DNA from: Vibrio pacinii DSM 19139
GTDB taxonomy: Bacteria; Pseudomonadota; Gammaproteobacteria; Enterobacterales; Vibrionaceae
DNA: 64,000 bases
Reading direction: 5' to 3'
Assembly: GCF_000711795.1 (NCBI RefSeq)
Contig: NZ_JONH01000005.1
Span: 248,001-312,000 of the forward strand
The notes beneath the pieces are model-generated. The model worked only from the letters and a program-made list of their open reading frames with translations. It was not told where the DNA came from and did not search any database. The translations under genes and the position numbers were made by a program. Below, in pieces: positions 1-64,000 of the stretch (the stretch's first letter is position 1; every line of letters begins with the position of its first letter).

Positions 1-724
1 TATGACCGACGTACATAACGGCAAGATCTTCGGCGATATAACGAGCCGTGGCGATATCGTGAGTGATGTAAAGCAGAGACATCTGTTTCTCAAACTTCAT
101 CTCTTCCATCAGGTTCAATACACCAGCACGAATCGAGACATCCAGCATAGAGGTTGGCTCATCAGCAAGAACCACTTCGGCGCCAACCGCAATGTTACGT
201 GCGAGATTGACACGCTGACGTTGACCACCGGAAAGTTGATGTGGGAACTTCTGCGCGGTTTCTTTTGGTGGAATTAATCCCACTTGTTCAAGCAAGTCAT
301 AGACGCGTTCTTCGAGCTCTTTTTTGTTGCTCGGAGACACCTTGTGGTGAATCAATAAAGGACGCGCAATATGGTGAAAAATATTATGCGTTGGATTTAA
401 TGAACCGAACGGGTCTTGCCATACCATTTGCACACCTTCGCGGTAGTGCATGAGCTCTTTTTTGGTTGTGATATCTTGAATATCGCGACCTTTGTACTCG
501 ATAACGCCATCGGTTGGGGCGTACATCTTGGCGATCATTTTCGCCGTGGTTGATTTGCCAGATCCTGACTCACCCACCACAGAAAGACCGCGGCTTTTGT
601 ACATTTTGAATGATACGTCGTTGATCGCACGCATAAGAGGTTGTTTTAGTGCGTTACTGTTGATTGGAAAATCTTTGACTAGATTTTTGCCTTCAATCAG
701 TAGTTCGCCAAATGCTTTGCTCAT
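1..724 (-). CDS. Chitooligosaccharide ABC transporter, second ATPase (3' end outside window)
   Basis: Cytoplasmic ATP-binding subunit of an oligopeptide/oligosaccharide (Dpp/Opp-type) importer. The reading frame runs off the left edge, so the C-terminus is missing; about 241 codons are present. Walker A (GESGSGKST), the ABC signature (LSGGQRQR) and Walker B (VVLADEPTS) are all intact. The start is the ATG at 724, preceded by GGAGAG. It is the last visible gene of a minus-strand operon, after the other ATPase, two permeases and the binding protein. In V. cholerae the same set (VC0616-VC0620, from memory) imports (GlcNAc)2 made by chitinases. The family is clear; the substrate is inferred from the neighbouring chiS and binding protein. 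Confidence 0.9.
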   Translation of the reverse strand, partial: MSKAFGELLIEGKNLVKDFPINSNALKQPLMRAINDVSFKMYKSRGLSVVGESGSGKSTTAKMIAKMYAPTDGVIEYKGRDIQDITTKKELMHYREGVQMVWQDPFGSLNPTHNIFHHIARPLLIHHKVSPSNKKELEERVYDLLEQVGLIPPKETAQKFPHQLSGGQRQRVNLARNIAVGAEVVLADEPTSMLDVSIRAGVLNLMEEMKFEKQMSLLYITHDIATARYIAEDLAVMYVGH

Positions 725-766
725 AATTCTCTCCAGTAATATTCGTTCTTATTTATCAATCAATTG

Positions 767-1750
767 CTAGAGCTTGGCTTGAGCAATGGTTTCACCGTAA
801 AGATGGCAATTTGAGAAACGATTTGGCTCAACTTGTCTTAACGCGGTCGGTACCTTAGTACAGGCTTCATGCACGCGGTCACAGCGAGCTTGAAAGCGAC
901 AACCTTGCGGAATTTCCAACAAGTTGAGAGGGTTGCCTGGAATACCGGTTAACTTGGTTTTTGGACCGATTAATGGAGGAAAAGAACTGCCCAACCCTTT
1001 GGTGTAAGGGTGGAAAGGCGTTTGCAAAATCTCTTTAGAAGGTGCGACTTCGATTAATTCGCCCGAGTACATGATGCCAATTCGGTCTGAGAACTCGACC
1101 ATCAGTGACAAGTCATGGGTAATGAACAAAATAGAGAAGCCAAACTCTTCTTTTAAAGCGTAGATTTTTTGCAGAATCTCGCGCTGTACCACTACATCCA
1201 GTGCCGTTGTTGGCTCATCCATGATGATCATTTTTGGATTCAGTGCTAACGCAATCGCAATCACCAAACGCTGGCGCATACCACCAGAGAATTGGTGCGG
1301 GTAGTCGGTTAAACGACTTGGGTGGATATCAACGATTTCCAGCAGGCCTTCTGCACGCTTACGTGCCTGTTCACGAGTCATATTGGTGTGACGCATGATG
1401 ACGTCACAAAATTGATCTTCCATGGTCAAGACTGGGTTAAGCGCATTCATCGCACTCTGGAACACCATTGACATTTCACTCCAGCGGAAAGATTGCATTC
1501 TTTCGTCGCTGTATTGGAGGATATTTTCGCCGTTGAAGATGACCTCACCACCGCTAATATACGCGGGCGGCTTATGTAAGCGCATCAGCGAGAAGGCAAC
1601 CGTCGATTTACCACAACCAGACTCTCCGGCAAGGCCAAAAACCTCGCCTGGAGCAATATCGAAGCTGACATTGTTACAGGCGCGCACGTCGCCAGCATCG
1701 GTAATATAATCAACGCAGAGATTGCGGATCGAAATAAGTGGATTCGTCAT
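767..1750 (-). CDS. Chitooligosaccharide ABC transporter, first ATPase
   Basis: ATP-binding subunit, 327 residues, of the same importer. Walker A (GESGCGKST, near residue 43), signature FSGGMRQR (near 154) and Walker B (MIIMDEPTT, near 174) are intact. The C-terminal third has the oligopeptide-transporter extension with the Cys-containing stretch around GCRFQARCDRVHEAC, typical of the OppD/DppD group, where it resembles an Fe-S or metal-binding tail. The gene follows the second permease with only two bases between stop and start, so the two are translationally coupled. Together with the partial ATPase downstream it forms the usual heterodimer. Substrate (GlcNAc)2 is inferred from the operon. 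Confidence 0.92.
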   Translation of the reverse strand: MTNPLISIRNLCVDYITDAGDVRACNNVSFDIAPGEVFGLAGESGCGKSTVAFSLMRLHKPPAYISGGEVIFNGENILQYSDERMQSFRWSEMSMVFQSAMNALNPVLTMEDQFCDVIMRHTNMTREQARKRAEGLLEIVDIHPSRLTDYPHQFSGGMRQRLVIAIALALNPKMIIMDEPTTALDVVVQREILQKIYALKEEFGFSILFITHDLSLMVEFSDRIGIMYSGELIEVAPSKEILQTPFHPYTKGLGSSFPPLIGPKTKLTGIPGNPLNLLEIPQGCRFQARCDRVHEACTKVPTALRQVEPNRFSNCHLYGETIAQAKL

Positions 1751-1752
1751 AA

Positions 1753-2781
1753 TTATTTATCTCCGCTCCAAAGTGCATTTTGTGGTGCTAGTTGATCTGG
1801 TTTGCGCTGTTGCTTGTCTTGTTGAGCCAGTTTTTTCCAACGCTTCATACCTTTATGAGAGCGAAGCTGAGGGTTGGCGATTTCGTCAACGGCAAAGTTA
1901 AGCAGAGCAAGGCCAGTAACAAGAATGGTTAATGCGACACAAGGAGCAAGTACTTCCCACCAGGCGCCAATCAGCATTGCTGAAGAGGTTTGAACGTTGT
2001 ACAGCATGATGCCCCAACTGATGGTGCTTGGGTCGCCAAGGCCAAGGAATGAAATGATCGACTCCATACCAATGGCATACATCACCGAGCCGATAAAGCT
2101 CGCGCCCACGATAGGAATTAAGTTAGGTAAAATCTCAACGAAGATGATTCGGAATGAAGACTCACCCAGTACTTCCGCCGCTTTAACAAACTCTTTTTCA
2201 CGTAAGGCAAGAGTCTGTGAGCGGATAACCCTTGCTCCCCACGCCCAGGAGGTACAGCCGATAATAATGGCAATGGTTAGAGGCCCAGCCTCACCGATAA
2301 AGGCCGCTAAAACAAACAGTAGTGGGTATTGCGGAATAACTAACATGATGTTCATCGCGGCGGTTAATATGTCATCAACCCGTCCACCAAAGTAACCCGC
2401 AGAAATTCCGATAACGGTGGCCAAGAAACACACTGTCAAACCCGCGCCGAAGCCGACACCAAGAGAGATACGTGCGCCGTAAACCAGTTGAGACCATATA
2501 TCGCGGCCCATGCGACTGGTACCTAATGTATGATCGGCCTTCTTCGACATGATCATTGTGCGGCGGTCAGTCGCTAAGTTCTCTGCGACCCAACCTGTTG
2601 GATTCGCTTGCGCCGCTTTTACGACTGACGCAGGGTATTCATGAGGATTACCGGTGCGCTTGTCTGGAGCGTGTTTAGTAATCAACGGAGCCGCGATTGC
2701 CATGAAAATAAATAGCGAGACAATGGCTAAGCCAATACGAGCGTAGGCATTACCTAAGATGAGTTTAAATAGAGATTTCAT
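1753..2781 (-). CDS. Chitooligosaccharide ABC transporter, permease 2 (DppC type)
   Basis: Inner-membrane permease of 342 residues. An N-terminal membrane segment (about 12-32) is followed by a long periplasmic loop with an HTLGTSRMGRDIWSQL stretch, which is the usual DppC/OppC signature, then five further membrane segments. The EAA-type loop that contacts the ATPase appears as EFVKAAEVLGESSFRIIF. The last 30 residues are a charged cytoplasmic tail rich in Lys and Gln. It sits two bases downstream of permease 1 and two bases upstream of the first ATPase, which indicates one transcript. Confidence 0.92.
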   Translation of the reverse strand: MKSLFKLILGNAYARIGLAIVSLFIFMAIAAPLITKHAPDKRTGNPHEYPASVVKAAQANPTGWVAENLATDRRTMIMSKKADHTLGTSRMGRDIWSQLVYGARISLGVGFGAGLTVCFLATVIGISAGYFGGRVDDILTAAMNIMLVIPQYPLLFVLAAFIGEAGPLTIAIIIGCTSWAWGARVIRSQTLALREKEFVKAAEVLGESSFRIIFVEILPNLIPIVGASFIGSVMYAIGMESIISFLGLGDPSTISWGIMLYNVQTSSAMLIGAWWEVLAPCVALTILVTGLALLNFAVDEIANPQLRSHKGMKRWKKLAQQDKQQRKPDQLAPQNALWSGDK

Positions 2782-2783
2782 AA

Positions 2784-3770
2784 TTATTTCCCTCCCTTAC
2801 GCAAGCGAGGATCAAGGACAACGTAAAGCATGTCGGCGATTAAGTTAAACGACAGCATAAATAGCGTCATGATGATCAACTGGCCCTGAAGAACTTGGTA
2901 ATCACGTGCGTGAATCGCATTCAATAACACAGTGCCAAGGCCTGGGTAGTTAAAGATAATTTCAATGATCAACTGACCACCGATAGCCATACCAAGTGAC
3001 ATCGACAGAGCGGTGACACTTGGTAGTAGTGCATTGCGCGCAGCGTAGTTGAATACCACGCGGTTTTCGCTCAGCCCTTTGCCCTTTGCCATCGTAATGT
3101 AGTCTTCGGCCAGTAAGTTGATCATGTTGTTACGCATGTTGACCAAGAAGCCGCCGATTTGAATGATAGAGGCACAGAAGAGAGGCAACACGGCATGGTA
3201 GCCGACGTCTTTATAGAACTCCCAGCTTGTCCAGTCTGGCGTGGTGCCAGCGGTGTAGGCATAGCCAGTTGGGAACCACTTCAAGCCGATGGCGAAAATG
3301 AACAGCGCTAGCATTGCGATAACCACTTGAGGGACAGCTTGGATAATCAGCATGCCAGGTGTTACAAACGCATCGTATTTACTCCCTCGTTTCCAAGCGG
3401 CAAAGATACCTAGCGTAGAGCCAATAGAGAAAGAGAGGATAACAGCACTACCTGCAAGGAAGAGTGACCAACCAAATGCGCCGCCCAGAAGCGTATTAAC
3501 TGAAAGAGGGTAAAATTGGATTGAAGTCCCCAATTCCCAGCTCAGAATGTTTTTCATGTAGGCAATGTACTGTACGAACAGGCCACCATCGACAAAGCCG
3601 AGCAGTTCTTTCATTGCCGCGATACGTTCTGGCGTTACCTGAACGGATGCATTAGCAAACATCATGGTGACTGGATCACCTGGCATTGCCCGAGGAATAA
3701 TAAAGTTTAACGTCGCAGCAACTAACAGCGCGACAAAATAGAACGACAAACGTCTTAAAAAATAACCCAT
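2784..3770 (-). CDS. Chitooligosaccharide ABC transporter, permease 1 (DppB type)
   Basis: Inner-membrane permease of 328 residues with the N-terminal MGYFLRRLSFYFVALL segment and the FIIPRAMPGDPV motif typical of DppB/OppB proteins. The EAA loop is seen as DYITMAKGKGLSENRVVFNY. About six membrane segments are visible. It is separated from the binding-protein gene by 172 bases that hold a strong hairpin, while it runs directly into permease 2. In the V. cholerae (GlcNAc)2 operon the same order is found. Direction of transport and substrate are inferred from family and context. Confidence 0.92.
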   Translation of the reverse strand: MGYFLRRLSFYFVALLVAATLNFIIPRAMPGDPVTMMFANASVQVTPERIAAMKELLGFVDGGLFVQYIAYMKNILSWELGTSIQFYPLSVNTLLGGAFGWSLFLAGSAVILSFSIGSTLGIFAAWKRGSKYDAFVTPGMLIIQAVPQVVIAMLALFIFAIGLKWFPTGYAYTAGTTPDWTSWEFYKDVGYHAVLPLFCASIIQIGGFLVNMRNNMINLLAEDYITMAKGKGLSENRVVFNYAARNALLPSVTALSMSLGMAIGGQLIIEIIFNYPGLGTVLLNAIHARDYQVLQGQLIIMTLFMLSFNLIADMLYVVLDPRLRKGGK

Positions 3771-3903
3771 AACTCACACCTTACTTACCCAGATTTTCCC
3801 TGTTTCTGGTTTCAGGTCGCTCCTAGCTAAACTACAAATTTGGAGCGAAAAATCCCCTGACGACGGGCGTCATACTTTAAACAAGCTAAAGAGTGGGGAT
3901 TGA

Positions 3904-3926
3904 GCGGCGCACAGAAAATGCGCCGC
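3904..3926 (-). other. Intercistronic hairpin between binding protein and permease
   Basis: A perfect 8-bp stem (GCGGCGCA / TGCGCCGC) with a 7-base loop lies 17 bases after the binding-protein stop. On the transcribed strand no U-run follows it. It therefore looks like an mRNA-stabilising or partial-attenuation element rather than a full terminator, as is common after binding-protein genes that need more product than the membrane subunits. Confidence 0.7.
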
Positions 3927-3942
3927 AAGATTGAACAACGAC

Positions 3943-5625
3943 TTATTGAACTGGTTTTAGGTCCAGTACATGCAGTAGACGTTCTGGGATACCAGCCCAA
4001 ATATTTGGACGACCTTGTGGATTCTCTTCGTTCCACCAACCCGTGAAGCGAGTTGTGTTGTATTGGTACATGTAAGCACCAGACATCACTGGAATCGTAA
4101 CTTGGTCAGCTGCAATGATTTTCTGGATGCCGTGAGCGATTTCTAGCTGCTCATTCTTATCAGCGGTTTTGTAGAAGCTGTTAAGAAGACCATCTAGCTT
4201 GTCGTTCTTGTAGAAGTGCATCGCGAAACGAGGCATGCCATCACCCGCTTGTAATGCCGAGTTATATGCACTGTTCCAGTAGGTATGCGGATCGGCACCA
4301 TGGAAGTAGTTGGTGTACGCTACGTCATACGTTCCTTCTAGCATCGCTTGGTTGTAGACAGAGAAATCAGGAGTACGAGCTTTCGCTTTGATTCCTACTT
4401 CTGCAAGCTGTTCAACCGCAAGCTGTACTGTGTTATTGAAATCAGTCCAACCGTTTGGTGATTGAATCAGAAGCTCAAATGACTTACCTGATGGAGTGTC
4501 AACGAAACCATCGTTGTTGACATCTTTAAAGCCGGCTTTTTTAAGCAGCGCTTTTGCACCCTCTTCATTGTACGTGTTGTAACCTTTGTACTTACCATGG
4601 GTATCTTCGTCAGACCAAGCTTCAAATGCGTAACCAAGACCAGAAGCGAAATCATTCACTGTACCGCCGCCGTAGAAAGCGATATCAATGATAGTTTGAC
4701 GGTCAAGCGCCATAGAGAATGCACGACGGAAGTCGACGTTAGTCAGTGCTTCGTTCTTCGCTGCATCTGGGTTTTTGAAGTTCACGACGAACGCTTGAGT
4801 GCCTGATGGCGGGTACCAGTACTGGTGGTTTGGACTTGATGCTGCGTAAGTACGATCGATGTCTGGAATGAATGAAGAAGTCCAGTCCATTTCACCGTTA
4901 ACCACTTTACCCAAGAACTGGTCGTTGTTAGCGATTTGTGGCACACGTAAACAGTCAATATCTAGGTTGTCTGCATCCCAGTAATTTGGGTTGGCACACT
5001 GGATGTAAAGTTGCGCTGTGAACGTATCGATCTCAGTGAAAGGACCAGAACCTACTGGGTTTTCGTTAGTAAATGACGCAGGATCTTTGATATCTTTCCA
5101 TACGTGCTGAGGTACAACGGGTACTTTGGCAATTTCGTAAGGAACGTTTGAGTTCGCTTCTGTTAGGCGGAATTTAACTTGGTAGTCATTGAGTTTCTCA
5201 ACACTGGTCACCCAAGAGTTAATACCACTTTGGTCCAGTTCAGGCTTCTCTTTAACTAAGTTGAATGAGAATACTACGTCGTTTGCATCAAATGTTTCAC
5301 CGTCTGACCATTTTACGCCTTTACGAATGTCGAAAGTAACACTCATTAGGTCGTCAGACATTTTGTAGTTTTCTGCCAAACGGAATACTGGAGTGTTACC
5401 GTGCATTTCGTTAAACACGACAAGAGGCTCATACATAAAGTCTGTTGTTGTGTGCAGGTTGGTTGCACCCAAGAACGGGTTAAAGTTACGTACAAAAGTC
5501 GTAAATTCTTTAGGGTGTACAGTTAATTCACTGCGCTCAGCTGCTGTTGCAACAGAGGCAAAGCCTGTTGTTGCTGTAGCAATAATTGCTGTTGCTAGTG
5601 CTGTTTTTTTTATGTTGGCAAGCAT
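3943..5625 (-). CDS. Periplasmic chitobiose/chitooligosaccharide-binding protein (CBP)
   Basis: Solute-binding protein of 560 residues, SBP_bac_5 family. The N-terminus (positively charged MLANIKKTA, then an Ala/Thr-rich hydrophobic stretch ending in ATA-A) is a Sec signal peptide of about 27-29 residues. The mature part has the family's usual pieces, such as DIRKGVKWSDGETFDANDVVFSF near 110 and NVDFRRAFSMALDRQ near 305. In Vibrio this protein has two jobs: it delivers (GlcNAc)2 to the importer, and without ligand it holds the sensor ChiS inactive through its periplasmic domain. It is the first gene of the importer operon and lies just downstream of chiS. The start at 5625 is preceded by AAGGAA. 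Confidence 0.93.
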   Translation of the reverse strand: MLANIKKTALATAIIATATTGFASVATAAERSELTVHPKEFTTFVRNFNPFLGATNLHTTTDFMYEPLVVFNEMHGNTPVFRLAENYKMSDDLMSVTFDIRKGVKWSDGETFDANDVVFSFNLVKEKPELDQSGINSWVTSVEKLNDYQVKFRLTEANSNVPYEIAKVPVVPQHVWKDIKDPASFTNENPVGSGPFTEIDTFTAQLYIQCANPNYWDADNLDIDCLRVPQIANNDQFLGKVVNGEMDWTSSFIPDIDRTYAASSPNHQYWYPPSGTQAFVVNFKNPDAAKNEALTNVDFRRAFSMALDRQTIIDIAFYGGGTVNDFASGLGYAFEAWSDEDTHGKYKGYNTYNEEGAKALLKKAGFKDVNNDGFVDTPSGKSFELLIQSPNGWTDFNNTVQLAVEQLAEVGIKAKARTPDFSVYNQAMLEGTYDVAYTNYFHGADPHTYWNSAYNSALQAGDGMPRFAMHFYKNDKLDGLLNSFYKTADKNEQLEIAHGIQKIIAADQVTIPVMSGAYMYQYNTTRFTGWWNEENPQGRPNIWAGIPERLLHVLDLKPVQ

Positions 5626-6230
5626 AGCTGTTCCTTACTATTTGCTTTCATTTCACTAATGGATGGAATGTCATCAATTGATAAACACTCACTAAGGTCT
5701 ACCTCTATCGTTAAAATCAAATCGGAGGAGATTTAATTTCGAGAGTGGCCTGTAGTCCTTAGGCAAGGGTAAGAAGACACCTTAATGTTAAAATACGCAA
5801 TCGCTATTCCCGTCAAAAACGTAAAAACTGCGCCATTCCACGTCAATACTGTTAAAAAACGTCATTGTGTTTAATTTTTGCACCAAAAACTGGCTTTGAA
5901 CTCGGTCGCACAATGCTTTTTTTAAGCTTGTTGGTGTGAGTGCTTGCTTACTTTTCAGGTCTTTATTTGACTGTTTTTTTTTGCGTTAGTCTTTGGGTGA
6001 GATCTAAGTCACGTGTGGTCTTGACGATTAATTCTCGTGGTTAAATAAAAACTGCCGTCTTGTTGTGATTGGTATCGCAATCTGAGTTCTTTGTGCCAGT
6101 TTTAGCATCAAAAAACCACTGGCAAAGCTTAAATGGGCGTAATTTAAGCGGTGGTTATACTGTAGGAATATGGGTTGTTTTACGTAGCGTATTAACTCTT
6201 TCGTCAGTGAAGTTACGCTTAGCGATGGGA
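5626..6230. other. Non-coding regulatory gap upstream of the chitooligosaccharide operon
   Basis: About 600 bases lie between the CBP start and the chiS terminator. No convincing gene is seen. The stretch is AT-rich and holds a pair of imperfect direct repeats at 5802-5846. I could not pick a clear -35/-10 pair. In V. cholerae the corresponding promoter is bound directly by ChiS and also by SlmA and CRP, so a long control region is expected here. Confidence 0.7.
5802..5846 (-). promoter_or_regulatory. Two imperfect direct repeats, candidate ChiS operator sites
   Basis: On the minus strand the units read TTGACGTGGAATGGCG (5831-5846) and TTGACGGGAATAGCG (5802-5816). They start 30 bases apart, so they sit on nearly the same face of the helix, about 180 bases before the CBP start. 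ChiS of V. cholerae is known to bind the chb promoter at two sites. That these repeats are those sites is inference from position and spacing only. Confidence 0.45.
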
Positions 6231-6231
6231 T

Positions 6232-6257
6232 AAAAAAAGCCCGCATAAGCGGGCTTC
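6232..6257 (-). terminator. Intrinsic terminator of chiS
   Basis: On the minus strand, an AAGCCCGC/GCGGGCTT stem with a four-base loop is followed by a run of seven T, 22 bases past the chiS stop codon. Confidence 0.9.
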
Positions 6258-6278
6258 ATCGTGTTGATTCGTTCGGAC

Positions 6279-9200
6279 TTAGCTCGTCAGTAAGTGCTGT
6301 AATTTATCTTTTAGCGCCTCGATGTGGGCGCGCTCAGGGCTCTGCTCATTGCAATGCTCAAGAATGTAATCGAGTGAGCTAAGCACCGTCCGCCAGCGTG
6401 GGGTTTTTGGTAGCGTCTCTGGTCGAAGGTATTTGTCGAGCGTTCGTGTTTGTAAGGTACTGCGATCAAGATAAACGCGCCACAGACCACTTTGCTCAGC
6501 AAAGGCAAATTTGGTTTGTCCTGTCACCGACTCCCAGTAATCCAAAGCGCTGGTCATCGCATCAACCAGTACCTCACGCATCACTTCTTGCTTGGATTTG
6601 TTGTCACCCGCGACACGATCAGCCAAACGGGTAAACTCACCGCCGAGCTCTTTCAATTCCTGTAGCTTCGCTCGGTCGCCTTCAAATGCAAAGCTGGATA
6701 GCGCTTCGATTGCGGTTTCGAGGTTGTTGATGCGGTTCATATTAATGCCGCCGCCGACATTAAAGATATACATTGAACGTAATCCAGAGCCCGGGGGTAA
6801 TTTGAGAATATCTGCCGAGAGGTGCTGTCTGACATCTTCAACATAGATATCGATTTGGCCACAATAGTGTTCTTGTTCAACATTGAGGAACTTAGGAGCG
6901 ATGATCTCATCAGCGGTTGAGCGTTTGAGTTGTTCTGTAGAACGTTTGAACAGTTTCGAGGCGGCTTCGTTGGCAAAGCGAATCTTGTTATCGTCGCGAA
7001 CACAAATAATCGCTTCAGGTGCTGTCTCTAATTGCTCGAGCAGACGACCTTGAGTTTCAAGCAAGCCCGCTTCTACCATTGCCCGCTGCTTGAGTTCGTG
7101 TTGTAGCTGCTGATTTTCAATACGGCGTTGCTCGGCTTTGCTCGCCGTGAGATGAGCAACGATACGCGCCGCTAGTTCTTGTTTATTGAATGGTTTAGGC
7201 AAATAGTCATTTGCGCCAACACTGAATCCGTGCACACGGTCATCGGTCTGATTTAGCGCGGTAAGCATGATGATCGGTAACTCTGCGTGATCATAGGTTT
7301 GACGTAGCGTCTCACACACTTGATAGCCACTCATGCCAGGCATCATGATATCGAGCAACATCAGTTCAGGTTTTTCCTTATTGATCGCCTCAAGCGCTTC
7401 ATAACCATCTTTAGCGGTGCGAACACGATACCCTTCAAGGCGTAGGAAGCTATCAAGGACACGTAGGTTTACGGGTTCGTCATCAACCACCAGTAGCAGT
7501 GGGCCGTTACTGTTCTCTGGTAAGTTAGTTGGTTCTTCGAACTCGATGTCGTTATTTTCTGGTACTTTAAAGTGCGGCGCTTCATAGTGGTGAGTTGCTT
7601 GGATTTGCTCTTGCGTAGCCAACGGTAGTGTAAAACTAAAGGTGGTGCCAACCATTGGCTGACTACTCACATACAACGAGCCTTGCATTAATTCGATCAA
7701 TTGACGGCTAATGGACAGACCTAACCCCGCTCCTTGACGATAACGGGTTGAATCATTGCCCGCTTGAATTAAGGGTTCAAAGATGTTCTCAAGTTGATCG
7801 GCGGGAATCCCTTGGCCAGTATCGACCACCTGCACGCGGATTTGATCATCGATCACACCGGCAGAGATGACAATTTTGCCTTCACTGGTGTATTTGATCG
7901 CATTACCAACCAGGTTATACAGCACTTGCTCAAGACGCTGCGGATCCGCGCTGACCCAAACGGGATCTTTTGGTACTTGATTGATAATTCGAATGGGCTT
8001 ATTACCCAGTAGGTGTGACGATAGCTCCAAAACCAAGCGGGTCGATCCGGCTAGATCAACGGCGCAGGTTTCGATGTCTAAATTGCCATAGCGCATTTTG
8101 TGATAATCAAGTAAGTCGTCAACTAAGGTCGCCAAACGCTGACCACTGTTAATAATAATGTCGAGTTGATATTTGTGCTCGGCTGTTATTGGTCCATTGG
8201 CGCCAGAGGCCAACGCTTCAGCAATTCCCACCATGCCGTGCAGTGGCGTGCGTAACTCGTGCGAGGTAGTCGCAAGGAATTCATCTTTGAGTTTATTGGC
8301 CAGTTGCAGCTCGTCATTCTGCTTTTGAATCAACGTAATGTTACTTTCTAGCTCTTTGTTTTGTTGTTTGATGAGCAGGATTTTTTCTCGGATAGAGCGC
8401 TGCATACGTTCAAAGCTGACCGCTAGGCGGCCAATCTCATCTTTACGCTGGGTGTTGATCATATCGGCATCAAGATCGCCCGCCGAGACTTTCTCTGCAG
8501 CCCAGGTTAATTTGAGCAAAGGAGAAGTAATAAAGTTAGATAAGTAGTGTGATGCCATCACAACCAGCAAAATAGCAATAAGCATGGCAAAGACAAATAC
8601 GGTTTCAAGTTGGTGCACACGAGCAAAGGCAACTTTCTCTGGCACTTCGACGACGATCGCCCAGTCAATGCCTTTGACGGAAATCGGGCTATAGGCCGCA
8701 ATGATAGACTCATTGTCAGTATTCGAATAGGTCCCCACATTGGTCAGGCCTGATAGCGCTAAATCAATGACGGCTTTACTCTTATCAATATCTTGCTGCT
8801 GATAAGCAAGCGAACGCGATTGATGGTCACTGCCAACCAATAAAGTGCGTTTGGGATTATTCGGATCATCGGCGATGAGTTTGGTAATGCCGTTGTTTGG
8901 TAAGCGGAACATGGCAAAACTGTGCAGGTAACCTTGTTGAATGATTGGGGCGCCAAGCCAAGCGACCGATTTACCGTCTTCGGCTGAAAAGTCAGAGATG
9001 ATCACTGGCGTGAAATCTTCGTTGGTCTTACGTTTTTCATTAACAAGATTGCGCAGTTTGGCAAAGGTTTGACCAAGGTTGTTATCTTTATAACGGCCAG
9101 TAAGTAGATTGGTGGCAAAATTGTCATGCTTGTAGATGGAGTAAGTTACGTTACCATCGCGATCGACGAGTAAGACGTCATCAAAGTCAGAACGTTTGAG

Positions 9201-9662
9201 CAGTTCTAGATAGGCCCAATGGTAGCGTTTGTGCAACAAACGGTAGCGTTCTGTACCATTAAATACGCTCGATTGTGGCAGTATCGAGGTTTTAATTTGG
9301 TCCCCTGAGCCTTGGATGTAGCGCTGCTGAGCGTTTTTACGCGCTTGTTCAATATCTAAGCCTAAATTACTAAACGCATTGACCAAACCATAGAAACGAC
9401 CACCACTGGCATACGCAAGTTCAGAGCGGACGAAGCCCATCACCTCAGATTCTTTGGCATATAAGTAATCAATCACCTGCTGCTGCTTGCTGTCGCGCAC
9501 TGACACTAGGTGCGAGGTGCTCTGCTCTTGAAGATCCTTGGTATGGGACTGCAAGAAAAAGATCGCAATGATGGTAAGTGGGGTAATACTCAAGACCAAA
9601 AACGCCCACATTAACGTACTTTGCAGACGCTTAAATTTCTGCTTTCGATACAACTTAAACAT
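6279..9662 (-). CDS. chiS: Hybrid sensor kinase / chitin-utilisation regulator ChiS
   Basis: Membrane hybrid kinase of 1127 residues. Order: membrane segment about 19-38; large periplasmic sensor domain about 39-345; second membrane segment about 353-372; HAMP about 373-425; HisKA with His468 (TSHELRTPLHG); HATPase with N-box NLVGNAIKY near 583 and G-boxes DTGQGIP and GAGLGLS; receiver with DD near 727, Asp771 and Lys823; then a C-terminal PAS-like region and a tail. V. cholerae ChiS (VC0622 from memory) has its His and Asp at 469 and 772, a one-residue offset. There ChiS is known to bind DNA directly through its C-terminus and to turn on chitin genes when CBP is released. The position next to the CBP operon matches. 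Confidence 0.95.
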   Translation of the reverse strand: MFKLYRKQKFKRLQSTLMWAFLVLSITPLTIIAIFFLQSHTKDLQEQSTSHLVSVRDSKQQQVIDYLYAKESEVMGFVRSELAYASGGRFYGLVNAFSNLGLDIEQARKNAQQRYIQGSGDQIKTSILPQSSVFNGTERYRLLHKRYHWAYLELLKRSDFDDVLLVDRDGNVTYSIYKHDNFATNLLTGRYKDNNLGQTFAKLRNLVNEKRKTNEDFTPVIISDFSAEDGKSVAWLGAPIIQQGYLHSFAMFRLPNNGITKLIADDPNNPKRTLLVGSDHQSRSLAYQQQDIDKSKAVIDLALSGLTNVGTYSNTDNESIIAAYSPISVKGIDWAIVVEVPEKVAFARVHQLETVFVFAMLIAILLVVMASHYLSNFITSPLLKLTWAAEKVSAGDLDADMINTQRKDEIGRLAVSFERMQRSIREKILLIKQQNKELESNITLIQKQNDELQLANKLKDEFLATTSHELRTPLHGMVGIAEALASGANGPITAEHKYQLDIIINSGQRLATLVDDLLDYHKMRYGNLDIETCAVDLAGSTRLVLELSSHLLGNKPIRIINQVPKDPVWVSADPQRLEQVLYNLVGNAIKYTSEGKIVISAGVIDDQIRVQVVDTGQGIPADQLENIFEPLIQAGNDSTRYRQGAGLGLSISRQLIELMQGSLYVSSQPMVGTTFSFTLPLATQEQIQATHHYEAPHFKVPENNDIEFEEPTNLPENSNGPLLLVVDDEPVNLRVLDSFLRLEGYRVRTAKDGYEALEAINKEKPELMLLDIMMPGMSGYQVCETLRQTYDHAELPIIMLTALNQTDDRVHGFSVGANDYLPKPFNKQELAARIVAHLTASKAEQRRIENQQLQHELKQRAMVEAGLLETQGRLLEQLETAPEAIICVRDDNKIRFANEAASKLFKRSTEQLKRSTADEIIAPKFLNVEQEHYCGQIDIYVEDVRQHLSADILKLPPGSGLRSMYIFNVGGGINMNRINNLETAIEALSSFAFEGDRAKLQELKELGGEFTRLADRVAGDNKSKQEVMREVLVDAMTSALDYWESVTGQTKFAFAEQSGLWRVYLDRSTLQTRTLDKYLRPETLPKTPRWRTVLSSLDYILEHCNEQSPERAHIEALKDKLQHLLTS

Positions 9663-9836
9663 GATTTCTCTAGACTTTCCGTGCGAATGCGGCTTACCAG
9701 AACGTCGTGAGTACTAGCAAGCAAGACAAAAACGTTATTTTTAATATGACAAAACTAACGAGTTTTTTTACTTTGACAAGTAAGTTGCAAGCAAAGCGTG
9801 CAGAGAGGCGCAATTTTCAACTTGATGGGCGGGATA

Positions 9837-9865
9837 ACGCCTAATCTTAGGTCAAGAGTAGGCGT
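9837..9865 (-). other. Hairpin downstream of rsmC
   Basis: ACGCCTA and TAGGCGT form the outer stem and TCTT/AAGA the inner stem around a five-base loop, starting 7 bases past the rsmC stop. There is no U-run on either strand, so a role as terminator is only possible. Confidence 0.4.
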
Positions 9866-9871
9866 GAATAG

Positions 9872-10894
9872 TTACTTCTTCGCGTGGTAAATTACGAATT
9901 TAGTGGTCTTATTTAGCGTCTCACAATTACTGTACGCTTGCTCAATGATCGGTGAGTATTTCAGAAAGCTATTGGCAACAATAAACAACTCACCACGTGC
10001 TGATTGATGCTTTGGTCCTTGGGCTAATAGCGTCTCGGTGGCGCTATAGCTTGTTTCTAGGCCTGAATGAAAAGGTGGATTACTGATGATATAGTCATAC
10101 TGATCACCGCTATCGGAGTAGACATCAGAAGCAAACACCTTGCCGCTGAGACCATTGGCCGCCAATGTGGCACGACTAGACGCGACCGCAAGGGCGCTAA
10201 TGTCACACATTTCCAGTTTGATGTCAGGGTTGAGTGAGGCCATCACAGAGCCAATCACGCCAGCACCGCAGCCGAAATCAAGTACAGTCCCTGATAGTGG
10301 TGGTAGGGTGTCGAGCAATAATTGGCTGCCAATATCGAATTCGCCATGGCTAAACACGCCAGGCAGACTCTTAATGGTTAATTCGCATTCTCGATAGTGG
10401 ACGGTATAGCTTTTGTACCACTGATCAATATTAAAGCTGTCAGGTGCGTGTTGGCAGACGCCCCAATAGAAAGAACAGCGCCGCGCAGAATCATATTTCT
10501 TGATTGATCCGTAAGGTGCAAACATCTTCTCTGCGCTTTTTATCCCTGAGCGGTTTTCACCGACGATGACAATTTCTGTCTCACTGCCGAGTTTTGCCAT
10601 CAGCATCGCCAGAAGGTATTCCGCCTCGGCTTTGGCTTTAGGCCAATAGAGCAGCACCATATCAGCCTGAGTTGGACGATCAAATTCAGCGCCAAAAACA
10701 CTGTTAACTTGAGAGTAGGCTTGCAGCTGGCGGTGATAGCCATAATGGGTAGTGAAAACAGTCACAGAAAGACAGTGTTGAGATAACTCAACGGGGAATA
10801 AGTCTTCAGCTTCACCAGCAACCAGAACATGTTTGCCAGCAAAATAGTCAAGTTGTCTTTGAGCGATTTGGCTAGGCGCAATATAGGCGGACAT
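9872..10894 (-). CDS. rsmC: 16S rRNA m2G1207 methyltransferase RsmC
   Basis: Protein of 340 residues. It matches E. coli RsmC along its length, with the N-terminal degenerate methyltransferase half ([20 protein letters not shown]) and the C-terminal active half with the SAM loop [12 protein letters not shown] and the catalytic [10 protein letters not shown]. It methylates G1207 of 16S rRNA in the 30S subunit. The start is the ATG at 10894 (MSAYIAPSQ), which aligns with the E. coli start; a longer frame reaching 10957 is available but the extra 21 residues have no counterpart. Confidence 0.93.
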
Positions 10895-10966
10895 AACGGT
10901 CTCAGTATAAAAAACGAAGGGAGGATTTTCGCATAATCCTCCCTGATCATAAACCAATCTTAGTCG

Positions 10967-12058
10967 TTAACTGCGATCTTGTTGATCCAAGAAACTTTGG
11001 AACTCTTCTTCATAAATATTAAACAGGACAATAGTGACGGCAAAAATAAGCGGGCCATAGATTAAACCGATTAAGCCGAACACGTGCAGACCGCCCAAAA
11101 GAGAGAAGAAGATCATCAAGGTGTTCATTCCGCCACTACCTTGCATTAACAGAGGTCGGAGCAAGTTGTCGATGGAACCGACAATCACAATACTCCAGAT
11201 GGTCAGGAAAATAGCCCAAGTGGTGTCGCCAATTAAGAACAGATAAATCGCGGCAGGAATCCAGATAAGCGCCGTTCCGATCACTGGGATAAACGAGGCA
11301 AACCCCATCATGGTCCCCCAAAACAGGCCAGGGAATCCTGCAATCCACATCCCAATCCCACCAGCTAAGCCTTGTGCAATTGCGGTTAAAAACGATCCCA
11401 TCACTGCCGATTTCGACACTTGTTCTATTTCATCGAGCAGCTTGTCTTCTTGGCTGCGTGAGAGTGGCAAGATATGGCGTAACGCACTGATTATTTTGTC
11501 GTGATCGCGTAGCAAAAAGAACAACACAAACAACATCAAGAAAAAATTGACTAGGAAATTGGTTGCATCACCTAAGATCTTGGCGCTGATACCGACTAGG
11601 TTACTGCCAAACGAGGTCGCAAACTGGCCGATTTTTTGTGCAATCTCTTGCGGTTCGATGCTATCAAACGGCAAATAAGTGTTCGCAATCGAAAGTACTT
11701 TGACGACCCAAGGGTGAGCAAAAATCGTCTGGATGCCCCCATGGGTGACCCATTGATAGAGATTTTGTGAAAAGGTCGACCCTTGTTGAACAATGGCTGC
11801 AAAAACAAACAGTAACGGCACGACAATGATAAATGTCAGCACCACACAAGAGAGCAGCGAGGCAATATTGGCATGGTTTGGCAGCGTTTTTTCAAACCAT
11901 TGATGTATAGGAAACATCAGTAGTGAAATAATAAACGCCATCACAATCGAGTTAATATAAGGCTCGACCAATAGAAAACAGGCAAAGGCTGCGACCAATA
12001 AGGCGACAACCAACACCCAGTGGCTGGAAGTAATTTTGATTTTATTTGACACAACCAT
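10967..12058 (-). CDS. AI-2E family (PerM-like) membrane transporter
   Basis: Polytopic inner-membrane protein with about 7-8 hydrophobic segments, 363 residues from the ATG at 12058. The stretch from PGLFWGTMMGFASFIPVIGTALIWIPAA is the usual AI-2E/UPF0118 signature. Family members include the E. coli AI-2 exporter TqsA and Na+/H+ antiporters, so the substrate cannot be told from sequence. Start choice is uncertain: an ATG at 12076 and a TTG at 12097 are also in frame. I prefer 12058 because it leaves about 14 residues before the first membrane segment, as in relatives. It is convergent with nothing and faces the small peptide gene at 12150. Confidence 0.8.
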   Translation of the reverse strand: MVVSNKIKITSSHWVLVVALLVAAFACFLLVEPYINSIVMAFIISLLMFPIHQWFEKTLPNHANIASLLSCVVLTFIIVVPLLFVFAAIVQQGSTFSQNLYQWVTHGGIQTIFAHPWVVKVLSIANTYLPFDSIEPQEIAQKIGQFATSFGSNLVGISAKILGDATNFLVNFFLMLFVLFFLLRDHDKIISALRHILPLSRSQEDKLLDEIEQVSKSAVMGSFLTAIAQGLAGGIGMWIAGFPGLFWGTMMGFASFIPVIGTALIWIPAAIYLFLIGDTTWAIFLTIWSIVIVGSIDNLLRPLLMQGSGGMNTLMIFFSLLGGLHVFGLIGLIYGPLIFAVTIVLFNIYEEEFQSFLDQQDRS

Positions 12059-12149
12059 TGTCCAAATGTTTGACATGTCCTTGTATAATGGCGTCAAACC
12101 AGTGAGACATCAACGTAAAATCAAAAAGTTAACCATAGGAGAGAAATCG

Positions 12150-12269
12150 ATGGGCTGCTGTAACAAAGAGAAAAGCTGCCAGACACCTAAAGCGTCGATG
12201 CGCCGTATTCCGTGGTTTGGGTTGTTACTCGGCTTATTGGCCGTATTGGTGATCGTTAACTGGCGATAG
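12150..12269 (+). CDS. Small membrane peptide with N-terminal Cys-Cys, 39 aa
   Basis: The short frame reads MGCCNKEKSCQTPKAS, then RRIP, then a 15-residue hydrophobic span (WFGLLLGLLAVLVIV) and NWR. The start has a strong ribosome-binding site, AGGAGAG, six bases upstream. Three Cys lie in the first ten residues, a possible metal or redox site in the cytoplasm, and the charge pattern predicts a single membrane anchor. A -10-like TATAAT is at 12084-12089. A bidirectional terminator follows directly. I do not recognise a family; coding is likely given the start signals and membrane pattern. Confidence 0.7.
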   Translation: MGCCNKEKSCQTPKASMRRIPWFGLLLGLLAVLVIVNWR

Positions 12270-12280
12270 CCGCGACCAAA

Positions 12281-12305
12281 AAAGGCTGCTCAGTGCGCAG
12301 CCTTT
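12281..12305. terminator. Bidirectional terminator between small peptide gene and hemL
   Basis: A perfect 9-bp stem AAAGGCTGC/GCAGCCTTT with a seven-base loop lies between the two convergent stop codons; A-runs and T-runs flank it so it can work from either side. Confidence 0.85.
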
Positions 12306-12329
12306 GATTGTCTGTATTGGCTTAAGGTT

Positions 12330-13622
12330 TTACGCCTCGTCAGCGAGGATGGCAAAACAGCGAGCGGCGGCTTCTAACGTCGCTTCGATCTCTTTGCTAC
12401 CGTGAGCCAGTGAAGTAAAGCTCGCTTCAAACGCAGAAGGGGCGAGGTAGACACCGTGCTTTAGCATCAAGTGGAAGAAGCGCTTAAAGCGTTCGATATC
12501 GCATTTAGCGACCTCTTCGTAACGCGTTACACTCTCTTGATCAGTAAAGAAGAAGCCGAACATGCCACCCACTTGGTTAACCACCAATGGAATTCCGTGC
12601 TCATCCGCGAGTGACTTAAAGCCTTCGGCGAGCTGTTTGGTTTTAGAGGCCAAACGTTTTTCGTTGCCTTCTTCTTTTAGCAGGTTCAAACACGCGTAAC
12701 CTGCCGCCATTGCGACTGGGTTACCAGAGAGAGTACCTGCTTGGTAAACCGGACCCGTTGGTGCGATGTATTGCATCACATCTTTGCGACCGCCAAACGC
12801 GCCAACAGGCATGCCGCCGCCAATCACTTTACCAAGTGTGGTCAAATCTGGTTTGATGTTGTAATAACTTTGTGCACCGCCAAGAGCGACGCGGAAACCG
12901 GTCATTACTTCATCAAAAATCAGTAGTGCGCCTTCTTCATCACAGATTTGACGCAGCCCCTGATGGAAGCCTTCAACTGGCGGAATACAGTTCATGTTGC
13001 CCGCGACTGGCTCAACGATAATACACGCGATCTCGCCTTTGTTCGCCGCGAACAATTGACGCACTGAGTCTAAATCGTTAAAGGTAGCGGTTAATGTGTA
13101 CTTGGCGAAATCCGCGGGTACACCCGGAGAGCTCGGTTGACCAAGCGTAAGGGCGCCTGAGCCAGCTTTTACTAACAAGCTATCGGCATGGCCGTGGTAG
13201 CAGCCTTCAAATTTGATGATTTTGTCGCGACCGGTGTAGCCACGTGCCAAGCGAATTGCACTCATGGTCGCTTCGGTACCTGAGCTGACCATGCGGATTT
13301 GCTCCATTGATGGCACCAGTTCAGAAACCAGTTCAGCCATCGCAATTTCCATCTCTGTTGGCGCACCAAAACTGAGACCACGTTGCGCAGCATCAATGAC
13401 GGCTTCGCGAATGACAGCATGGTTGTGACCCAAAATCATTGGACCCCATGAGCCTACATAGTCGATATACGCCTTGCCATCAGCATCAAAAATCAATGGA
13501 CCGTCGGCGCGTTCAATAAAGATCGGGGCGCCGCCTACGCCGTTGAAAGCACGTACTGGAGAGTTCACTCCCCCAGGAATTTTATGTTGTGCTTTTTCAA
13601 ATAAGTCTGCTGATTTGGTCAT
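12330..13622 (-). CDS. hemL: Glutamate-1-semialdehyde 2,1-aminomutase
   Basis: PLP-dependent aminomutase of 430 residues, which makes 5-aminolevulinate, the tetrapyrrole precursor, in the C5 pathway. The PLP lysine lies in [18 protein letters not shown] near residue 267, and the substrate/cofactor loops [16 protein letters not shown] and [10 protein letters not shown] are intact. The length equals that of typical bacterial HemL. The gene is divergent from erpA, with 256 bases between the starts. Confidence 0.97.
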
Positions 13623-13829
13623 AGGATATCCTCTTTATGATTGCTCGGACCAATTTGGGAAGGCATTGTACCTGTCGAACTCGATCGAATAAAACGCTTT
13701 GCGCCACATTATCAGCACTTTGGTAGCGAATAACGTTAGTTTTGCTGAAAAGTTGCTTACAAAGGTGGTGAATACTTGAACGCTTCACTCAGGTATTAGA
13801 TAATCACGGTTAGTATTCTAAATATAAGG

Positions 13830-13855
13830 CTTCAAATGGAGTGATTCATTTGAAG
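13830..13855. repeat. 9-bp inverted repeat ahead of erpA
   Basis: CTTCAAATG and CATTTGAAG are separated by eight bases and end 23 bases before the erpA start. It may be an operator dyad or a hairpin in the leader. It does not resemble the IscR consensus that I know for E. coli iron-sulfur genes. Confidence 0.6.
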
Positions 13856-13878
13856 ACCGACGACTGAGAGAGGTCATC

Positions 13879-14220
13879 GTGAGCGAAGTAAATATTCCAT
13901 TAACATTCTCTGATGCAGCCGCTAAACGAGTGGGAACTCTGATTGAAGAGGAAGAAAACCCGAACTTGAAGCTGCGCGTTTATATCACGGGTGGGGGCTG
14001 TAGCGGTTTTCAGTACGGTTTCACGTTTGACGAGAACGTCAATGAAGGCGACACCACGATTGTCAACAGCGGTGTCACGTTAGTCGTTGACCCAATGAGT
14101 TTGCAATACCTTGTCGGTGGTCAGGTCGATTATACCGAAGGTCTTGAAGGCTCGCGCTTTTTCATTGATAACCCCAATGCCACGACGACTTGTGGTTGTG
14201 GTGCTTCATTTAGCGTGTAG
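13879..14220 (+). CDS. erpA: Iron-sulfur cluster insertion protein ErpA
   Basis: A-type Fe-S carrier of 113 residues. The three cluster-binding Cys are in [11 protein letters not shown] (near residue 41) and in the C-terminal TTCGCGASF. ErpA delivers clusters to targets such as IspG and respiratory enzymes. The start is GTG at 13879, with GAGAGAGG just upstream; the protein then begins as E. coli ErpA does. It stands alone, divergent from hemL, followed by a 9-bp hairpin. Confidence 0.95.
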
Positions 14221-14228
14221 TTCTAATC

Positions 14229-14255
14229 ACTAGGCTGTAGCCACTGCAGCCTAGT
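14229..14255 (+). terminator. Possible erpA terminator
   Basis: ACTAGGCTG/CAGCCTAGT, a 9-bp stem with nine-base loop, begins 9 bases after the erpA stop. The following CATTTCATT is only weakly U-rich, so termination efficiency is doubtful. Confidence 0.55.
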
Positions 14256-14475
14256 CATTTCATTGTCATATCACGATTTTTCCCTGCTAATTATTTCTGT
14301 ATTGAGAATCCTGCTAAATAGTTGTCCGTACAGCTATATTTTTATTTGATTAATTTATATCCTAGTTGTTCAAATTTACTGCAATGGTCAGTAAGTGCTA
14401 GATCTTCAACTTTTTGCTCGTCATTTGTCGTTCGCAATCAGTATTTGGATAGATAGAGACACACTAAGGATAGTT

Positions 14476-15555
14476 ATGGCTAGATTCTCTCCACTGCGAT
14501 TTATCGCGGTTAGACCTTATATCGTTTCACTTTTTATCGTTGTGATTCTTACTGTCTGGTTAGGTGTTGGCATGCTCAATGCCGATGATTCTGCGCCGCC
14601 AAACAGTGCTGAGCCCATTCCTTTGGCGAAAGTGGCATTCCGCACGTTTGTTGCCGAGTCGACACATCAAACTCTTGAACTTTATGGACGAACTGCACCG
14701 AATAAGCAGGCTCGACTCGGCGCTGAAATTGCTGGAACGGTCGTCGCTTTGCAAGTGCAAAAAGGCGATGTCGTGACAAAGGGGCAGGCGATCGCCTTGA
14801 TAGACAAAGGCGATTTAGAGATTCAATTACAGCGCGCTGAGGCGATGCGCAAAGTCCGCGAGCAAGAGTACAAAGCGGCGCAGTCATTAAAAAGCAAAGG
14901 GTTGCAAGGTGAGGTGGCTTTTACCAATGCTGAGGCCAACTTGGTTGAAGCCAAGGCCATGGTGAGTAATGCCAAGCGTGCATTAGCTAATACTCAAGTT
15001 TTAGCACCGTTTGCGGGTGTCATTGACCATTTATTTGTTGAAAGAGGCGATTTTGTTGCTATTGGTGACCCGGTTGCTACTTTGCTCGACCTAAGCAAAA
15101 TTGTCATCGAAGCAGACGTCAGCGAGCGTCATATTCAGAATCTGCGCCTCAATCAACCCGCGCAGGTGCGGTTTATTGGTGACGAACAAACCACGGGAAC
15201 TGTGCGTTATATATCGCGCGTCTCTTCTACTTCGACCAATACGTTTCCGATTGAAGTTGAACTGCCTAACCCACAGCAGCGTATTCCGGCGGGGATCAGC
15301 ACCGAAGTGTCACTTAATCTTAAAGAGCAATTGGCTATCAAGATCACTCCGGCGATGCTGGCGTTAAATGAAGCCGGAGACTTAGGAGTAAAAACCTTGG
15401 TCGACGAGCGAGTGAAGTTTATTGCCATCAAACTGGTCAAAGCAGAGCAAGATGGAGTGTGGCTCACAGGTCTCGGTAAGCAAGTAGACATTATTACCAC
15501 AGGACAAGGTTTTGTGCGTGATGGTGACCCTGTGCTCGCCGTACGACAGCAATAA
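14476..15555 (+). CDS. RND efflux system, periplasmic adaptor (MFP) subunit
   Basis: Membrane-fusion protein of 359 residues, HlyD/AcrA type. A single N-terminal membrane span (about 15-34) is followed by a lipoyl-like half (ARLGAEIAGTVVALQVQKGDVVTKGQAIALID), a helical hairpin (about 115-170) and the second lipoyl half (VLAPFAGVIDHLFVERGDFVAIGDPVATLLD). It bridges the RND pump to an outer-membrane channel, probably TolC, which is not encoded here. The ATG at 14476 has AAGGA upstream; a GTG-initiated longer frame from 14395 is less likely. The pump gene starts 10 bases after its stop. Confidence 0.92.
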   Translation: MARFSPLRFIAVRPYIVSLFIVVILTVWLGVGMLNADDSAPPNSAEPIPLAKVAFRTFVAESTHQTLELYGRTAPNKQARLGAEIAGTVVALQVQKGDVVTKGQAIALIDKGDLEIQLQRAEAMRKVREQEYKAAQSLKSKGLQGEVAFTNAEANLVEAKAMVSNAKRALANTQVLAPFAGVIDHLFVERGDFVAIGDPVATLLDLSKIVIEADVSERHIQNLRLNQPAQVRFIGDEQTTGTVRYISRVSSTSTNTFPIEVELPNPQQRIPAGISTEVSLNLKEQLAIKITPAMLALNEAGDLGVKTLVDERVKFIAIKLVKAEQDGVWLTGLGKQVDIITTGQGFVRDGDPVLAVRQQ

Positions 15556-15565
15556 GGAGACGAAT

Positions 15566-18500
15566 ATGTTTGCCTTAATTGATGCCGCGCTGTCGCGTAC
15601 GCGCACCATGATGGTGCTATTGGTGTTTATTCTCATCGCTGGGGTCGGGACGTACATCACCATCCCCAAAGAGTCGAGTCCAGACATTACCATTCCAATC
15701 ATTTATGTCTCTGTCGGCCACCAAGGCATTTCCCCTACCGATGCCGAGAGATTATTAGTTCGTCCGATTGAACAAGAGCTGCGTTCTATTGAGGGCGTAA
15801 AAGAGATGACCTCAACGGCGGCGGAAGGGCATGCGTCAGTGATGCTAGAATTTAGTGTCGGCGTTGACCTTAACAAAGCCATGGCCGATGTGCGTGAAGC
15901 GGTCGATTTGGCTAAGCCTAAATTGCCCAGTGACAGTGATGAGCCGACGGTTAACGAAGTCACCCTTGCGTCAGAAGAACCCGCTTTGTCGGTGGTACTT
16001 TATGGGACGGTACCTGAGCGAACCATAGTTCAAATTGCCCGTCAGCTTAGCGACAAGCTCGAAGGTTTCCGCCAAGTACTTGAAGTTGATATTGCTGGCG
16101 ATCGTGAAGATATCATCGAGATCATTGTTGATCCGCTGTTGATGGAAAGCTACGGCCTTGATCAAGGCGATATCTATAACTTGATCGCCTTGAATAACCG
16201 AGTGGTTGCTGCCGGTTTTGTTGATACTGGCTATGGGCGTTTTTCGGTCAAAGTTCCTTCCGTGTTTGATTCCTTAAAAGATGTGTTAGAACTGCCAGTT
16301 AAAGTGGATGGAAAGCAAGTGATCACTTTTGGCGATGTTGCCACGGTGAAGCGTGCGTTTCGCGATCCTGAAAGTTATGCACGATTAGATGGTAAATCGG
16401 CCGTGGTGCTCGACGTGAAAAAGCGTGCAGGCGAGAACAGTATTGAGACGGTCGCCTTGGTCAAAGAGGTCATCGCGCAAGCGCAGCAACGTGATGATTG
16501 GCCTAACAATCTATTGGTTAAATACACATGGGATCAATCTAAAGACGTTAAGATGATGCTTAACGATCTGCAAAATAATATCTTGTCAGCGATTATCTTA
16601 GTGGTGATCGTGATCATCGCTATTTTGGGAGTGCGAACCGCGTTTTTGGTCGGTGTGTCGATTCCAGGCTCTTTCTTAACGGGTTTGCTGGTGTTATCGG
16701 TATTTGGCTTAACGGTCAATATCATCGTGTTATTTGCGTTGATCATGGCGGTGGGTATGCTGGTTGATGGTGCGATTGTTGTGACTGAGTTTGCCGATCG
16801 GCGCATGCAAGAGGGTATTTCAAGACAACAAGCGTATCGTGATGCGGCCAAACGTATGGCTTGGCCGATCACGGCGTCAACGGCGACCACATTAGCCGCG
16901 TTCGCTCCTTTGCTGTTCTGGCCGGATGTGACGGGCGAGTTCATGAAGTTTCTGCCCTTGACCTTAATCGCAACGTTAAGTGCGTCTTTGATGATGGCGC
17001 TCTTATTTGTGCCAGTGCTCGGCAGTGTGATTGGACGACCACAGCATGTGACCCAAGTACAGCGTGAAAAAATGGTCGCACTGCACGATGGCGATTTTTC
17101 TAAAGCGACCGGGATTACTAAGCTCTACTTCCAGACTTTAGATATTGCGCTCAAGCACCCGTTTAAGATTTTACTCAGCGCGATTTTATTGGCGATTGGT
17201 GTTGGCTTTACTTACGCCAAAGCGGGATTAGGCGCCGAATTCTTCCCGGAAGTCGATCCGCCGTTTTTTACGGTTAAAGTTCGTTCTTACGGTGATCTGT
17301 CACTGGATGAAAAAGACGCTATTATTCGTGATATTGAAGCGGTAATGCTCGGTCATCAAGAGTTTGAAAGTGTCTACTCTCGCACCGGGGGAGATGACGA
17401 AATTGGTCAGATTCAAATCACCCCAGTTGATTGGCAATATCGCCGCCCTGTCAAAACCATCATTGAAGAGCTGAAACAGCAGACCGATGGATACGCTGGT
17501 GTCGAGATAGAGTACAAGTTCCCAGACGCGGGACCGCCAGTCGAACATGACTTAGTCATTGAAATGTCAGCACGTACTCCTGACCAGCTTGACGAGTCCG
17601 CTAAACAGGTGCGCCAATGGGCTGATAGTTATCCAGCATTTACCAACTTGAGCGATACCTCGAGTAAAGAAGGCATTGATTGGCAAATCGATATTCGTCG
17701 TGATGACGCGTCGCGTTTTGCGGCCGATGCGACCTTGGTTGGCAATACGGTACAGTTTGTGACTAATGGATTGAAGATCGGTGATTACCTACCCGATGAC
17801 TCAAACGAAGAGGTCGATATTTTAGTTCGCTATCCGGCTGATAAGCGAGATATTGGCCGATTTGATCAACTGCGTGTCAAAACACCTGCAGGCTTAGTGC
17901 CGATCACCAATTTTGCCACGATTGTGCCAGAGCATAAGCAGGACACCATTCGTCGTATTGATGGTCATCGTGTGATCAACATTATGGCAGATATTAAAGA
18001 GGGGTATAACTTAGCGCTTGAACTACCCAAGATTGAGCAAGCGGTTGCCGAGTTCGATCTGCCTCCAGGTGTTGAGTTTAAAATTCGTGGCCAAAATGAA
18101 GAACAGGAAAACTCGTCGGCATTTTTACAAAATGCCTTCTTAGTTGCGCTGGTGGTCATGGCGCTTATTTTGATCACCCAGTTCAATAGTTTCTATCAAG
18201 CCTTCTTGATCTTAAGTGCGGTGCTGTTTTCGACCGTCGGAGTATTTGTTGGCTTGTTGGTGTTCCAAAAACCGTTCGGTATCGTGATGTCAGGCATCGG
18301 TGTTATAGCCTTGGCAGGGATTGTGGTTAATAACAATATCGTTCTGATTGATACCTATAATCAACTGCTACGGCGCGGATTAGATAAGCGTGAAGCGATT
18401 TTACGCACCGGGGTGCAACGTTTGCGACCGGTATTGTTAACCACAGTCACGACCATTTTAGGTTTGCTGCCGATGGTACTTGAAATGAACGTTGATCTTA

Positions 18501-18685
18501 TCAATCAGAAAATTGAGTTTGGCGCGCCCAGTACCCAGTGGTGGTCACAGTTAGCCACTGCGGTGGCCGGAGGCTTGGCCTTTGCCACCGTTCTGACGCT
18601 GGTTCTTACACCTTGTCTGTTGATGCTTGGCCGAGTGCATAAAGTGGAAGATAAGGCTAACCAAGTGATTGAAGTTGACCAGTGA
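15566..18685 (+). CDS. RND efflux pump, inner-membrane subunit
   Basis: HAE-type RND transporter of 1039 residues with 12 predicted membrane segments and two large periplasmic loops. The start at 15566 (MFALIDAAL) has AAGGAGA upstream. In the fourth membrane segment the motif reads MLVDGAIVV, where AcrB has LLVDDAIVV, so the position of Asp408 is Gly. In the tenth, GIVVNNNIVLID replaces the AcrB stretch with Lys940, which becomes Asn. The Arg of RLRPVLLTT (AcrB Arg971) is kept. The proton path therefore differs from AcrB. Vibrios carry several RND systems; which drugs or metabolites this one exports cannot be read from the sequence. Confidence 0.93.
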   Translation: MFALIDAALSRTRTMMVLLVFILIAGVGTYITIPKESSPDITIPIIYVSVGHQGISPTDAERLLVRPIEQELRSIEGVKEMTSTAAEGHASVMLEFSVGVDLNKAMADVREAVDLAKPKLPSDSDEPTVNEVTLASEEPALSVVLYGTVPERTIVQIARQLSDKLEGFRQVLEVDIAGDREDIIEIIVDPLLMESYGLDQGDIYNLIALNNRVVAAGFVDTGYGRFSVKVPSVFDSLKDVLELPVKVDGKQVITFGDVATVKRAFRDPESYARLDGKSAVVLDVKKRAGENSIETVALVKEVIAQAQQRDDWPNNLLVKYTWDQSKDVKMMLNDLQNNILSAIILVVIVIIAILGVRTAFLVGVSIPGSFLTGLLVLSVFGLTVNIIVLFALIMAVGMLVDGAIVVTEFADRRMQEGISRQQAYRDAAKRMAWPITASTATTLAAFAPLLFWPDVTGEFMKFLPLTLIATLSASLMMALLFVPVLGSVIGRPQHVTQVQREKMVALHDGDFSKATGITKLYFQTLDIALKHPFKILLSAILLAIGVGFTYAKAGLGAEFFPEVDPPFFTVKVRSYGDLSLDEKDAIIRDIEAVMLGHQEFESVYSRTGGDDEIGQIQITPVDWQYRRPVKTIIEELKQQTDGYAGVEIEYKFPDAGPPVEHDLVIEMSARTPDQLDESAKQVRQWADSYPAFTNLSDTSSKEGIDWQIDIRRDDASRFAADATLVGNTVQFVTNGLKIGDYLPDDSNEEVDILVRYPADKRDIGRFDQLRVKTPAGLVPITNFATIVPEHKQDTIRRIDGHRVINIMADIKEGYNLALELPKIEQAVAEFDLPPGVEFKIRGQNEEQENSSAFLQNAFLVALVVMALILITQFNSFYQAFLILSAVLFSTVGVFVGLLVFQKPFGIVMSGIGVIALAGIVVNNNIVLIDTYNQLLRRGLDKREAILRTGVQRLRPVLLTTVTTILGLLPMVLEMNVDLINQKIEFGAPSTQWWSQLATAVAGGLAFATVLTLVLTPCLLMLGRVHKVEDKANQVIEVDQ

Positions 18686-18709
18686 TTGACGCTTGAATCA
18701 TCGGCCTAA

Positions 18710-18740
18710 CCAAAAGACCCGCTTCAAGCGGGTCTTTTGG
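18710..18740. terminator. Bidirectional terminator, RND operon and M23 gene
   Basis: A near-perfect palindrome CCAAAAGACCCGCTT...AAGCGGGTCTTTTGG lies between the convergent stops at 18685 and 18742 and gives a T-run on both strands. Confidence 0.92.
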
Positions 18741-18741
18741 G

Positions 18742-20028
18742 TTATGGGGTAGCGAGCAGTTGTCCGTATCGCTCAAGCTTATCTAAACGCAACTTTGCAT
18801 TGGCGATAAAGGTGGTTTTAGCTTTACCAGTTAGCGATTTGGACTGTGGCAGTTTGACCGTGCGCGCATTTCTATGTACGCCATTGACTAAGAATTCATA
18901 GTGAAGGTGAGGGCCTGTCACCCGGCCAGTGCCGCCTAATGTGCCAATGGTTTGGCCTTGTTTGACGCGTTGGCCTGTTTTTACAGTACGCTTGGTTAAG
19001 TGTAAGTATTTGGTGATGTAGGTATTGCTGTGTTTAATGAACACATAATTACCATTGAATTGGTTGTAGCTCGATTTTTGCACTATACCGTCACCTGCCG
19101 CCCAAATAGGGGTCCCCACGGGAGCGGCATAATCGGTGCCTCGGTGAGCGCGTACTTTTCCAGTGACTGGATGACGACGGCTTGGATTGAAGTTCGAGCT
19201 GACACGCCGAAAATCGAGTGGAGAGCGCAGGAACGCTTTCTTCATTGCGCGTCCGTTTTCGTCATAGTAGCTGCCAGTTTTGTCATCCAAAATGGCTTTA
19301 AAGGTATCACCTTGGTTGGTAAACGTGGCGGCGATAATTTTGCCGCGATCAACCACTTCGCCTTCAACCACTTTCTCTTGGTAGAGAATTTTAAAAGTGT
19401 CTCCGCTGCGAATATCGAGCGAAAAATCGATGTCCCAACCAAAAATTCCGGCTAATTCCATAATCTGATTCGGAGTAAGGCCCGCAGAGGCGGCTGCATT
19501 CCAGAAATTAGAAGTAATCATCGCCTCGGCATAATTATATTGATAATTGACCTCTTTTTTATCCAGCGACGAAACATAGCCATCTTCTGATTTCGTGATC
19601 AGGAAGGTTTCGAACGGGTTGATTTGACGAGCAATTTGAATCAATTGGTTGTCGCTATCAAACCCTAGTTGGAAGGAGTCACCAGGTCTAACTCGGGTCA
19701 GTTGGCGTTCTATCTCTTTGCTAGTCGATGTGAGTTGATAGAGTAAGCGAGAAGAGAGTCCGGCCCGCTGAAACAGCAGCGCCATACTATCGCCAGAACC
19801 AATAGTGTGCTTTTCCCAGCGCAAGAACACTAACTGAGGAACCGATTGTTGCTGAATCAGGGCATCGATATCAATCGATAAAGGGTACGCCTTGCCAACT
19901 TGATAGAAGCTCTCATGTTGGCGAAGCTCTTGAGGAGCGGGTAATAACAGCGCGATCACCATAAAAGCACTGAAAAAAGCAATAAGAGCTCGATGAATCC
20001 AAGGCAGGCGAGCAAAAAGAGACAACAT
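18742..20028 (-). CDS. M23 family murein DD-endopeptidase (ShyA/MepM type)
   Basis: Envelope enzyme of 428 residues. An N-terminal signal anchor (about 12-33) is followed by a LysM-like/OapA-like region (GSGDSMALLFQRAG...RVRPGDSFQLG, about 75-125), a middle domain, and an M23 (lysostaphin-type) domain with the zinc ligands in HRGTDYAAP (near 297) and HLHYEF (near 375). Such enzymes cut peptide crosslinks to allow sidewall growth. Vibrio cholerae has three relatives (ShyA, ShyB, ShyC), one of which I believe sits next to tyrS as here. I looked for a Zur-type palindrome upstream, as known for ShyB, and saw none. Confidence 0.88.
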   Translation of the reverse strand: MLSLFARLPWIHRALIAFFSAFMVIALLLPAPQELRQHESFYQVGKAYPLSIDIDALIQQQSVPQLVFLRWEKHTIGSGDSMALLFQRAGLSSRLLYQLTSTSKEIERQLTRVRPGDSFQLGFDSDNQLIQIARQINPFETFLITKSEDGYVSSLDKKEVNYQYNYAEAMITSNFWNAAASAGLTPNQIMELAGIFGWDIDFSLDIRSGDTFKILYQEKVVEGEVVDRGKIIAATFTNQGDTFKAILDDKTGSYYDENGRAMKKAFLRSPLDFRRVSSNFNPSRRHPVTGKVRAHRGTDYAAPVGTPIWAAGDGIVQKSSYNQFNGNYVFIKHSNTYITKYLHLTKRTVKTGQRVKQGQTIGTLGGTGRVTGPHLHYEFLVNGVHRNARTVKLPQSKSLTGKAKTTFIANAKLRLDKLERYGQLLATP

Positions 20029-20157
20029 CGTATGTCCGTTCTAAAAAAATCGTTAAAAAAGCATAGCTGTTTAGTCTAACTGGTTTCAAAAAGCATCGCT
20101 ATTCAAGTAAGATGGCAAAATATCAAATTTTTGCCAAATCTGTGGGAGTGAACAAGA

Positions 20158-21345
20158 ATGGCGAGCATTGAAGCTGCACTAGCCGAGATTAAGCGCGGTG
20201 TTGAAGAGCTAATTCCAGAAGACGAACTGATTGCTAAATTAAAAGAAGGTCGTCCTTTACGCATTAAACTAGGTGCCGATCCAACCGCTCCTGATATTCA
20301 TCTGGGCCATACCGTTATTTTGAACAAGCTACGCGCTTTTCAAGAACTAGGTCATGATGTGACCTTCCTTATCGGTGATTTCACTGGCATGGTTGGTGAC
20401 CCAACGGGTAAGAACACCACTCGTCCGCCGCTAACTCGTGAAGACGTTTTGCGTAACGCAGAAACGTATAAAGAGCAGGTGTTTAAGATTCTTGATCCCG
20501 CAAAGACTAAGATTCAATTTAACTCTGAGTGGCTTTCTGAGCTAGGTGCAGAGGGAATGCTTCGTCTTGCCGCTAACCAAACGGTTGCTCGCATGCTTGA
20601 GCGTGACGACTTCAAAAAGCGTTACGCAGGTGGCCAGCCAATTGCTATCCATGAGTTTATGTATCCACTCCTACAAGGCTATGACTCAGTCGCAATGGAA
20701 ACGGATGTTGAGCTAGGTGGTACTGACCAGAAGTTTAATTTGCTGATGGGACGTGAATTGCAAAAAGCACACGGCCAGAAACCGCAAGTTGTTCTGACGA
20801 TGCCGCTTCTTGTTGGCCTCGATGGCGAAAAGAAAATGTCGAAGTCTGCTCACAACTACATCGGAATCAGCGAAGCACCAGGTGAAATGTTCGGTAAGAT
20901 CATGTCAATCTCTGACGATCTAATGTGGAGCTACTATGAGTTACTTTCTTTCCGCCCGTTGGAAGAAATTGCTCAACTGAAAGCGGATGTTGCCGCTGGT
21001 AACAACCCACGTGACGTCAAAGTTGCGCTAGCGAAAGAGATCATCGCTCGCTTCCACTCACAGGCCGACGCTGATGCCGCAGAGCAAGAGTTTGTTAACC
21101 GTTTTGCGAAGAATCAAATCCCTGAAGAGATGCCAGAGTTTGATTTTGACTCAGGCTTACCAGTGAGTAATCTGCTAAAAGAAGCGGGTCTTTGTGCATC
21201 AACATCTGAAGCGATGCGTATGGTAAAACAAGGCGCAGCGAAGATTGATGGTGAAAAAGTCGGCGATTCTAAATTGACGCCTGAAGCGGGCACTTATGTG
21301 TTCCAAGTGGGTAAGCGAAAATTTGCTCGCATTACTATCAAATAG
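20158..21345 (+). CDS. tyrS: Tyrosyl-tRNA synthetase
   Basis: Class Ic synthetase of 395 residues. The HIGH-type motif is DIHLGHT near residue 46 and the KMSKS loop is KKMSKSAHN near 228. A C-terminal S4-like RNA-binding domain ([30 protein letters not shown]) is present. It belongs to the shorter TyrS type common in Vibrio and Pseudomonas rather than the E. coli type. It charges tRNA-Tyr with tyrosine in the cytoplasm. It is divergent from the M23 gene and ends in its own terminator. Confidence 0.96.
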
Positions 21346-21378
21346 TAATGTTAAGTAACTGAAATTAATCTGAATTAA

Positions 21379-21404
21379 AGCGCTTTTTGGGCGCTTTTTT
21401 TATT
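21379..21404 (+). terminator. Intrinsic terminator of tyrS
   Basis: AAAGCGC/GCGCTTT stem with a seven-base T/G loop, followed by a T-run, 33 bases past the tyrS stop. Confidence 0.9.
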
Positions 21405-21528
21405 ACTACCGTTGGTAAAACATAGCGTAATGAAAAATCAGGTTTTCTGTACGATTTTGACTGTTTTTTCTTAGCACTTTTGCTATTATCGCCGCGCTGC
21501 CAGTTAGGCGGTTTATTCGGAGACTTTT

Positions 21529-21573
21529 ATGAACAATATCGACCATCCTCCTAGTATGAAAGGGGAAAAATAA
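21529..21573 (+). CDS. Putative leader peptide (14 aa) ahead of the MgtE-like gene
   Basis: The frame MNNIDHPPSMKGEK has a near-ideal ribosome-binding site, GGAG six bases before the ATG. It lies 214 bases before the transporter start. It carries a Pro-Pro pair, a translation-slowing feature shared with the MgtL leader of enterobacterial mgtA. Its last codons contain a 12-base stretch that is complementary to the T-run of the hairpin downstream. That it controls the transporter by attenuation is inference. Confidence 0.6.
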   Translation: MNNIDHPPSMKGEK

Positions 21574-21658
21574 ACCACCTCGGTATTGTCGTCTCACGTC
21601 TCTACTTCAGTGGTAGAGTCTTCTCTCTTTAATGTGAATCCTCACGTTTTTCTCCTTT
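21559..21658 (+). promoter_or_regulatory. Attenuator-like RNA structure ahead of the MgtE-like gene
   Basis: A hairpin ATGTGA-ATCC-TCACGT (21632-21647, one wobble pair) is followed by TTTTTC, which has the form of an intrinsic terminator. The bases AAAGGGGAAAAA at 21559-21570, inside the leader ORF, can pair over 12 positions (one G-U) with TTTTTCTCCTTT at 21647-21658, which would remove the U-run. A further stem CTCTAC/GTAGAG (about 21600-21618) lies between. Mutually exclusive folds coupled to leader translation are therefore possible. Confidence 0.5.
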
Positions 21659-21786
21659 AAATTCTAGAATTCAATTCAGCGTCAACCGTGAAACAGTGTG
21701 CCTTTTTTTAATAATGCCTACTGTTGTTAGCTACTGCTGTCGCTGTATTCGATGGTCGTTACCATTTGCCAATCGGGAGATTCGCC

Positions 21787-22632
21787 ATGACGGTAATGAA
21801 CAATACATACATTGAAAACAATCAACACTTCTCTCAGCAAGAGATCGGTGCAGCTCGTAATGCCTTTTTGCAATATGAGCAAAATCAACAAGTACACCTA
21901 TTAACCGTTATGCCAGTTGAAGAGGCGGTTGCGATACTCAATCATTGTTCGATTGGCTATGTGCAACAACTTATTTCAGCATTGGAGCATGAGGGACATG
22001 ACAAGCAGGCGCGCCATTATGCGCACCAGTTAGGCTTTATTCATTCAGAAGTAGAAACATCAAGTAGTTATCTTGAAACGTCGGTACTTGAGCATGTGAA
22101 ACAGCGTATTGGGTGGATTATCGCGTTGGCCTTATTGGGCATAGTGTCGGGCTTAATCATTGCTCAATATGAAGATATTCTGAGTCAATTGGTCCTGCTG
22201 GCGGTTTATATGCCAGTGATTGCGGCGGCCGGGGGAAATACTGGAACTCAGGCGGCCACCTTGGTGATTCGCGCCTTAGCGACCGGTGAACTGCGTAAGC
22301 GGCAGTGGTTAGCGGTATTTTGGAAAGAGAGCCGTGTAGCAGTTTGTCTCGCACTTGCGATTGCGCTCGTGATGATTGGGCGAATCTTGCTGTTCAGTGA
22401 TGCAAACAGTGCTGGTGGCTTTAACTTAGATATCATTGCCTTAGCGATTGCTGTGGCGCTGTTTATCCAAGTGACGATGTCGACGACTTTAGGAGGGCTA
22501 CTACCGATTTTAGCGCGTGCGTTTAAACTCGACCCGGCGGTATTGGTCAGCCCTGTATTGGCATCAATAGTCGATATCACCGGGATGTGGATCTACTTTA
22601 ATGTGGTTAACTATTTCTTAGGTATTGCCTGA
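21787..22632 (+). CDS. MgtE-type magnesium/divalent cation transporter lacking CBS domains
   Basis: Protein of 281 residues. The C-terminal 170 residues are the MgtE membrane domain, with five hydrophobic segments and the pore signature MPVIAAAGGNTGTQAATLVIRALATGEL near 150. Ahead of it is only about 100 residues resembling part of the MgtE N domain; the paired CBS domains that gate canonical MgtE (about 450 residues) are absent. The start is the ATG at 21787 with GGGAGA six bases before it; an in-frame TTG further upstream at 21724 has no such signal. Its 3' end overlaps that of dacB on the other strand by 22 bases. The substrate could be Mg2+ or another divalent ion. Confidence 0.85.
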   Translation: MTVMNNTYIENNQHFSQQEIGAARNAFLQYEQNQQVHLLTVMPVEEAVAILNHCSIGYVQQLISALEHEGHDKQARHYAHQLGFIHSEVETSSSYLETSVLEHVKQRIGWIIALALLGIVSGLIIAQYEDILSQLVLLAVYMPVIAAAGGNTGTQAATLVIRALATGELRKRQWLAVFWKESRVAVCLALAIALVMIGRILLFSDANSAGGFNLDIIALAIAVALFIQVTMSTTLGGLLPILARAFKLDPAVLVSPVLASIVDITGMWIYFNVVNYFLGIA

Positions 22633-24041
22633 CTAAATTTGATCACATCTTGATAAAACAAGGTTTCAAACTGGGTAATGGGAGCGGTGGTCTTAGGGGC
22701 ATCGCTGCTTTTTTTGACTGGATGATAATCCGCCACAAACTGGACAAACAAAGTGCTCGGTTGCCCTTGTGGGTTTAAACCAAAACCGGCCATATTATGG
22801 CTGCCGTACACAGAGCCGCTTTTAGCGACCAACTGACCTTTAATCGGTGATTTACGCATACTGCGGCGATATTTTAGTGTGCCATTGGTGCCTGAAGTCG
22901 GCATCAAGGCGATCAGATCAAGTTCACTGTCGTGTTGCCAGATATAGCGGAGAACGTCGGCCATCTCTTGGCTACTAAAACGGTTATTGCGTGACAGACC
23001 ACTGCCATCCGCGAGTGGCAGCGAATCGAGGTTGATGCCCGTATGCGAGAAGACAATTTGTTTGATCGCTTTGGTGCCATTAGCAAAGCTACCAGGTTGA
23101 ATATAAAACGTTGCGCCTAAGGCCTTGGTTAAGTTATCGGCAATGAGATTGTCAGATTGTCTTAACATGGTTTCTAGCAACTTTGGTAGTGGTTCAGATT
23201 GATGGTTGGCAAGTGAGCGAGTGGCAAAAGGCGCCGGACCAATCTTTATTTCACCGTGTAAAGTGATGCCGAGCTGAGCAAGAAAAGTGTGCACGATACG
23301 CTGGGTGTAAAGCGCGGGGTCTTGAATTGCAAATTTAAGCGGGAGTGGTTTACTTCTGCTTTGTAAACACCCTTGTAATTGATAGTGGTTATCTGGTGAT
23401 GACAGCAGCTCTAAATCGCACTGGGTGCTCTCTTGCTCTATTTTTGACACCGACTTGGCCGAGGTTGTGACATAAATAGGTTGATGCTCAGGCACGTAGA
23501 CGCGGGTTTTCCCCTCTTGCTCGGTGTAAATCGATGCCTGGACACAATTACCGTCAAGCGATATCGCTGACGCTGGTGCACTGTAACAGACGCCGAGTAT
23601 GTCCCAAGGCCAACCAACCGCACGATCATAGCCAGTAAAGGCGCTGTTATCGAGCCATAAATTTCCTTCAATGGCGTCGATACCTTGTTGTTTTAGCTGA
23701 GCTAATAAGCGTTGAAGATCATCACTTGATAACGTTGGGTCGCCGGAAAAACGTACCACGATGTCTTGATTTGATTGCTCAAGTCGAGTCTCAAAACGAA
23801 ACGTGTCGCCTAACTCAAGCTTAGCGGCTAATGCGGTTACTAATTTTAGTGTACTGGCGGGTGGAAAGAGTTGTTGTTGATTGTCGGTTTGTTGATAAAC
23901 CGTTGACTGCTCTAAGCTTTCTACTCGAGTGGAGACTCGGCTACCTTGCGGTAATAGTTCGACACTGAGGCTCGCCAACGCTTGGGAAGTCAATAGCGTC
24001 AAACAAAAAGCGGTTAGCAAAGTATAGCGATAAAACAGCAT
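22611..24041 (-). CDS. dacB: D-alanyl-D-alanine carboxypeptidase/endopeptidase (PBP4)
   Basis: Periplasmic penicillin-binding protein of 476 residues, peptidase S13. The N-terminal 23 residues are a signal peptide ending in ALA. The three active-site motifs are seen: SxxK in PPASTLKLV near 64, SxN in RQSDNLIADN near 297, and KSG in AKSGSVYGSHN near 413. It trims or cuts peptide crosslinks of peptidoglycan. The gene converges with the MgtE-like gene without an intervening terminator, and the stop codons overlap. Confidence 0.94.
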   Translation of the reverse strand: MLFYRYTLLTAFCLTLLTSQALASLSVELLPQGSRVSTRVESLEQSTVYQQTDNQQQLFPPASTLKLVTALAAKLELGDTFRFETRLEQSNQDIVVRFSGDPTLSSDDLQRLLAQLKQQGIDAIEGNLWLDNSAFTGYDRAVGWPWDILGVCYSAPASAISLDGNCVQASIYTEQEGKTRVYVPEHQPIYVTTSAKSVSKIEQESTQCDLELLSSPDNHYQLQGCLQSRSKPLPLKFAIQDPALYTQRIVHTFLAQLGITLHGEIKIGPAPFATRSLANHQSEPLPKLLETMLRQSDNLIADNLTKALGATFYIQPGSFANGTKAIKQIVFSHTGINLDSLPLADGSGLSRNNRFSSQEMADVLRYIWQHDSELDLIALMPTSGTNGTLKYRRSMRKSPIKGQLVAKSGSVYGSHNMAGFGLNPQGQPSTLFVQFVADYHPVKKSSDAPKTTAPITQFETLFYQDVIKFSQAIPKK

Positions 24042-24089
24042 GGGAAGATTACGGGTCAGTGAAGGTTAACCCCAGTATAGCGATTAAAA

Positions 24090-24118
24090 AAACCGCCTAC
24101 TAGAGAGCAGGCGGTTTA
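24090..24118 (-). terminator. Intrinsic terminator of ompU
   Basis: On the minus strand, AAACCGCCTGC/GCAGGCGGTTT-type pairing (plus strand AAACCGCCT...AGGCGGTTT) with a short loop is followed by a T-run, just past the porin stop. Confidence 0.8.
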
Positions 24119-24142
24119 GATTGGTGACGTAGAGTCAGCAAA

Positions 24143-25204
24143 TTAGAAGTCGTAACGTAGACCTAGTGCTAGCTCGTCTTCAGCATCGGCTTTAGTAATA
24201 CCTTTCGCTGCATCTTCATCAAGTAGGTTGAAGTTGTACGAGATGTAAGTACGGAAGTTTGGCTTGAAGTAGTAAGTTGCATCGAATGCTAGGTTGTCAG
24301 CATCATCAGACTTAATACCAGCTTCTTTAGACTCAAGGTAGTTGTAAGTCATAGTGAAAGCAGTTTTGTCTAGTTTGTAAGCCGCAGCAAATTCGTAACC
24401 AGTTAGATCTGTTTTATCACCAGTTGTTTTTACTTTGTCTTGACCGTCAACAAATGTACCAGCAAAGTAGAAATCACTTACTGCGTATGACACTGCAAGC
24501 ATGTACTGGTTGCGTTCATTCAATACGTTTTCGATAAATTGGTTACCATCAGCGTAACCTGCACCTAGTTTAACGCCAGAGTCACCGATTGCGTAGATAG
24601 CAGATAGAGAGTAGCCGTCCGCATCGTTATTATCGTAGCCGTTAACTTCTTTGTTTTCAGCGTCAGCGAAACGGTAGCTTGCTTTAAGACCTAGGTCAGC
24701 AAATTGGCCTTTGTAAGACACCATGTTATCAGTACGGTCTGCTACAGCAATTTTGTATGCTGCTGAGTTGCCGTGGTAAGACATGATATCGGTAAAGTCA
24801 GTGATAACACCTAGTGCACCGTCGTTTTTACCGTAAGTTACTTCACCGAAGTTACCGCCGATACCTGCGTAAGCGTAACGGTTAGTTAGGTCACTACCAG
24901 ATTCGTCTGTGCCTTTACCGTTTTCAGCTGTGTTGAACTCACCTTCGTAGAAACCAACACCGTACAGGCTATCAGTGATTTGAGTCTTACCTAGGAAGTT
25001 TAGACGCACACGAGTTTTGTCTTCAGCGTTGCCATCTTTAAGAGATAGACGTGCTTCAGCACGACCACCGATCTCTAGAGAGTTACCGTTTGAGCTGTAT
25101 ACAGAAGTACCTTCGATACCGCCTGCTTGAATACCTTCTGCCGCGTTAGCGCCAGTTGCCACTGCTGCAGCTGCAACTGCTAGAGCAATCAGAGTTTTGT
25201 TCAT
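24143..25204 (-). CDS. ompU: Outer-membrane porin, OmpU type
   Basis: Gram-negative porin of 353 residues. The start is the ATG at 25204 (MNKTLIALA), which gives a 21-residue Sec signal peptide cut at ANA-AEG; the longer in-frame start at 25231 would place extra residues before it. The mature part is rich in alternating beta-strand patterns, acidic, low in Cys, and ends in the C-terminal aromatic LRYDF needed for outer-membrane assembly. In vibrios OmpU is a major, ToxR-activated general porin linked to bile and organic acid resistance. The gene order dacB-ompU-greA supports the name. Identity as OmpU and not another porin paralogue is strong from context. Confidence 0.88.
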   Translation of the reverse strand: MNKTLIALAVAAAAVATGANAAEGIQAGGIEGTSVYSSNGNSLEIGGRAEARLSLKDGNAEDKTRVRLNFLGKTQITDSLYGVGFYEGEFNTAENGKGTDESGSDLTNRYAYAGIGGNFGEVTYGKNDGALGVITDFTDIMSYHGNSAAYKIAVADRTDNMVSYKGQFADLGLKASYRFADAENKEVNGYDNNDADGYSLSAIYAIGDSGVKLGAGYADGNQFIENVLNERNQYMLAVSYAVSDFYFAGTFVDGQDKVKTTGDKTDLTGYEFAAAYKLDKTAFTMTYNYLESKEAGIKSDDADNLAFDATYYFKPNFRTYISYNFNLLDEDAAKGITKADAEDELALGLRYDF

Positions 25205-25695
25205 CTTATTAGTCCTAAATTTACTGTCCATAAATAGTTGTTATGCGAGTGACACCCCACGAAGAGGTATCCTCTAACGATTACTCAGGTGAATCAATGC
25301 TCATAAGTAAGATTGTAATCATATACATGAGCAGCCAAGAATCATCTCTCGAGCAATTGGTGACCAATGTTGTACCGCTAAAGTTCCGGCCAATGGTAGT
25401 AAAACGATATAAATCAGATTATTGAACACTGTTTTGTTTTTCAAAAAAAACATCAAGTTAATGATTTTAAATGTTTTTTGTTATTTAGTGAGTGGTATGT
25501 AAATAACGCATGTTTTAGTTTTTTTTTGATGAAAGGATGGTTGTTCTATCGGTGCGGTGAATGTGAATTAGCACGTGCTAATTTAATGAAAGTATTGACT
25601 TAACAATTATAAAGCAGAAAACGGGTTGTCATGGATTTAAGGTGATTTCAGTGCTAACTTTGTTTACACTAGAGAAAATTGGTTAGCTTATAACA
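25205..25695. other. Long non-coding gap between ompU and greA
   Basis: Nearly 500 bases of AT-rich sequence upstream of both divergent genes. A 60-codon frame at 25243-25425 has no recognisable protein features. T-runs and A-runs cluster at 25430-25540, as expected for a ToxR/H-NS type control region of ompU, but I could not define individual ToxR sites with confidence. Confidence 0.6.
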
Positions 25696-25729
25696 CTACC
25701 TAATCCCTGCGGTTGGGTGGTTTTGTTTT
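25696..25729 (+). terminator. Terminator-like hairpin in the greA leader
   Basis: CTACCTAATCC and GGTTGGGTGG pair with one bulged base around the loop CTGC, followed by TTTTGTTTTG. It ends 31 bases before the greA start. In E. coli the greA leader is also terminated early and yields short GraL RNAs; similar use here is inference. Confidence 0.55.
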
Positions 25730-25760
25730 GTCCAAAGAAAGCTTTGGAATGAGGTATAAA

Positions 25761-26234
25761 ATGGAAAAAGTCCCTATGACATTGCGTGGCGAACAAAAGC
25801 TACGTACCGAACTTGAACGACTATTAAAGCTTCGTCCGCAGATCTCTGAAGCAATCGCTGAAGCCCGTGAGCTCGGTGATTTAAAAGAGAATGCCGAGTA
25901 TCATGCTGCTCGCGAAGAGCAAGGTATCTGTGAAGCGCAAATTCGTGATATCGAATACAAGCTCTCTGTTGCTCAGGTTATCGATGTTACTAAAATGGAT
26001 AACACGGGCAAGATCATTTTTGGTTCGACAGTGACCTTGATTGATTGCGATACCGAAGAAGAAAAGACTTACCAAATTGTTGGTGAAGACGAAGCAGATA
26101 TTAAAGCTGGCCGTATCTCGGTAAGCTCACCGATTGCTCGTGGCCTGATTGGTAAAATGGAAGGTGATGAAGTCGTAATCTCGACGCCAGGTGGCGACCG
26201 CGACTTCGAAATCGACCGTGTCGAATATATCTAA
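25761..26234 (+). CDS. greA: Transcription elongation factor GreA
   Basis: Transcript-cleavage factor of 157 residues. The N-terminal coiled coil carries the acidic tip [18 protein letters not shown] (near 38-55), which reaches the RNA polymerase active site and rescues backtracked complexes. The C-terminal FKBP-like domain has [16 protein letters not shown]. The start is the ATG at 25761 with GAGG upstream; a longer frame from 25713 adds 16 residues not found in E. coli GreA. Confidence 0.96.
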
Positions 26235-26257
26235 GTACTCCCGAGTGCACAGATATT

Positions 26258-26285
26258 AAAAAAGGTCGCCTTGGCGACCTTTTTT
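26258..26285. terminator. Bidirectional terminator between greA and yhbY
   Basis: AAAAAGGTCGCC-TT-GGCGACCTTTTT, a long perfect palindrome between convergent genes. Confidence 0.93.
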
Positions 26286-26304
26286 ATTGCTCATTGCAGT
26301 ACAA

Positions 26305-26604
26305 TTACTTGCGTGGCAACTCGATTTTACGCTGGTCTGCTGATTGACGGAACAGTACCAAAGTTTTACCGATTACTTGGACCTTCTCTGCGCGAGTTTC
26401 GCGCACGATAGCTTCGATAATCAGGTTTTTGGTGTCGCGATCTTCAGAGGCAACTTTTATTTTGATCAGTTCATGATGATCAAGAGCAATTTCGATTTCC
26501 GCTAGAACAGCTTCAGTAAGTCCATTTGCGCCCATAAGCACAACAGGTTTTAGACTGTGCGCTAGGCCTTTTAGATGCTGCTTTTGTTTCGTGCTTAGGT
26601 TCAT
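26305..26604 (-). CDS. yhbY: Ribosome-assembly RNA-binding protein YhbY (CRM domain)
   Basis: Small basic protein of 99 residues consisting of one CRM domain: LSTKQKQHLKGLAHSLKPVVLMGANGL, then LDHHELIKIKVA. The GANG loop is the conserved RNA-contacting loop. E. coli YhbY associates with 50S precursors. It is divergent from rlmE, another 50S factor, the same arrangement as in E. coli. Confidence 0.94.
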   Translation of the reverse strand: MNLSTKQKQHLKGLAHSLKPVVLMGANGLTEAVLAEIEIALDHHELIKIKVASEDRDTKNLIIEAIVRETRAEKVQVIGKTLVLFRQSADQRKIELPRK

Positions 26605-26717
26605 TACGCGGCCAATTTTCTATACTATTAGGGTTGAAAAATACCATTTTAGCGCCATCTAACCCTGAAGACTATAATTTATTGGGTTAGTTGCTCCCTC
26701 TCTCTATTAGGAAACGA

Positions 26718-27347
26718 ATGAGTAAACAAAAACACTCAGCCAGCTCAGGCCGTTGGCTGAAAGAACATTTTGATGATAAGTATGCTAATGAAGCTCGTAA
26801 AAAAGGCTATCGTTCGCGTGCTTATTTCAAAATCGAAGAGATCCAAAACAAAGATAAACTACTAAAACCTGGTATGACAGTGGTCGATTTAGGTGCTGCG
26901 CCAGGTGGTTGGTCTCAATATGCTGCTAAGATAGTAGGGGAACAAGGCCAGATCATCGCCTGTGATTTACTGCCGATGGACCCAATCGCGGGCGTCAGTT
27001 TCCTACAAGGTGACTTTCGTGACGAGGCGGTTTTAGAAGCACTGCTTGAACGCATTCAGCCGTCAATGGTTGATGTGGTGATGTCTGACATGGCGCCCAA
27101 TATTGCGGGTAACAACTCGGTCGATCAACCTCGTGCAATGTATTTGGTTGAATTGGCTCTAGATATGTGTCGACAAGTTCTAGCGCCTAATGGTAGCTTT
27201 GTGGTCAAGGTTTTCCAAGGCGAAGGGTTTGATCAATTCGTCAAAGAAGTCCGAAATGAATTTAAAGTCGTAAAAACGAGAAAACCAGACTCCTCGCGAG
27301 CTCGCTCAAGAGAGGTCTTTGTTGTAGCCACCGGTTACAAAGGTTAA
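26718..27347 (+). CDS. rlmE: 23S rRNA 2'-O-ribose U2552 methyltransferase
   Basis: SAM-dependent enzyme of 209 residues, same length as E. coli RlmE (FtsJ). The SAM loop is [16 protein letters not shown], and the K-D-K-E tetrad residues are in [27 protein letters not shown] and RSREVFVVA. It modifies U2552 in the 50S A-loop late in assembly. The ATG at 26718 (MSKQKHS) has AGGAAA upstream and aligns with the E. coli start. Confidence 0.96.
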
Positions 27348-27445
27348 CTATTTAAGCCTTGATAGGTCAGTTAACACTATAGCTACAGGTTATGAACTGT
27401 AGTACCCTACCTTTAATTACAATTAGTTATCGAGAGGCTGACACC

Positions 27446-29404
27446 TTGAGTGACATGGCAAAAAATTTAATTCTGTGGCTTGTTATCGCCGTCGTGTTGA
27501 TGTCGGTTTTCCAGAGCTTTGGCCCTGGAGAGAGCAATGGCAGAGCGGTGGACTACACCACGTTTGTACAGGAAGTTGGCCAAGGCCAGATTCAGGAAGC
27601 AACTTTTAAAGATGGTGAAATTTCCTTCACTCGTCGTGGCGGTGGCGGACGTTTTGTCACTTACATGCCAGTCTATGACCAGAAGCTGCTTGATGACCTC
27701 ATTAATCAAAATGTGAAAGTACAAGGGACTCCGCCTGAAGAGCAGAGTCTGTTGGGAACTATTTTCATCTCTTGGTTCCCTATGATCTTACTGATTGGCG
27801 TATGGATTTTCTTTATGCGTCAAATGCAAGGCGGCGGTGGCAAAGGCGCCATGTCGTTTGGTAAGAGCAAAGCTCGTATGATGAGCGAAGAGCAAATAAA
27901 GACGACTTTTGCCGATGTTGCTGGCTGTGACGAAGCGAAAGAAGACGTTAAAGAGTTGGTTGATTACCTACGTGATCCGAGCCGATACCAAAAACTGGGC
28001 GGTAAAATTCCGACTGGTGTTTTGATGGTTGGTCCTCCGGGTACGGGTAAAACCTTGCTTGCAAAAGCCATTGCTGGTGAAGCCAAGGTGCCATTCTTTA
28101 CTATTTCTGGTTCTGACTTCGTTGAAATGTTTGTCGGTGTTGGTGCATCTCGTGTGCGTGACATGTTCGAACAAGCGAAGAAAGCGGCACCTTGTATTAT
28201 CTTTATCGATGAGATTGATGCCGTCGGTCGTCAGCGTGGTGCCGGTGTTGGTGGTGGTCACGATGAACGTGAACAAACACTAAACCAAATGCTGGTTGAG
28301 ATGGATGGCTTCGAAGGTAATGAAGGCATTATCGTTATCGCGGCAACTAACCGCCCTGACGTTCTAGACCCAGCGTTATTACGTCCTGGTCGTTTCGACC
28401 GTCAAGTTGTGGTTGGATTACCCGATGTTCGTGGTCGTGAGCAGATTTTAAAAGTCCACATGCGCAAAGTGCCTTTGGCTGGTGATGTAGAACCATCATT
28501 GATTGCACGTGGTACACCGGGCTTCTCTGGTGCAGATCTTGCGAACTTGGTTAACGAAGCGGCGTTATTTGCTGCTCGCGGTAACAAGCGCAACGTCTCT
28601 ATGGTCGAGTTTGAACTGGCGAAAGACAAAATCATGATGGGTGCAGAGCGCCGTTCAATGGTGATGTCTGAAGAGACCAAAGCGTCAACGGCTTATCATG
28701 AAGCGGGCCACGCAATTGTTGGTCGTTTGGTTCCAGAGCACGATCCTGTGTATAAAGTCTCGATCATCCCACGCGGTCGTGCGTTAGGTGTGACGATGTA
28801 CTTACCAGAGCAAGACCGTGTCAGTATGTCACGTCAGCATCTTGAGTCGATGATCTCTAGTTTATACGGTGGTCGTCTTGCTGAAGAGTTGATTTACGGT
28901 GCCGACAAAGTGTCTACAGGTGCTTCTAACGATATTGAGCGTGCAACTGATATTGCACGTAAGATGGTGACGCAATGGGGCTTCTCTGAAAAGCTCGGTC
29001 CACTGCTATACGCTGAAGATGAAGGTGAGGTATTCCTTGGTCGTAGCGTAACGCAAACTAAGCATATGTCAGACGACACGGCTAAACTCATTGATGATGA
29101 AGTTCGCAGTATCATCGATCGCAACTATGCGCGTGCAAAGAAAATCCTTGAAGAAAATATGGATATTATGCACTCGATGAAAGATGCGTTGATGAAATAT
29201 GAAACCATTGATGCCGGTCAGATAGACGACCTGATGGAACGTAAAGAAGAGATTCGTCAGCCTGCTGGTTGGGGTGATAACCCGAGCAATAAGCCAGAGG
29301 CAAAAAGCGATGATACATCAGTGCAAGCGAGTCAAGAGCAAGAGCCAGAAGCTTCTCAAGACGACGCCACTGTTGAGCCTTCAGAGAAAAAAGACTCTGA
29401 ATAA
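27446..29404 (+). CDS. ftsH: ATP-dependent zinc metalloprotease FtsH
   Basis: Membrane AAA+ protease of 652 residues. Two membrane spans (about 8-24 and 102-121) flank a periplasmic domain; the AAA module has Walker A GPPGTGKT, Walker [12 protein letters not shown] and the second region of homology [17 protein letters not shown]; the zinc site is HEAGH. It degrades LpxC, sigma-32, SecY and other membrane proteins in the inner membrane. Start: the GAGAGG ribosome site fits a TTG at 27446 (eight bases) better than the ATG three codons later. A terminator hairpin follows directly, inside the folP ribosome-binding region. Confidence 0.96.
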
Positions 29405-29420
29405 TTAAGTCTTATGATTA

Positions 29421-29445
29421 AACCCCGGGGCGACTCGGGGTTTTT
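29421..29445 (+). terminator. Hairpin with T-run between ftsH and folP
   Basis: AACCCCG/CGGGGTT stem and TTTTT end only six bases before the folP ATG. The 3' arm CGGGG is the only purine-rich stretch near the folP start, so the same bases may serve as terminator arm and ribosome-binding site. Confidence 0.75.
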
Positions 29446-29451
29446 GCGTTT

Positions 29452-30285
29452 ATGATGAAAATTACTGCTAATAATAAAACCCTCGATCTTTCTCAAACCC
29501 ATGTCATGGGTATTGTTAACGTTACCCCAGACTCTTTCTCAGACGGTGGTCAATATTGCCGTTTAGAAGATGCCCTCACCCAAGCTAAGCACATGATTGA
29601 CGCTGGCGTCACTATTATCGATATTGGTGGCGAATCAACGCGACCAGGCGCACCCGATGTGGAACTTGAGCAAGAACTAGCGCGGGTGATTCCGGTGATC
29701 AAAGCGATTCGAGCTCAGTCTGATGTGTGGATTTCGATTGATACCAGTAAAGCCGAAGTGATGCGTCAAGCGGTTAACGCCGGGGCAGACCTGATTAATG
29801 ATGTACGCGCACTGCAAGAGCCAGGAGCACTTGAGGTTGCGGCTCAAGCCGGTGTGCCTATTTGTCTGATGCATATGCAAGGGCAGCCAAGAACCATGCA
29901 AGCCAGCCCTCATTATGATGATTTACTTGCCGAGGTCGGTGAGTTCTTACAACAACGAATAGAGGCGTGTGAGGCGGTCGGTATTCATCGCCAGCAACTG
30001 ATCCTAGACCCAGGTTTTGGTTTCGGTAAAACGCTTGAACATAACTATCATATGCTCGCCCACCTTGAGCAGTTTCATCAATTCGGTCTCCCCCTGTTAG
30101 CGGGGATGTCACGTAAATCGATGCTGTTTAAGCTGCTCGATAAAAAGCCGGCAGAGTGTGTCGCGGCCAGTGTCAGTTGCGCAACCATCGCCGCGATGAA
30201 AGGGGCGCAGATTATTCGCGTTCACGATTTTGAACAAACGCTTGATGCGATAAAAATAGTCTCAATGGTTAACGCTAACCGTTGA
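29452..30285 (+). CDS. folP: Dihydropteroate synthase
   Basis: Cytoplasmic folate-pathway enzyme of 277 residues, joining p-aminobenzoate to the pterin pyrophosphate; the sulfonamide target. The two DHPS signatures are MGIVNVTPDSFSDGGQY near 20 and IDIGGESTRPGAP near 58; DPGFGFGKTLEHN and the SRKSM loop near 222 are also intact. Two ATGs in a row open the frame (29452, 29455). The order ftsH-folP-glmM is as in E. coli. Confidence 0.95.
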   Translation: MMKITANNKTLDLSQTHVMGIVNVTPDSFSDGGQYCRLEDALTQAKHMIDAGVTIIDIGGESTRPGAPDVELEQELARVIPVIKAIRAQSDVWISIDTSKAEVMRQAVNAGADLINDVRALQEPGALEVAAQAGVPICLMHMQGQPRTMQASPHYDDLLAEVGEFLQQRIEACEAVGIHRQQLILDPGFGFGKTLEHNYHMLAHLEQFHQFGLPLLAGMSRKSMLFKLLDKKPAECVAASVSCATIAAMKGAQIIRVHDFEQTLDAIKIVSMVNANR

Positions 30286-30312
30286 GCTGAGAAAAAAGAT
30301 AAAGGAATCACT

Positions 30313-31653
30313 ATGTCGACGAAAAGACGTTATTTTGGTACAGACGGGGTGCGAGGCAAGGTGGGTCAATACCCAATTACGCCAGACTTTGTATTAAAAC
30401 TGGGTTGGGCTGCTGGTCGTGTCTTGGCTAAACAAGGCACAAAGAAGGTCATTATCGGTAAAGATACACGTATTTCAGGCTATATGCTTGAATCTGCCTT
30501 AGAAGCAGGATTGGCTGCTGCGGGGCTTAAGGCGACATTTACTGGCCCAATGCCGACTCCTGCGGTTGCCTACTTAACGCAGACTTTCCGTGCTGAAGCG
30601 GGGATTGTTATCTCTGCGTCACACAACCCATACTATGACAATGGTATTAAGTTCTTTTCGTCAGAAGGTACTAAATTGCCGGATGATATTGAGTTAGCGA
30701 TTGAAGCTGAGTTAGACAAAGATATTGAGTGCGTTGAATCTGCGCTGCTAGGTAAAGCCAGTCGTCTCAACGACGCTGCTGGTCGTTATATCGAGTTTTG
30801 TAAAAGCACGTTCCCATCTGCGTTGAGTTTGGCGGGTATAAAAATCGTGGTTGACTGTGCTCATGGTGCGACGTATCACATTGCGCCAGCGGTGTTTAGC
30901 GAGTTAGGTGCAGATGTCATTGCGATGGGTGTTGAGCCGAACGGTATCAATATTAACGCTGAAGTAGGGGCTACTGATGTTCGTGCATTGCAAAAGCGCG
31001 TTGTTGAAGAGCAAGCGGCTCTAGGCCTAGCGTTTGATGGTGATGGTGACCGCATCATTATGGTGGATCACTTAGGTAACAAGGTCGATGGCGACCAAAT
31101 CGCTTACATCATCGCGCGTGACGCACTGCGTCGTGGTGAGTTGAAAGGTGGTGTTGTTGGTACACTGATGACCAACCTTGGCATGGAAAACGGCCTAAAG
31201 CAGTTGGGTATTCCATTCGTTCGCGCCGCCGTTGGTGACCGCTATGTGATGGAGCAATTGATCGCCAAGGGCTGGAAGATCGGCGCCGAAAACTCGGGTC
31301 ATGTGATTTTACTAGACAAAGTCACTACTGGTGACGCGATTGTGGCTGCGCTTCAGGTTCTTGCTTCGGTTATTGATAGCAACATGTCATTGCATGAGCT
31401 CTCTCAGGGTATGACGCTTTACCCACAAGTTCTTGAGAATGTTCGTTTCTCCGGTGACTCTAACCCGCTAGAAGCTGACGCAGTCAAAGCCGCTGTGGTT
31501 GAAGTAGAAGCACAGCTGGGTGATAAAGGTCGAGTGTTGTTACGTAAATCGGGCACAGAGCCTCTGATTCGCGTGATGGTAGAAGGCGAAGATGCTCAAT
31601 TGGTACAATCTTCTGCACTCAAGATCGCTGATGCAGTAAAAGCGAGTTTCTAA
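30313..31653 (+). CDS. glmM: Phosphoglucosamine mutase
   Basis: Alpha-phosphohexomutase of 446 residues, converting glucosamine-6-phosphate to glucosamine-1-phosphate for UDP-GlcNAc. The phosphoserine loop [17 protein letters not shown] (Ser near 102), the metal loop [10 protein letters not shown] near 242, and the phosphate-binding [15 protein letters not shown] near 415 are complete. It follows folP by 27 bases and closes this operon with a UUCG-capped terminator. In E. coli and in the vibrios I recall, secG and the nusA-infB cluster come next; here holD follows instead. Confidence 0.96.
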
Positions 31654-31668
31654 TTGTAGTATCACTTT

Positions 31669-31691
31669 ACCGCCACTTCGGTGGCGGTTTA
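31669..31691 (+). terminator. Terminator after glmM
   Basis: ACCGCCAC-TTCG-GTGGCGGT, a perfect 8-bp stem with a UUCG tetraloop and a short T-run. Confidence 0.85.
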
Positions 31692-31765
31692 CTGACTAGG
31701 CCACGTTTGCCCATCTATCACGATTTTATGCTAGTATTCGGCTCTTCTAAGTAATGGCAAATTGT

Positions 31766-32164
31766 ATGCAAATAGATCAGTTACCCTTGCTACATGAAAT
31801 GGGCATTGACTACTACCAATTGAACCACCCTGAAAGATTGCAAGGTTACCAGGCTCCATCGATCACGATAGATCCATCTTGTCGATTGTTACTGGTTGCC
31901 CCCCAATGTCCCAGTGAGAAAAGTGCACAGCTTTTTGAGAGAGTACTCTCCAGTATCAATTTGACTCTGGCCGATGCGCGCTATCTCGCACCAAATCAAC
32001 TCAGTCTAGTGACTCAACATAACCTTGAGTGGGTTTGGTTTGCAGGATGCGAAGTTGACGAGTCGATTAGTGCTAAGGCGCTAGTTTCTCCACGCTTAAG
32101 TGACATTGATGGCAATAACCAACAGCGCCGAGCGCTGTGGCAACAAATTTGCTCGTATCAATAA
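31766..32164 (+). CDS. holD: DNA polymerase III psi subunit
   Basis: Small protein of 132 residues. Its N-terminus QLPLLHEMGIDYYQLNHPERLQG and C-terminus RRALWQQICSY line up with E. coli HolD. Psi links the clamp-loader to chi and SSB. The ATG at 31766 puts the LGI-equivalent MGI at exactly the E. coli distance from the start; the ATG at 31754, four codons earlier, is the alternative. It lies two bases upstream of rimI, the same pairing as in E. coli. Confidence 0.85.
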   Translation: MQIDQLPLLHEMGIDYYQLNHPERLQGYQAPSITIDPSCRLLLVAPQCPSEKSAQLFERVLSSINLTLADARYLAPNQLSLVTQHNLEWVWFAGCEVDESISAKALVSPRLSDIDGNNQQRRALWQQICSYQ

Positions 32165-32166
32165 TT

Positions 32167-32619
32167 ATGACATATTCAATCATCCCTTTAGCGAAGCAAC
32201 ACCTTGATCAAGTTTGGGCTATCGAGCGCGCCGCACATAGCCATCCTTGGTCTGAAAATATGATTCGTGATTTAAACAGCCGTGGTGGCTGTCACCATGT
32301 TTTGATCGATAGTAACGATACGGTTGTCGGCTACTACTATGCGCAAAATATTGTCGGTGAAGTCACTTTGCTCAATATTGCGATAGCAACGGACTACCAA
32401 GGTCAAGGACTCGGCAAGCAATTACTTAATGGCTTGCTTGAACAGTGTGAGGCGAGCAAAGCCGAAAGTGTTTGGCTTGAGGTTAGGGCAAGCAATGTCA
32501 GCGCTTTTCACCTATACCAAACACTCGGGTTCAATGAGGTGGATCGTCGTCGAGACTATTACCCCACCGCAACTGGCAAAGAGGACGCTATCATCATGAG
32601 TTATTTGTTGTTTTACTAG
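32167..32619 (+). CDS. rimI: Ribosomal protein bS18-alanine N-acetyltransferase RimI
   Basis: GNAT acetyltransferase of 150 residues that acetylates the N-terminal alanine of S18. The acetyl-CoA loop is ATDYQGQGLGKQLLNGLLE, and the C-terminal FHLYQTLGFNEVDRRRDYYPT matches E. coli RimI. The start is the ATG at 32167, two bases after the holD stop; a GTG-initiated frame overlapping holD is longer but has no support. The gene is convergent with the GGDEF-EAL gene, with five bases between stops. Confidence 0.93.
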   Translation: MTYSIIPLAKQHLDQVWAIERAAHSHPWSENMIRDLNSRGGCHHVLIDSNDTVVGYYYAQNIVGEVTLLNIAIATDYQGQGLGKQLLNGLLEQCEASKAESVWLEVRASNVSAFHLYQTLGFNEVDRRRDYYPTATGKEDAIIMSYLLFY

Positions 32620-32624
32620 TTAGG

Positions 32625-34676
32625 CTATTTGGGCATTGCTTTAATCACACTTGGGTCTTCCACATCGTAGAAGTTTCTCTCAAAGCGTGAATTCAGCTCA
32701 CTCGCTGGTAAGGGTTTATCAAACAGATAACCTTGGAACTGCTCACAACCTAGTTGCTTGAGTGCTCGAAGTTCAAACACATCCTCGACTCCTTCGGCGA
32801 TGACCTCTAAGTTTAAGCGTTGTGCGGTCATAATAATGGTATCGACGATCGCTTGGTCGCTTTCATCCAAATGCAGTTGGGTGACAAAAGATCGATCAAT
32901 CTTAAGCACATCGACTGAAAGGTGCTTCAAATATCGTAAGGACGAATAACCGGTACCAAAATCGTCAATCGACGTTTTTAAGTTGTGTTGTTTTAACTCG
33001 GTCATTTTTTCAATTGCGGCCTCGACATTTTCTAGCAGTAAGTTTTCAGTAATTTCCAATTCGATATGATGACCATCAATGCCAGCTTGAGCCAACGAGT
33101 CGACGATATGCTCAACGAAAGAGCTTTTCGAGAACTGCAACGGACTGATATTGATCGCTAATCGGCGAAACGTGTCTGGTAATATCCCCTGTTTGAGCCA
33201 GTGAGCGTACTGATAGCAAGCTTGCTCAATAATCCAGTTACCAATTTGCAGAATTTGACCGGTTTCTTCGGCTATCGGCATGAATAGCCCTGGCGGTAGT
33301 AGCCCTTTTTCTGGATGGTTCCAGCGGATTAATGCTTCGACCCCAATAATTCGATGTTGTGCATCCACCTGAGGCTGGTAGTAGAGCTCTAATTGACCTT
33401 TATTGAGTGCTTCGTGCAGCCCTTTTTCTATCTCAAGGAATGACTCTACCTGAGCTTGCATCTCGGGTTCGTAAAAGGTGTATTTATTACGACCAGCCAC
33501 TTTGGCGCGGTAGAGCGCAGTATCGGCTTGTCGAAGGAGATCGATATTGGTGCAACTTGTGGTTGGGAATAGGGATATGCCAACGCTGACAGTGCAGTAC
33601 AGTTGGTGATCGTCAATAGAGTAAGGGTTGGAAATTAACGCCAAGAGTTGCTTGGCTAACTCTTCGGCTTTTTCACTGTCAACGTTGGGCAGCAATAGGG
33701 CAAACTCATCGCCACCGATGCGTGCCGCGGTGTAGTCACTTTTTATCCAAGCTTCAATTCGCATCGAAATCGCTTTAATCAGGTTATCGCCAATGGTATG
33801 GCCAAGAGAATCATTGATGGTTTTAAAACGGTCAAGGTCGAGGTAAAACAACGCACCGCTAAGTTGGCTGTTGCGGCTATCGTCAATCGCTTTCCCTAGC
33901 ATTTGTAGCAGTAGACTACGATTGGCTAGCCCCGTTAACGAGTCGTAGTAGGCTAGCTGGTTTAACTTAACTTCAGCGGCCTCACGCTCTTGCCACAGGG
34001 TATGGAAGGTCTTAGCTAATTGCCCCAGCTCGTCGTCACGGTATTGAGTAGGCGGTGGAATATCTTTGCTTGCCCCTTGCAGTGAGCGAACCCAGTCAAT
34101 CAAGGTCACTAGCGGTTTAGAAAGCTTCTGGTAAAAAAACAGCAGCAGAACCGTGGTAAGAATAATATTACGCAGTAAATCAAACAGTAAAATGCGGGTG
34201 GTTTTATTAATAAAATTTTGCGCGATATGTGCGCCATTAACGGAAAACGTAAGGCTACCGACGACGACATGTGAATTGGGTTGATGTAATTCAGAGGTGA
34301 ACGTCGGCGTGGTTGGGGTAAGGTACGAAGAGAGTGCCTCAATAAAACTGTTTTTGGTCGAGATATCACGCTTTTGGGCGGTCAATACATCGCCAAAGTC
34401 ATCAACAATCTCTACGCTATACACCGCATTGTCCATCATCAGGCTCGACGCCACTTGCTTAGCGAGCAACTGGTTAAGATGGTAGGCCGCTTGACTGGCA
34501 TTCGAGTAGTTTTGTAACAGCTTAAATTGGTAGTGTTCTTGAATGCGTTTTTGCTCCTGATGGAGATCCACCAAAATGTGATACAAGCTGAAACAGATGC
34601 CTAGAATAACCGAAACTAGAAACACCGTTTTTGCTTGGCGAAAAGCTAATGAGTTGACTTTTTTGCTTTGTTTCAT
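32625..34676 (-). CDS. Membrane GGDEF-EAL protein (c-di-GMP cyclase/phosphodiesterase)
   Basis: Protein of 683 residues: membrane segment about 15-34, periplasmic domain about 35-155, second membrane segment about 160-180, HAMP about 182-232, GGDEF domain about 240-400 and EAL domain about 415-665. Both active sites look complete: RIGGDEFALLL for the cyclase, and GVEALIRW, ITENLLL, IDDFGTGYSSLRYL, AEGVE and QGYLF for the phosphodiesterase. Net activity cannot be read from sequence. V. cholerae VC0658 (memory) is the positional counterpart. c-di-GMP is the ligand of VpsR, encoded 9 kb away. Confidence 0.93.
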   Translation of the reverse strand: MKQSKKVNSLAFRQAKTVFLVSVILGICFSLYHILVDLHQEQKRIQEHYQFKLLQNYSNASQAAYHLNQLLAKQVASSLMMDNAVYSVEIVDDFGDVLTAQKRDISTKNSFIEALSSYLTPTTPTFTSELHQPNSHVVVGSLTFSVNGAHIAQNFINKTTRILLFDLLRNIILTTVLLLFFYQKLSKPLVTLIDWVRSLQGASKDIPPPTQYRDDELGQLAKTFHTLWQEREAAEVKLNQLAYYDSLTGLANRSLLLQMLGKAIDDSRNSQLSGALFYLDLDRFKTINDSLGHTIGDNLIKAISMRIEAWIKSDYTAARIGGDEFALLLPNVDSEKAEELAKQLLALISNPYSIDDHQLYCTVSVGISLFPTTSCTNIDLLRQADTALYRAKVAGRNKYTFYEPEMQAQVESFLEIEKGLHEALNKGQLELYYQPQVDAQHRIIGVEALIRWNHPEKGLLPPGLFMPIAEETGQILQIGNWIIEQACYQYAHWLKQGILPDTFRRLAINISPLQFSKSSFVEHIVDSLAQAGIDGHHIELEITENLLLENVEAAIEKMTELKQHNLKTSIDDFGTGYSSLRYLKHLSVDVLKIDRSFVTQLHLDESDQAIVDTIIMTAQRLNLEVIAEGVEDVFELRALKQLGCEQFQGYLFDKPLPASELNSRFERNFYDVEDPSVIKAMPK

Positions 34677-34892
34677 AGTTTCAAGCGGCTCCCTCTACTT
34701 CTTTAGTTATAGCTCATTTTTATTGATAATTTAAACTATAGAAAAATAGCGCGTGTTTTTAAGTCATTTTGCACAGTGAAGTTGCCCATTAAGCCAATAT
34801 AAGCGAGAATACCGCGCAAATTCGAATCGAACCGCTAGAGCTAGAATCAAGCGCTCGTCTCCTCTAGCCCAAAGACAGAAGAAGACCTTTTG

Positions 34893-36482
34893 ATGTCCAA
34901 TACTCCTTTTCTTGACCAAGTCTCTAAACGTAGGACTTTCGCTATTATCTCGCACCCGGATGCGGGTAAAACCACTATTACTGAAAAAGTACTATTGTTC
35001 GGACGCGCGATCCAAACGGCCGGTACCGTAAAAGGTCGTGGTTCAGCGCAGCACGCTAAATCTGACTGGATGGAGATGGAAAAAGAGCGTGGCATTTCGG
35101 TAACAACCTCGGTAATGCAGTTCCCTTATAACGAGTGTTTGGTCAACTTACTTGATACTCCGGGACACGAGGACTTCTCTGAAGATACTTATCGTACTCT
35201 TACAGCAGTAGACTCATGTCTGATGGTGATTGATGCGGCAAAAGGTGTCGAAGATCGTACTCGTAAATTAATGGAAGTTACTCGACTTCGTGATACGCCT
35301 ATCGTTACCTTTATGAACAAATTGGATCGAGATGTACGTGATCCGATGGAAGTGCTGGATGAAGTTGAAAGCGAGCTCGGCATGGCTTGTGCGCCAATTT
35401 CATGGCCGATTGGTTGTGGTAAAGAATTTAAAGGGGTTTACCATATCCACCGCGATGAGACTATCTTGTATGAGTCTGGTCATGGTCACGAAATCCAAGA
35501 CGTTCGCATTATTAAAGGGTTAGACAACCCTGAACTTGATGTCGCTGTTGGTGCTGATTTGGCCGAAAGTGTCCGTGAAGAGTTAGAACTGGTGATGGGG
35601 GCATGCCCTGAGTTTGATTTAGAGCTGTTCTTAGCCGGTGAATTAACGCCAGTTTATTTTGGTACGGCATTAGGTAACTTTGGTGTTGACCATATGCTTG
35701 ATGGCCTGACCAAGTGGGCACCAGCGCCTCAAACTCGTCAAGCGAATGAGCGTCCGGTCGAAGCAACAGAAGAGAAGTTCTCTGGCTTTGTCTTCAAGAT
35801 TCAAGCCAACATGGATCCAAAACACCGTGACCGTATTGCCTTTATGCGAATCGTATCAGGTACATACACTCAAGGTATGAAGATGAACCATGTTCGTCTC
35901 GGCAAAACCGTCAGTATCTCTGATGCGGTGACCTTTATGGCAGGTGATCGTTCTCGCGCTGAAAAAGCTTACGCGGGCGATATTATTGGTCTGCACAACC
36001 ATGGAACCATTCAAATTGGCGATACCTTTACTCAAGGTGAAGAGCTTAAGTTTGCCGGTATCCCCAATTTTGCGCCAGAGCTGTTCCGTCGCATTCGTTT
36101 AAAAGATCCACTGAAGCAGAAGCAGCTGCTTAAAGGGTTGGTGCAGTTGTCAGAAGAGGGCGCCGTGCAGGTATTTCGTCCTCTGCAAAACAACGATCTG
36201 ATTGTGGGCGCGGTAGGTGTACTTCAGTTTGATGTGGTTGTGGCTCGTTTGAAAGCGGAATACAACGTAGAAGCGATCTACGAAGGGGTTAACGTTGCTA
36301 CAGCACGTTGGGTTGATTGTGAAGATGGTAAGAAGTTTGATGAGTTCCAACGCAAGAACCAAGCTAACCTTGCCCTTGATGGTGGTGATAATCTCACCTA
36401 CATTGCGCCAACCATGGTCAACTTGAACTTAGCCAAAGAGCGTTTTCCAGAAGTGGAGTTCCGTGCGACTCGCGAACACTAA
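34893..36482 (+). CDS. prfC: Peptide chain release factor 3
   Basis: Translational GTPase of 529 residues, the same length as E. coli RF3. G1 is [10 protein letters not shown]2 lies in [11 protein letters not shown]3 is [12 protein letters not shown] and G4 is MNKLDRD. RF3 frees RF1 and RF2 from the ribosome after peptide release. The ATG at 34893 (MSNTPFL) is preferred over a TTG immediately before it. It is followed by its own terminator. Confidence 0.96.
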
Positions 36483-36512
36483 TCTTCTTCAGCTTTGAAG
36501 ATAAACAATGTA

Positions 36513-36543
36513 AATACCGTCTTTGTTAAGGCGGTATTTTTTT
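36513..36543 (+). terminator. Terminator after prfC
   Basis: An 11-bp stem AATACCGTCTT/AAGGCGGTATT (one wobble) with the loop TGTT, then a T-run. Confidence 0.9.
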
Positions 36544-36653
36544 GTTTGGAGATGAGAACGGGCTTCGCTCAATCAGCGGTCATGCTGATAAATGAGCCGA
36601 AAGTTGTGGGCTGTTGTGGCTCTCGTTGTACTCTAATGATGATTAAAAGAAAA

Positions 36654-36678
36654 GGGTTGGAACAATGTACCAACCCTA
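36654..36678 (-). terminator. Terminator after srmB
   Basis: AGGGTTGG/CCAACCCT with a nine-base loop; on the minus strand TTTTCTTTT follows. Confidence 0.8.
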
Positions 36679-36690
36679 GAAACTTTCTCG

Positions 36691-37929
36691 CTATTTTTTC
36701 TTTTTCGCGCTTTTCTTTTTACTTTTAGCGGGCGTCTTTTTGCTGTCTTCTTTTTTCTTGTTCTTCTTCTTAAACACTGGCTTCTTGTGTTTAGGACGCA
36801 TCTCTTTGATAAAGCGCTCTTTGATCTCTTCTTTAGTGTAACGTATCACGCGGTCAATCATTGGTTGATCGTGCGCTTCGACAAGTGAGACTGCACAGCC
36901 TTTTTTACCTGCGCGAGCGGTACGACCGATACGGTGCAAGTAGACATCGGCACTGCGCGGCATATCATAGTTAATCACATGGCTCACGTCAGGGAGGTCG
37001 ATACCACGCGCCGCAACATCTGTGGCGAGTAACACATTGACACTGCCGTCACGGAAGCGGCTGATAGCGTTATTACGTCGATCTTGTGGCATTTCACCTT
37101 GGATCCACGCACAAGCTATATTCGCTTTTTCCAATTCGATACGCAGTTCAGCCAAACGCTCTCGCGTTTTCAAAAACACAATTGAGCGCTCTGCTTGCTC
37201 TGTCAGAATCTTTTTTAACAGCTCAAGTTTGTGCGTCATATCATCGGCACGGTGGTACCACTGTGCAATTTTTTTGCGTTCACGGCGTGATGGTTCTGCA
37301 TCAAGTTCAGCCGGGTTCTTGAGTAGGTCTGCAGTAAAGCCCTCGACACCTTTGCCCTCTAAGGTGGCAGAAAATAGCAGAGTCTGTTTACGCCAGCGAC
37401 ATTCGTGCGATAGTTTATCGACGATTGGACCAAAGCCCATGTCAAGCATGCGATCGGCTTCATCAAGGATCAGCCACTCAATTGCTCGACAATCAAAGCG
37501 CTCTGAATTGATATATTCCATCAAGCGCCCTGGCGTTGCCACGACAATATCCTGCGTAGTCGCAAGAATGTTGGCATGTTCTTGATACTGAACGCCGCCG
37601 GTGATGGTAAAGATGTTGAGGGTCGTATGTTTTGCCAACTCACGTGCTTGATCGGCAACTTGCATCGCCAATTCACGAGTAGGTGTCAGAACCAGTACAC
37701 GAGCAGGCCCAGGCTTACGGCGCGGGAAATCTTGTAAAAACTGCAGAGCAGGCAGAATAAATGCCGCTGTTTTACCGGTTCCTGTTGGCGCTGAAGCTAA
37801 GATATCTCGACCATCTAGCGCTTGTGGAATCGCTTCCGCCTGAATTTGTGTTGGGCGGTCATAACCCATTTCTTCTATCGCGAGAAGTAGGTTAGGGTCT
37901 AACTCTAATTCGGCAAAATTTTTGATCAC
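36691..37929 (-). CDS. srmB: DEAD-box RNA helicase SrmB
   Basis: RNA helicase of 412 residues. Motifs: Q motif TQIQAEAIP, Walker A APTGTGKT, PTRELAMQ, DEAD box ILDEADRMLDMGF, SAT in LLFSATLEG, and HRIGRTARAG. The Lys-rich tail binds RNA. The sequence follows E. coli SrmB (50S assembly) closely. The start is GTG at 37929, eight bases after GGAG and aligned with the E. coli start; the longer frame from 38007 adds 26 unmatched residues. Confidence 0.93.
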   Translation of the reverse strand: MIKNFAELELDPNLLLAIEEMGYDRPTQIQAEAIPQALDGRDILASAPTGTGKTAAFILPALQFLQDFPRRKPGPARVLVLTPTRELAMQVADQARELAKHTTLNIFTITGGVQYQEHANILATTQDIVVATPGRLMEYINSERFDCRAIEWLILDEADRMLDMGFGPIVDKLSHECRWRKQTLLFSATLEGKGVEGFTADLLKNPAELDAEPSRRERKKIAQWYHRADDMTHKLELLKKILTEQAERSIVFLKTRERLAELRIELEKANIACAWIQGEMPQDRRNNAISRFRDGSVNVLLATDVAARGIDLPDVSHVINYDMPRSADVYLHRIGRTARAGKKGCAVSLVEAHDQPMIDRVIRYTKEEIKERFIKEMRPKHKKPVFKKKNKKKEDSKKTPAKSKKKSAKKKK

Positions 37930-38017
37930 TATGATGTCTCCACAAGCCTGTTGGGATGAGCAATAAAACAAGGGGCGTATTATAGAGTGATCGGTGACAA
38001 GGATCACACCTTATTTT

Positions 38018-38725
38018 CTACATATTAAGATAAAACGCTTTGGTCAATTGAATAAAGTCTGCGCTGTACCCGTCATTATCGGAAATGAGCAATGATTGAT
38101 ACTCGGGTGTACTTGCTTGCTTACTTAATTCTATCAGTAAGCGATGAACAGGTTTATGTTGATTTGGTTGCACGTCGCAGCGACGTTTTAGCTGCCAACC
38201 ACACGTTAATGCCGCTTGAATAAATTGCTCTCCTTCCGTGATCGGCAGAATAAAGTGAGCACTGCCATCGGCGGCGAGTAACTGCCAGCATTTATCCAGT
38301 AGCGCTTGATGGTCAAGCGTAACAGTATGTCTTGCGGTTGCACGCGAGTGGTCTTGCGCCTTTGCGCCGTTGTTAAAATAAGGTGGGTTACAAATAATCG
38401 CACTAAAAAGTTTATCGCATGGAAAATTGAGGACATCACCTTGATGTAGCTTTAAACGTTTAGCCCATGCTGACTGAGAAAAGTTAATCTGAGCGGCGTC
38501 AAGGGCGTGCGGATCGATATCAATCGCTTCAATTGACCATTGTGGATAGCGCTGGGCACACATTAAGCTCAGTAAGCCAGTGCCAGTGCCGATATCGAGT
38601 AGATTGCCCTCCTGAGTAAGGTTGACCCAAGAACCAAGCAAGACGCCATCAGTGCTCACCGGCATGCCAGAATATCCGCCATCGATTCTAAATTGTTTGA
38701 ACTCAAAGCTTTTGGTTTTTTTCAT
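38018..38725 (-). CDS. trmN6: tRNA1(Val) adenine-37 N6-methyltransferase
   Basis: SAM-dependent enzyme of 235 residues (YfiC family). The SAM loop is LLDIGTGTGLLSLMCAQR, the catalytic motif is IICNPPYFNNG, and the protein ends in LTKAFYLNM as E. coli TrmN6 ends in LTQAFYLFM. It makes m6A37 in tRNA1-Val. It lies upstream of srmB on the same strand with 88 bases between; the pair is also adjacent in E. coli, though there divergent. Confidence 0.92.
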   Translation of the reverse strand: MKKTKSFEFKQFRIDGGYSGMPVSTDGVLLGSWVNLTQEGNLLDIGTGTGLLSLMCAQRYPQWSIEAIDIDPHALDAAQINFSQSAWAKRLKLHQGDVLNFPCDKLFSAIICNPPYFNNGAKAQDHSRATARHTVTLDHQALLDKCWQLLAADGSAHFILPITEGEQFIQAALTCGWQLKRRCDVQPNQHKPVHRLLIELSKQASTPEYQSLLISDNDGYSADFIQLTKAFYLNM

Positions 38726-38955
38726 TTCTACATACGTTCGTCGGCTAATAATGGGATATTGAGTTATTTGATCTGTTGTTAATTGTTTGTGTGGTGATTT
38801 GTACTGCCTGTTGGCTGTTTGTAATCAAAATTGATTAGTTTATTGGTCTGGTTATTTTAAAAAAGCTAGATAAATACACTGCTTTTTTGACTTATTTATA
38901 AATTTATATGGCGTTTTTCGCCTTTGGGTTGCGACTTGGTGAGGATTTCGTCATC

Positions 38956-39027
38956 ATGCGCGCCTATTTTTTAAGAGTGTGCGCTATGTCTCAACACTCA
39001 TGCAACACAACATCAATTAAATTATAA
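38956..39027 (+). CDS. Possible upstream ORF ahead of brnQ (23 aa)
   Basis: The frame MRAYFLRVCAMSQHSCNTTS-IKL has GAGGA about ten bases before its ATG and ends 15 bases before the brnQ start. It may be a control ORF or chance. It is not rich in Leu, Ile or Val codons, so it does not look like a classical branched-chain leader. The surrounding 317-base gap between trmN6 and brnQ is otherwise AT-rich with nothing I recognise. Confidence 0.3.
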   Translation: MRAYFLRVCAMSQHSCNTTSIKL

Positions 39028-39042
39028 ATAAAAGGGTCGACA

Positions 39043-40356
39043 GTGAATCAGACTTTAAAACTAACAGATATTATTGCGGTAGGCTTTATGCTTTTCGCGT
39101 TCTTTTTAGGTGCAGGTAATATTATATTTCCACCACTTGCAGGACAACTCGCAGGGGATAATTTACTCGCTGCGATGAGCGGCTTTTTAGTGACAGCGGT
39201 AGGCCTACCACTTGTCACTATTATTGCCATTGCCGTTGCGGGTGGTTCATGGGAGCATTTGACCAAAGATCTACCAAAACGCGGTGCAACCATCATGGCT
39301 GTGTTGATCTTCATTATCATTGGTCCAGCGTTTGCTGCGCCACGTACTGGCTTGGTCGCTTATGAAATGGCGGTTAAACCTTTCTTCATTGATGCTGCGC
39401 AGTCTCACTTAACGATTTTTTCGATGCTCTTTTTTGCTGTCGCGATGTTTTTTGCTTGGTCACAAGGCAAATTAATTGATGTGATTGGTAAAGTGTTAAC
39501 GCCTGTCCTGTTTCTTGGCTTGATCGTTTTAGCGGTTGCGGTGTTTGTTGATCCACAAGGTGAAATGATTGCTGCACAAGGTGAATATCTAACGCATCCA
39601 TTGCAAAAAGGTTTCCTTGAAGGTTACAACACCATGGATACCTTTGGTTCACTAATGTTTGGTGTATTGATTGTTGATGCGCTGCGTCAAAAAGGCATTA
39701 CTGATCAAAAAGCGACCTCAAAATACTTGATTAGCGCTGCGTGTATTGCAGCGACTGGCCTTGCGTTTGTATATATTTCACTGTTCTACTTAGGTGCGAC
39801 GAGCGCTGCTGTTGCTGCAGGTGCGGACAATGGTGGTGTGGTGCTGAGCCTTTACGTGCAATCACTGTTTGGTCCATACGGCCAAATCGTATTGTCAATC
39901 ATTGTGCTATTGGCCTGTTTAACAACGGCGATTGGCCTGATCTCAGCATGTTCTGATTACTTCAGTTCACTGACGCCAATCTCGTATAAGAGTTGGGTGA
40001 TCATTAACGGTGTTGCGTGCGCGGTGGTTGCGAACGTTGGTCTTTCTCAATTGATCTCGCTCTCTGTGCCCGTGTTATTTGCGCTTTATCCTGTGGCAAT
40101 TGCTTTGGTTGCTTTGACGTTCTTACGTCCAAAAATGCCAAATCCACAAGCAGCTTATCGCGTGGTTCTTTTGGTTTCTTTATTATTTGCGCTGATTGAT
40201 GCCGCCAAGGTTGCGGGTGTTGATGTGTCGGCACTTTCGATGTTGCCACTATTTGATATCGGTATGGGTTGGTTACTGCCAACGACGGTTGCCATTGTTG
40301 CAATGTTCTTCGTTGGTAAAGTGGAGCAACCAGAACTGGCTCAGGACAACGCATAA
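39043..40356 (+). CDS. brnQ: Branched-chain amino acid:cation symporter
   Basis: Inner-membrane transporter of 437 residues with about 12 hydrophobic segments, LIVCS family. The N-terminal FFLGAGNIIFPP and the GPAFAAPRTGLVAYEMAV stretch are family signatures. It takes up Leu, Ile and Val with Na+. GTG start at 39043 after AAAAGGG. It ends in a strong terminator, so prfB downstream is a separate unit. Confidence 0.93.
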   Translation: MNQTLKLTDIIAVGFMLFAFFLGAGNIIFPPLAGQLAGDNLLAAMSGFLVTAVGLPLVTIIAIAVAGGSWEHLTKDLPKRGATIMAVLIFIIIGPAFAAPRTGLVAYEMAVKPFFIDAAQSHLTIFSMLFFAVAMFFAWSQGKLIDVIGKVLTPVLFLGLIVLAVAVFVDPQGEMIAAQGEYLTHPLQKGFLEGYNTMDTFGSLMFGVLIVDALRQKGITDQKATSKYLISAACIAATGLAFVYISLFYLGATSAAVAAGADNGGVVLSLYVQSLFGPYGQIVLSIIVLLACLTTAIGLISACSDYFSSLTPISYKSWVIINGVACAVVANVGLSQLISLSVPVLFALYPVAIALVALTFLRPKMPNPQAAYRVVLLVSLLFALIDAAKVAGVDVSALSMLPLFDIGMGWLLPTTVAIVAMFFVGKVEQPELAQDNA

Positions 40357-40386
40357 TTCGTCTTGTAGCGTCTTGTAGCAATGCTG

Positions 40387-40426
40387 AAAAATCCCCTCTC
40401 ACGTCAGGCGTGGCAGGGGATTTTTT
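40387..40426 (+). terminator. Terminator after brnQ
   Basis: AAAATCCCCT/AGGGGATTTT stem (10 bp) with a 17-base loop, followed by TTTTTT. Confidence 0.88.
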
Positions 40427-40528
40427 GTCGCTATGGATTTTCATTGACGTTTAAAAAATTCCTGTATCTTCATCACACTTTTCAGTACAATTCTCCGGTT
40501 AAATTCTACTCATAAATGTTGAGCAAAC

Positions 40529-41627
40529 ATGTTTGAAATCAATCCTATTAAAAACCGCCTGAAGGACGTGTCTGAGCGCACTAATGTCCTGAGGGGGTAC
40601 CTTTGACTATGACGCCAAGAAAGAGCGTTTAGAAGAAGTCAACGCAGAACTAGAGCAACCCGATGTATGGAACGAACCTGAGCGCGCGCAAGCGTTAGGT
40701 AAAGAACGTTCTTCACTTGAAGCGGTTGTTGAAACCATTGATCAGCTCGAGCAAGGTGTTGAAGACGTTGAAGGTCTACTCGAACTTGCTGTTGAAGAAG
40801 AAGATCAAGAGACGTTTGATGAAGTTGAACCTGAGCTTGCTGAACTTGAAGCTAAGCTCGAAAAGCTGGAATTTCGCCGTATGTTCTCTGGTGACCATGA
40901 CTCATCGGATTGTTATATCGATCTACAGTCAGGTTCTGGTGGTACAGAGGCGCAAGACTGGACTTCAATGCTACTGCGGATGTATTTACGCTGGGCTGAA
41001 GCGAAAGGCTTCAAAACTGAAGTGATTGAAGTTTCTGAAGGCGAAGTCGCGGGCCTAAAAGGTGCCACGGTGAAGGTCTCTGGTGAGTATGCTTACGGCT
41101 GGCTACGTACTGAAACTGGCGTACATCGTTTGGTTCGTAAGTCTCCGTTTGATTCAAGTGGTCGTCGTCATACTTCGTTTGCTTCTGCGTTTATTTATCC
41201 AGAGATTGATGACAACATCAACATCGACATTAATCCGTCTGATTTACGTATTGACGTATACCGTGCTTCGGGCGCTGGTGGTCAGCACGTCAACACGACT
41301 GAGTCTGCTGTGCGTATTACTCACGTACCGACCAATACCGTGGTGCAATGTCAGAACGATCGCTCTCAGCATAAAAACAAAGATCAGGCAATGAAACAGC
41401 TTCGTGCGAAACTGTTTGAACTTGAGATTCAAAAACAGAATGCCGAGAAGCAAGCCAATGAAGATGCGAAGTCTGATATAGGCTGGGGAAGCCAGATCCG
41501 TTCTTACGTTCTGGATGACTCACGCATCAAAGACTTACGTACCGGCGTTGAAAACCGTAATACTCAAGCGGTTCTTGACGGCGACTTAGACAAATTTATC
41601 GAAGCTAGCCTGAAATCAGGTCTTTAA
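40529..41627 (+). CDS. prfB: Peptide chain release factor 2 (with programmed +1 frameshift)
   Basis: RF2 of 365 residues after frameshift, the same length as E. coli. The frame opens at ATG 40529, reaches the in-frame TGA at 40604-40606 after 25 codons, and resumes in the +1 frame at 40605. The recoding site has the internal SD AGGGGG, then TAC CTT TGA C. The body carries the GGQ loop ([15 protein letters not shown]) that catalyses peptide release and the SPF stretch ([14 protein letters not shown]) that reads UGA/UAA. RF2 thereby controls its own level. It is followed by lysS 40 bases on, as in E. coli. Confidence 0.97.
40592..40607 (+). promoter_or_regulatory. RF2 programmed frameshift site
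   Basis: AGGGGG followed by TAC, then slippery CTT, then the in-frame stop TGA and C: the classical arrangement that lets low RF2 levels promote +1 slippage. Confidence 0.97.
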
Positions 41628-41667
41628 GCTTTTCACCGACACTCAAGCGAAACAGGATACATCGAAA

Positions 41668-43200
41668 ATGACTGATGCTGTTCAAAACGACACCGAACAA
41701 GAAGCCCAATCACCTGAAGAGAATAAGCTGATTGCTGAACGCCGCGCGAAACTGGACGAGATTCGCAAGGGCTGTAAAGCCAACGGCCACCCAAACGACT
41801 TCCGTCGTGACGCATTGGCGGGCGACCTGCAAAAAGAGTTCGGTGACAAGAGTAAGGAAGAGCTAGAAGCGCTTAACCACGTGGTGGCGATTGCTGGTCG
41901 TATCATGGCAAAGCGTGGTCCATTCCTCGTGATTCAAGAGACGTCTGGTCGTATTCAAGCATACGCTGCAAAAGACGTTCAGAAAGCACTTAAAGAGCAG
42001 TATCAAGGTCTTGATATCGGTGACATCATCGGTGTTAAAGGTGCGCTGCATAAATCAGGTAAAGGCGATCTTTACGTTAACATGGAAGAGTATGAGCTGC
42101 TGACCAAAGCGCTGCGTCCTCTGCCAGAGAAGTTCCATGGTCTGACTGACCAAGAGATGCGTTATCGCCAGCGTTACGTTGATCTGATTGTCAACGAAGA
42201 CTCACGTCACGCGTTTATCATTCGCTCTAAATTGGTTTCAGCGATTCGTAACTTCATGAGCTCAAAAGGCTACCTAGAAGTTGAAACGCCAATGATGCAC
42301 GTGATTCCTGGTGGTGCAACTGCGCGTCCATTTGTCACTCACCACAACGCGCTCGATATCGATATGTTCTTGCGTGTTGCGCCTGAACTTTATCTCAAGC
42401 GTTTGGTGGTTGGTGGTTTTGACCGTGTATTCGAAATCAACCGTAACTTCCGTAACGAAGGGCTTTCTCCGCGTCACAATCCTGAATTCACTATGATGGA
42501 ATTCTACCAAGCTTATGCTGACTACAAAGATCTGATGGATCTGACAGAAGAGATGCTAAGTACCGTGGCGATGGAAGTGCTAGGTTCAACATCTATGCCT
42601 TACGGTGAAGAGACGGTTGAGTTTGGCGGTACTTACGCGCGTATGAGCATGTTTGAAGCGATCAAACACTACAACCCTGATCATGCAGAAATCCAAGCGT
42701 TAACGGAAGCGGACTTACAAGACCGTGAGAAGATGGTTGCGATTGCGAAATCAGTACATGTTGACGTAGAACCATTCTGGACATGCGGCCAATTGCTCGA
42801 AGAGATCTTTGGTGAAACCGCTGAGCCTCAGCTTATGCAGCCAACCTTCATTACTGGCTACCCAGCGGACATTTCGCCGCTGGCACGTCGTAGCGATGAT
42901 AATCCATTCTTTACCGACCGTTTTGAGTTCTTTATCGGTGGTCGTGAAGTGGCGAATGGCTTCTCTGAGCTTAATGATGCCGAAGATCAAGACGCGCGCT
43001 TTAAAGCGCAAGTTGACGCAAAAGATGCTGGTGACGACGAAGCAATGTACTACGATGCCGACTACATCACCGCTCTTGAGCATGGTTTGCCGCCAACAGC
43101 TGGTCAGGGCATTGGTATTGACCGCCTCGCGATGTTGTTTACTAATACGCATACTATTCGTGACGTGATCCTATTCCCAGCGATGCGTCCACAAGCTTAA
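41668..43200 (+). CDS. lysS: Lysyl-tRNA synthetase (class II)
   Basis: Synthetase of 510 residues. The N-terminal OB fold ([27 protein letters not shown]) binds the anticodon; class II motif 1 is in [18 protein letters not shown], motif 2 is [29 protein letters not shown], and motif 3 is [14 protein letters not shown] near the end. It charges tRNA-Lys. It likely shares a transcript with prfB. Confidence 0.97.
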
Positions 43201-43223
43201 GTCTTAAGTGAAATCACTATAAT

Positions 43224-43247
43224 AAAAGCCATCTTCGGATGGCTTTT
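43224..43247 (+). terminator. Terminator after lysS
   Basis: AAAAGCCATC-TTCG-GATGGCTTTT followed by TT; UUCG tetraloop. Confidence 0.93.
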
Positions 43248-43432
43248 TTCGTTTCTGCTATTAAGCGATAGAGCGGCAATCTGACCGATTTGTGAAATCC
43301 TATCCAACAACCTTTATCGAACTCTGTTTGGTATGTGTTTTAAAGTGCGATATTAGCCGCAAAAAATGTTGTCGTGTTTTTCTCTATGTATGGAAAAAAG
43401 GCAATTTCGTCACTAGTCTTATTATTGAGACA

Positions 43433-43457
43433 GACTCTTGAGTCCAGTCTCTATAAT
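43433..43457 (+). promoter_or_regulatory. Candidate vpsR promoter -10 with adjacent palindrome
   Basis: A perfect -10 hexamer TATAAT is at 43452-43457, 72 bases before the vpsR start. Just upstream lies the 12-base palindrome GACTCTTGAGTC (43433-43444), where a regulator could bind in the spacer/-35 zone. No good -35 is at 17 bases. The rest of the 280-base lysS-vpsR gap shows nothing further. Confidence 0.4.
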
Positions 43458-43528
43458 GTAACAACATCACAGAGACTATGCCTAAGTAGGTATGGCATTG
43501 ACATTATCAATAATAAGGAACAAGCGTC

Positions 43529-44863
43529 ATGCGTAGTCAATTCCGAATGGACTCCGTTCCCGGTTCTTTGGTCGTGGTAGGGGGGACCTACGAACCATGG
43601 CTTTCTGTACTAGAACAGGTTGGGTGGCGATGTACTCAATGCGGTGATTTACGTAAAGCGGATGCTCTCTTCACTGAAACGGGGCCCTGCATCGGCATTG
43701 TCGATCTCAGCCATGATGAATTCAGTTTAAATGGCATTGCTAACTTGGTGAGTAAGCACAAGCAAGTGCGCTGGTTAGCTTTTATTCGTGAGTCTCAACT
43801 GAGTTCTGATACCATCTGTCAGTTTATCGTTAACTTCTGTATCGATTTCTTCACAGCGCCAATTCCTGATGCACAACTGCTCAGCACCATTGGTCACCAG
43901 CTTGGTATGCTCAAACTAGAAAAAAAAGTGTGGCCACATTATGGCAATCAGAGTGATATGGGGCTTATCGGTGACTCTATGCCAGTCAAACGTCTACGCG
44001 ATCAAGTGAAACGCATTGGACCAACTGATGTCAGCATTCTTATTTATGGCGAGAGCGGCACAGGTAAAGAGACGGTGGCACGGGCGGTGCATCGTACATC
44101 GGCAAGAGCAAATAAAGAGTTTATTTCGGTGAACTGCCGTGCAATGTCAGAGCGCCGGATTGAAAGTGATCTATTTGGTATTAATCGTGAAGATCACAGC
44201 GAGCCATCGATTCTCGAGAAAGCCGATGGCGGAACGATTTTGCTTAATGACATTTTGACACTACCGAGCTCGCAGCAATACAATCTATTGCGCTTCTTGC
44301 AAGAGGGGATGGTTGACACGCCCTCGGGGCGAAAAGAAGTGGATGTACGTGTATTGGCGGCAAACTCAGCCGATATTGAAAAGGCATTGATAGATGGTGA
44401 CTTTAATGAAGAGTTATACCACTACATTAATGTTTTACGCATCAGTGTACCGAGTCTAAAAGAACGATCAGGTGATGTAACGATACTCGCACGCCATTTC
44501 TTGCAAGAGTATTCCAAAGAGTACAATGCTCAGGCTCGCAGTTTTACCGAAGAAGCCAGTCGTGCGCTGGCTCGTTATCATTGGCCAGGCAATGTCCGTG
44601 AACTGATGAATCAGATCAAACGAGTAGTGTTGATGTCAGAAACGGTAATGCTCGACGAGTGTGATTTAGACTTGCCAAAACGCAGTGAAAATCGACGTAG
44701 TCTTAAAAGCATTCGTGAACGTAGTGAGCGTGATGCATTGTTGTTGGTTTTGGAGTCCCACTCTGGGCAGGTTTCGATGGCAGCCAAAGAGTTAGGTGTT
44801 TCGCGTGCCACCATGTATCGATTATTAAACAAGCACAATCTGATCACAGACATTGCTGTGTAA
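43529..44863 (+). CDS. vpsR: VpsR, c-di-GMP-responsive biofilm transcription activator
   Basis: NtrC-like regulator of 444 residues, same length as V. cholerae VpsR and near identical at the N-terminus. Receiver-like domain about 1-125 with Asp59 in IGIVDLSHD; AAA+ domain about 140-380 with Walker A YGESGTGKE; Fis-type HTH at the C-terminus (MAAKELGVSRATMYRLLN). The sigma-54 contact loop GAFTGA is missing: after ESDLFG the text goes straight to INREDHSEP. Walker B ends in LLND, not LxDE, and the arginines of the usual FREDLYYRL are replaced (FNEELYHYI). VpsR is known to work with sigma-70 polymerase and c-di-GMP at polysaccharide promoters. Confidence 0.96.
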   Translation: MRSQFRMDSVPGSLVVVGGTYEPWLSVLEQVGWRCTQCGDLRKADALFTETGPCIGIVDLSHDEFSLNGIANLVSKHKQVRWLAFIRESQLSSDTICQFIVNFCIDFFTAPIPDAQLLSTIGHQLGMLKLEKKVWPHYGNQSDMGLIGDSMPVKRLRDQVKRIGPTDVSILIYGESGTGKETVARAVHRTSARANKEFISVNCRAMSERRIESDLFGINREDHSEPSILEKADGGTILLNDILTLPSSQQYNLLRFLQEGMVDTPSGRKEVDVRVLAANSADIEKALIDGDFNEELYHYINVLRISVPSLKERSGDVTILARHFLQEYSKEYNAQARSFTEEASRALARYHWPGNVRELMNQIKRVVLMSETVMLDECDLDLPKRSENRRSLKSIRERSERDALLLVLESHSGQVSMAAKELGVSRATMYRLLNKHNLITDIAV

Positions 44864-44880
44864 TTGATTGTTTTGTAGTT

Positions 44881-44914
44881 AAAAAAGCCACAAATTGCTA
44901 TTTGTGGCTTTTTT
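44881..44914 (+). terminator. Terminator after vpsR
   Basis: A 15-bp perfect stem AAAAAAGCCACAAAT/ATTTGTGGCTTTTTT with the loop TGCT. Confidence 0.95.
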
Positions 44915-45132
44915 ATATCTAAAAATAATTCACCAATATCCACATATAACCAAGGTGAATATCTTATTTTGTTTAAGTTACCTGGCGAGATTTTAGTTGA
45001 TCTCGTCGTTTTGGTTATATTGATGATAAAGCAGTTGAATAAATCATCGCTGAGGTTAGAATTTAACCATGAGCTAAAGGCTCATACCCATTCAACTTCG
45101 GATTAATTACATTTTAGCTTAGGAGGCGCACC

Positions 45133-45255
45133 ATGAACCACTTCACCGTTCAAACTACAGTTTGCGCTTCTCACGATCTATTCATCATTGCGCTGGCTGC
45201 GAATAAATTCGCGTCTGCCATGTCTGATCGTAAGTTAAATAAATCATGTAATTAG
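45133..45255 (+). CDS. Small ORF, 40 aa, unknown
   Basis: The frame starts with an ideal AGGAGG ribosome site seven bases before ATG. The product begins MNHFTVQTTVCASHDLFIIA and ends KLNKSCN. There is a short hydrophobic part (LFIIALAANKFASA) and two Cys, but no recognisable domain. It sits between vpsR and a DUF1127 protein gene, 110 bases before the latter, in the same direction. The ribosome site is the main evidence. Confidence 0.55.
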   Translation: MNHFTVQTTVCASHDLFIIALAANKFASAMSDRKLNKSCN

Positions 45256-45365
45256 CCCGTATCCTTTTATTTTTAATTGGCTGCGGAAAAGCAGCGAATT
45301 AAAAGTGTTTTGATAAGCTCGTAATCGTTGTCTTTTCCCAGTCTCAATCCAACTGGAGAAAAACC

Positions 45366-45617
45366 ATGAGTCATTCTGTATATCTAAAACTTGCCACACT
45401 ATTGATTAAGGCTGATTTACGTCGTGAAGACCGTCAATGGAAACGCAAAATAAGACGTGATGCTTACCAGATCCCTTGGAACAATGCTTATCTACTAAAA
45501 GATATTGGCCTTGAACAAGATGGTCGTCCAATCGGCACGTCTGAACCTGACATCGTTAAAGCCAAGCGTCGTGTTCGTCATCTTCGTCGAGTGCTGAGTG
45601 CGCGAATACCGACGTAA
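45366..45617 (+). CDS. DUF1127-like small basic protein, 83 aa
   Basis: Arg/Lys-rich protein. The stretch NNAYLLKDIGLEQDG resembles the DUF1127 core (xxLLxDIGL), found in small proteins of which some bind RNA or affect phosphate and virulence traits in other bacteria. The start ATG has GGAG nine bases upstream. The positional counterpart in V. cholerae is a hypothetical gene just after vpsR. No function can be assigned. Confidence 0.75.
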   Translation: MSHSVYLKLATLLIKADLRREDRQWKRKIRRDAYQIPWNNAYLLKDIGLEQDGRPIGTSEPDIVKAKRRVRHLRRVLSARIPT

Positions 45618-45623
45618 TCTCAA

Positions 45624-45647
45624 GGGGCAGGTTGCTTCACCTGCCCC
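45624..45647. terminator. Hairpin between DUF1127 gene and tas
   Basis: GGGGCAGGT/ACCTGCCCC, a perfect 9-bp GC-rich stem between two convergent stop codons. No T-run on either strand, so it may block exonucleases or work with Rho rather than alone. Confidence 0.6.
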
Positions 45648-45654
45648 GTATCAT

Positions 45655-46689
45655 CTAAGGACAAGGGTTGGAATACGTCGTACCAATCTCTTGAATACCT
45701 TGAAGCAACTCATCTGACAATACGACATCTAAACTATCAATATTGGCTTTAAGCTGATCCAGATTTGTCGCCCCAATGATGTTGGCGGCGACAAATGGTC
45801 TCTGGTTGACAAAGGCAAGAGCCATTTGTGCCGGGTCAAGACCATGAGCTTTCGCCAAATCCACGTACGCTTTGGTAGCTTGCTCCCCTTGCGGAGTAAA
45901 GTAGCGCACAAAACGTTCAAACAACGAGCAGCGTGCATCTTTTGGCCTTGCTCCGTTTAAATATTTGCCACTTAAGCAACCGAAAGCGAGCGGAGAGTAG
46001 GCGAGCAGTTGTACTCCCTCATAGTGACTAATTTCTGATAGCCCAACTTCAAAGCTGCGGTTAAGCAGATTGTATGGGTTTTGGATAGAAACGATACGTG
46101 GAAGGTCATGTTTTTCGGCTAAACGCAGTAAAGACATCACGCCCCATGGTGTCTCATTTGATACACCGATATAGCGAATTTTTCCCGCCTTGATAAGCTC
46201 TGCCAACGCCTCTAATGTTTCAATCAGGGTTACTTCTTGCTGTTCATCAGGGTATGGGTAGTTGAGTTGACCGAAGCAGTTGGTTTGACGTTGTGGCCAA
46301 TGCAATTGATAGAGGTCAACGTAGTCGGTTTGCAGACGTTTGAGACTGTCATCAATGGCGAGATGAACATTGCGCCGATCTAAACTCATGTTGTCGCGAA
46401 TATAAGGCACATTACGTGGGCCAGCGATTTTTGTTGCCAGTACCACTTTTTCGCGCTTGCCGGATTTGGCCAACCAGTTGCCGATATATTGTTCGGTTAG
46501 CCCTTGGCTTTTCCCACTTGGTGGAACTGGGTACATCTCTGCGGTGTCGATAAAATTGACCCCACGTTCCAACGCATAATCAAGCTGGTCAAAGGCTTCT
46601 TGTTGCGTGTTTTGCTCACCAAAAGTCATGGTGCCAAGACAGATCTTACTCACTTCCAATGTTGAGTGAGGTAACTTGTTGTATTGCAT
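45655..46689 (-). CDS. tas: Aldo/keto reductase Tas
   Basis: NADP(H)-linked oxidoreductase of 344 residues. It matches E. coli Tas from the first residue (MQYNKLPHSTLEVS) and through VDLYQLHWPQRQTNCFG and GVSNETPWGVMSLLRLAEKHDLPRIVSIQNPYNLLNRSFEVGL. Catalytic residues of the family are seen: Asp and Tyr in NFIDTAEMYPVP, Lys in ATKIAG and His in LHWPQ. In E. coli it can relieve tyrosine auxotrophy; its true substrate is not known. The ATG at 46689 has AAGGAAG upstream; the longer frame from 46725 adds 12 unmatched residues. Confidence 0.93.
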   Translation of the reverse strand: MQYNKLPHSTLEVSKICLGTMTFGEQNTQQEAFDQLDYALERGVNFIDTAEMYPVPPSGKSQGLTEQYIGNWLAKSGKREKVVLATKIAGPRNVPYIRDNMSLDRRNVHLAIDDSLKRLQTDYVDLYQLHWPQRQTNCFGQLNYPYPDEQQEVTLIETLEALAELIKAGKIRYIGVSNETPWGVMSLLRLAEKHDLPRIVSIQNPYNLLNRSFEVGLSEISHYEGVQLLAYSPLAFGCLSGKYLNGARPKDARCSLFERFVRYFTPQGEQATKAYVDLAKAHGLDPAQMALAFVNQRPFVAANIIGATNLDQLKANIDSLDVVLSDELLQGIQEIGTTYSNPCP

Positions 46690-46818
46690 AGATCTTCCTT
46701 GTCGTAACAGTTCAAGTGATCCCACTATAGGGGATTTAAGTAGAAGATGAAAAGAGGCTTGTGCAACAAATTCGCAAAATGCTTAGGGTTGGCTAATACT
46801 CAATAGTGGAGGTGAACT

Positions 46819-47130
46819 ATGCAAAAAAGTCAGTTAGACAAATGGATCCATGGTCAACATAAGGAAAGTTATCAACCACCAAAGGTGTTTGTTATCAGCT
46901 GTTCTGACCTGTCACACTACTTGCTTGCGGTGGAGTACAAGCACAAACTCGAACCGATTCGAGTCGATGATAAACCCGTTCACTTTGAATCTCTAGAACG
47001 GGTCAAAGAAGAACTACAGCGTCTCGGTGTCGAGCGGGCATACCTAAGGCTGCATAACGCTTACGATGAGTGTGGGGCTAGCGATGGTCCGATGTTCCAT
47101 GATCTAGAATTGCCAATAACCACTCATTAA
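46819..47130 (+). CDS. Conserved hypothetical protein, 103 aa
   Basis: Small soluble protein, possibly of the DUF6482 group, begun with an excellent GGAGGTGA ribosome site. It has a charged, mixed alpha/beta pattern ([17 protein letters not shown], then [28 protein letters not shown]). No catalytic motif is evident. Its stop overlaps that of mutH by four bases through a shared TTAA. In vibrios such a gene is usual next to mutH. Confidence 0.75.
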
Positions 47131-47798
47131 ACAAAGTTTTGCTCTAATAGCTGCGCGGTGAATTGGGTTCTTAAATAGAACCCTCTTGGCAGCGTCTTTA
47201 TTGGTTTACCGCTCGCGCCATAAGCTTCAGTTAACACTCGGCCATTGGCCGCTTTTGGCCTCAATTGCATGACCTCACCGTGACGGGCGTTGATCTGTTC
47301 AACACGCCCAAGCACGATCATTTCCATTAACTCTTCCCAATCTGCTTTTAACTGCTGCTCTTGTTCTTGAGTGGGAGACCAAATAAGTGGAGAGCCAACA
47401 CATCGCTCTCCAAGAGGGATTTCTCGCTCTCCTTCGACTGGTACCCATAACACTCGAGACAGTTTATTGCGCACATGACTGGTTTCCCAAGTTAATCCGT
47501 GAACACCAATTAATGGCGCGACACAGACAAAGGTCGTTTCAAGGGGTTTACCACTGTAGCTGATAGGAATGGTCTTTAGTTCTATTCCGAGCTGTTCGAA
47601 ATCTTGCTGTGGTTTACTTCCTGCGCTCGCCCCTAAATGCCATTCAAGTAGCTGGCCCACCCAGCCTTTATCGCGGCGTAAATCGGGCGGGACATCAATT
47701 TTAGCTTCATCGGCGAGCTCTTGAAAGCTGATGCCAGCGATACTGTTCGCTCGTGTTAGTAGTTCTTGCTCTGATTGGGGTTCAGTCTTCATGATCAT
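47127..47798 (-). CDS. mutH: Mismatch-repair endonuclease MutH
   Basis: Protein of 223 residues with the D-(x)n-ExK nuclease motif seen as [14 protein letters not shown] near 63-76. It nicks the unmethylated strand at hemimethylated GATC after MutS/MutL activation. Its presence, with frequent GATC sites, implies a Dam system. The ATG at 47798 is preferred over one two codons later because the GAG upstream is at a better distance. Confidence 0.95.
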
Positions 47799-47897
47799 TG
47801 ATAACTCATAGTGCTGGCGCCTATTGTAACCTAACTTGAGTAAATATCGACTGAAGAGATATTGATCATAGTGGAGAAAAGATCATCAACCAGCGAC

Positions 47898-47906
47898 TTA
47901 TCCACA
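47898..47906 (+). promoter_or_regulatory. DnaA box (TTATCCACA)
   Basis: Exact R1-type DnaA-box consensus on the plus strand, about 100 bases upstream of the mutH start. Confidence 0.75.
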
Positions 47907-48015
47907 AGATAATGACGTTATAAAGGAAAAAAACCGAACATGTATGAATTAACAGTGGTTTTTGTAGTGAAAAGTGGTTGAAATTTCCATTTTAAGCTCA
48001 GGGTTGATGTGGTGG

Positions 48016-48024
48016 TGTGGATAA
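48016..48024 (-). promoter_or_regulatory. DnaA box (TTATCCACA, reverse)
   Basis: TGTGGATAA on the plus strand, the exact reverse complement of the consensus. Confidence 0.75.
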
Positions 48025-48206
48025 ATACAAGCGTGGTGGATCTTTGACCGATCTGTGGGTGGGGATTATTTCTGGTGATTTTTTGCCTGATGTTCATGAG
48101 GGTTTTACAATAACGTTATGAAAATAAAGTAAAAATAATAACCTTCTTGGTACAGTGTTAGAATTAAAAAAGAACGATGATGTTTAAATGATCAGTTGCG
48201 CGCGTA

Positions 48207-48227
48207 TTTTTCACATGGTTATACACA
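48207..48227 (+). promoter_or_regulatory. Tandem DnaA boxes (TTTTTCACA and TTATACACA)
   Basis: Two matches to TTWTNCACA in the same orientation start 12 bases apart (48207-48215 and 48219-48227), close enough for cooperative DnaA binding. Confidence 0.65.
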
Positions 48228-48274
48228 GAAAAGGTGAATAAATGTGGACTAGGTCTCATCCTTATGTGAGTAAC

Positions 48275-48287
48275 CAAGGTTTTGATT
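48275..48287 (-). promoter_or_regulatory. IHF-binding consensus match
   Basis: CAAGGTTTTGATT fits YAANNNNTTGATW, the reverse complement of WATCAANNNNTTR, at every fixed position. It sits between the tandem DnaA boxes and the box at 48366. Confidence 0.55.
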
Positions 48288-48365
48288 AAAAGTTATCCAT
48301 AATGGCTGTGTATAGTCATATTTTCTGTGTGAGTCACACTAGTAAGTTTGCTCATATTGGGGATA

Positions 48366-48374
48366 TGTGGAAAA
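48366..48374 (-). promoter_or_regulatory. DnaA box (TTTTCCACA, reverse)
   Basis: TGTGGAAAA on the plus strand, 36 bases before the rppH start codon. Confidence 0.55.
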
Positions 48375-48410
48375 ATCACTGTAATTAAAGATTTTATTAG
48401 AGGTTGGCCA

Positions 48411-48929
48411 GTGATAGATGGCGACGGTTACCGCTTAAATGTCGGTATTGTAATCTGTAACAGCCATGGTCAGGTCTTCTGGGCAAAACGATACGGACAA
48501 CACTCTTGGCAATTTCCCCAAGGTGGGATTGATGAGGGGGAAACCCCAGAACAGGCTATGTATAGGGAACTATATGAAGAAGTTGGCCTGACCAAAAAAG
48601 ACGTGAAAATCGTCGCGACAAGTCGTCACTGGTTAAGATATAAGTTACCAAAGCGCCTTGTTCGTTGGGATTCAAAACCGGTTTGTATTGGCCAAAAACA
48701 GAAATGGTTTCTATTGCGCTTGGATTGCGATGAATCTCGTATCAACATGCAGCGTGGTAATTCCCCTGAATTTGATGGTTGGCGTTGGGTAAGTTATTGG
48801 TATCCTGTCAGACAAGTGGTTTCTTTCAAGCGTGATGTGTACCGTCGAGCGATGAAAGAGTTTGCCTCAATGGCAATGCCATTCAAAGAACGCAGAACAA
48901 AAGGCAAACGTAAACACCGAAGAGGGTAG
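48411..48929 (+). CDS. rppH: RNA 5'-pyrophosphohydrolase RppH
   Basis: Nudix hydrolase of 172 residues that converts the 5' end of mRNA to a monophosphate and so starts RNase E decay. The Nudix box is [23 protein letters not shown] near 38-60. The start is GTG at 48411 ([17 protein letters not shown]), which aligns with E. coli and has AGAGG seven bases before; the frame reaching back to 48348 adds 21 residues without counterpart. The C-terminal tail is Arg/Lys-rich. It is followed two bases later by ptsP, as in E. coli. Confidence 0.95.
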
Positions 48930-48931
48930 AC

Positions 48932-51178
48932 ATGCTTTCTCAACTAAGGGAAATAGTTGAACAAGTTTCTAAGGTCGATGAAGTTCATCAGGCATTAGAC
49001 ATCTTGGTAAAACAAACATGCAGTGCGATGGACACTGAATGTTGTACTGTCTATTTAGCAAATGAAGAGATGCAGCGCCTAGAGTTAATGGCAACTCAGG
49101 GGCTGCGCTTTAAAGGCGACAAAATTCATATCGGCTTTAACGAAGGCTTAGTCGGCTTAGTTAAACGCAGCGCAGAGCCTCTTAATCTGGCCGAGGCCTC
49201 AAAACACCCAAACTTTAAGTACTTTTCTGTGCTAGGCGAAGAGCTTTATCAGAGCTTTTTAGGCACCCCCATCATTTATCGCAAGCAAGTGTTAGGTGTG
49301 TTGGTCGTCCAGCAAAAAACGCCGCGCCAGTTTAACGAGATGGAAGAGTCGTTTCTCGTCACTCTTGCCGCGCAATTGGCGGTTATTATTGCCCATGCGC
49401 AAACTCAAGGTCACTGGCGACTAGAAAAAAAACAGCAAGCGATTAAAGGTGTTCCTGCCTCATCTGGGGTCGCGATTGGCGAGTTGTGGTGGGACGATAC
49501 TCAACCCGATCTCGCCTATGTTTATCCTGCTTCTACCTTAGATGTTGAGCGTGAGCAAGAGTGGTTACTGCTGGCGATTGAAGAGGCGTTGGGTGATTTT
49601 CGTCGTATGCGGAAAAAACTCGATAGTGAAATCAACAAAGACGCGTTAGCGATATTTGATCTCTTTACTCACTTACTTAATGATCCTATGTTGCGTAAGG
49701 ATCTCAAAGCACAAATCCAGAAAGGCGATCGGGCAGATTGGGCACTCAGACAAGTCGTCGAGTCTTATTCGAACCGATTTGCGCGGATGTCCGATGTCTA
49801 TTTACGCGAACGAGCGCAAGATATCCGTGAACTTGGTCAGCGGTTACTTTTTTTCCTCCACAATACCGAACAAGATCGTCAGGTGCTCGATAAGCCAGTG
49901 ATCTTAGTCGTGCGTGAGCTCACGGCCTCACTGCTTGCGTCGGTCCCCAAAGACATGCTGTTAGCGGTGATTTCTCTTGAAGGGGCCGCTAACTCACACG
50001 CCGCGATTTTATCTCGTGCGTTAGGCATTCCTGCTGTTATGGGAGCCAATTTCAATCTTAAGGCAGTCAATGGTAAGCAAGGGATCGTTGATGGTTACAG
50101 CGGTAAAATCTTTGTTTCTCCAAGCCGTCAACTGTTACGTGAGTACCGCGCCTTAGCTGATGAAGAGCGAGATCTGGCGAACATGGTCAACTCTCGCATT
50201 GAGCAGCCAGCCTTCACTAAAGATGGCCAACGTATCGAAGTGATGCTCAATGCCGGGCTCAGCGCGGATACCAACATTGCCATTAACCTAGGGGTTGATG
50301 GGGTTGGGTTGTACCGTACCGAGATCTCTTTTTTACTTCAACATCGTTTTCCATCTGAAGAAGAACAAACACAGCAATATCAAGCCGTCCTGGGTAGCTA
50401 TCCGGACAAACGAGTGGTGATGCGTACCTTGGATGTCGGTGGTGATAAAGCGCTACCTTATTTGCCCATTGAAGAAGACAATCCGTTCTTAGGTTGGCGA
50501 GGCATTCGGTTCACCCTTGATCACCCTGACATCTTCCTGATGCAAATTCGCGCCATGATACGTGCCAGTGCTCAGCATCAAAATTTAAGTATCTTGTTGC
50601 CGATGGTCTCGGGAGCGCAAGAATTGGATGACGCCATCGAACTGATTGAAAGGGCTTATCATGAGGTCTCTGAGCAAGACTCACGAGTCAAAATGCCAGA
50701 GCTTGGCGTGATGATTGAAGTCCCTTCGATGATCTACTTGTTGCCGTTAATTGCCGATAAGGTCGATTTTGTCTCGATTGGGACCAATGATTTAACCCAG
50801 TACCTTCTCGCGGTTGACCGTAATAATGCCCGAGTGGCTGATGTCTATGAATCGTTGCATCCGTCTGTGATCATGGCACTGCGCCACATTCATCAGAGCT
50901 GCCAACAGCTCAATCTACCCGTTTGTATTTGTGGAGAGCTGGCCGGTGATCCTATCGGGGCACTGCTTATGGTCGGGCTTGGCTATCGTAGTTTAAGTAT
51001 GAACACTTCCAACGTAGCAAAGGTGAAATATTTACTGCGCCATACCGAAATCGACGAGCTACGCCAACTTGCTGACAAAGCACTGATGCAAGCTTACGGC
51101 AAGGGCATATATACTATGATGCAGTCATTTTTCGAAGATAAAGGCTTTGCGGGCTTTATTCGTGCGGGTAACAAATAA
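48932..51178 (+). CDS. ptsP: PEP-protein phosphotransferase of the nitrogen PTS (EI-Ntr)
   Basis: Cytoplasmic protein of 748 residues. An N-terminal GAF domain (about 15-160, senses glutamine/2-oxoglutarate in E. coli) is followed by the EI phosphohistidine domain with ANSHAAILSRALGIPAV (His near 356) and the PEP-binding domain with GVGLYRTEISFL, VMRTLDVGGDKALPYL and VSIGTNDLTQYLLAVDR. It passes phosphate from PEP to NPr. It shares an operon with rppH, with the TSUP gene 8 bases downstream. Confidence 0.96.
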   Translation: MLSQLREIVEQVSKVDEVHQALDILVKQTCSAMDTECCTVYLANEEMQRLELMATQGLRFKGDKIHIGFNEGLVGLVKRSAEPLNLAEASKHPNFKYFSVLGEELYQSFLGTPIIYRKQVLGVLVVQQKTPRQFNEMEESFLVTLAAQLAVIIAHAQTQGHWRLEKKQQAIKGVPASSGVAIGELWWDDTQPDLAYVYPASTLDVEREQEWLLLAIEEALGDFRRMRKKLDSEINKDALAIFDLFTHLLNDPMLRKDLKAQIQKGDRADWALRQVVESYSNRFARMSDVYLRERAQDIRELGQRLLFFLHNTEQDRQVLDKPVILVVRELTASLLASVPKDMLLAVISLEGAANSHAAILSRALGIPAVMGANFNLKAVNGKQGIVDGYSGKIFVSPSRQLLREYRALADEERDLANMVNSRIEQPAFTKDGQRIEVMLNAGLSADTNIAINLGVDGVGLYRTEISFLLQHRFPSEEEQTQQYQAVLGSYPDKRVVMRTLDVGGDKALPYLPIEEDNPFLGWRGIRFTLDHPDIFLMQIRAMIRASAQHQNLSILLPMVSGAQELDDAIELIERAYHEVSEQDSRVKMPELGVMIEVPSMIYLLPLIADKVDFVSIGTNDLTQYLLAVDRNNARVADVYESLHPSVIMALRHIHQSCQQLNLPVCICGELAGDPIGALLMVGLGYRSLSMNTSNVAKVKYLLRHTEIDELRQLADKALMQAYGKGIYTMMQSFFEDKGFAGFIRAGNK

Positions 51179-51186
51179 GGGTTAAT

Positions 51187-51978
51187 GTGTCGTTAGAATT
51201 ACTGTTGTCATTTATGCTGCTCGGTGCGTTCGTTGGAGTCATGGCAGGCTTGCTTGGTATTGGTGGAGGGTTGATTGTTGTGCCTGCGCTGCTGCTGCTG
51301 CTACCGATGGCCGGTATTGATGCTAGTGTTAGTATGCAAATAGCACTGGCGACGTCACTGGCGAGTATTATAGCCACGTCAGGTTCGTCGGCATTGAACC
51401 ACTTTAAGCTCGGCAACGTCGATATGTTTGTAGTTAAGTGGCTAATGCCTGGTGTGATCATTGGCGGTTTCTTTGGTGCCAATCTAGCCGAGTGGATACC
51501 CTCACAGTACTTACCGAGGGTGTTTGGCGTGATTGTTTTACTGCTTGCCATTCAGATGTTGTTTTCCATTCGAGGCAAAACGACCAAAGTGATGCCAGGC
51601 ACCGCCGTGACTATGGTCTATGGTACTGGCATCGGTGTAGTATCGAGTCTCGCAGGTATCGGCGGTGGTTCCCTATCAGTGCCCTTCTTAAACCGCCATG
51701 GGATCGAGATGCGTAAAGCCGTCGGGTCATCCTCTGTTTGTGGTTGCATGATTGCCATTTCAGGTATGTTAGGTTTTATTCTCCATGGTTATCAGGTTGA
51801 GGATTTGCCGCTTTACAGCATCGGTTATGTTTACCTGCCTGCGTTGGTTGCAATCGCCTCTACTTCGATGTTGACGACACGCATTGGCGCGAAATTAGCA
51901 ACGTCACTTCCCACACAGACGCTTAAAAAAATATTTGCGGTGTTTTTAATGTTTGTTGCAGGAACTATGTTGCTGTAA
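51187..51978 (+). CDS. TSUP (TauE/SafE) family membrane permease
   Basis: Polytopic membrane protein of 263 residues, DUF81 family, with about eight hydrophobic segments and the two repeated glycine-rich loops GLLGIGGGLIVVPALLLL (near 19) and SLAGIGGGSLSVPFLNRHG (near 155). Relatives move sulfite, sulfoacetate, taurine-related or other organosulfur anions, but the substrate here is unknown. GTG start, 8 bases after ptsP. The ptsP-TSUP-lgt-thyA run is common in vibrios. Confidence 0.9.
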   Translation: MSLELLLSFMLLGAFVGVMAGLLGIGGGLIVVPALLLLLPMAGIDASVSMQIALATSLASIIATSGSSALNHFKLGNVDMFVVKWLMPGVIIGGFFGANLAEWIPSQYLPRVFGVIVLLLAIQMLFSIRGKTTKVMPGTAVTMVYGTGIGVVSSLAGIGGGSLSVPFLNRHGIEMRKAVGSSSVCGCMIAISGMLGFILHGYQVEDLPLYSIGYVYLPALVAIASTSMLTTRIGAKLATSLPTQTLKKIFAVFLMFVAGTMLL

Positions 51979-52041
51979 AACACTCTGATCTATACGTATC
52001 GTAACAATTAAAAAATTTCATAAGATAAGAGTAGTCTTCCT

Positions 52042-52863
52042 ATGTCTCAAGGTTATTTAACTTTCCCCAACATTGATCCCATCTTGGTATCAATCGGTCC
52101 TCTTTCCATCCGTTGGTACGGTTTGATGTATCTGGTTGGTTTTGTCTTCGCTTTGTGGCTTGCCAACCGACGTGCGGATAAATCGGGTAGTGGTTGGACA
52201 CGCGAACAGGTTTCCGATCTGCTATTTGCTGGCTTTCTAGGTGTCGTTATTGGTGGGCGAGTTGGTTACGTTATGTTTTATAACTTCGACCTGTTCTTAC
52301 AAGATCCGCTGTACCTGTTTAAAGTGTGGACTGGTGGAATGTCATTCCATGGTGGTTTACTTGGTGTGATCACGGCAATGGCTTGGTATGCCAAGAAGAA
52401 TGGCCGCACTTTCTTTGGGGTTGCTGATTTTATTGCGCCACTTGTACCGTTTGGTTTAGGCATGGGACGTTTAGGTAACTTTATGAATAGTGAGTTGTGG
52501 GGGCGTGTGACTGATGTGCCATGGGCATTTGTTTTCCCAAATGGCGGTCCGCTTCCACGCCACCCATCGCAGCTGTACGAGATGATGCTTGAAGGAGTGG
52601 TGTTATTCTTCATCATTAACTGGTTTATTAAAAAACCGCGCCCACTTGGTTCGGTTTCAGGGATGTTCTTAGCGGGTTACGGAACCTTCCGTTTCCTAGT
52701 AGAATACGTTCGCGAACCTGACGCGCATTTAGGCTTGTTTGGCGGCTTTATCTCAATGGGACAAATCTTGTCACTGCCAATGGTCATTATCGGGATACTG
52801 ATGATGATTTGGGCCTACAAACGCGGTCATTATAAAGATGAACTCCCACAACAAACGAAGTAA
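52042..52863 (+). CDS. lgt: Prolipoprotein diacylglyceryl transferase
   Basis: Inner-membrane enzyme of 273 residues that adds diacylglycerol to the lipobox Cys of prolipoproteins. The Lgt signature [19 protein letters not shown] is present near 139, and seven membrane segments are predicted. Active-site features [11 protein letters not shown] near 25 and [11 protein letters not shown] near 97 match E. coli. It is nine bases from thyA, the same pair as in E. coli. Confidence 0.96.
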
Positions 52864-52872
52864 GGAATTGGT

Positions 52873-53724
52873 GTGAAACAGTATTTAGATCTCTGTCAGC
52901 GTATCGTTGACCACGGTGAGTGGATTGAAAACGAGCGTACTGGCAAGCGCTGCCTAACGGTTATTAATGCCGATCTAACGTACGATGTGGCCAACAATCA
53001 GTTTCCTTTAGTGACGACCCGTAAGAGCTTCTGGAAAGCGGCGGTTGCCGAGTTACTCGGTTATATTCGTGGTTATGACAATGCCGATGATTTTCGCCGA
53101 TTAGGTACCAAAACCTGGGACGCTAACGCAAACCTCAACCAAGCATGGTTAAATAATCCTTACCGTAAAGGTGATGACGATATGGGCCGAGTTTATGGGG
53201 TACAAGGTCGTGCTTGGGCTAAGCCTGATGGTGGTCATGTCGATCAACTCCGTAAAATTGTTGATGACTTAACCCGTGGTGTCGATGATCGCGGTGAGAT
53301 CTTAAACTTCTATAACCCTGGCGAGTTCCATATGGGCTGCTTGCGTCCGTGCATGTACAGCCATCACTTCTCACTACTGGGTGACACTCTGTACTTAAAC
53401 AGCACTCAACGCTCGTGTGATGTTCCGCTTGGTTTGAACTTCAATATGGTTCAGGTTTACGTTTTCCTTGCGATTATGGCTCAGATTACAGGTAAGAAGC
53501 CTGGGCAGGCCTATCATAAGATTGTTAATGCACACATCTATCAAGATCAGCTTGAGTTGATGCGTGATGTCCAGTTGCAACGCGAACCTCTTAAAGCGGC
53601 AACCTTCCATATCAACCCAGAGATAAAGTCTCTTGAAGACTTAGAAACTTGGGTTACTTTGGATGACTTTTGGGTCGAAGGTTACCAACATCATGATCCT
53701 ATTCGGTACCCGTTCTCAGTGTAA
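52873..53724 (+). CDS. thyA: Thymidylate synthase (divergent Vibrio-type)
   Basis: Converts dUMP to dTMP with methylene-tetrahydrofolate. 283 residues against 264 in E. coli, and clearly divergent. Key residues remain: the Arg of NERTGK, Glu of VAELLGYI, catalytic Cys in [11 protein letters not shown] near 160, QRSCD, the Asn of GLNFNM, and HIYQDQ. The residue after the catalytic Cys is Met where E. coli has His147. GTG start at 52873 after AAGGAA. Confidence 0.92.
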
Positions 53725-53743
53725 CTGTTGAGTTATATTGTCT

Positions 53744-53771
53744 AAACCGCCTATCGTTAGGCGGTTTTTTT
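53744..53771 (+). terminator. Terminator after thyA
   Basis: AAACCGCCTA-TCGT-TAGGCGGTTT followed by TTTT. Confidence 0.93.
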
Positions 53772-53810
53772 ATGCCCAGCAGGTAGAGGAATACTCGCTA
53801 ATCTCAAATA

Positions 53811-53841
53811 AAAAAAGCCCGCAACCAAGAGGTGCGGGCTT
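53811..53841 (-). terminator. Terminator after nptA
   Basis: On the minus strand AAGCCCGCA/TGCGGGCTT with a nine-base loop is followed by a run of T. Confidence 0.92.
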
Positions 53842-53862
53842 AGCAAAACGATGGTGCTGTGA

Positions 53863-55008
53863 TTACGTTGTCAGCGCTAGGATCGCACCAGGTAGTACAA
53901 CAAAGACTGACAATAGGTAACCTGCAACTACGGCTTTATTCTTCACCGCCATATCAGAGATTAAGTCCGCACCTTTAATCGGAAGCTCTCGCAAGAAAGG
54001 GATCCCAAAGATAAATGCTGTCGCCATGATATTAAACACTAAATGGACTAGAGCAATCTGCAGTGCAAACACTGCAAACTCACCAGATACCGCTGTTGCC
54101 GCCAGTAGAGCGGTGATACAAGTACCGATGTTTGCGCCTAGCGTAAAAGGGTAAACATCACGTACTTTGAGAACACCTGAACCGACAAGAGGAACCATCA
54201 AGCTTGTCGTTGTTGACGACGATTGAACCAAAACAGTCACAATTGAACCAGAGACGATACCGTGAATAGGGCCACGACCAATCGCGTTTTTCAAAATCTC
54301 ACGTGCACGGCCAACCATTAAGCTCTTCATTAGCTTACCCATTACCGTAATCGCAACGAAGATGGTCGCAATACCCAATACAATAAGTAGCACACCACCC
54401 ATGGTGTCACCAAATGTTGCTAGAGGCTCTTTAATCGCACTCACAACTGGCTTAGTTATTGGCTTGATAAAGTTGAGCCCTTTGATACTCATATCACCTG
54501 TCGCCAAGAATGGAGACACTAACCAGTGTGAGATTTTTTCAAGGATGCCAAACATCATTTCCAGCGGTAAGAAGATAGCCACGGCCAGCAGATTAAAGAA
54601 GTCGTGAATGGTTGCACTGGCAAACGCACGTTTAAACTCTTCTTTACAGCGAACGTGTCCAAGAGACACTAAGGTGTTGGTCACGGTGGTACCAATATTG
54701 GCACCCATAACCATTGGGATCGCGGTTTCGACTGGCAGACCACCAGCGACAAGGCCGACAATAATAGAGGTGACCGTACTTGACGACTGGATTAGAGCGG
54801 TTGCCACTAAACCTATCATCAAACCAGCTACTGGGTGTGAAGCGAATTCAAATAAAACTTTAGCTTGATCGCCAGTTGCCCATTTAAAGCCGCTGCCTAC
54901 CATAGATACTGCTAGAAGTAGCAAATACAACATGAACGCCAAGTTAGCCCAACGCAACCAACGAGTCGTACTCGAAATCGGCGCCGCTGTAGTAGTAGCT
55001 TGGTTCAT
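53863..55008 (-). CDS. nptA: Sodium-dependent phosphate cotransporter NptA
   Basis: Inner-membrane Na+/Pi symporter of 381 residues, PNaS/SLC34-like family. The two inverted-repeat signatures are QSSSTVTSIIVGLVAGG near 70 and QSSSTTTSLMVPLVGSG near 257, each a Na+/phosphate site in relatives, within 8-9 hydrophobic segments. V. cholerae NptA is the positional and family counterpart. Repeats resembling a PhoB box lie 75-103 bases upstream of the start. Confidence 0.93.
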   Translation of the reverse strand: MNQATTTAAPISSTTRWLRWANLAFMLYLLLLAVSMVGSGFKWATGDQAKVLFEFASHPVAGLMIGLVATALIQSSSTVTSIIVGLVAGGLPVETAIPMVMGANIGTTVTNTLVSLGHVRCKEEFKRAFASATIHDFFNLLAVAIFLPLEMMFGILEKISHWLVSPFLATGDMSIKGLNFIKPITKPVVSAIKEPLATFGDTMGGVLLIVLGIATIFVAITVMGKLMKSLMVGRAREILKNAIGRGPIHGIVSGSIVTVLVQSSSTTTSLMVPLVGSGVLKVRDVYPFTLGANIGTCITALLAATAVSGEFAVFALQIALVHLVFNIMATAFIFGIPFLRELPIKGADLISDMAVKNKAVVAGYLLSVFVVLPGAILALTT

Positions 55009-55066
55009 AATTTTTCTCCGTGGACCTATTAAAGTAAGTTGAGGTCTGTTGTTGAGTCTGAGGCTG

Positions 55067-55111
55067 ATGGTAGAGTCGAAATATTTCAGTAATATGACAG
55101 TTATGTGTAAC
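55067..55111 (-). promoter_or_regulatory. PhoB-box-like direct repeats and -10 for nptA
   Basis: On the minus strand three 7-base units follow each other with 4-base AT spacers: GTTACAC-ATAA-CTGTCAT-ATTA-CTGAAAT (55083-55111). The middle unit matches the Pho-box half CTGTCAY at all positions, the third at five, the first at four. Ten bases past the last unit is TACCAT (55067-55072), a fair -10. The geometry fits PhoB activation. Inference. Confidence 0.5.
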
Positions 55112-55419
55112 CCGACTGTTTTTATTGTGAGAGAGGGTTTTGGAGTGTAATGATAGATTTACAAGTATCACAAGATATTGATTTTTAATAATTATTTATC
55201 GTTATTTCGCCGTATTCTTTGCTGTGATTAAAGTTGAAAAAAACATAAAAATTTGCCTCTCAGTACGCTATTTATCAATGGTGAGTGGCGTAATTAAAAA
55301 TAACACTTCGTTAAAAGTATAGGCTTCTTGTTTGATTGCATGGTTTTAGCGAACTATTGTTGTCATTGAACTCATTTGTTATAACCTAACCATTCTCCCC
55401 CTCTGTTGAGTGAGTTCTG
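55112..55419. other. Rest of the nptA-nhaR divergent gap
   Basis: About 300 bases of AT-rich sequence upstream of nhaR. I see no ORF, hairpin or defined operator in it beyond the PhoB-box-like repeats on the nptA side. Confidence 0.5.
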
Positions 55420-56310
55420 ATGTCACATTTAAATTATAACCATCTCTATTATTTCTGGATGGTGTGCAAACAAGGTTCTGTTACTAAGGCGGCAGAAGCC
55501 CTTTTTCTTACTCCGCAAACGGTCACTGGCCAAATTAAAGCGTTAGAAGAGCGCATGGACGGTAAATTAACTAAACGGAATGGACGTAGTGTTGAGCCGA
55601 CAGAGTTAGGTCAGCTGGTGTTCAAGTACGCCGATAGAATGTTTGGTTTGAGCTATGAAATGCTCGACATTGTTAACTATAGCCAGCGGTCTAATATTTT
55701 ATTTGATGTGGGTGTCGCCGACGCACTGTCTAAGCGTCTAGTAAGTAAGATATTACTCACGACCGTCCCCGATGATGACAGTCTCCATTTGCGCTGTTTT
55801 GAATCTACGCATGAAATGCTATTGGAACAACTCTCGCAACATAAGCTTGATATGATTTTGTCTGACTGCCCAGTCGATTCGAGTCAAAGCCCAGGCTTAT
55901 ATAGCAAGAAACTGGGTGAATCGAACACGAGCTTCTTTTGTTCTGGTAATGTGACGAATGTGAGCTTTCCTGCGATTTTAGAACAAAGAAAGCTCTTGAT
56001 ACCAGGTAGCCGAACGGCGATGGGGCGCAAAGTGTTGCAATGGTTTGATCGCCAAGGATTGCAGCCTAACATTTTAGGCGAGTTTGATGATGTGGCATTG
56101 ATGAAAGCTTTCGCTCGTTATCACCACGACGTCATATTTCTAGCTCCTTCGATCTATGTCTCTGAAGTCGATAGTGATTTAACGTTACAATTAATTGGTC
56201 ATATTGATGAGTTGAAAGAGGAGTATTACGTCATCTTTGCTGAACGTATGATTCAACATCCCGCGGTTAAAAATGTTTGTGACGCTGACTTTACCAACCT
56301 TTTTAATTAG
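55420..56310 (+). CDS. nhaR: LysR-type regulator NhaR
   Basis: Transcription regulator of 296 residues. The N-terminal winged HTH reads [38 protein letters not shown], followed by a substrate-binding-like effector domain. The sequence resembles E. coli NhaR, the Na+-responsive activator of the Na+/H+ antiporter gene nhaA. No nhaA lies here; the neighbour is the Na+-coupled nptA, divergently arranged, which suggests but does not prove a link. Confidence 0.88.
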
Positions 56311-56487
56311 AGGTTATTTTTCAGCCTAATAAATAGATTAATTGTTACATTTCGATTAATATTCAAAATAATTCACTGCATAAAAAATTAAATATCAAGT
56401 GAATTGGTTGAAAGTTGGTGGTCAATAAGCATTTTTAATGGCCAATTGTTGTAGAAGTTGTTGTGGTATCAAGGGGTGTAGTGGCAG

Positions 56488-56781
56488 ATGAACCTACAAG
56501 AGATGGAAAAAAACTCTGCGCAGGCGGTAGTGCTACTCAAGGCGATGGCAAATGAACGTCGCTTACAAATATTGTGCTTGCTGCACAATCAGGAGCTATC
56601 GGTGGGAGAGTTATGTACTAAGTTGGAGTTGAGTCAGTCTGCTCTGTCTCAACATTTAGCTTGGTTGCGAAGAGATGGTTTGGTCAACACGCGCAAAGAA
56701 GCTCAAACCGTTTATTACACATTAAGTAGCCAAGAAGTGAAAGCAATGATTCAATTGTTGCATACACTTTACTGCTCTTAA
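56488..56781 (+). CDS. hlyU: ArsR/SmtB-family regulator HlyU
   Basis: Winged-helix repressor/anti-silencer of 97 residues. The HTH runs through ELSVGELCTKLELSQSALSQHLAWLRRDGLVNTRKEAQTVYYTL. Typical metal-binding Cys of ArsR (ELCVCDL) are reduced here to one Cys (GELCTKL). In V. cholerae and V. vulnificus HlyU activates hemolysin/RTX toxin genes by displacing H-NS, and redox of its Cys matters. This protein lacks the short N-terminal extension that I recall for the V. cholerae form: an in-frame TAG lies three codons before the ATG. Confidence 0.9.
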   Translation: MNLQEMEKNSAQAVVLLKAMANERRLQILCLLHNQELSVGELCTKLELSQSALSQHLAWLRRDGLVNTRKEAQTVYYTLSSQEVKAMIQLLHTLYCS

Positions 56782-56788
56782 CTGAGTT

Positions 56789-56830
56789 TGTCTTATTTAG
56801 AGGAGGGTCGTTCAACCTCTAAATAAGACA
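56789..56830. repeat. 15-bp perfect inverted repeat after hlyU
   Basis: TGTCTTATTTAGAGG and CCTCTAAATAAGACA with a 12-base loop, starting 7 bases after the hlyU stop. It has no T-run on either side. The true terminator hairpin follows separately. Confidence 0.85.
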
Positions 56831-56835
56831 GGCAT

Positions 56836-56862
56836 AAAAAAACCGGCCAAGGCCGGTTTTTC
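56836..56862. terminator. Bidirectional terminator between hlyU and rpsT
   Basis: AAAAACCGGCC-AA-GGCCGGTTTTT between convergent genes. Confidence 0.93.
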
Positions 56863-56885
56863 TTTCACTGGAAATCAGAGTTCTA

Positions 56886-57146
56886 TTACAGAGCTTTGAT
56901 TGCCGCAGTGAAACGAGACTTATGACGTGCAGCTTTATTCTTATGAATAAGGCCTTTAGTCGCCATGCGGTCTAGGATTGGTGTAACTGTAGCAAATGCT
57001 TCAGTTGCAGCAGCTTTGTCGCCTGCTTCGATAGCAGCAACAGTTTTCTTCATGTAAGTGCGCATCATAGAACGACGGCTAGCATTGTGCTGGCGACGTT
57101 TCTCAGCTTGGATAGCGCGCTTCTTAGCAGATTTACTATTTGCCAA
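56886..57146 (-). CDS. rpsT: 30S ribosomal protein bS20
   Basis: Basic protein of 86 residues that binds 16S rRNA early in 30S assembly. It matches E. coli S20 from the second residue ([30 protein letters not shown]). The start is TTG at 57146 after GGAG, as E. coli rpsT also uses UUG, where the weak start supports autogenous control. The ATG five codons upstream (57161) has no matched residues. Confidence 0.94.
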
Positions 57147-57393
57147 GGGTCTAACTCCCAAAAACTTAGTTCGGTGACAATTTAAGGGCGAGGAATATCC
57201 CTCATTTGCGCTTAATTGTCAAATGATTTGTGCAAAAACCAATCGAGCCAAACAAACTTTGGATTGAAAGGTCTTCACGGTTAAGATGGCGGGGATTCTA
57301 ACAGTATTTTTTTTTCATTGCTAATACTAATCTGCTCTGCTTATGACATTCCTGATGTAAAGTAGGGCAAAAGTTTTGATTTCCGAGGTAATT

Positions 57394-58956
57394 GTGAGTA
57401 AACGTCTGCTCAAGTCAGGCATGATTGTCAGTGCCATGACATTGATCTCTCGAGTGTTAGGTTTAGTTCGAGATGTCGTTGTTGCTAATCTTATGGGCGC
57501 AGGCGCAAGTGCTGATGTGTTCTTTTTTGCCAATAAAATTCCTAATTTTCTGCGTCGCTTGTTTGCAGAAGGCGCTTTTTCACAAGCTTTTGTCCCCGTA
57601 CTGACTGAATATCACGCCAGTAAAGATCTCGATAAAACGCGTCAGTTAATCGCACGGGCGGCGGGCACGCTAGGCGTAATTGTCTCTATCGTCACCATTC
57701 TTGGGGTATTAGGTTCTGGTGTGGTCACAGCTCTGTTTGGCTTTGGTTGGTTTTTAGATTGGCTCAACGGCGGTCCATCGGCCGAGAAATTTGAGCTAGC
57801 CAGTCTTATTCTCAAAATCACCTTTCCTTACTTATGGTTTATCACCTTTGTTGCTCTGTCTGGTGCCATTCTCAACACCCTAGGTCAATTTGCGGTCTCT
57901 TCTTTTACGCCAGTTTTTTTGAATGTGATGATCATTCTATCGGCTTGGTTTATCGCCCCGCAGCTTGACCAGCCAGAAATTGGTTTAGCGATTGGGGTTT
58001 TTATTGGCGGTTTAGTGCAATTCTTATTTCAAATTCCGTTCTTAATCAAAGCTGGGGTCATGGTAAAGCCCCAATGGGGATGGCGCGATCCTGGCGTGGT
58101 TAAAATTCGCACCTTAATGATACCGGCCTTGTTTGGTGTCTCGGTTAGCCAGATTAACTTGTTGTTTGATACTTTTATTGCCAGCTTTCTTCAAACGGGG
58201 TCAATCAGTTGGTTGTATTATTCTGATCGGTTACTTGAATTTCCCCTTGGACTGTTTGGTATCGCGATCGCGACAGTGATATTACCTGCGCTCTCTCGTA
58301 AACATATTGATGCGCACAATGATGGTTTTGCCCAAACGATGGACTGGGGCGTTCGCATGGTCACCTTACTTGGTGTTCCGGCGATGCTCGGCTTGATGGT
58401 GCTGGCTAAGCCGATGCTGATGGTGCTGTTCATGCGCGGAGAATTTTCCGCGCAAGACGTGCAGTTTGCCTCAATGTCATTGATGGCTTATGCCTCAGGT
58501 TTGCTTAATTTCATGCTGATTAAGGTACTTGCCCCGGGCTATTACTCGCGTCAAGATACTAAAACACCAGTGAAATACGGCATTATCGCTATGGTGACGA
58601 ATATGGTTTTTAACGCCATTTTTGCATGGTTTTATGGTTATGTTGGCTTAGCGATTGCCACCGCACTATCGGCGTTGGTCAATATGTCGCTTTTGTATCG
58701 TGGATTACACCGAGCTGGTGTTTATCAATTAACCCAACGAACCATTGTCTTTATGATGAAGTTACTGGTTGCTGGTGGATTAATGGTCGCAGCGATTTTG
58801 TCACAGCTTGAAGCAATGGATGTATGGCTGTCTTGGACCTTGCTTGAACGAGGAACAACACTAGCGGCTTTAATTGGCTTGGGTGCGGGGGTTTACTTGT
58901 TAACGTTACTTATACTGGGCGTACGTTTAAAAGACTTAAAAGCAGCGACAGAGTGA
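57394..58956 (+). CDS. murJ: Lipid II flippase MurJ
   Basis: Inner-membrane MOP-superfamily flippase of 520 residues with 14 predicted membrane segments. Hallmarks are SRVLGLVRDVVVA near 17, NFLRRLFAEGAFSQAFVP near 47, and YYSDRLLEFPLG near 270. It moves lipid II to the periplasmic face for peptidoglycan assembly. The start is GTG at 57394, six bases after GAGG, and is preferred over an in-frame TTG six codons earlier. It is divergent from rpsT, as in E. coli. Confidence 0.95.
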   Translation: MSKRLLKSGMIVSAMTLISRVLGLVRDVVVANLMGAGASADVFFFANKIPNFLRRLFAEGAFSQAFVPVLTEYHASKDLDKTRQLIARAAGTLGVIVSIVTILGVLGSGVVTALFGFGWFLDWLNGGPSAEKFELASLILKITFPYLWFITFVALSGAILNTLGQFAVSSFTPVFLNVMIILSAWFIAPQLDQPEIGLAIGVFIGGLVQFLFQIPFLIKAGVMVKPQWGWRDPGVVKIRTLMIPALFGVSVSQINLLFDTFIASFLQTGSISWLYYSDRLLEFPLGLFGIAIATVILPALSRKHIDAHNDGFAQTMDWGVRMVTLLGVPAMLGLMVLAKPMLMVLFMRGEFSAQDVQFASMSLMAYASGLLNFMLIKVLAPGYYSRQDTKTPVKYGIIAMVTNMVFNAIFAWFYGYVGLAIATALSALVNMSLLYRGLHRAGVYQLTQRTIVFMMKLLVAGGLMVAAILSQLEAMDVWLSWTLLERGTTLAALIGLGAGVYLLTLLILGVRLKDLKAATE

Positions 58957-59047
58957 GCAAGATTGGTATATAATCCGTCGGTTTCACGCAAGGTAAACTC
59001 ATTATTTGAGTGTTTAACAAAAATTGATAGGTTTTTAGCAGTCTCCA

Positions 59048-59995
59048 ATGGAATTGATTCGAGGTATTCACAATATCAAATCACATCATAAAGGATGTGT
59101 ATTGACGATCGGAAACTTCGATGGTGTGCATCTTGGCCATCAAGAAGTGTTAAACCAAGTTTCTGCGAGAGCAAAGGAACTTGACTTACCATCAACGGTC
59201 ATGACGTTTGATCCTCAGCCGTTGGAACTGTTTGCAAAAGATAAAGCACCAGCACGCTTAACGCGTTTGCGCGATAAATTTGTTCAATTGAGCAAGCTCG
59301 ATATTGAAAGGTTGCTGTGTGTTAACTTCAACCATCAGTTTGCAAATCAATCGCCACAGTCCTTTATTCGTGACTTGTTGGTCGAGCGTTTGGGTGTTAA
59401 GTTTCTCGTAGTGGGCGATGATTTTTGCTTCGGTAAACAGCGCAAAGGTAACTTTGCCATGTTAGAGAAGGCGGGACGTGAGTTAGGCTTTGAAGTCGTT
59501 AGCACACAAAGTTTTTGCCTTCAGACATTGCGCGTAAGTAGCACCGCGATTCGTGAAGCATTAGCACAAAATAAGCTTGATGACGCCGCCAAAATGCTGG
59601 GGCGTAATTATAGCATTAGCGGTCGAGTGTCTCATGGGCGAAAACTGGGTAGAACGATAGGTTTTCCCACCGCAAATATCCCGTTAAAGCGCTGTGTCTC
59701 GCCTGTCTCCGGTGTCTATACCGTAGAAGTGTTGGGCCTTGGTGAACAAGCTTTTGGTGGTGTTGCAAACATTGGCAATCGACCAACGGTAAATGGCATA
59801 CGCCAGCAACTAGAAGTGCATTTATTTGACTTTAAAGCCAACTTATATGGCAAGCAGTTAGAGATCGTGCTTTTAGATAAAATCCGCGACGAACATAAAT
59901 TTGAATCGTTTGACGCGCTGAAACAACAAATTGAATTGGATGCTGAAGCAGCAAGGGTGTGGCTGCGTCAGCGAAAGCCAGCCCAAGTGGTTTAG
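59048..59995 (+). CDS. ribF: Bifunctional riboflavin kinase / FAD synthetase
   Basis: Protein of 315 residues. The N-terminal FMN adenylyltransferase domain has GNFDGVHLGHQEVL near 23 and the VSSTAIREAL loop near 160; the C-terminal riboflavin kinase domain has GRKLGRTIGFPTANIPL near 199. It makes FMN and FAD. It leads an ileS-lspA-fkpB group, the E. coli arrangement. Confidence 0.96.
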   Translation: MELIRGIHNIKSHHKGCVLTIGNFDGVHLGHQEVLNQVSARAKELDLPSTVMTFDPQPLELFAKDKAPARLTRLRDKFVQLSKLDIERLLCVNFNHQFANQSPQSFIRDLLVERLGVKFLVVGDDFCFGKQRKGNFAMLEKAGRELGFEVVSTQSFCLQTLRVSSTAIREALAQNKLDDAAKMLGRNYSISGRVSHGRKLGRTIGFPTANIPLKRCVSPVSGVYTVEVLGLGEQAFGGVANIGNRPTVNGIRQQLEVHLFDFKANLYGKQLEIVLLDKIRDEHKFESFDALKQQIELDAEAARVWLRQRKPAQVV

Positions 59996-60050
59996 TTCGC
60001 TGCTTGGCATAATGTCTAACTGTCACCCAAGACAACGGAATTAAGAATCG

Positions 60051-62879
60051 ATGAGTGAGTATAAAGATACCCTGAACCTTCCTGATACAGGGTTTCCGAT
60101 GCGCGGCAATCTGGCCAATCGAGAGCCAGAAATGCTTAAGCGTTGGTACAAAGAAGACCTTTACGGCGAAATTCGTAAAGCGAAGAAAGGCAAAAAATCT
60201 TTCGTTCTACACGATGGTCCTCCATACGCGAACGGTGATATTCATATTGGCCACGCACTTAACAAGATTCTTAAAGACATTATTATTAAATCCAAAACGC
60301 TTTCTGGTTTTGATGCGCCGTATATTCCTGGTTGGGACTGTCACGGCCTACCAATTGAACTAATGGTAGAAAAGAAAAAAGGCAAACCTGGGCAGAAAAT
60401 CTCTGCGGCTGAGTTTCGAGCTGAATGTCGTAAGTACGCGGCAGGTCAGGTTGAAGGCCAAAAAGAGAGCTTCAAGCGCTTGGGTATTATGGGTGAGTGG
60501 GATAAACCATACCGCACAATGGATTTTGCAACCGAAGCAAACATCATCCGTGCACTAGGCCAAATCGCTGATAATGGTCACTTACTCAAAGGTTTCAAAC
60601 CGGTTCACTGGTGTACTGATTGTGGTTCAGCATTGGCTGAAGCTGAAGTTGAGTACAAAGACAAAGTCTCTCCGTCGATCGATGTTCGCTTTAAAGCGGC
60701 AGATGAAGCAGCACTGCTGTCGAAGTTCGCACTAAACGAAGGTCATCAAGGCGAAGGCGATATCTCAATCGTTATCTGGACGACCACACCATGGACACTG
60801 CCTGCAAACCGTGCAGTTTGTCTACGTGATGATCTTGAATACGTATTGATCCAAGTCGAAGGTGACGCGAAAGAGCGTATCATTGTCGCTTCTGACCTTG
60901 CTAAATCAGTAATGGATCGCGCTGGTATTGAGCACTTCCACAATCTTGGTTTTGCCAAAGGTAGCGACCTTGAACTGTCTCAGTTTAACCATCCATTTTA
61001 TGACTTCACTGTGCCAGCGATCCTTGGCGATCACGTGACCACTGAATCGGGTACGGGTGTGGTACACACTGCGCCTGGTCACGGTCAAGAAGATTTCGCG
61101 GTAGGTAAGAAATACAACCTCGAAGTGGCGAACCCTGTGGGGTCTAACGGTGTTTATCTACCCGATACAGAATTGTTTGCTGGCCAGCACGTGTTTAAAG
61201 CCAATGACTCGGTTGTTGAAACGCTTAAAGAGCATGGCGCTTTGCTCCATCATCACGCGTACGAGCACAGCTACCCACACTGCTGGCGCCACAAAACGCC
61301 AATCATTTTCCGTGCAACACCACAATGGTTCATTTCAATGGATCAAGCGGGCTTGCGTGCCAAAGCGCTTGAATCCATCAAGAGTGTTGAGTGGATGCCT
61401 GAATGGGGTCAAAGCCGTATCGAAGGTATGATCGAAGGCCGTCCTGAGTGGTGTATCTCTCGTCAACGTACATGGGGTGTTCCTATTGCTCTGTTTGTCC
61501 ATAAAGAGACATCAGAACTGCACCCAAATACTTCTGAACTGATTGAGAAAGTTGCTCTATTGGTTGAAGAGAAAGGTATTCAGGCTTGGTGGGATGCTGA
61601 AATTGCAGATCTACTAGGTGAAGACGCAGACAAATACGAAAAAGTGCTCGATACGCTAGACGTATGGTTTGATTCTGGTGTGACACACTACTCTGTGGTT
61701 GATGCGCGCGAAGAGTACAACGGCAACAGTGCGGATCTCTACCTAGAGGGTTCTGACCAACATCGTGGTTGGTTCCAGTCTTCGCTAATCTCATCGATTG
61801 CAATGAAAGATGAAGCACCATACAAGCAAGTGTTAACCCATGGTTTCGTTGTTGACGGTCACGGCCGTAAGATGTCGAAATCTATAGGTAACGTTGTTGC
61901 ACCAAAAGATGTCACTAACAAGCTTGGTGCTGATATTTTGCGTCTTTGGGTTGCCTCAACCGACTACACGGGTGAAGTTGCGGTATCTGATGAGATCCTA
62001 AAACGCTCTGCCGATGCGTATCGTCGTATCCGTAATACCGCGCGTTTCTTCCTTGCCAACCTTAATGGATTCAACCCAGCGACAGATATCGTTGCGGCGG
62101 ATGAAATGGTGGCGTTAGATCGTTGGGCGGTTGGTCGTGCACAAGCTGCGCAGCAAGAGATTGTTAAAGCATACGAAGAGTACAACACTCATGGTGTCAC
62201 TCAGCGTCTCATGCAGTTCTGTTCAATCGAAATGGGCTCTTTCTACCTTGATGTAATTAAAGACCGTCAGTACACCGCGAAACGTGGTGGTCACGCTCAG
62301 CGTAGCTGTCAAACGGCGCTTTACTACATCGTAGAAGCACTGGTTCGTTGGATGGCACCAATTATGTCGTTCACTGCCGACGAGATCTGGAATGAAATGC
62401 CAGGTGAGCGTGACAAGTTCGTGTTTACTGGTGAATGGTTTGACGGTCTGTTCGGTCTGGCTGAAGGCGAAGAGCTGAATAACGAATTCTGGGCAGAAAT
62501 CCAAGCGGTTCGTGGCAGTGTAAACAAACTGCTTGAAGCGGCGCGTAACGAGAAAACCATCGGTGGCGCTCTACAGGCAGAAGTAACACTTTACGCTGAT
62601 GAAGCTCTTGCGGCGAAAATTAACTTGCTTGAAGATGAGCTGCGTTTTGTTCTGTTGACCTCTGCGGCGGCGGTTAAGCCACTGAGTGAAAAAACAGAGG
62701 CAGCGCAAGCAACAGACATTGATGGCTTGTTGGTAGAGGTTGTCGTAGCGGAAGGCGAGAAGTGTGACCGTTGTTGGCACCATACCGCTGATGTCGGTAC
62801 CATCGCTGGTCATGAAACAATCTGTGGCCGTTGTGTGTCTAATATCGATGGCGAAGGTGAAGCGCGTAAATTCGCATAA
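60051..62879 (+). CDS. ileS: Isoleucyl-tRNA synthetase
   Basis: Class Ia synthetase of 942 residues. The HIGH motif is in [17 protein letters not shown] near 58, the editing domain is in [12 protein letters not shown] near 242 and [16 protein letters not shown] near 328, and KMSKS is in [12 protein letters not shown] near 604. The C-terminal zinc knuckle is CDRCWHH...CGRCVSN. The zinc tail marks the mupirocin-sensitive bacterial type. No T-box or other leader was seen in the 55 bases before it. Confidence 0.97.
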
Positions 62880-62903
62880 TTCATTGAACTTTCGTTAGTT
62901 TTA

Positions 62904-62933
62904 GCAGCCCCAGTATTTACTGGGGCTGTTTTT
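62904..62933 (+). terminator. Hairpin with T-run between ileS and lspA
   Basis: CAGCCCCAGTA-TT-TACTGGGGCTG followed by TTTTT, ending 10 bases before lspA. lspA usually shares a transcript with ileS, so this may set partial read-through. Confidence 0.85.
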
Positions 62934-62943
62934 AGGTAAAGAA

Positions 62944-63453
62944 ATGAGTGAGCAAGAATTAACTCTTAAACAATCAGGTGTTCGTTGGTTATGGCTAGCG
63001 GTCGTCATTTTTGTCGCGGATATTAGTATTAAACTGTTTGTGATGGACAGTATGGGCTATGGTTGGGCGAACCGTATTGAGGTTTTACCTTTCTTTAATC
63101 TGCTTTATGTCCACAACTATGGCGCTGCATTCAGCTTTTTGAGTGATCAAGCAGGCTGGCAACGTTGGTTCTTTACCGCGATTGCCTTTGCTGTGACCGC
63201 TATGCTGACTTACTGGATGAGCAAACTTCCCGCCAAAGAGAAGTGGAACAATATCGCTTATGCCATGATCATTGGTGGTGCGGTGGGCAACGTCTTTGAT
63301 CGTGTGGTTCATGGTTTTGTGGTCGATTACTTAGATTTCTATTGGGGAACGTATCACTGGCCTGCCTTTAATCTTGCTGACTCTACGATCTGTATTGGCG
63401 CAGCGATGATCATCCTCGATGGTTTTCGAAAAAAAAATCAAACCACGGCATAA
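62944..63453 (+). CDS. lspA: Lipoprotein signal peptidase (SPase II)
   Basis: Inner-membrane aspartyl protease of 169 residues with four membrane segments. It cuts the signal peptide of diacylglyceryl-modified prolipoproteins made by Lgt. The two catalytic Asp lie in [23 protein letters not shown] (near 122) and [11 protein letters not shown] (near 148). A terminator-like hairpin precedes the gene. Confidence 0.96.
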
Positions 63454-63477
63454 AGCGTGATTGAGCGAATAACCTTA

Positions 63478-63510
63478 GGCGCTGTCCGTTGATTCGGAGG
63501 GCGCTTTTTA
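63478..63510 (+). terminator. Possible terminator between lspA and fkpB
   Basis: GGCGCTGTCCG and CGGAGGGCGC pair imperfectly (one G-G mismatch and one wobble) and are followed by TTTTTATT. Confidence 0.6.
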
Positions 63511-63591
63511 TTATGTTGAAGCGCAAATTAGCGTATTACAGCAACCACACGTAAAAACGCGGAATAATCCAAAAAACAAGGAAGCAGTCAC

Positions 63592-64000
63592 GTGACCACT
63601 ATTGGCCAAAATAGCGCAGTAACTCTGCATTTTACCATCAAGATGAAAGACGGCTCTGTTGCCGATAGTACCCATAATATGGGCAAGCCAGCCAAATTAG
63701 TGATTGGTGATGGCAGTTTAAGTGACAATTTTGAGCAATGCTTATTTGGCCTTACTGCAGGTGAAAGCAAAGTGATTGAACTGCAGGCCCAAGATGCGTT
63801 CGGTATGCCTAACCCTGATCATATTCATTATATGGATCGGACTAAATTTGTTGGAGATGCCGAAGTTGAAGTGGGAACCGTGATGGCCTTTTCTGGTCCG
63901 GATGGCATGGAAATCCCTGGTATTATCCAAGCGATCGCTGGTGATTCTGTCACGGTTGATTTTAACCACCCATTAGCAGGGCAAGATGTGACTTTTGAAG
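63592..64000 (+). CDS. fkpB: FKBP-type peptidyl-prolyl isomerase FkpB (3' end outside window)
   Basis: SlpA-like FKBP protein; about 136 codons are visible before the window ends, and E. coli FkpB has 149. The start is GTG at 63592 with AAGGAAG upstream. The text NSAVTLHFTIKMKDGSVADSTHN, then MGKPAKLVIGDGSL, then the insert-in-flap region and DSVTVDFNHPLAGQDV match E. coli FkpB. It is a cytoplasmic prolyl isomerase/chaperone. In E. coli it sits after lspA and before ispH. Confidence 0.92.
   Translation, partial: MTTIGQNSAVTLHFTIKMKDGSVADSTHNMGKPAKLVIGDGSLSDNFEQCLFGLTAGESKVIELQAQDAFGMPNPDHIHYMDRTKFVGDAEVEVGTVMAFSGPDGMEIPGIIQAIAGDSVTVDFNHPLAGQDVTFE

Follow-up and report, generated by a model that had tools for sequence, protein, structure and literature searches.

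The closest described system is E. coli DARS2, which lies between mutH and rppH (gene order mutH, ygdT, rppH, ptsP). According to the available text of PMC8682772, ADP-DnaA on boxes I and II of this element meets head to head, ADP leaves and apo-DnaA then binds ATP again; the process needs both IHF and Fis, and ATP-DnaA on box V and its weak neighbours displaces Fis. The two IHF sites of DARS2, IBS1 and IBS2, lie in the interval from the core to the Fis sites; they are separated by three bases (PMC4245941, available part). A three-box core of equal spacing also occurs in E. coli DARS1, in the bioD–uvrB gap, while datA, considered here by its description, has an IHF site flanked by essential DnaA boxes and promotes hydrolysis of DnaA-bound ATP. 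DARS-like sequences have already been published for V. cholerae (available text of PMC6090056, where they are attributed to Fujimitsu 2009; legend of Fig. 8 in PMC8682772). Compared by these published descriptions, they belong to another species but share the localisation of the element reported here, and their DARS2 core and Fis-site region are homologous to those of E. coli.

A DARS2-type core between mutH and rppH

The 64-kb stretch of DNA analysed here (the window) contains a 612-base gap between divergently oriented mutH and rppH (Table 1). The identities of MutH, RppH and PtsP were upheld by family scans, and the GTG start of rppH was chosen from its likeness to E. coli. All seven DnaA boxes listed in an initial annotation of the window were recovered, comprising exact copies of TTATCCACA at 47898 (+) and 48016 (-), TTATACACA at 48219 (+), TTTTTCACA at 48207 (+) and TTTTCCACA at 48366 (-), together with one-mismatch boxes at 48293 (+) and 48307 (-), the last within a poorly conserved stretch of the gap. 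That inventory missed two further one-mismatch boxes, at 48233 (-, TTATTCACC) and 48265 (-, TTACTCACA), both of which are conserved. Five exact TTWTNCACA matches fall inside 477 bp of the gap, where 0.037 would be expected, out of nine in the entire window. Across the genome the motif occurs 335 times (169 + 166) per 4,304,676 bases versus 311 (157 + 154) for the reversed control, so the boxes are without genome-wide enrichment. At the genome rate, 612 bp would hold 0.048 boxes (Poisson P for at least five = 2e-9, or approximately 1e-5 scaled to the genome), in agreement with the earlier statement that the cluster exceeds chance (approximately 0.03 expected). No Rfam match to a structured RNA was found at E ≤ 1 across 46700–49000, a terminator scan returned none, and promoter-like matches numbered 3 versus 2.5 by chance.

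Table 1 Features of the mutH–rppH gap and its flanking genes, in window coordinates.
Feature	Coordinates	Strand	Remarks
mutH	47127..47798	-	NF003458, 381.9 bits (cut-off 243)
DnaA box, mutH side, TTATCCACA	47898..47906	+	Exact in 95/96 aligned gaps
DnaA box, TTATCCACA, putative counterpart of E. coli box V	48016..48024	-	Exact, at -190 to -195 from the core start
Conserved TGGTGGATCTTTGACCGATC adjoining box V, at the presumed E. coli FBS2-3 position	48034..48053	.	GATCTTT conserved
Degenerate IHF site, likely IBS position	48111..48123	-	TAACGTTATGAAA, 2 mismatches in the window
DARS core	48207..48241	+	Box III (+) 48207-48215, box II (+) 48219-48227, box I (-) 48233-48241
Weak DnaA box at +58	48265..48273	-	Within one mismatch
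IHF-like match AATCAAAACCTTG, from the initial annotation	48275..48287	-	Fits WATCAANNNNTTR; not conserved
DnaA box TTTTCCACA	48366..48374	-	36 bp before the rppH start; exact at the same column in 91/96 gaps
rppH	48411..48929	+	NF001934, 337.8 bits (cut-off 241)
ptsP	48932..51178	+	NF008283, 1240.3 bits (cut-off 583)

Three of these boxes form a core that reads TTTTTCACA-TGG-TTATACACA-GAAAA-GGTGAATAA, with boxes at offsets 0, 12 and 26 (mismatches 0, 0 and 1) and boxes I and II in opposing orientation. Box order, orientation and spacing are identical to those of E. coli DARS2. As box I has one mismatch on the minus strand, it is invisible to an exact scan. The core is the sole three-box match in the window at ≤4 mismatches, and none of 20 shuffled windows yielded one at ≤3. 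The corresponding stretch in E. coli strain KE55 reads TTTTTCACA-ACT-CTATCCACA-GAAAA-GGTGAATAA, while in MG1655 the first DARS2 box is TTCTTCACA; deletion primers for DARS2 boxes I–III border the KE55 core stretch in the mutH–rppH gap (PMC4585315, available part). A DNA similarity search against E. coli returned short matches in 45 of 5426 genomes, none with a coverage of 80%, and the best of these (a 40-base match over the core, in strain KE55, E = 0.7) indicated the right gap but is insufficient as evidence alone.

The relative distance from the origin is also stable, as is characteristic of DARS2. Measured from dnaA, the gap is 0.147–0.236 of chromosome 1 away (median 0.183; 43 genomes in which this chromosome is near-complete), compared with 0.206 from oriC in E. 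coli MG1655 (where 956,767 bp separate the starts of oriC and rppH). DARS1 occupies a different locus; upstream of uvrB, the present genome also carries a DARS1-like core, TAATACACA-CAC-TTATCCACA-AATTT-GGTGGATAA (L194, 510-544), with the same layout as TAATACACA-TGG-TTATCCACA-GGAAT-AGTGGATAA from the E. coli bioD–uvrB gap (L221). Judged by sequence, both DARS loci are present in this genome, consistent with the available text of PMC6090056.

Taken together, the shared gene gap, the order, orientation and spacing of the core, the outlying boxes and conservation described below, the origin distance and the V. cholerae reports indicate that the mutH–rppH gap very probably contains the Vibrio equivalent of E. 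coli DARS2, an element likely to regenerate initiation-competent ATP-DnaA. The element is a family member of the known DARS2 and not a new kind of site. The initial annotation knew of no site described at this position, a statement overtaken by E. coli DARS2 in the same gap and by the published V. cholerae sequences. The analysis gives the exact location of a known replication-timing element in this species and identifies the sites that are fixed across the genus.

Conservation of the core and outlying boxes

The survey covered 99 Vibrio genomes, an even sample of a larger group, represented by upstream DNA from 30 loci and 69 regions; RppH was found in all 99, and mutH lay upstream of rppH in 97 (one exception, L180, ends at a contig edge, and in the other, L155, no mutH match was accepted in the stretch fetched). 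A core, called at ≤4 mismatches to a degenerate pattern, was present in 97/99 genomes. It was absent from G026, a 1.0-Mb genome with a mutH–rppH gap of just 126 bp, while the copy in G058 has 6 mismatches, apparently shifted by a base, in a genome where the rppH match is in two pieces. A search for the DARS-core pattern in four genomes gave one site apiece, that of G026 lying away from mutH. Of 80 named loci, 22 from Vibrio or Vibrionales overlap the genus set and were kept outside the tally (core in 21/22, L003 being cut short by its contig); the tally itself comprised the other 58 together with E. coli KE55. In it, the core was present in 13/13 loci from other Vibrionaceae, 33/39 from Enterobacterales and 1/7 from Alteromonadales-type bacteria (Pseudoalteromonas, Rheinheimera and Aliidiomarina). 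The six Enterobacterales misses, from Providencia (3), Photorhabdus, Morganella and Proteus (L039, L043, L044, L048, L049 and L058), had no mutH detected upstream of rppH and no core within 900 bp, and the element may sit elsewhere in these genera. Given these six and 6/7 Alteromonadales-type loci without it, a core at the mutH–rppH position is not universal.

The outlying boxes also keep distances close to those of E. coli, with reversed-motif controls near zero in Vibrio (positions below are relative to the core start, 48207). TTATCCACA occurs at -303 to -314 in 95/97 Vibrio genomes with the core (E. coli -304; reversed control 0) and TGTGGATAA at -190 to -195 in 90/97 (E. coli -185; reversed control 0); the Vibrio outer boxes stand 5–10 bp further away than their E. 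coli equivalents. The box at 48016 would be the full-consensus box V counterpart, as judged from the available text of PMC8682772. Adjoining it, GATCTTT was found within -190..-140 in 91/97 Vibrio genomes, at the E. coli distance of 23 bp from the start of the box (control 0). The weak box at +57/+58 is present in 94/97 Vibrio and 33/33 Enterobacterales loci with the core (reversed control 2 and 0, respectively). All 33 of these Enterobacterales loci have both outer boxes, for the most part at -304 and -185 (the first of them scored 4 in its control), while among the 13 other Vibrionaceae loci the outer boxes were found in 8 and 4 and the +58 box in 10. In contrast to E. coli DARS2, the Vibrio element has an extra conserved box beside rppH (TGTGNAWAA, +157 to +160), found in 93/97 Vibrio genomes (reversed control 0) and 10/13 other Vibrionaceae loci versus 0/33 Enterobacterales loci with the core. 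The core and all four other boxes occur together in 85/97 Vibrio genomes. The best conserved stretches of the gap include the 47898 box, the core and the 48366 box. Conservation in relatives, which the initial annotation named as a test, is shown by the core and by the boxes at 47898, 48016 and 48366; the IHF site of that annotation is not conserved, and its 48307 box lies in a poorly conserved stretch.

IHF and Fis sites

The IHF and Fis sites are the weak part of the DARS2 case, and the weakness of both matches in the window is a difference from E. coli DARS2. The initial annotation reported a full IHF consensus at 48275-48287, which holds for WATCAANNNNTTR but falls one base short of the stricter TAAnnnnTTGATW used for DARS2 in the available text of PMC8682772. 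Among the 99 Vibrio genomes, this site is exact solely in the present one (G000, L082) and in G002 (L083). A more likely IBS position is 48111-48123, where an IHF site is exact in 20/96 and within one mismatch in 53/96 aligned gaps. By distance, a match within one mismatch was found at -97 to -95 in 51/97 Vibrio genomes (the window's own has 2 mismatches), and anywhere in -130..-40 in 67/97 Vibrio (control 17), 7/13 other Vibrionaceae (control 1) and only 9/33 Enterobacterales loci (control 5). As the Enterobacterales count differs little from its control, the consensus scan tests poorly for IHF sites and provides weak evidence either way. At locus L001, a spacing of exactly three bases separates two IHF matches of one mismatch each (2419-2431 and 2435-2447), which would correspond to IBS1-2, with 48111-48123 as their probable Vibrio counterpart. 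For Fis, the window match near 48035 has 2 mismatches, and a scan run without a control found matches with ≤1 mismatch in -200..-140 in 76/95 relatives, most often at -172 to -174; the E. coli match at -173 has one mismatch. For E. coli, the positions of the IBS, of the FBS and of box V used in these comparisons were assigned here from the texts of the cited papers.

Proposed function and alternative explanations

All activity of the element is proposed by analogy with E. coli. ADP-DnaA would bind the conserved three-box core, where the facing boxes I and II would bring two ADP-DnaA molecules head to head, so that ADP is loosened and leaves and ATP-DnaA is regenerated. If the E. coli scheme applies, the element would have IHF near 48111 and Fis near 48035 as its activators, and ATP-DnaA on the 48016 box would displace Fis and turn the site off. 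With its weak IHF and Fis matches, the element of this species may be activated less strongly or through other proteins. The additional rppH-side box is a candidate for linking rppH–ptsP transcription to DnaA.

The initial annotation favoured a datA-like site, at which IHF together with the DnaA boxes would stimulate the hydrolysis of ATP carried by DnaA, and offered a DARS element as the alternative. Several boxes accompany one IHF-like match here, and the weak boxes at 48265 and 48293 flank it, but an arrangement whose IHF site is exact in 2/99 genomes is not conserved, and the parts that are conserved agree with DARS2 in place and spacing. The datA identity was rejected on these grounds and is very unlikely, while the broader suggestion of a locus that switches DnaA survives as the DARS2 reading. 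The same annotation also suggested that the site might titrate DnaA or regulate its neighbours. A locus that only holds DnaA, or only regulates mutH and rppH–ptsP, with the bound nucleotide unchanged, would account for the conserved Vibrionaceae box just before rppH and for an outer box 100 bp from mutH, and the E. coli mutH promoter was originally found as a DnaA-binding fragment (PMC5835720, available part). However, this leaves unexplained a fixed three-box core common to DARS1 and the Enterobacterales; as the sole function it is improbable, though such a role may be additional to DARS2. The prospect that the boxes are a chance cluster in an AT-rich spacer is negligible. Neither the window nor the genome shows an excess of TTWTNCACA over expectation, as a chance origin would have it, but the Poisson probability given above stands against this, and conservation across families already refutes it.

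Hda in the Vibrionaceae

Across 121 Vibrionaceae genomes (13 genera), a query with E. coli Hda returned a single match at 27–31% identity, in frames of 311–512 residues, in 120, and these matches are read as DnaA; this search thus detected no hda in 120/121 genomes, including the present one. The remaining genome, G126, has a second match at 58% identity that is named Hda by NCBIfam, and the same query recovered Hda-sized proteins at 33–84% identity in 22/24 genomes from other families of the order. With TIGR03420, no match in G000 or G026 exceeded the cut-off. Known Hda proteins score 76–79 bits with the DnaA model TIGR00362; in 43 Vibrio genomes this model found, besides DnaA, nothing above 50.6 bits, and the match at that score was the second part of a split DnaA. 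PF00308, which overlooked a tblastn-found Hda in G099, detects Hda weakly and did not serve as proof that the gene is absent. In G126, the hda gene is flanked by DUF2066 and DUF2069 genes near upp–uraA, while in G129 a distance of 61 bases separates these two genes and the stretch gave no Hda match (loci L219 and L220). The genes beside upp in G000 and G081 differ from those of G126, so no empty hda site is demonstrated in those two genomes. The absence of Hda is therefore apparent from sequence searches, and an unrelated substitute is conceivable.

Many bacteria are without Hda and SeqA homologs (PMC6784150, available part), and Table 1 of PMC3290774 (available part) assigns Hda to the alpha-, beta- and gamma-proteobacteria. 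No statement that Vibrionaceae lack Hda was found in the available parts of PMC3937223, PMC4468827, PMC3290774, PMC5872114, PMC3141006 and PMC6784150, most subscription literature lying outside the search. In E. coli, hda mutants over-initiate, and their lethality is suppressed by deleting DARS elements, above all DARS2 (PMC5835720, available part). With no Hda detected, the DnaA nucleotide cycle of the Vibrionaceae may differ from that of E. coli, and the apparent retention of DARS2 by bacteria that seem to lack canonical RIDA is possibly a new observation. What restrains ATP-DnaA in two-chromosome bacteria that keep DARS2 with no detected Hda is a direct, testable question. One tentative, rather speculative answer is an Hda-free DnaA cycle in the Vibrionaceae, in which hda and canonical RIDA would have been lost and DARS2 (here also DARS1) kept against an unnamed ATP-hydrolysis brake, with the rppH-side box tying RNA decapping and PtsP to the state of DnaA.

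Additional conserved sequences

Along with the apparent lack of Hda, the rppH-side box is worth following. A search combining rppH, DnaA box and Vibrio found no paper on the subject, most subscription literature lying outside its range, and the conservation of a DnaA box immediately before rppH is possibly a newly described trait of the Vibrionaceae. The strongly conserved stretch before rppH that includes this box (48340-48410) occurs in Vibrio and most other Vibrionaceae loci and in no Enterobacterales loci, and is perhaps a DnaA-controlled rppH–ptsP promoter. Elsewhere in the gap, 47939-47961 is a moderately conserved block with the genus consensus ATGGATNAATAAACAGGGGTTTT. The DARS-like three-box core of G026 (L176, L181), which presumably adjoins ribosomal protein genes, has one mismatch, and 20 random 1-Mb sequences of the same GC content contained 0 such matches.
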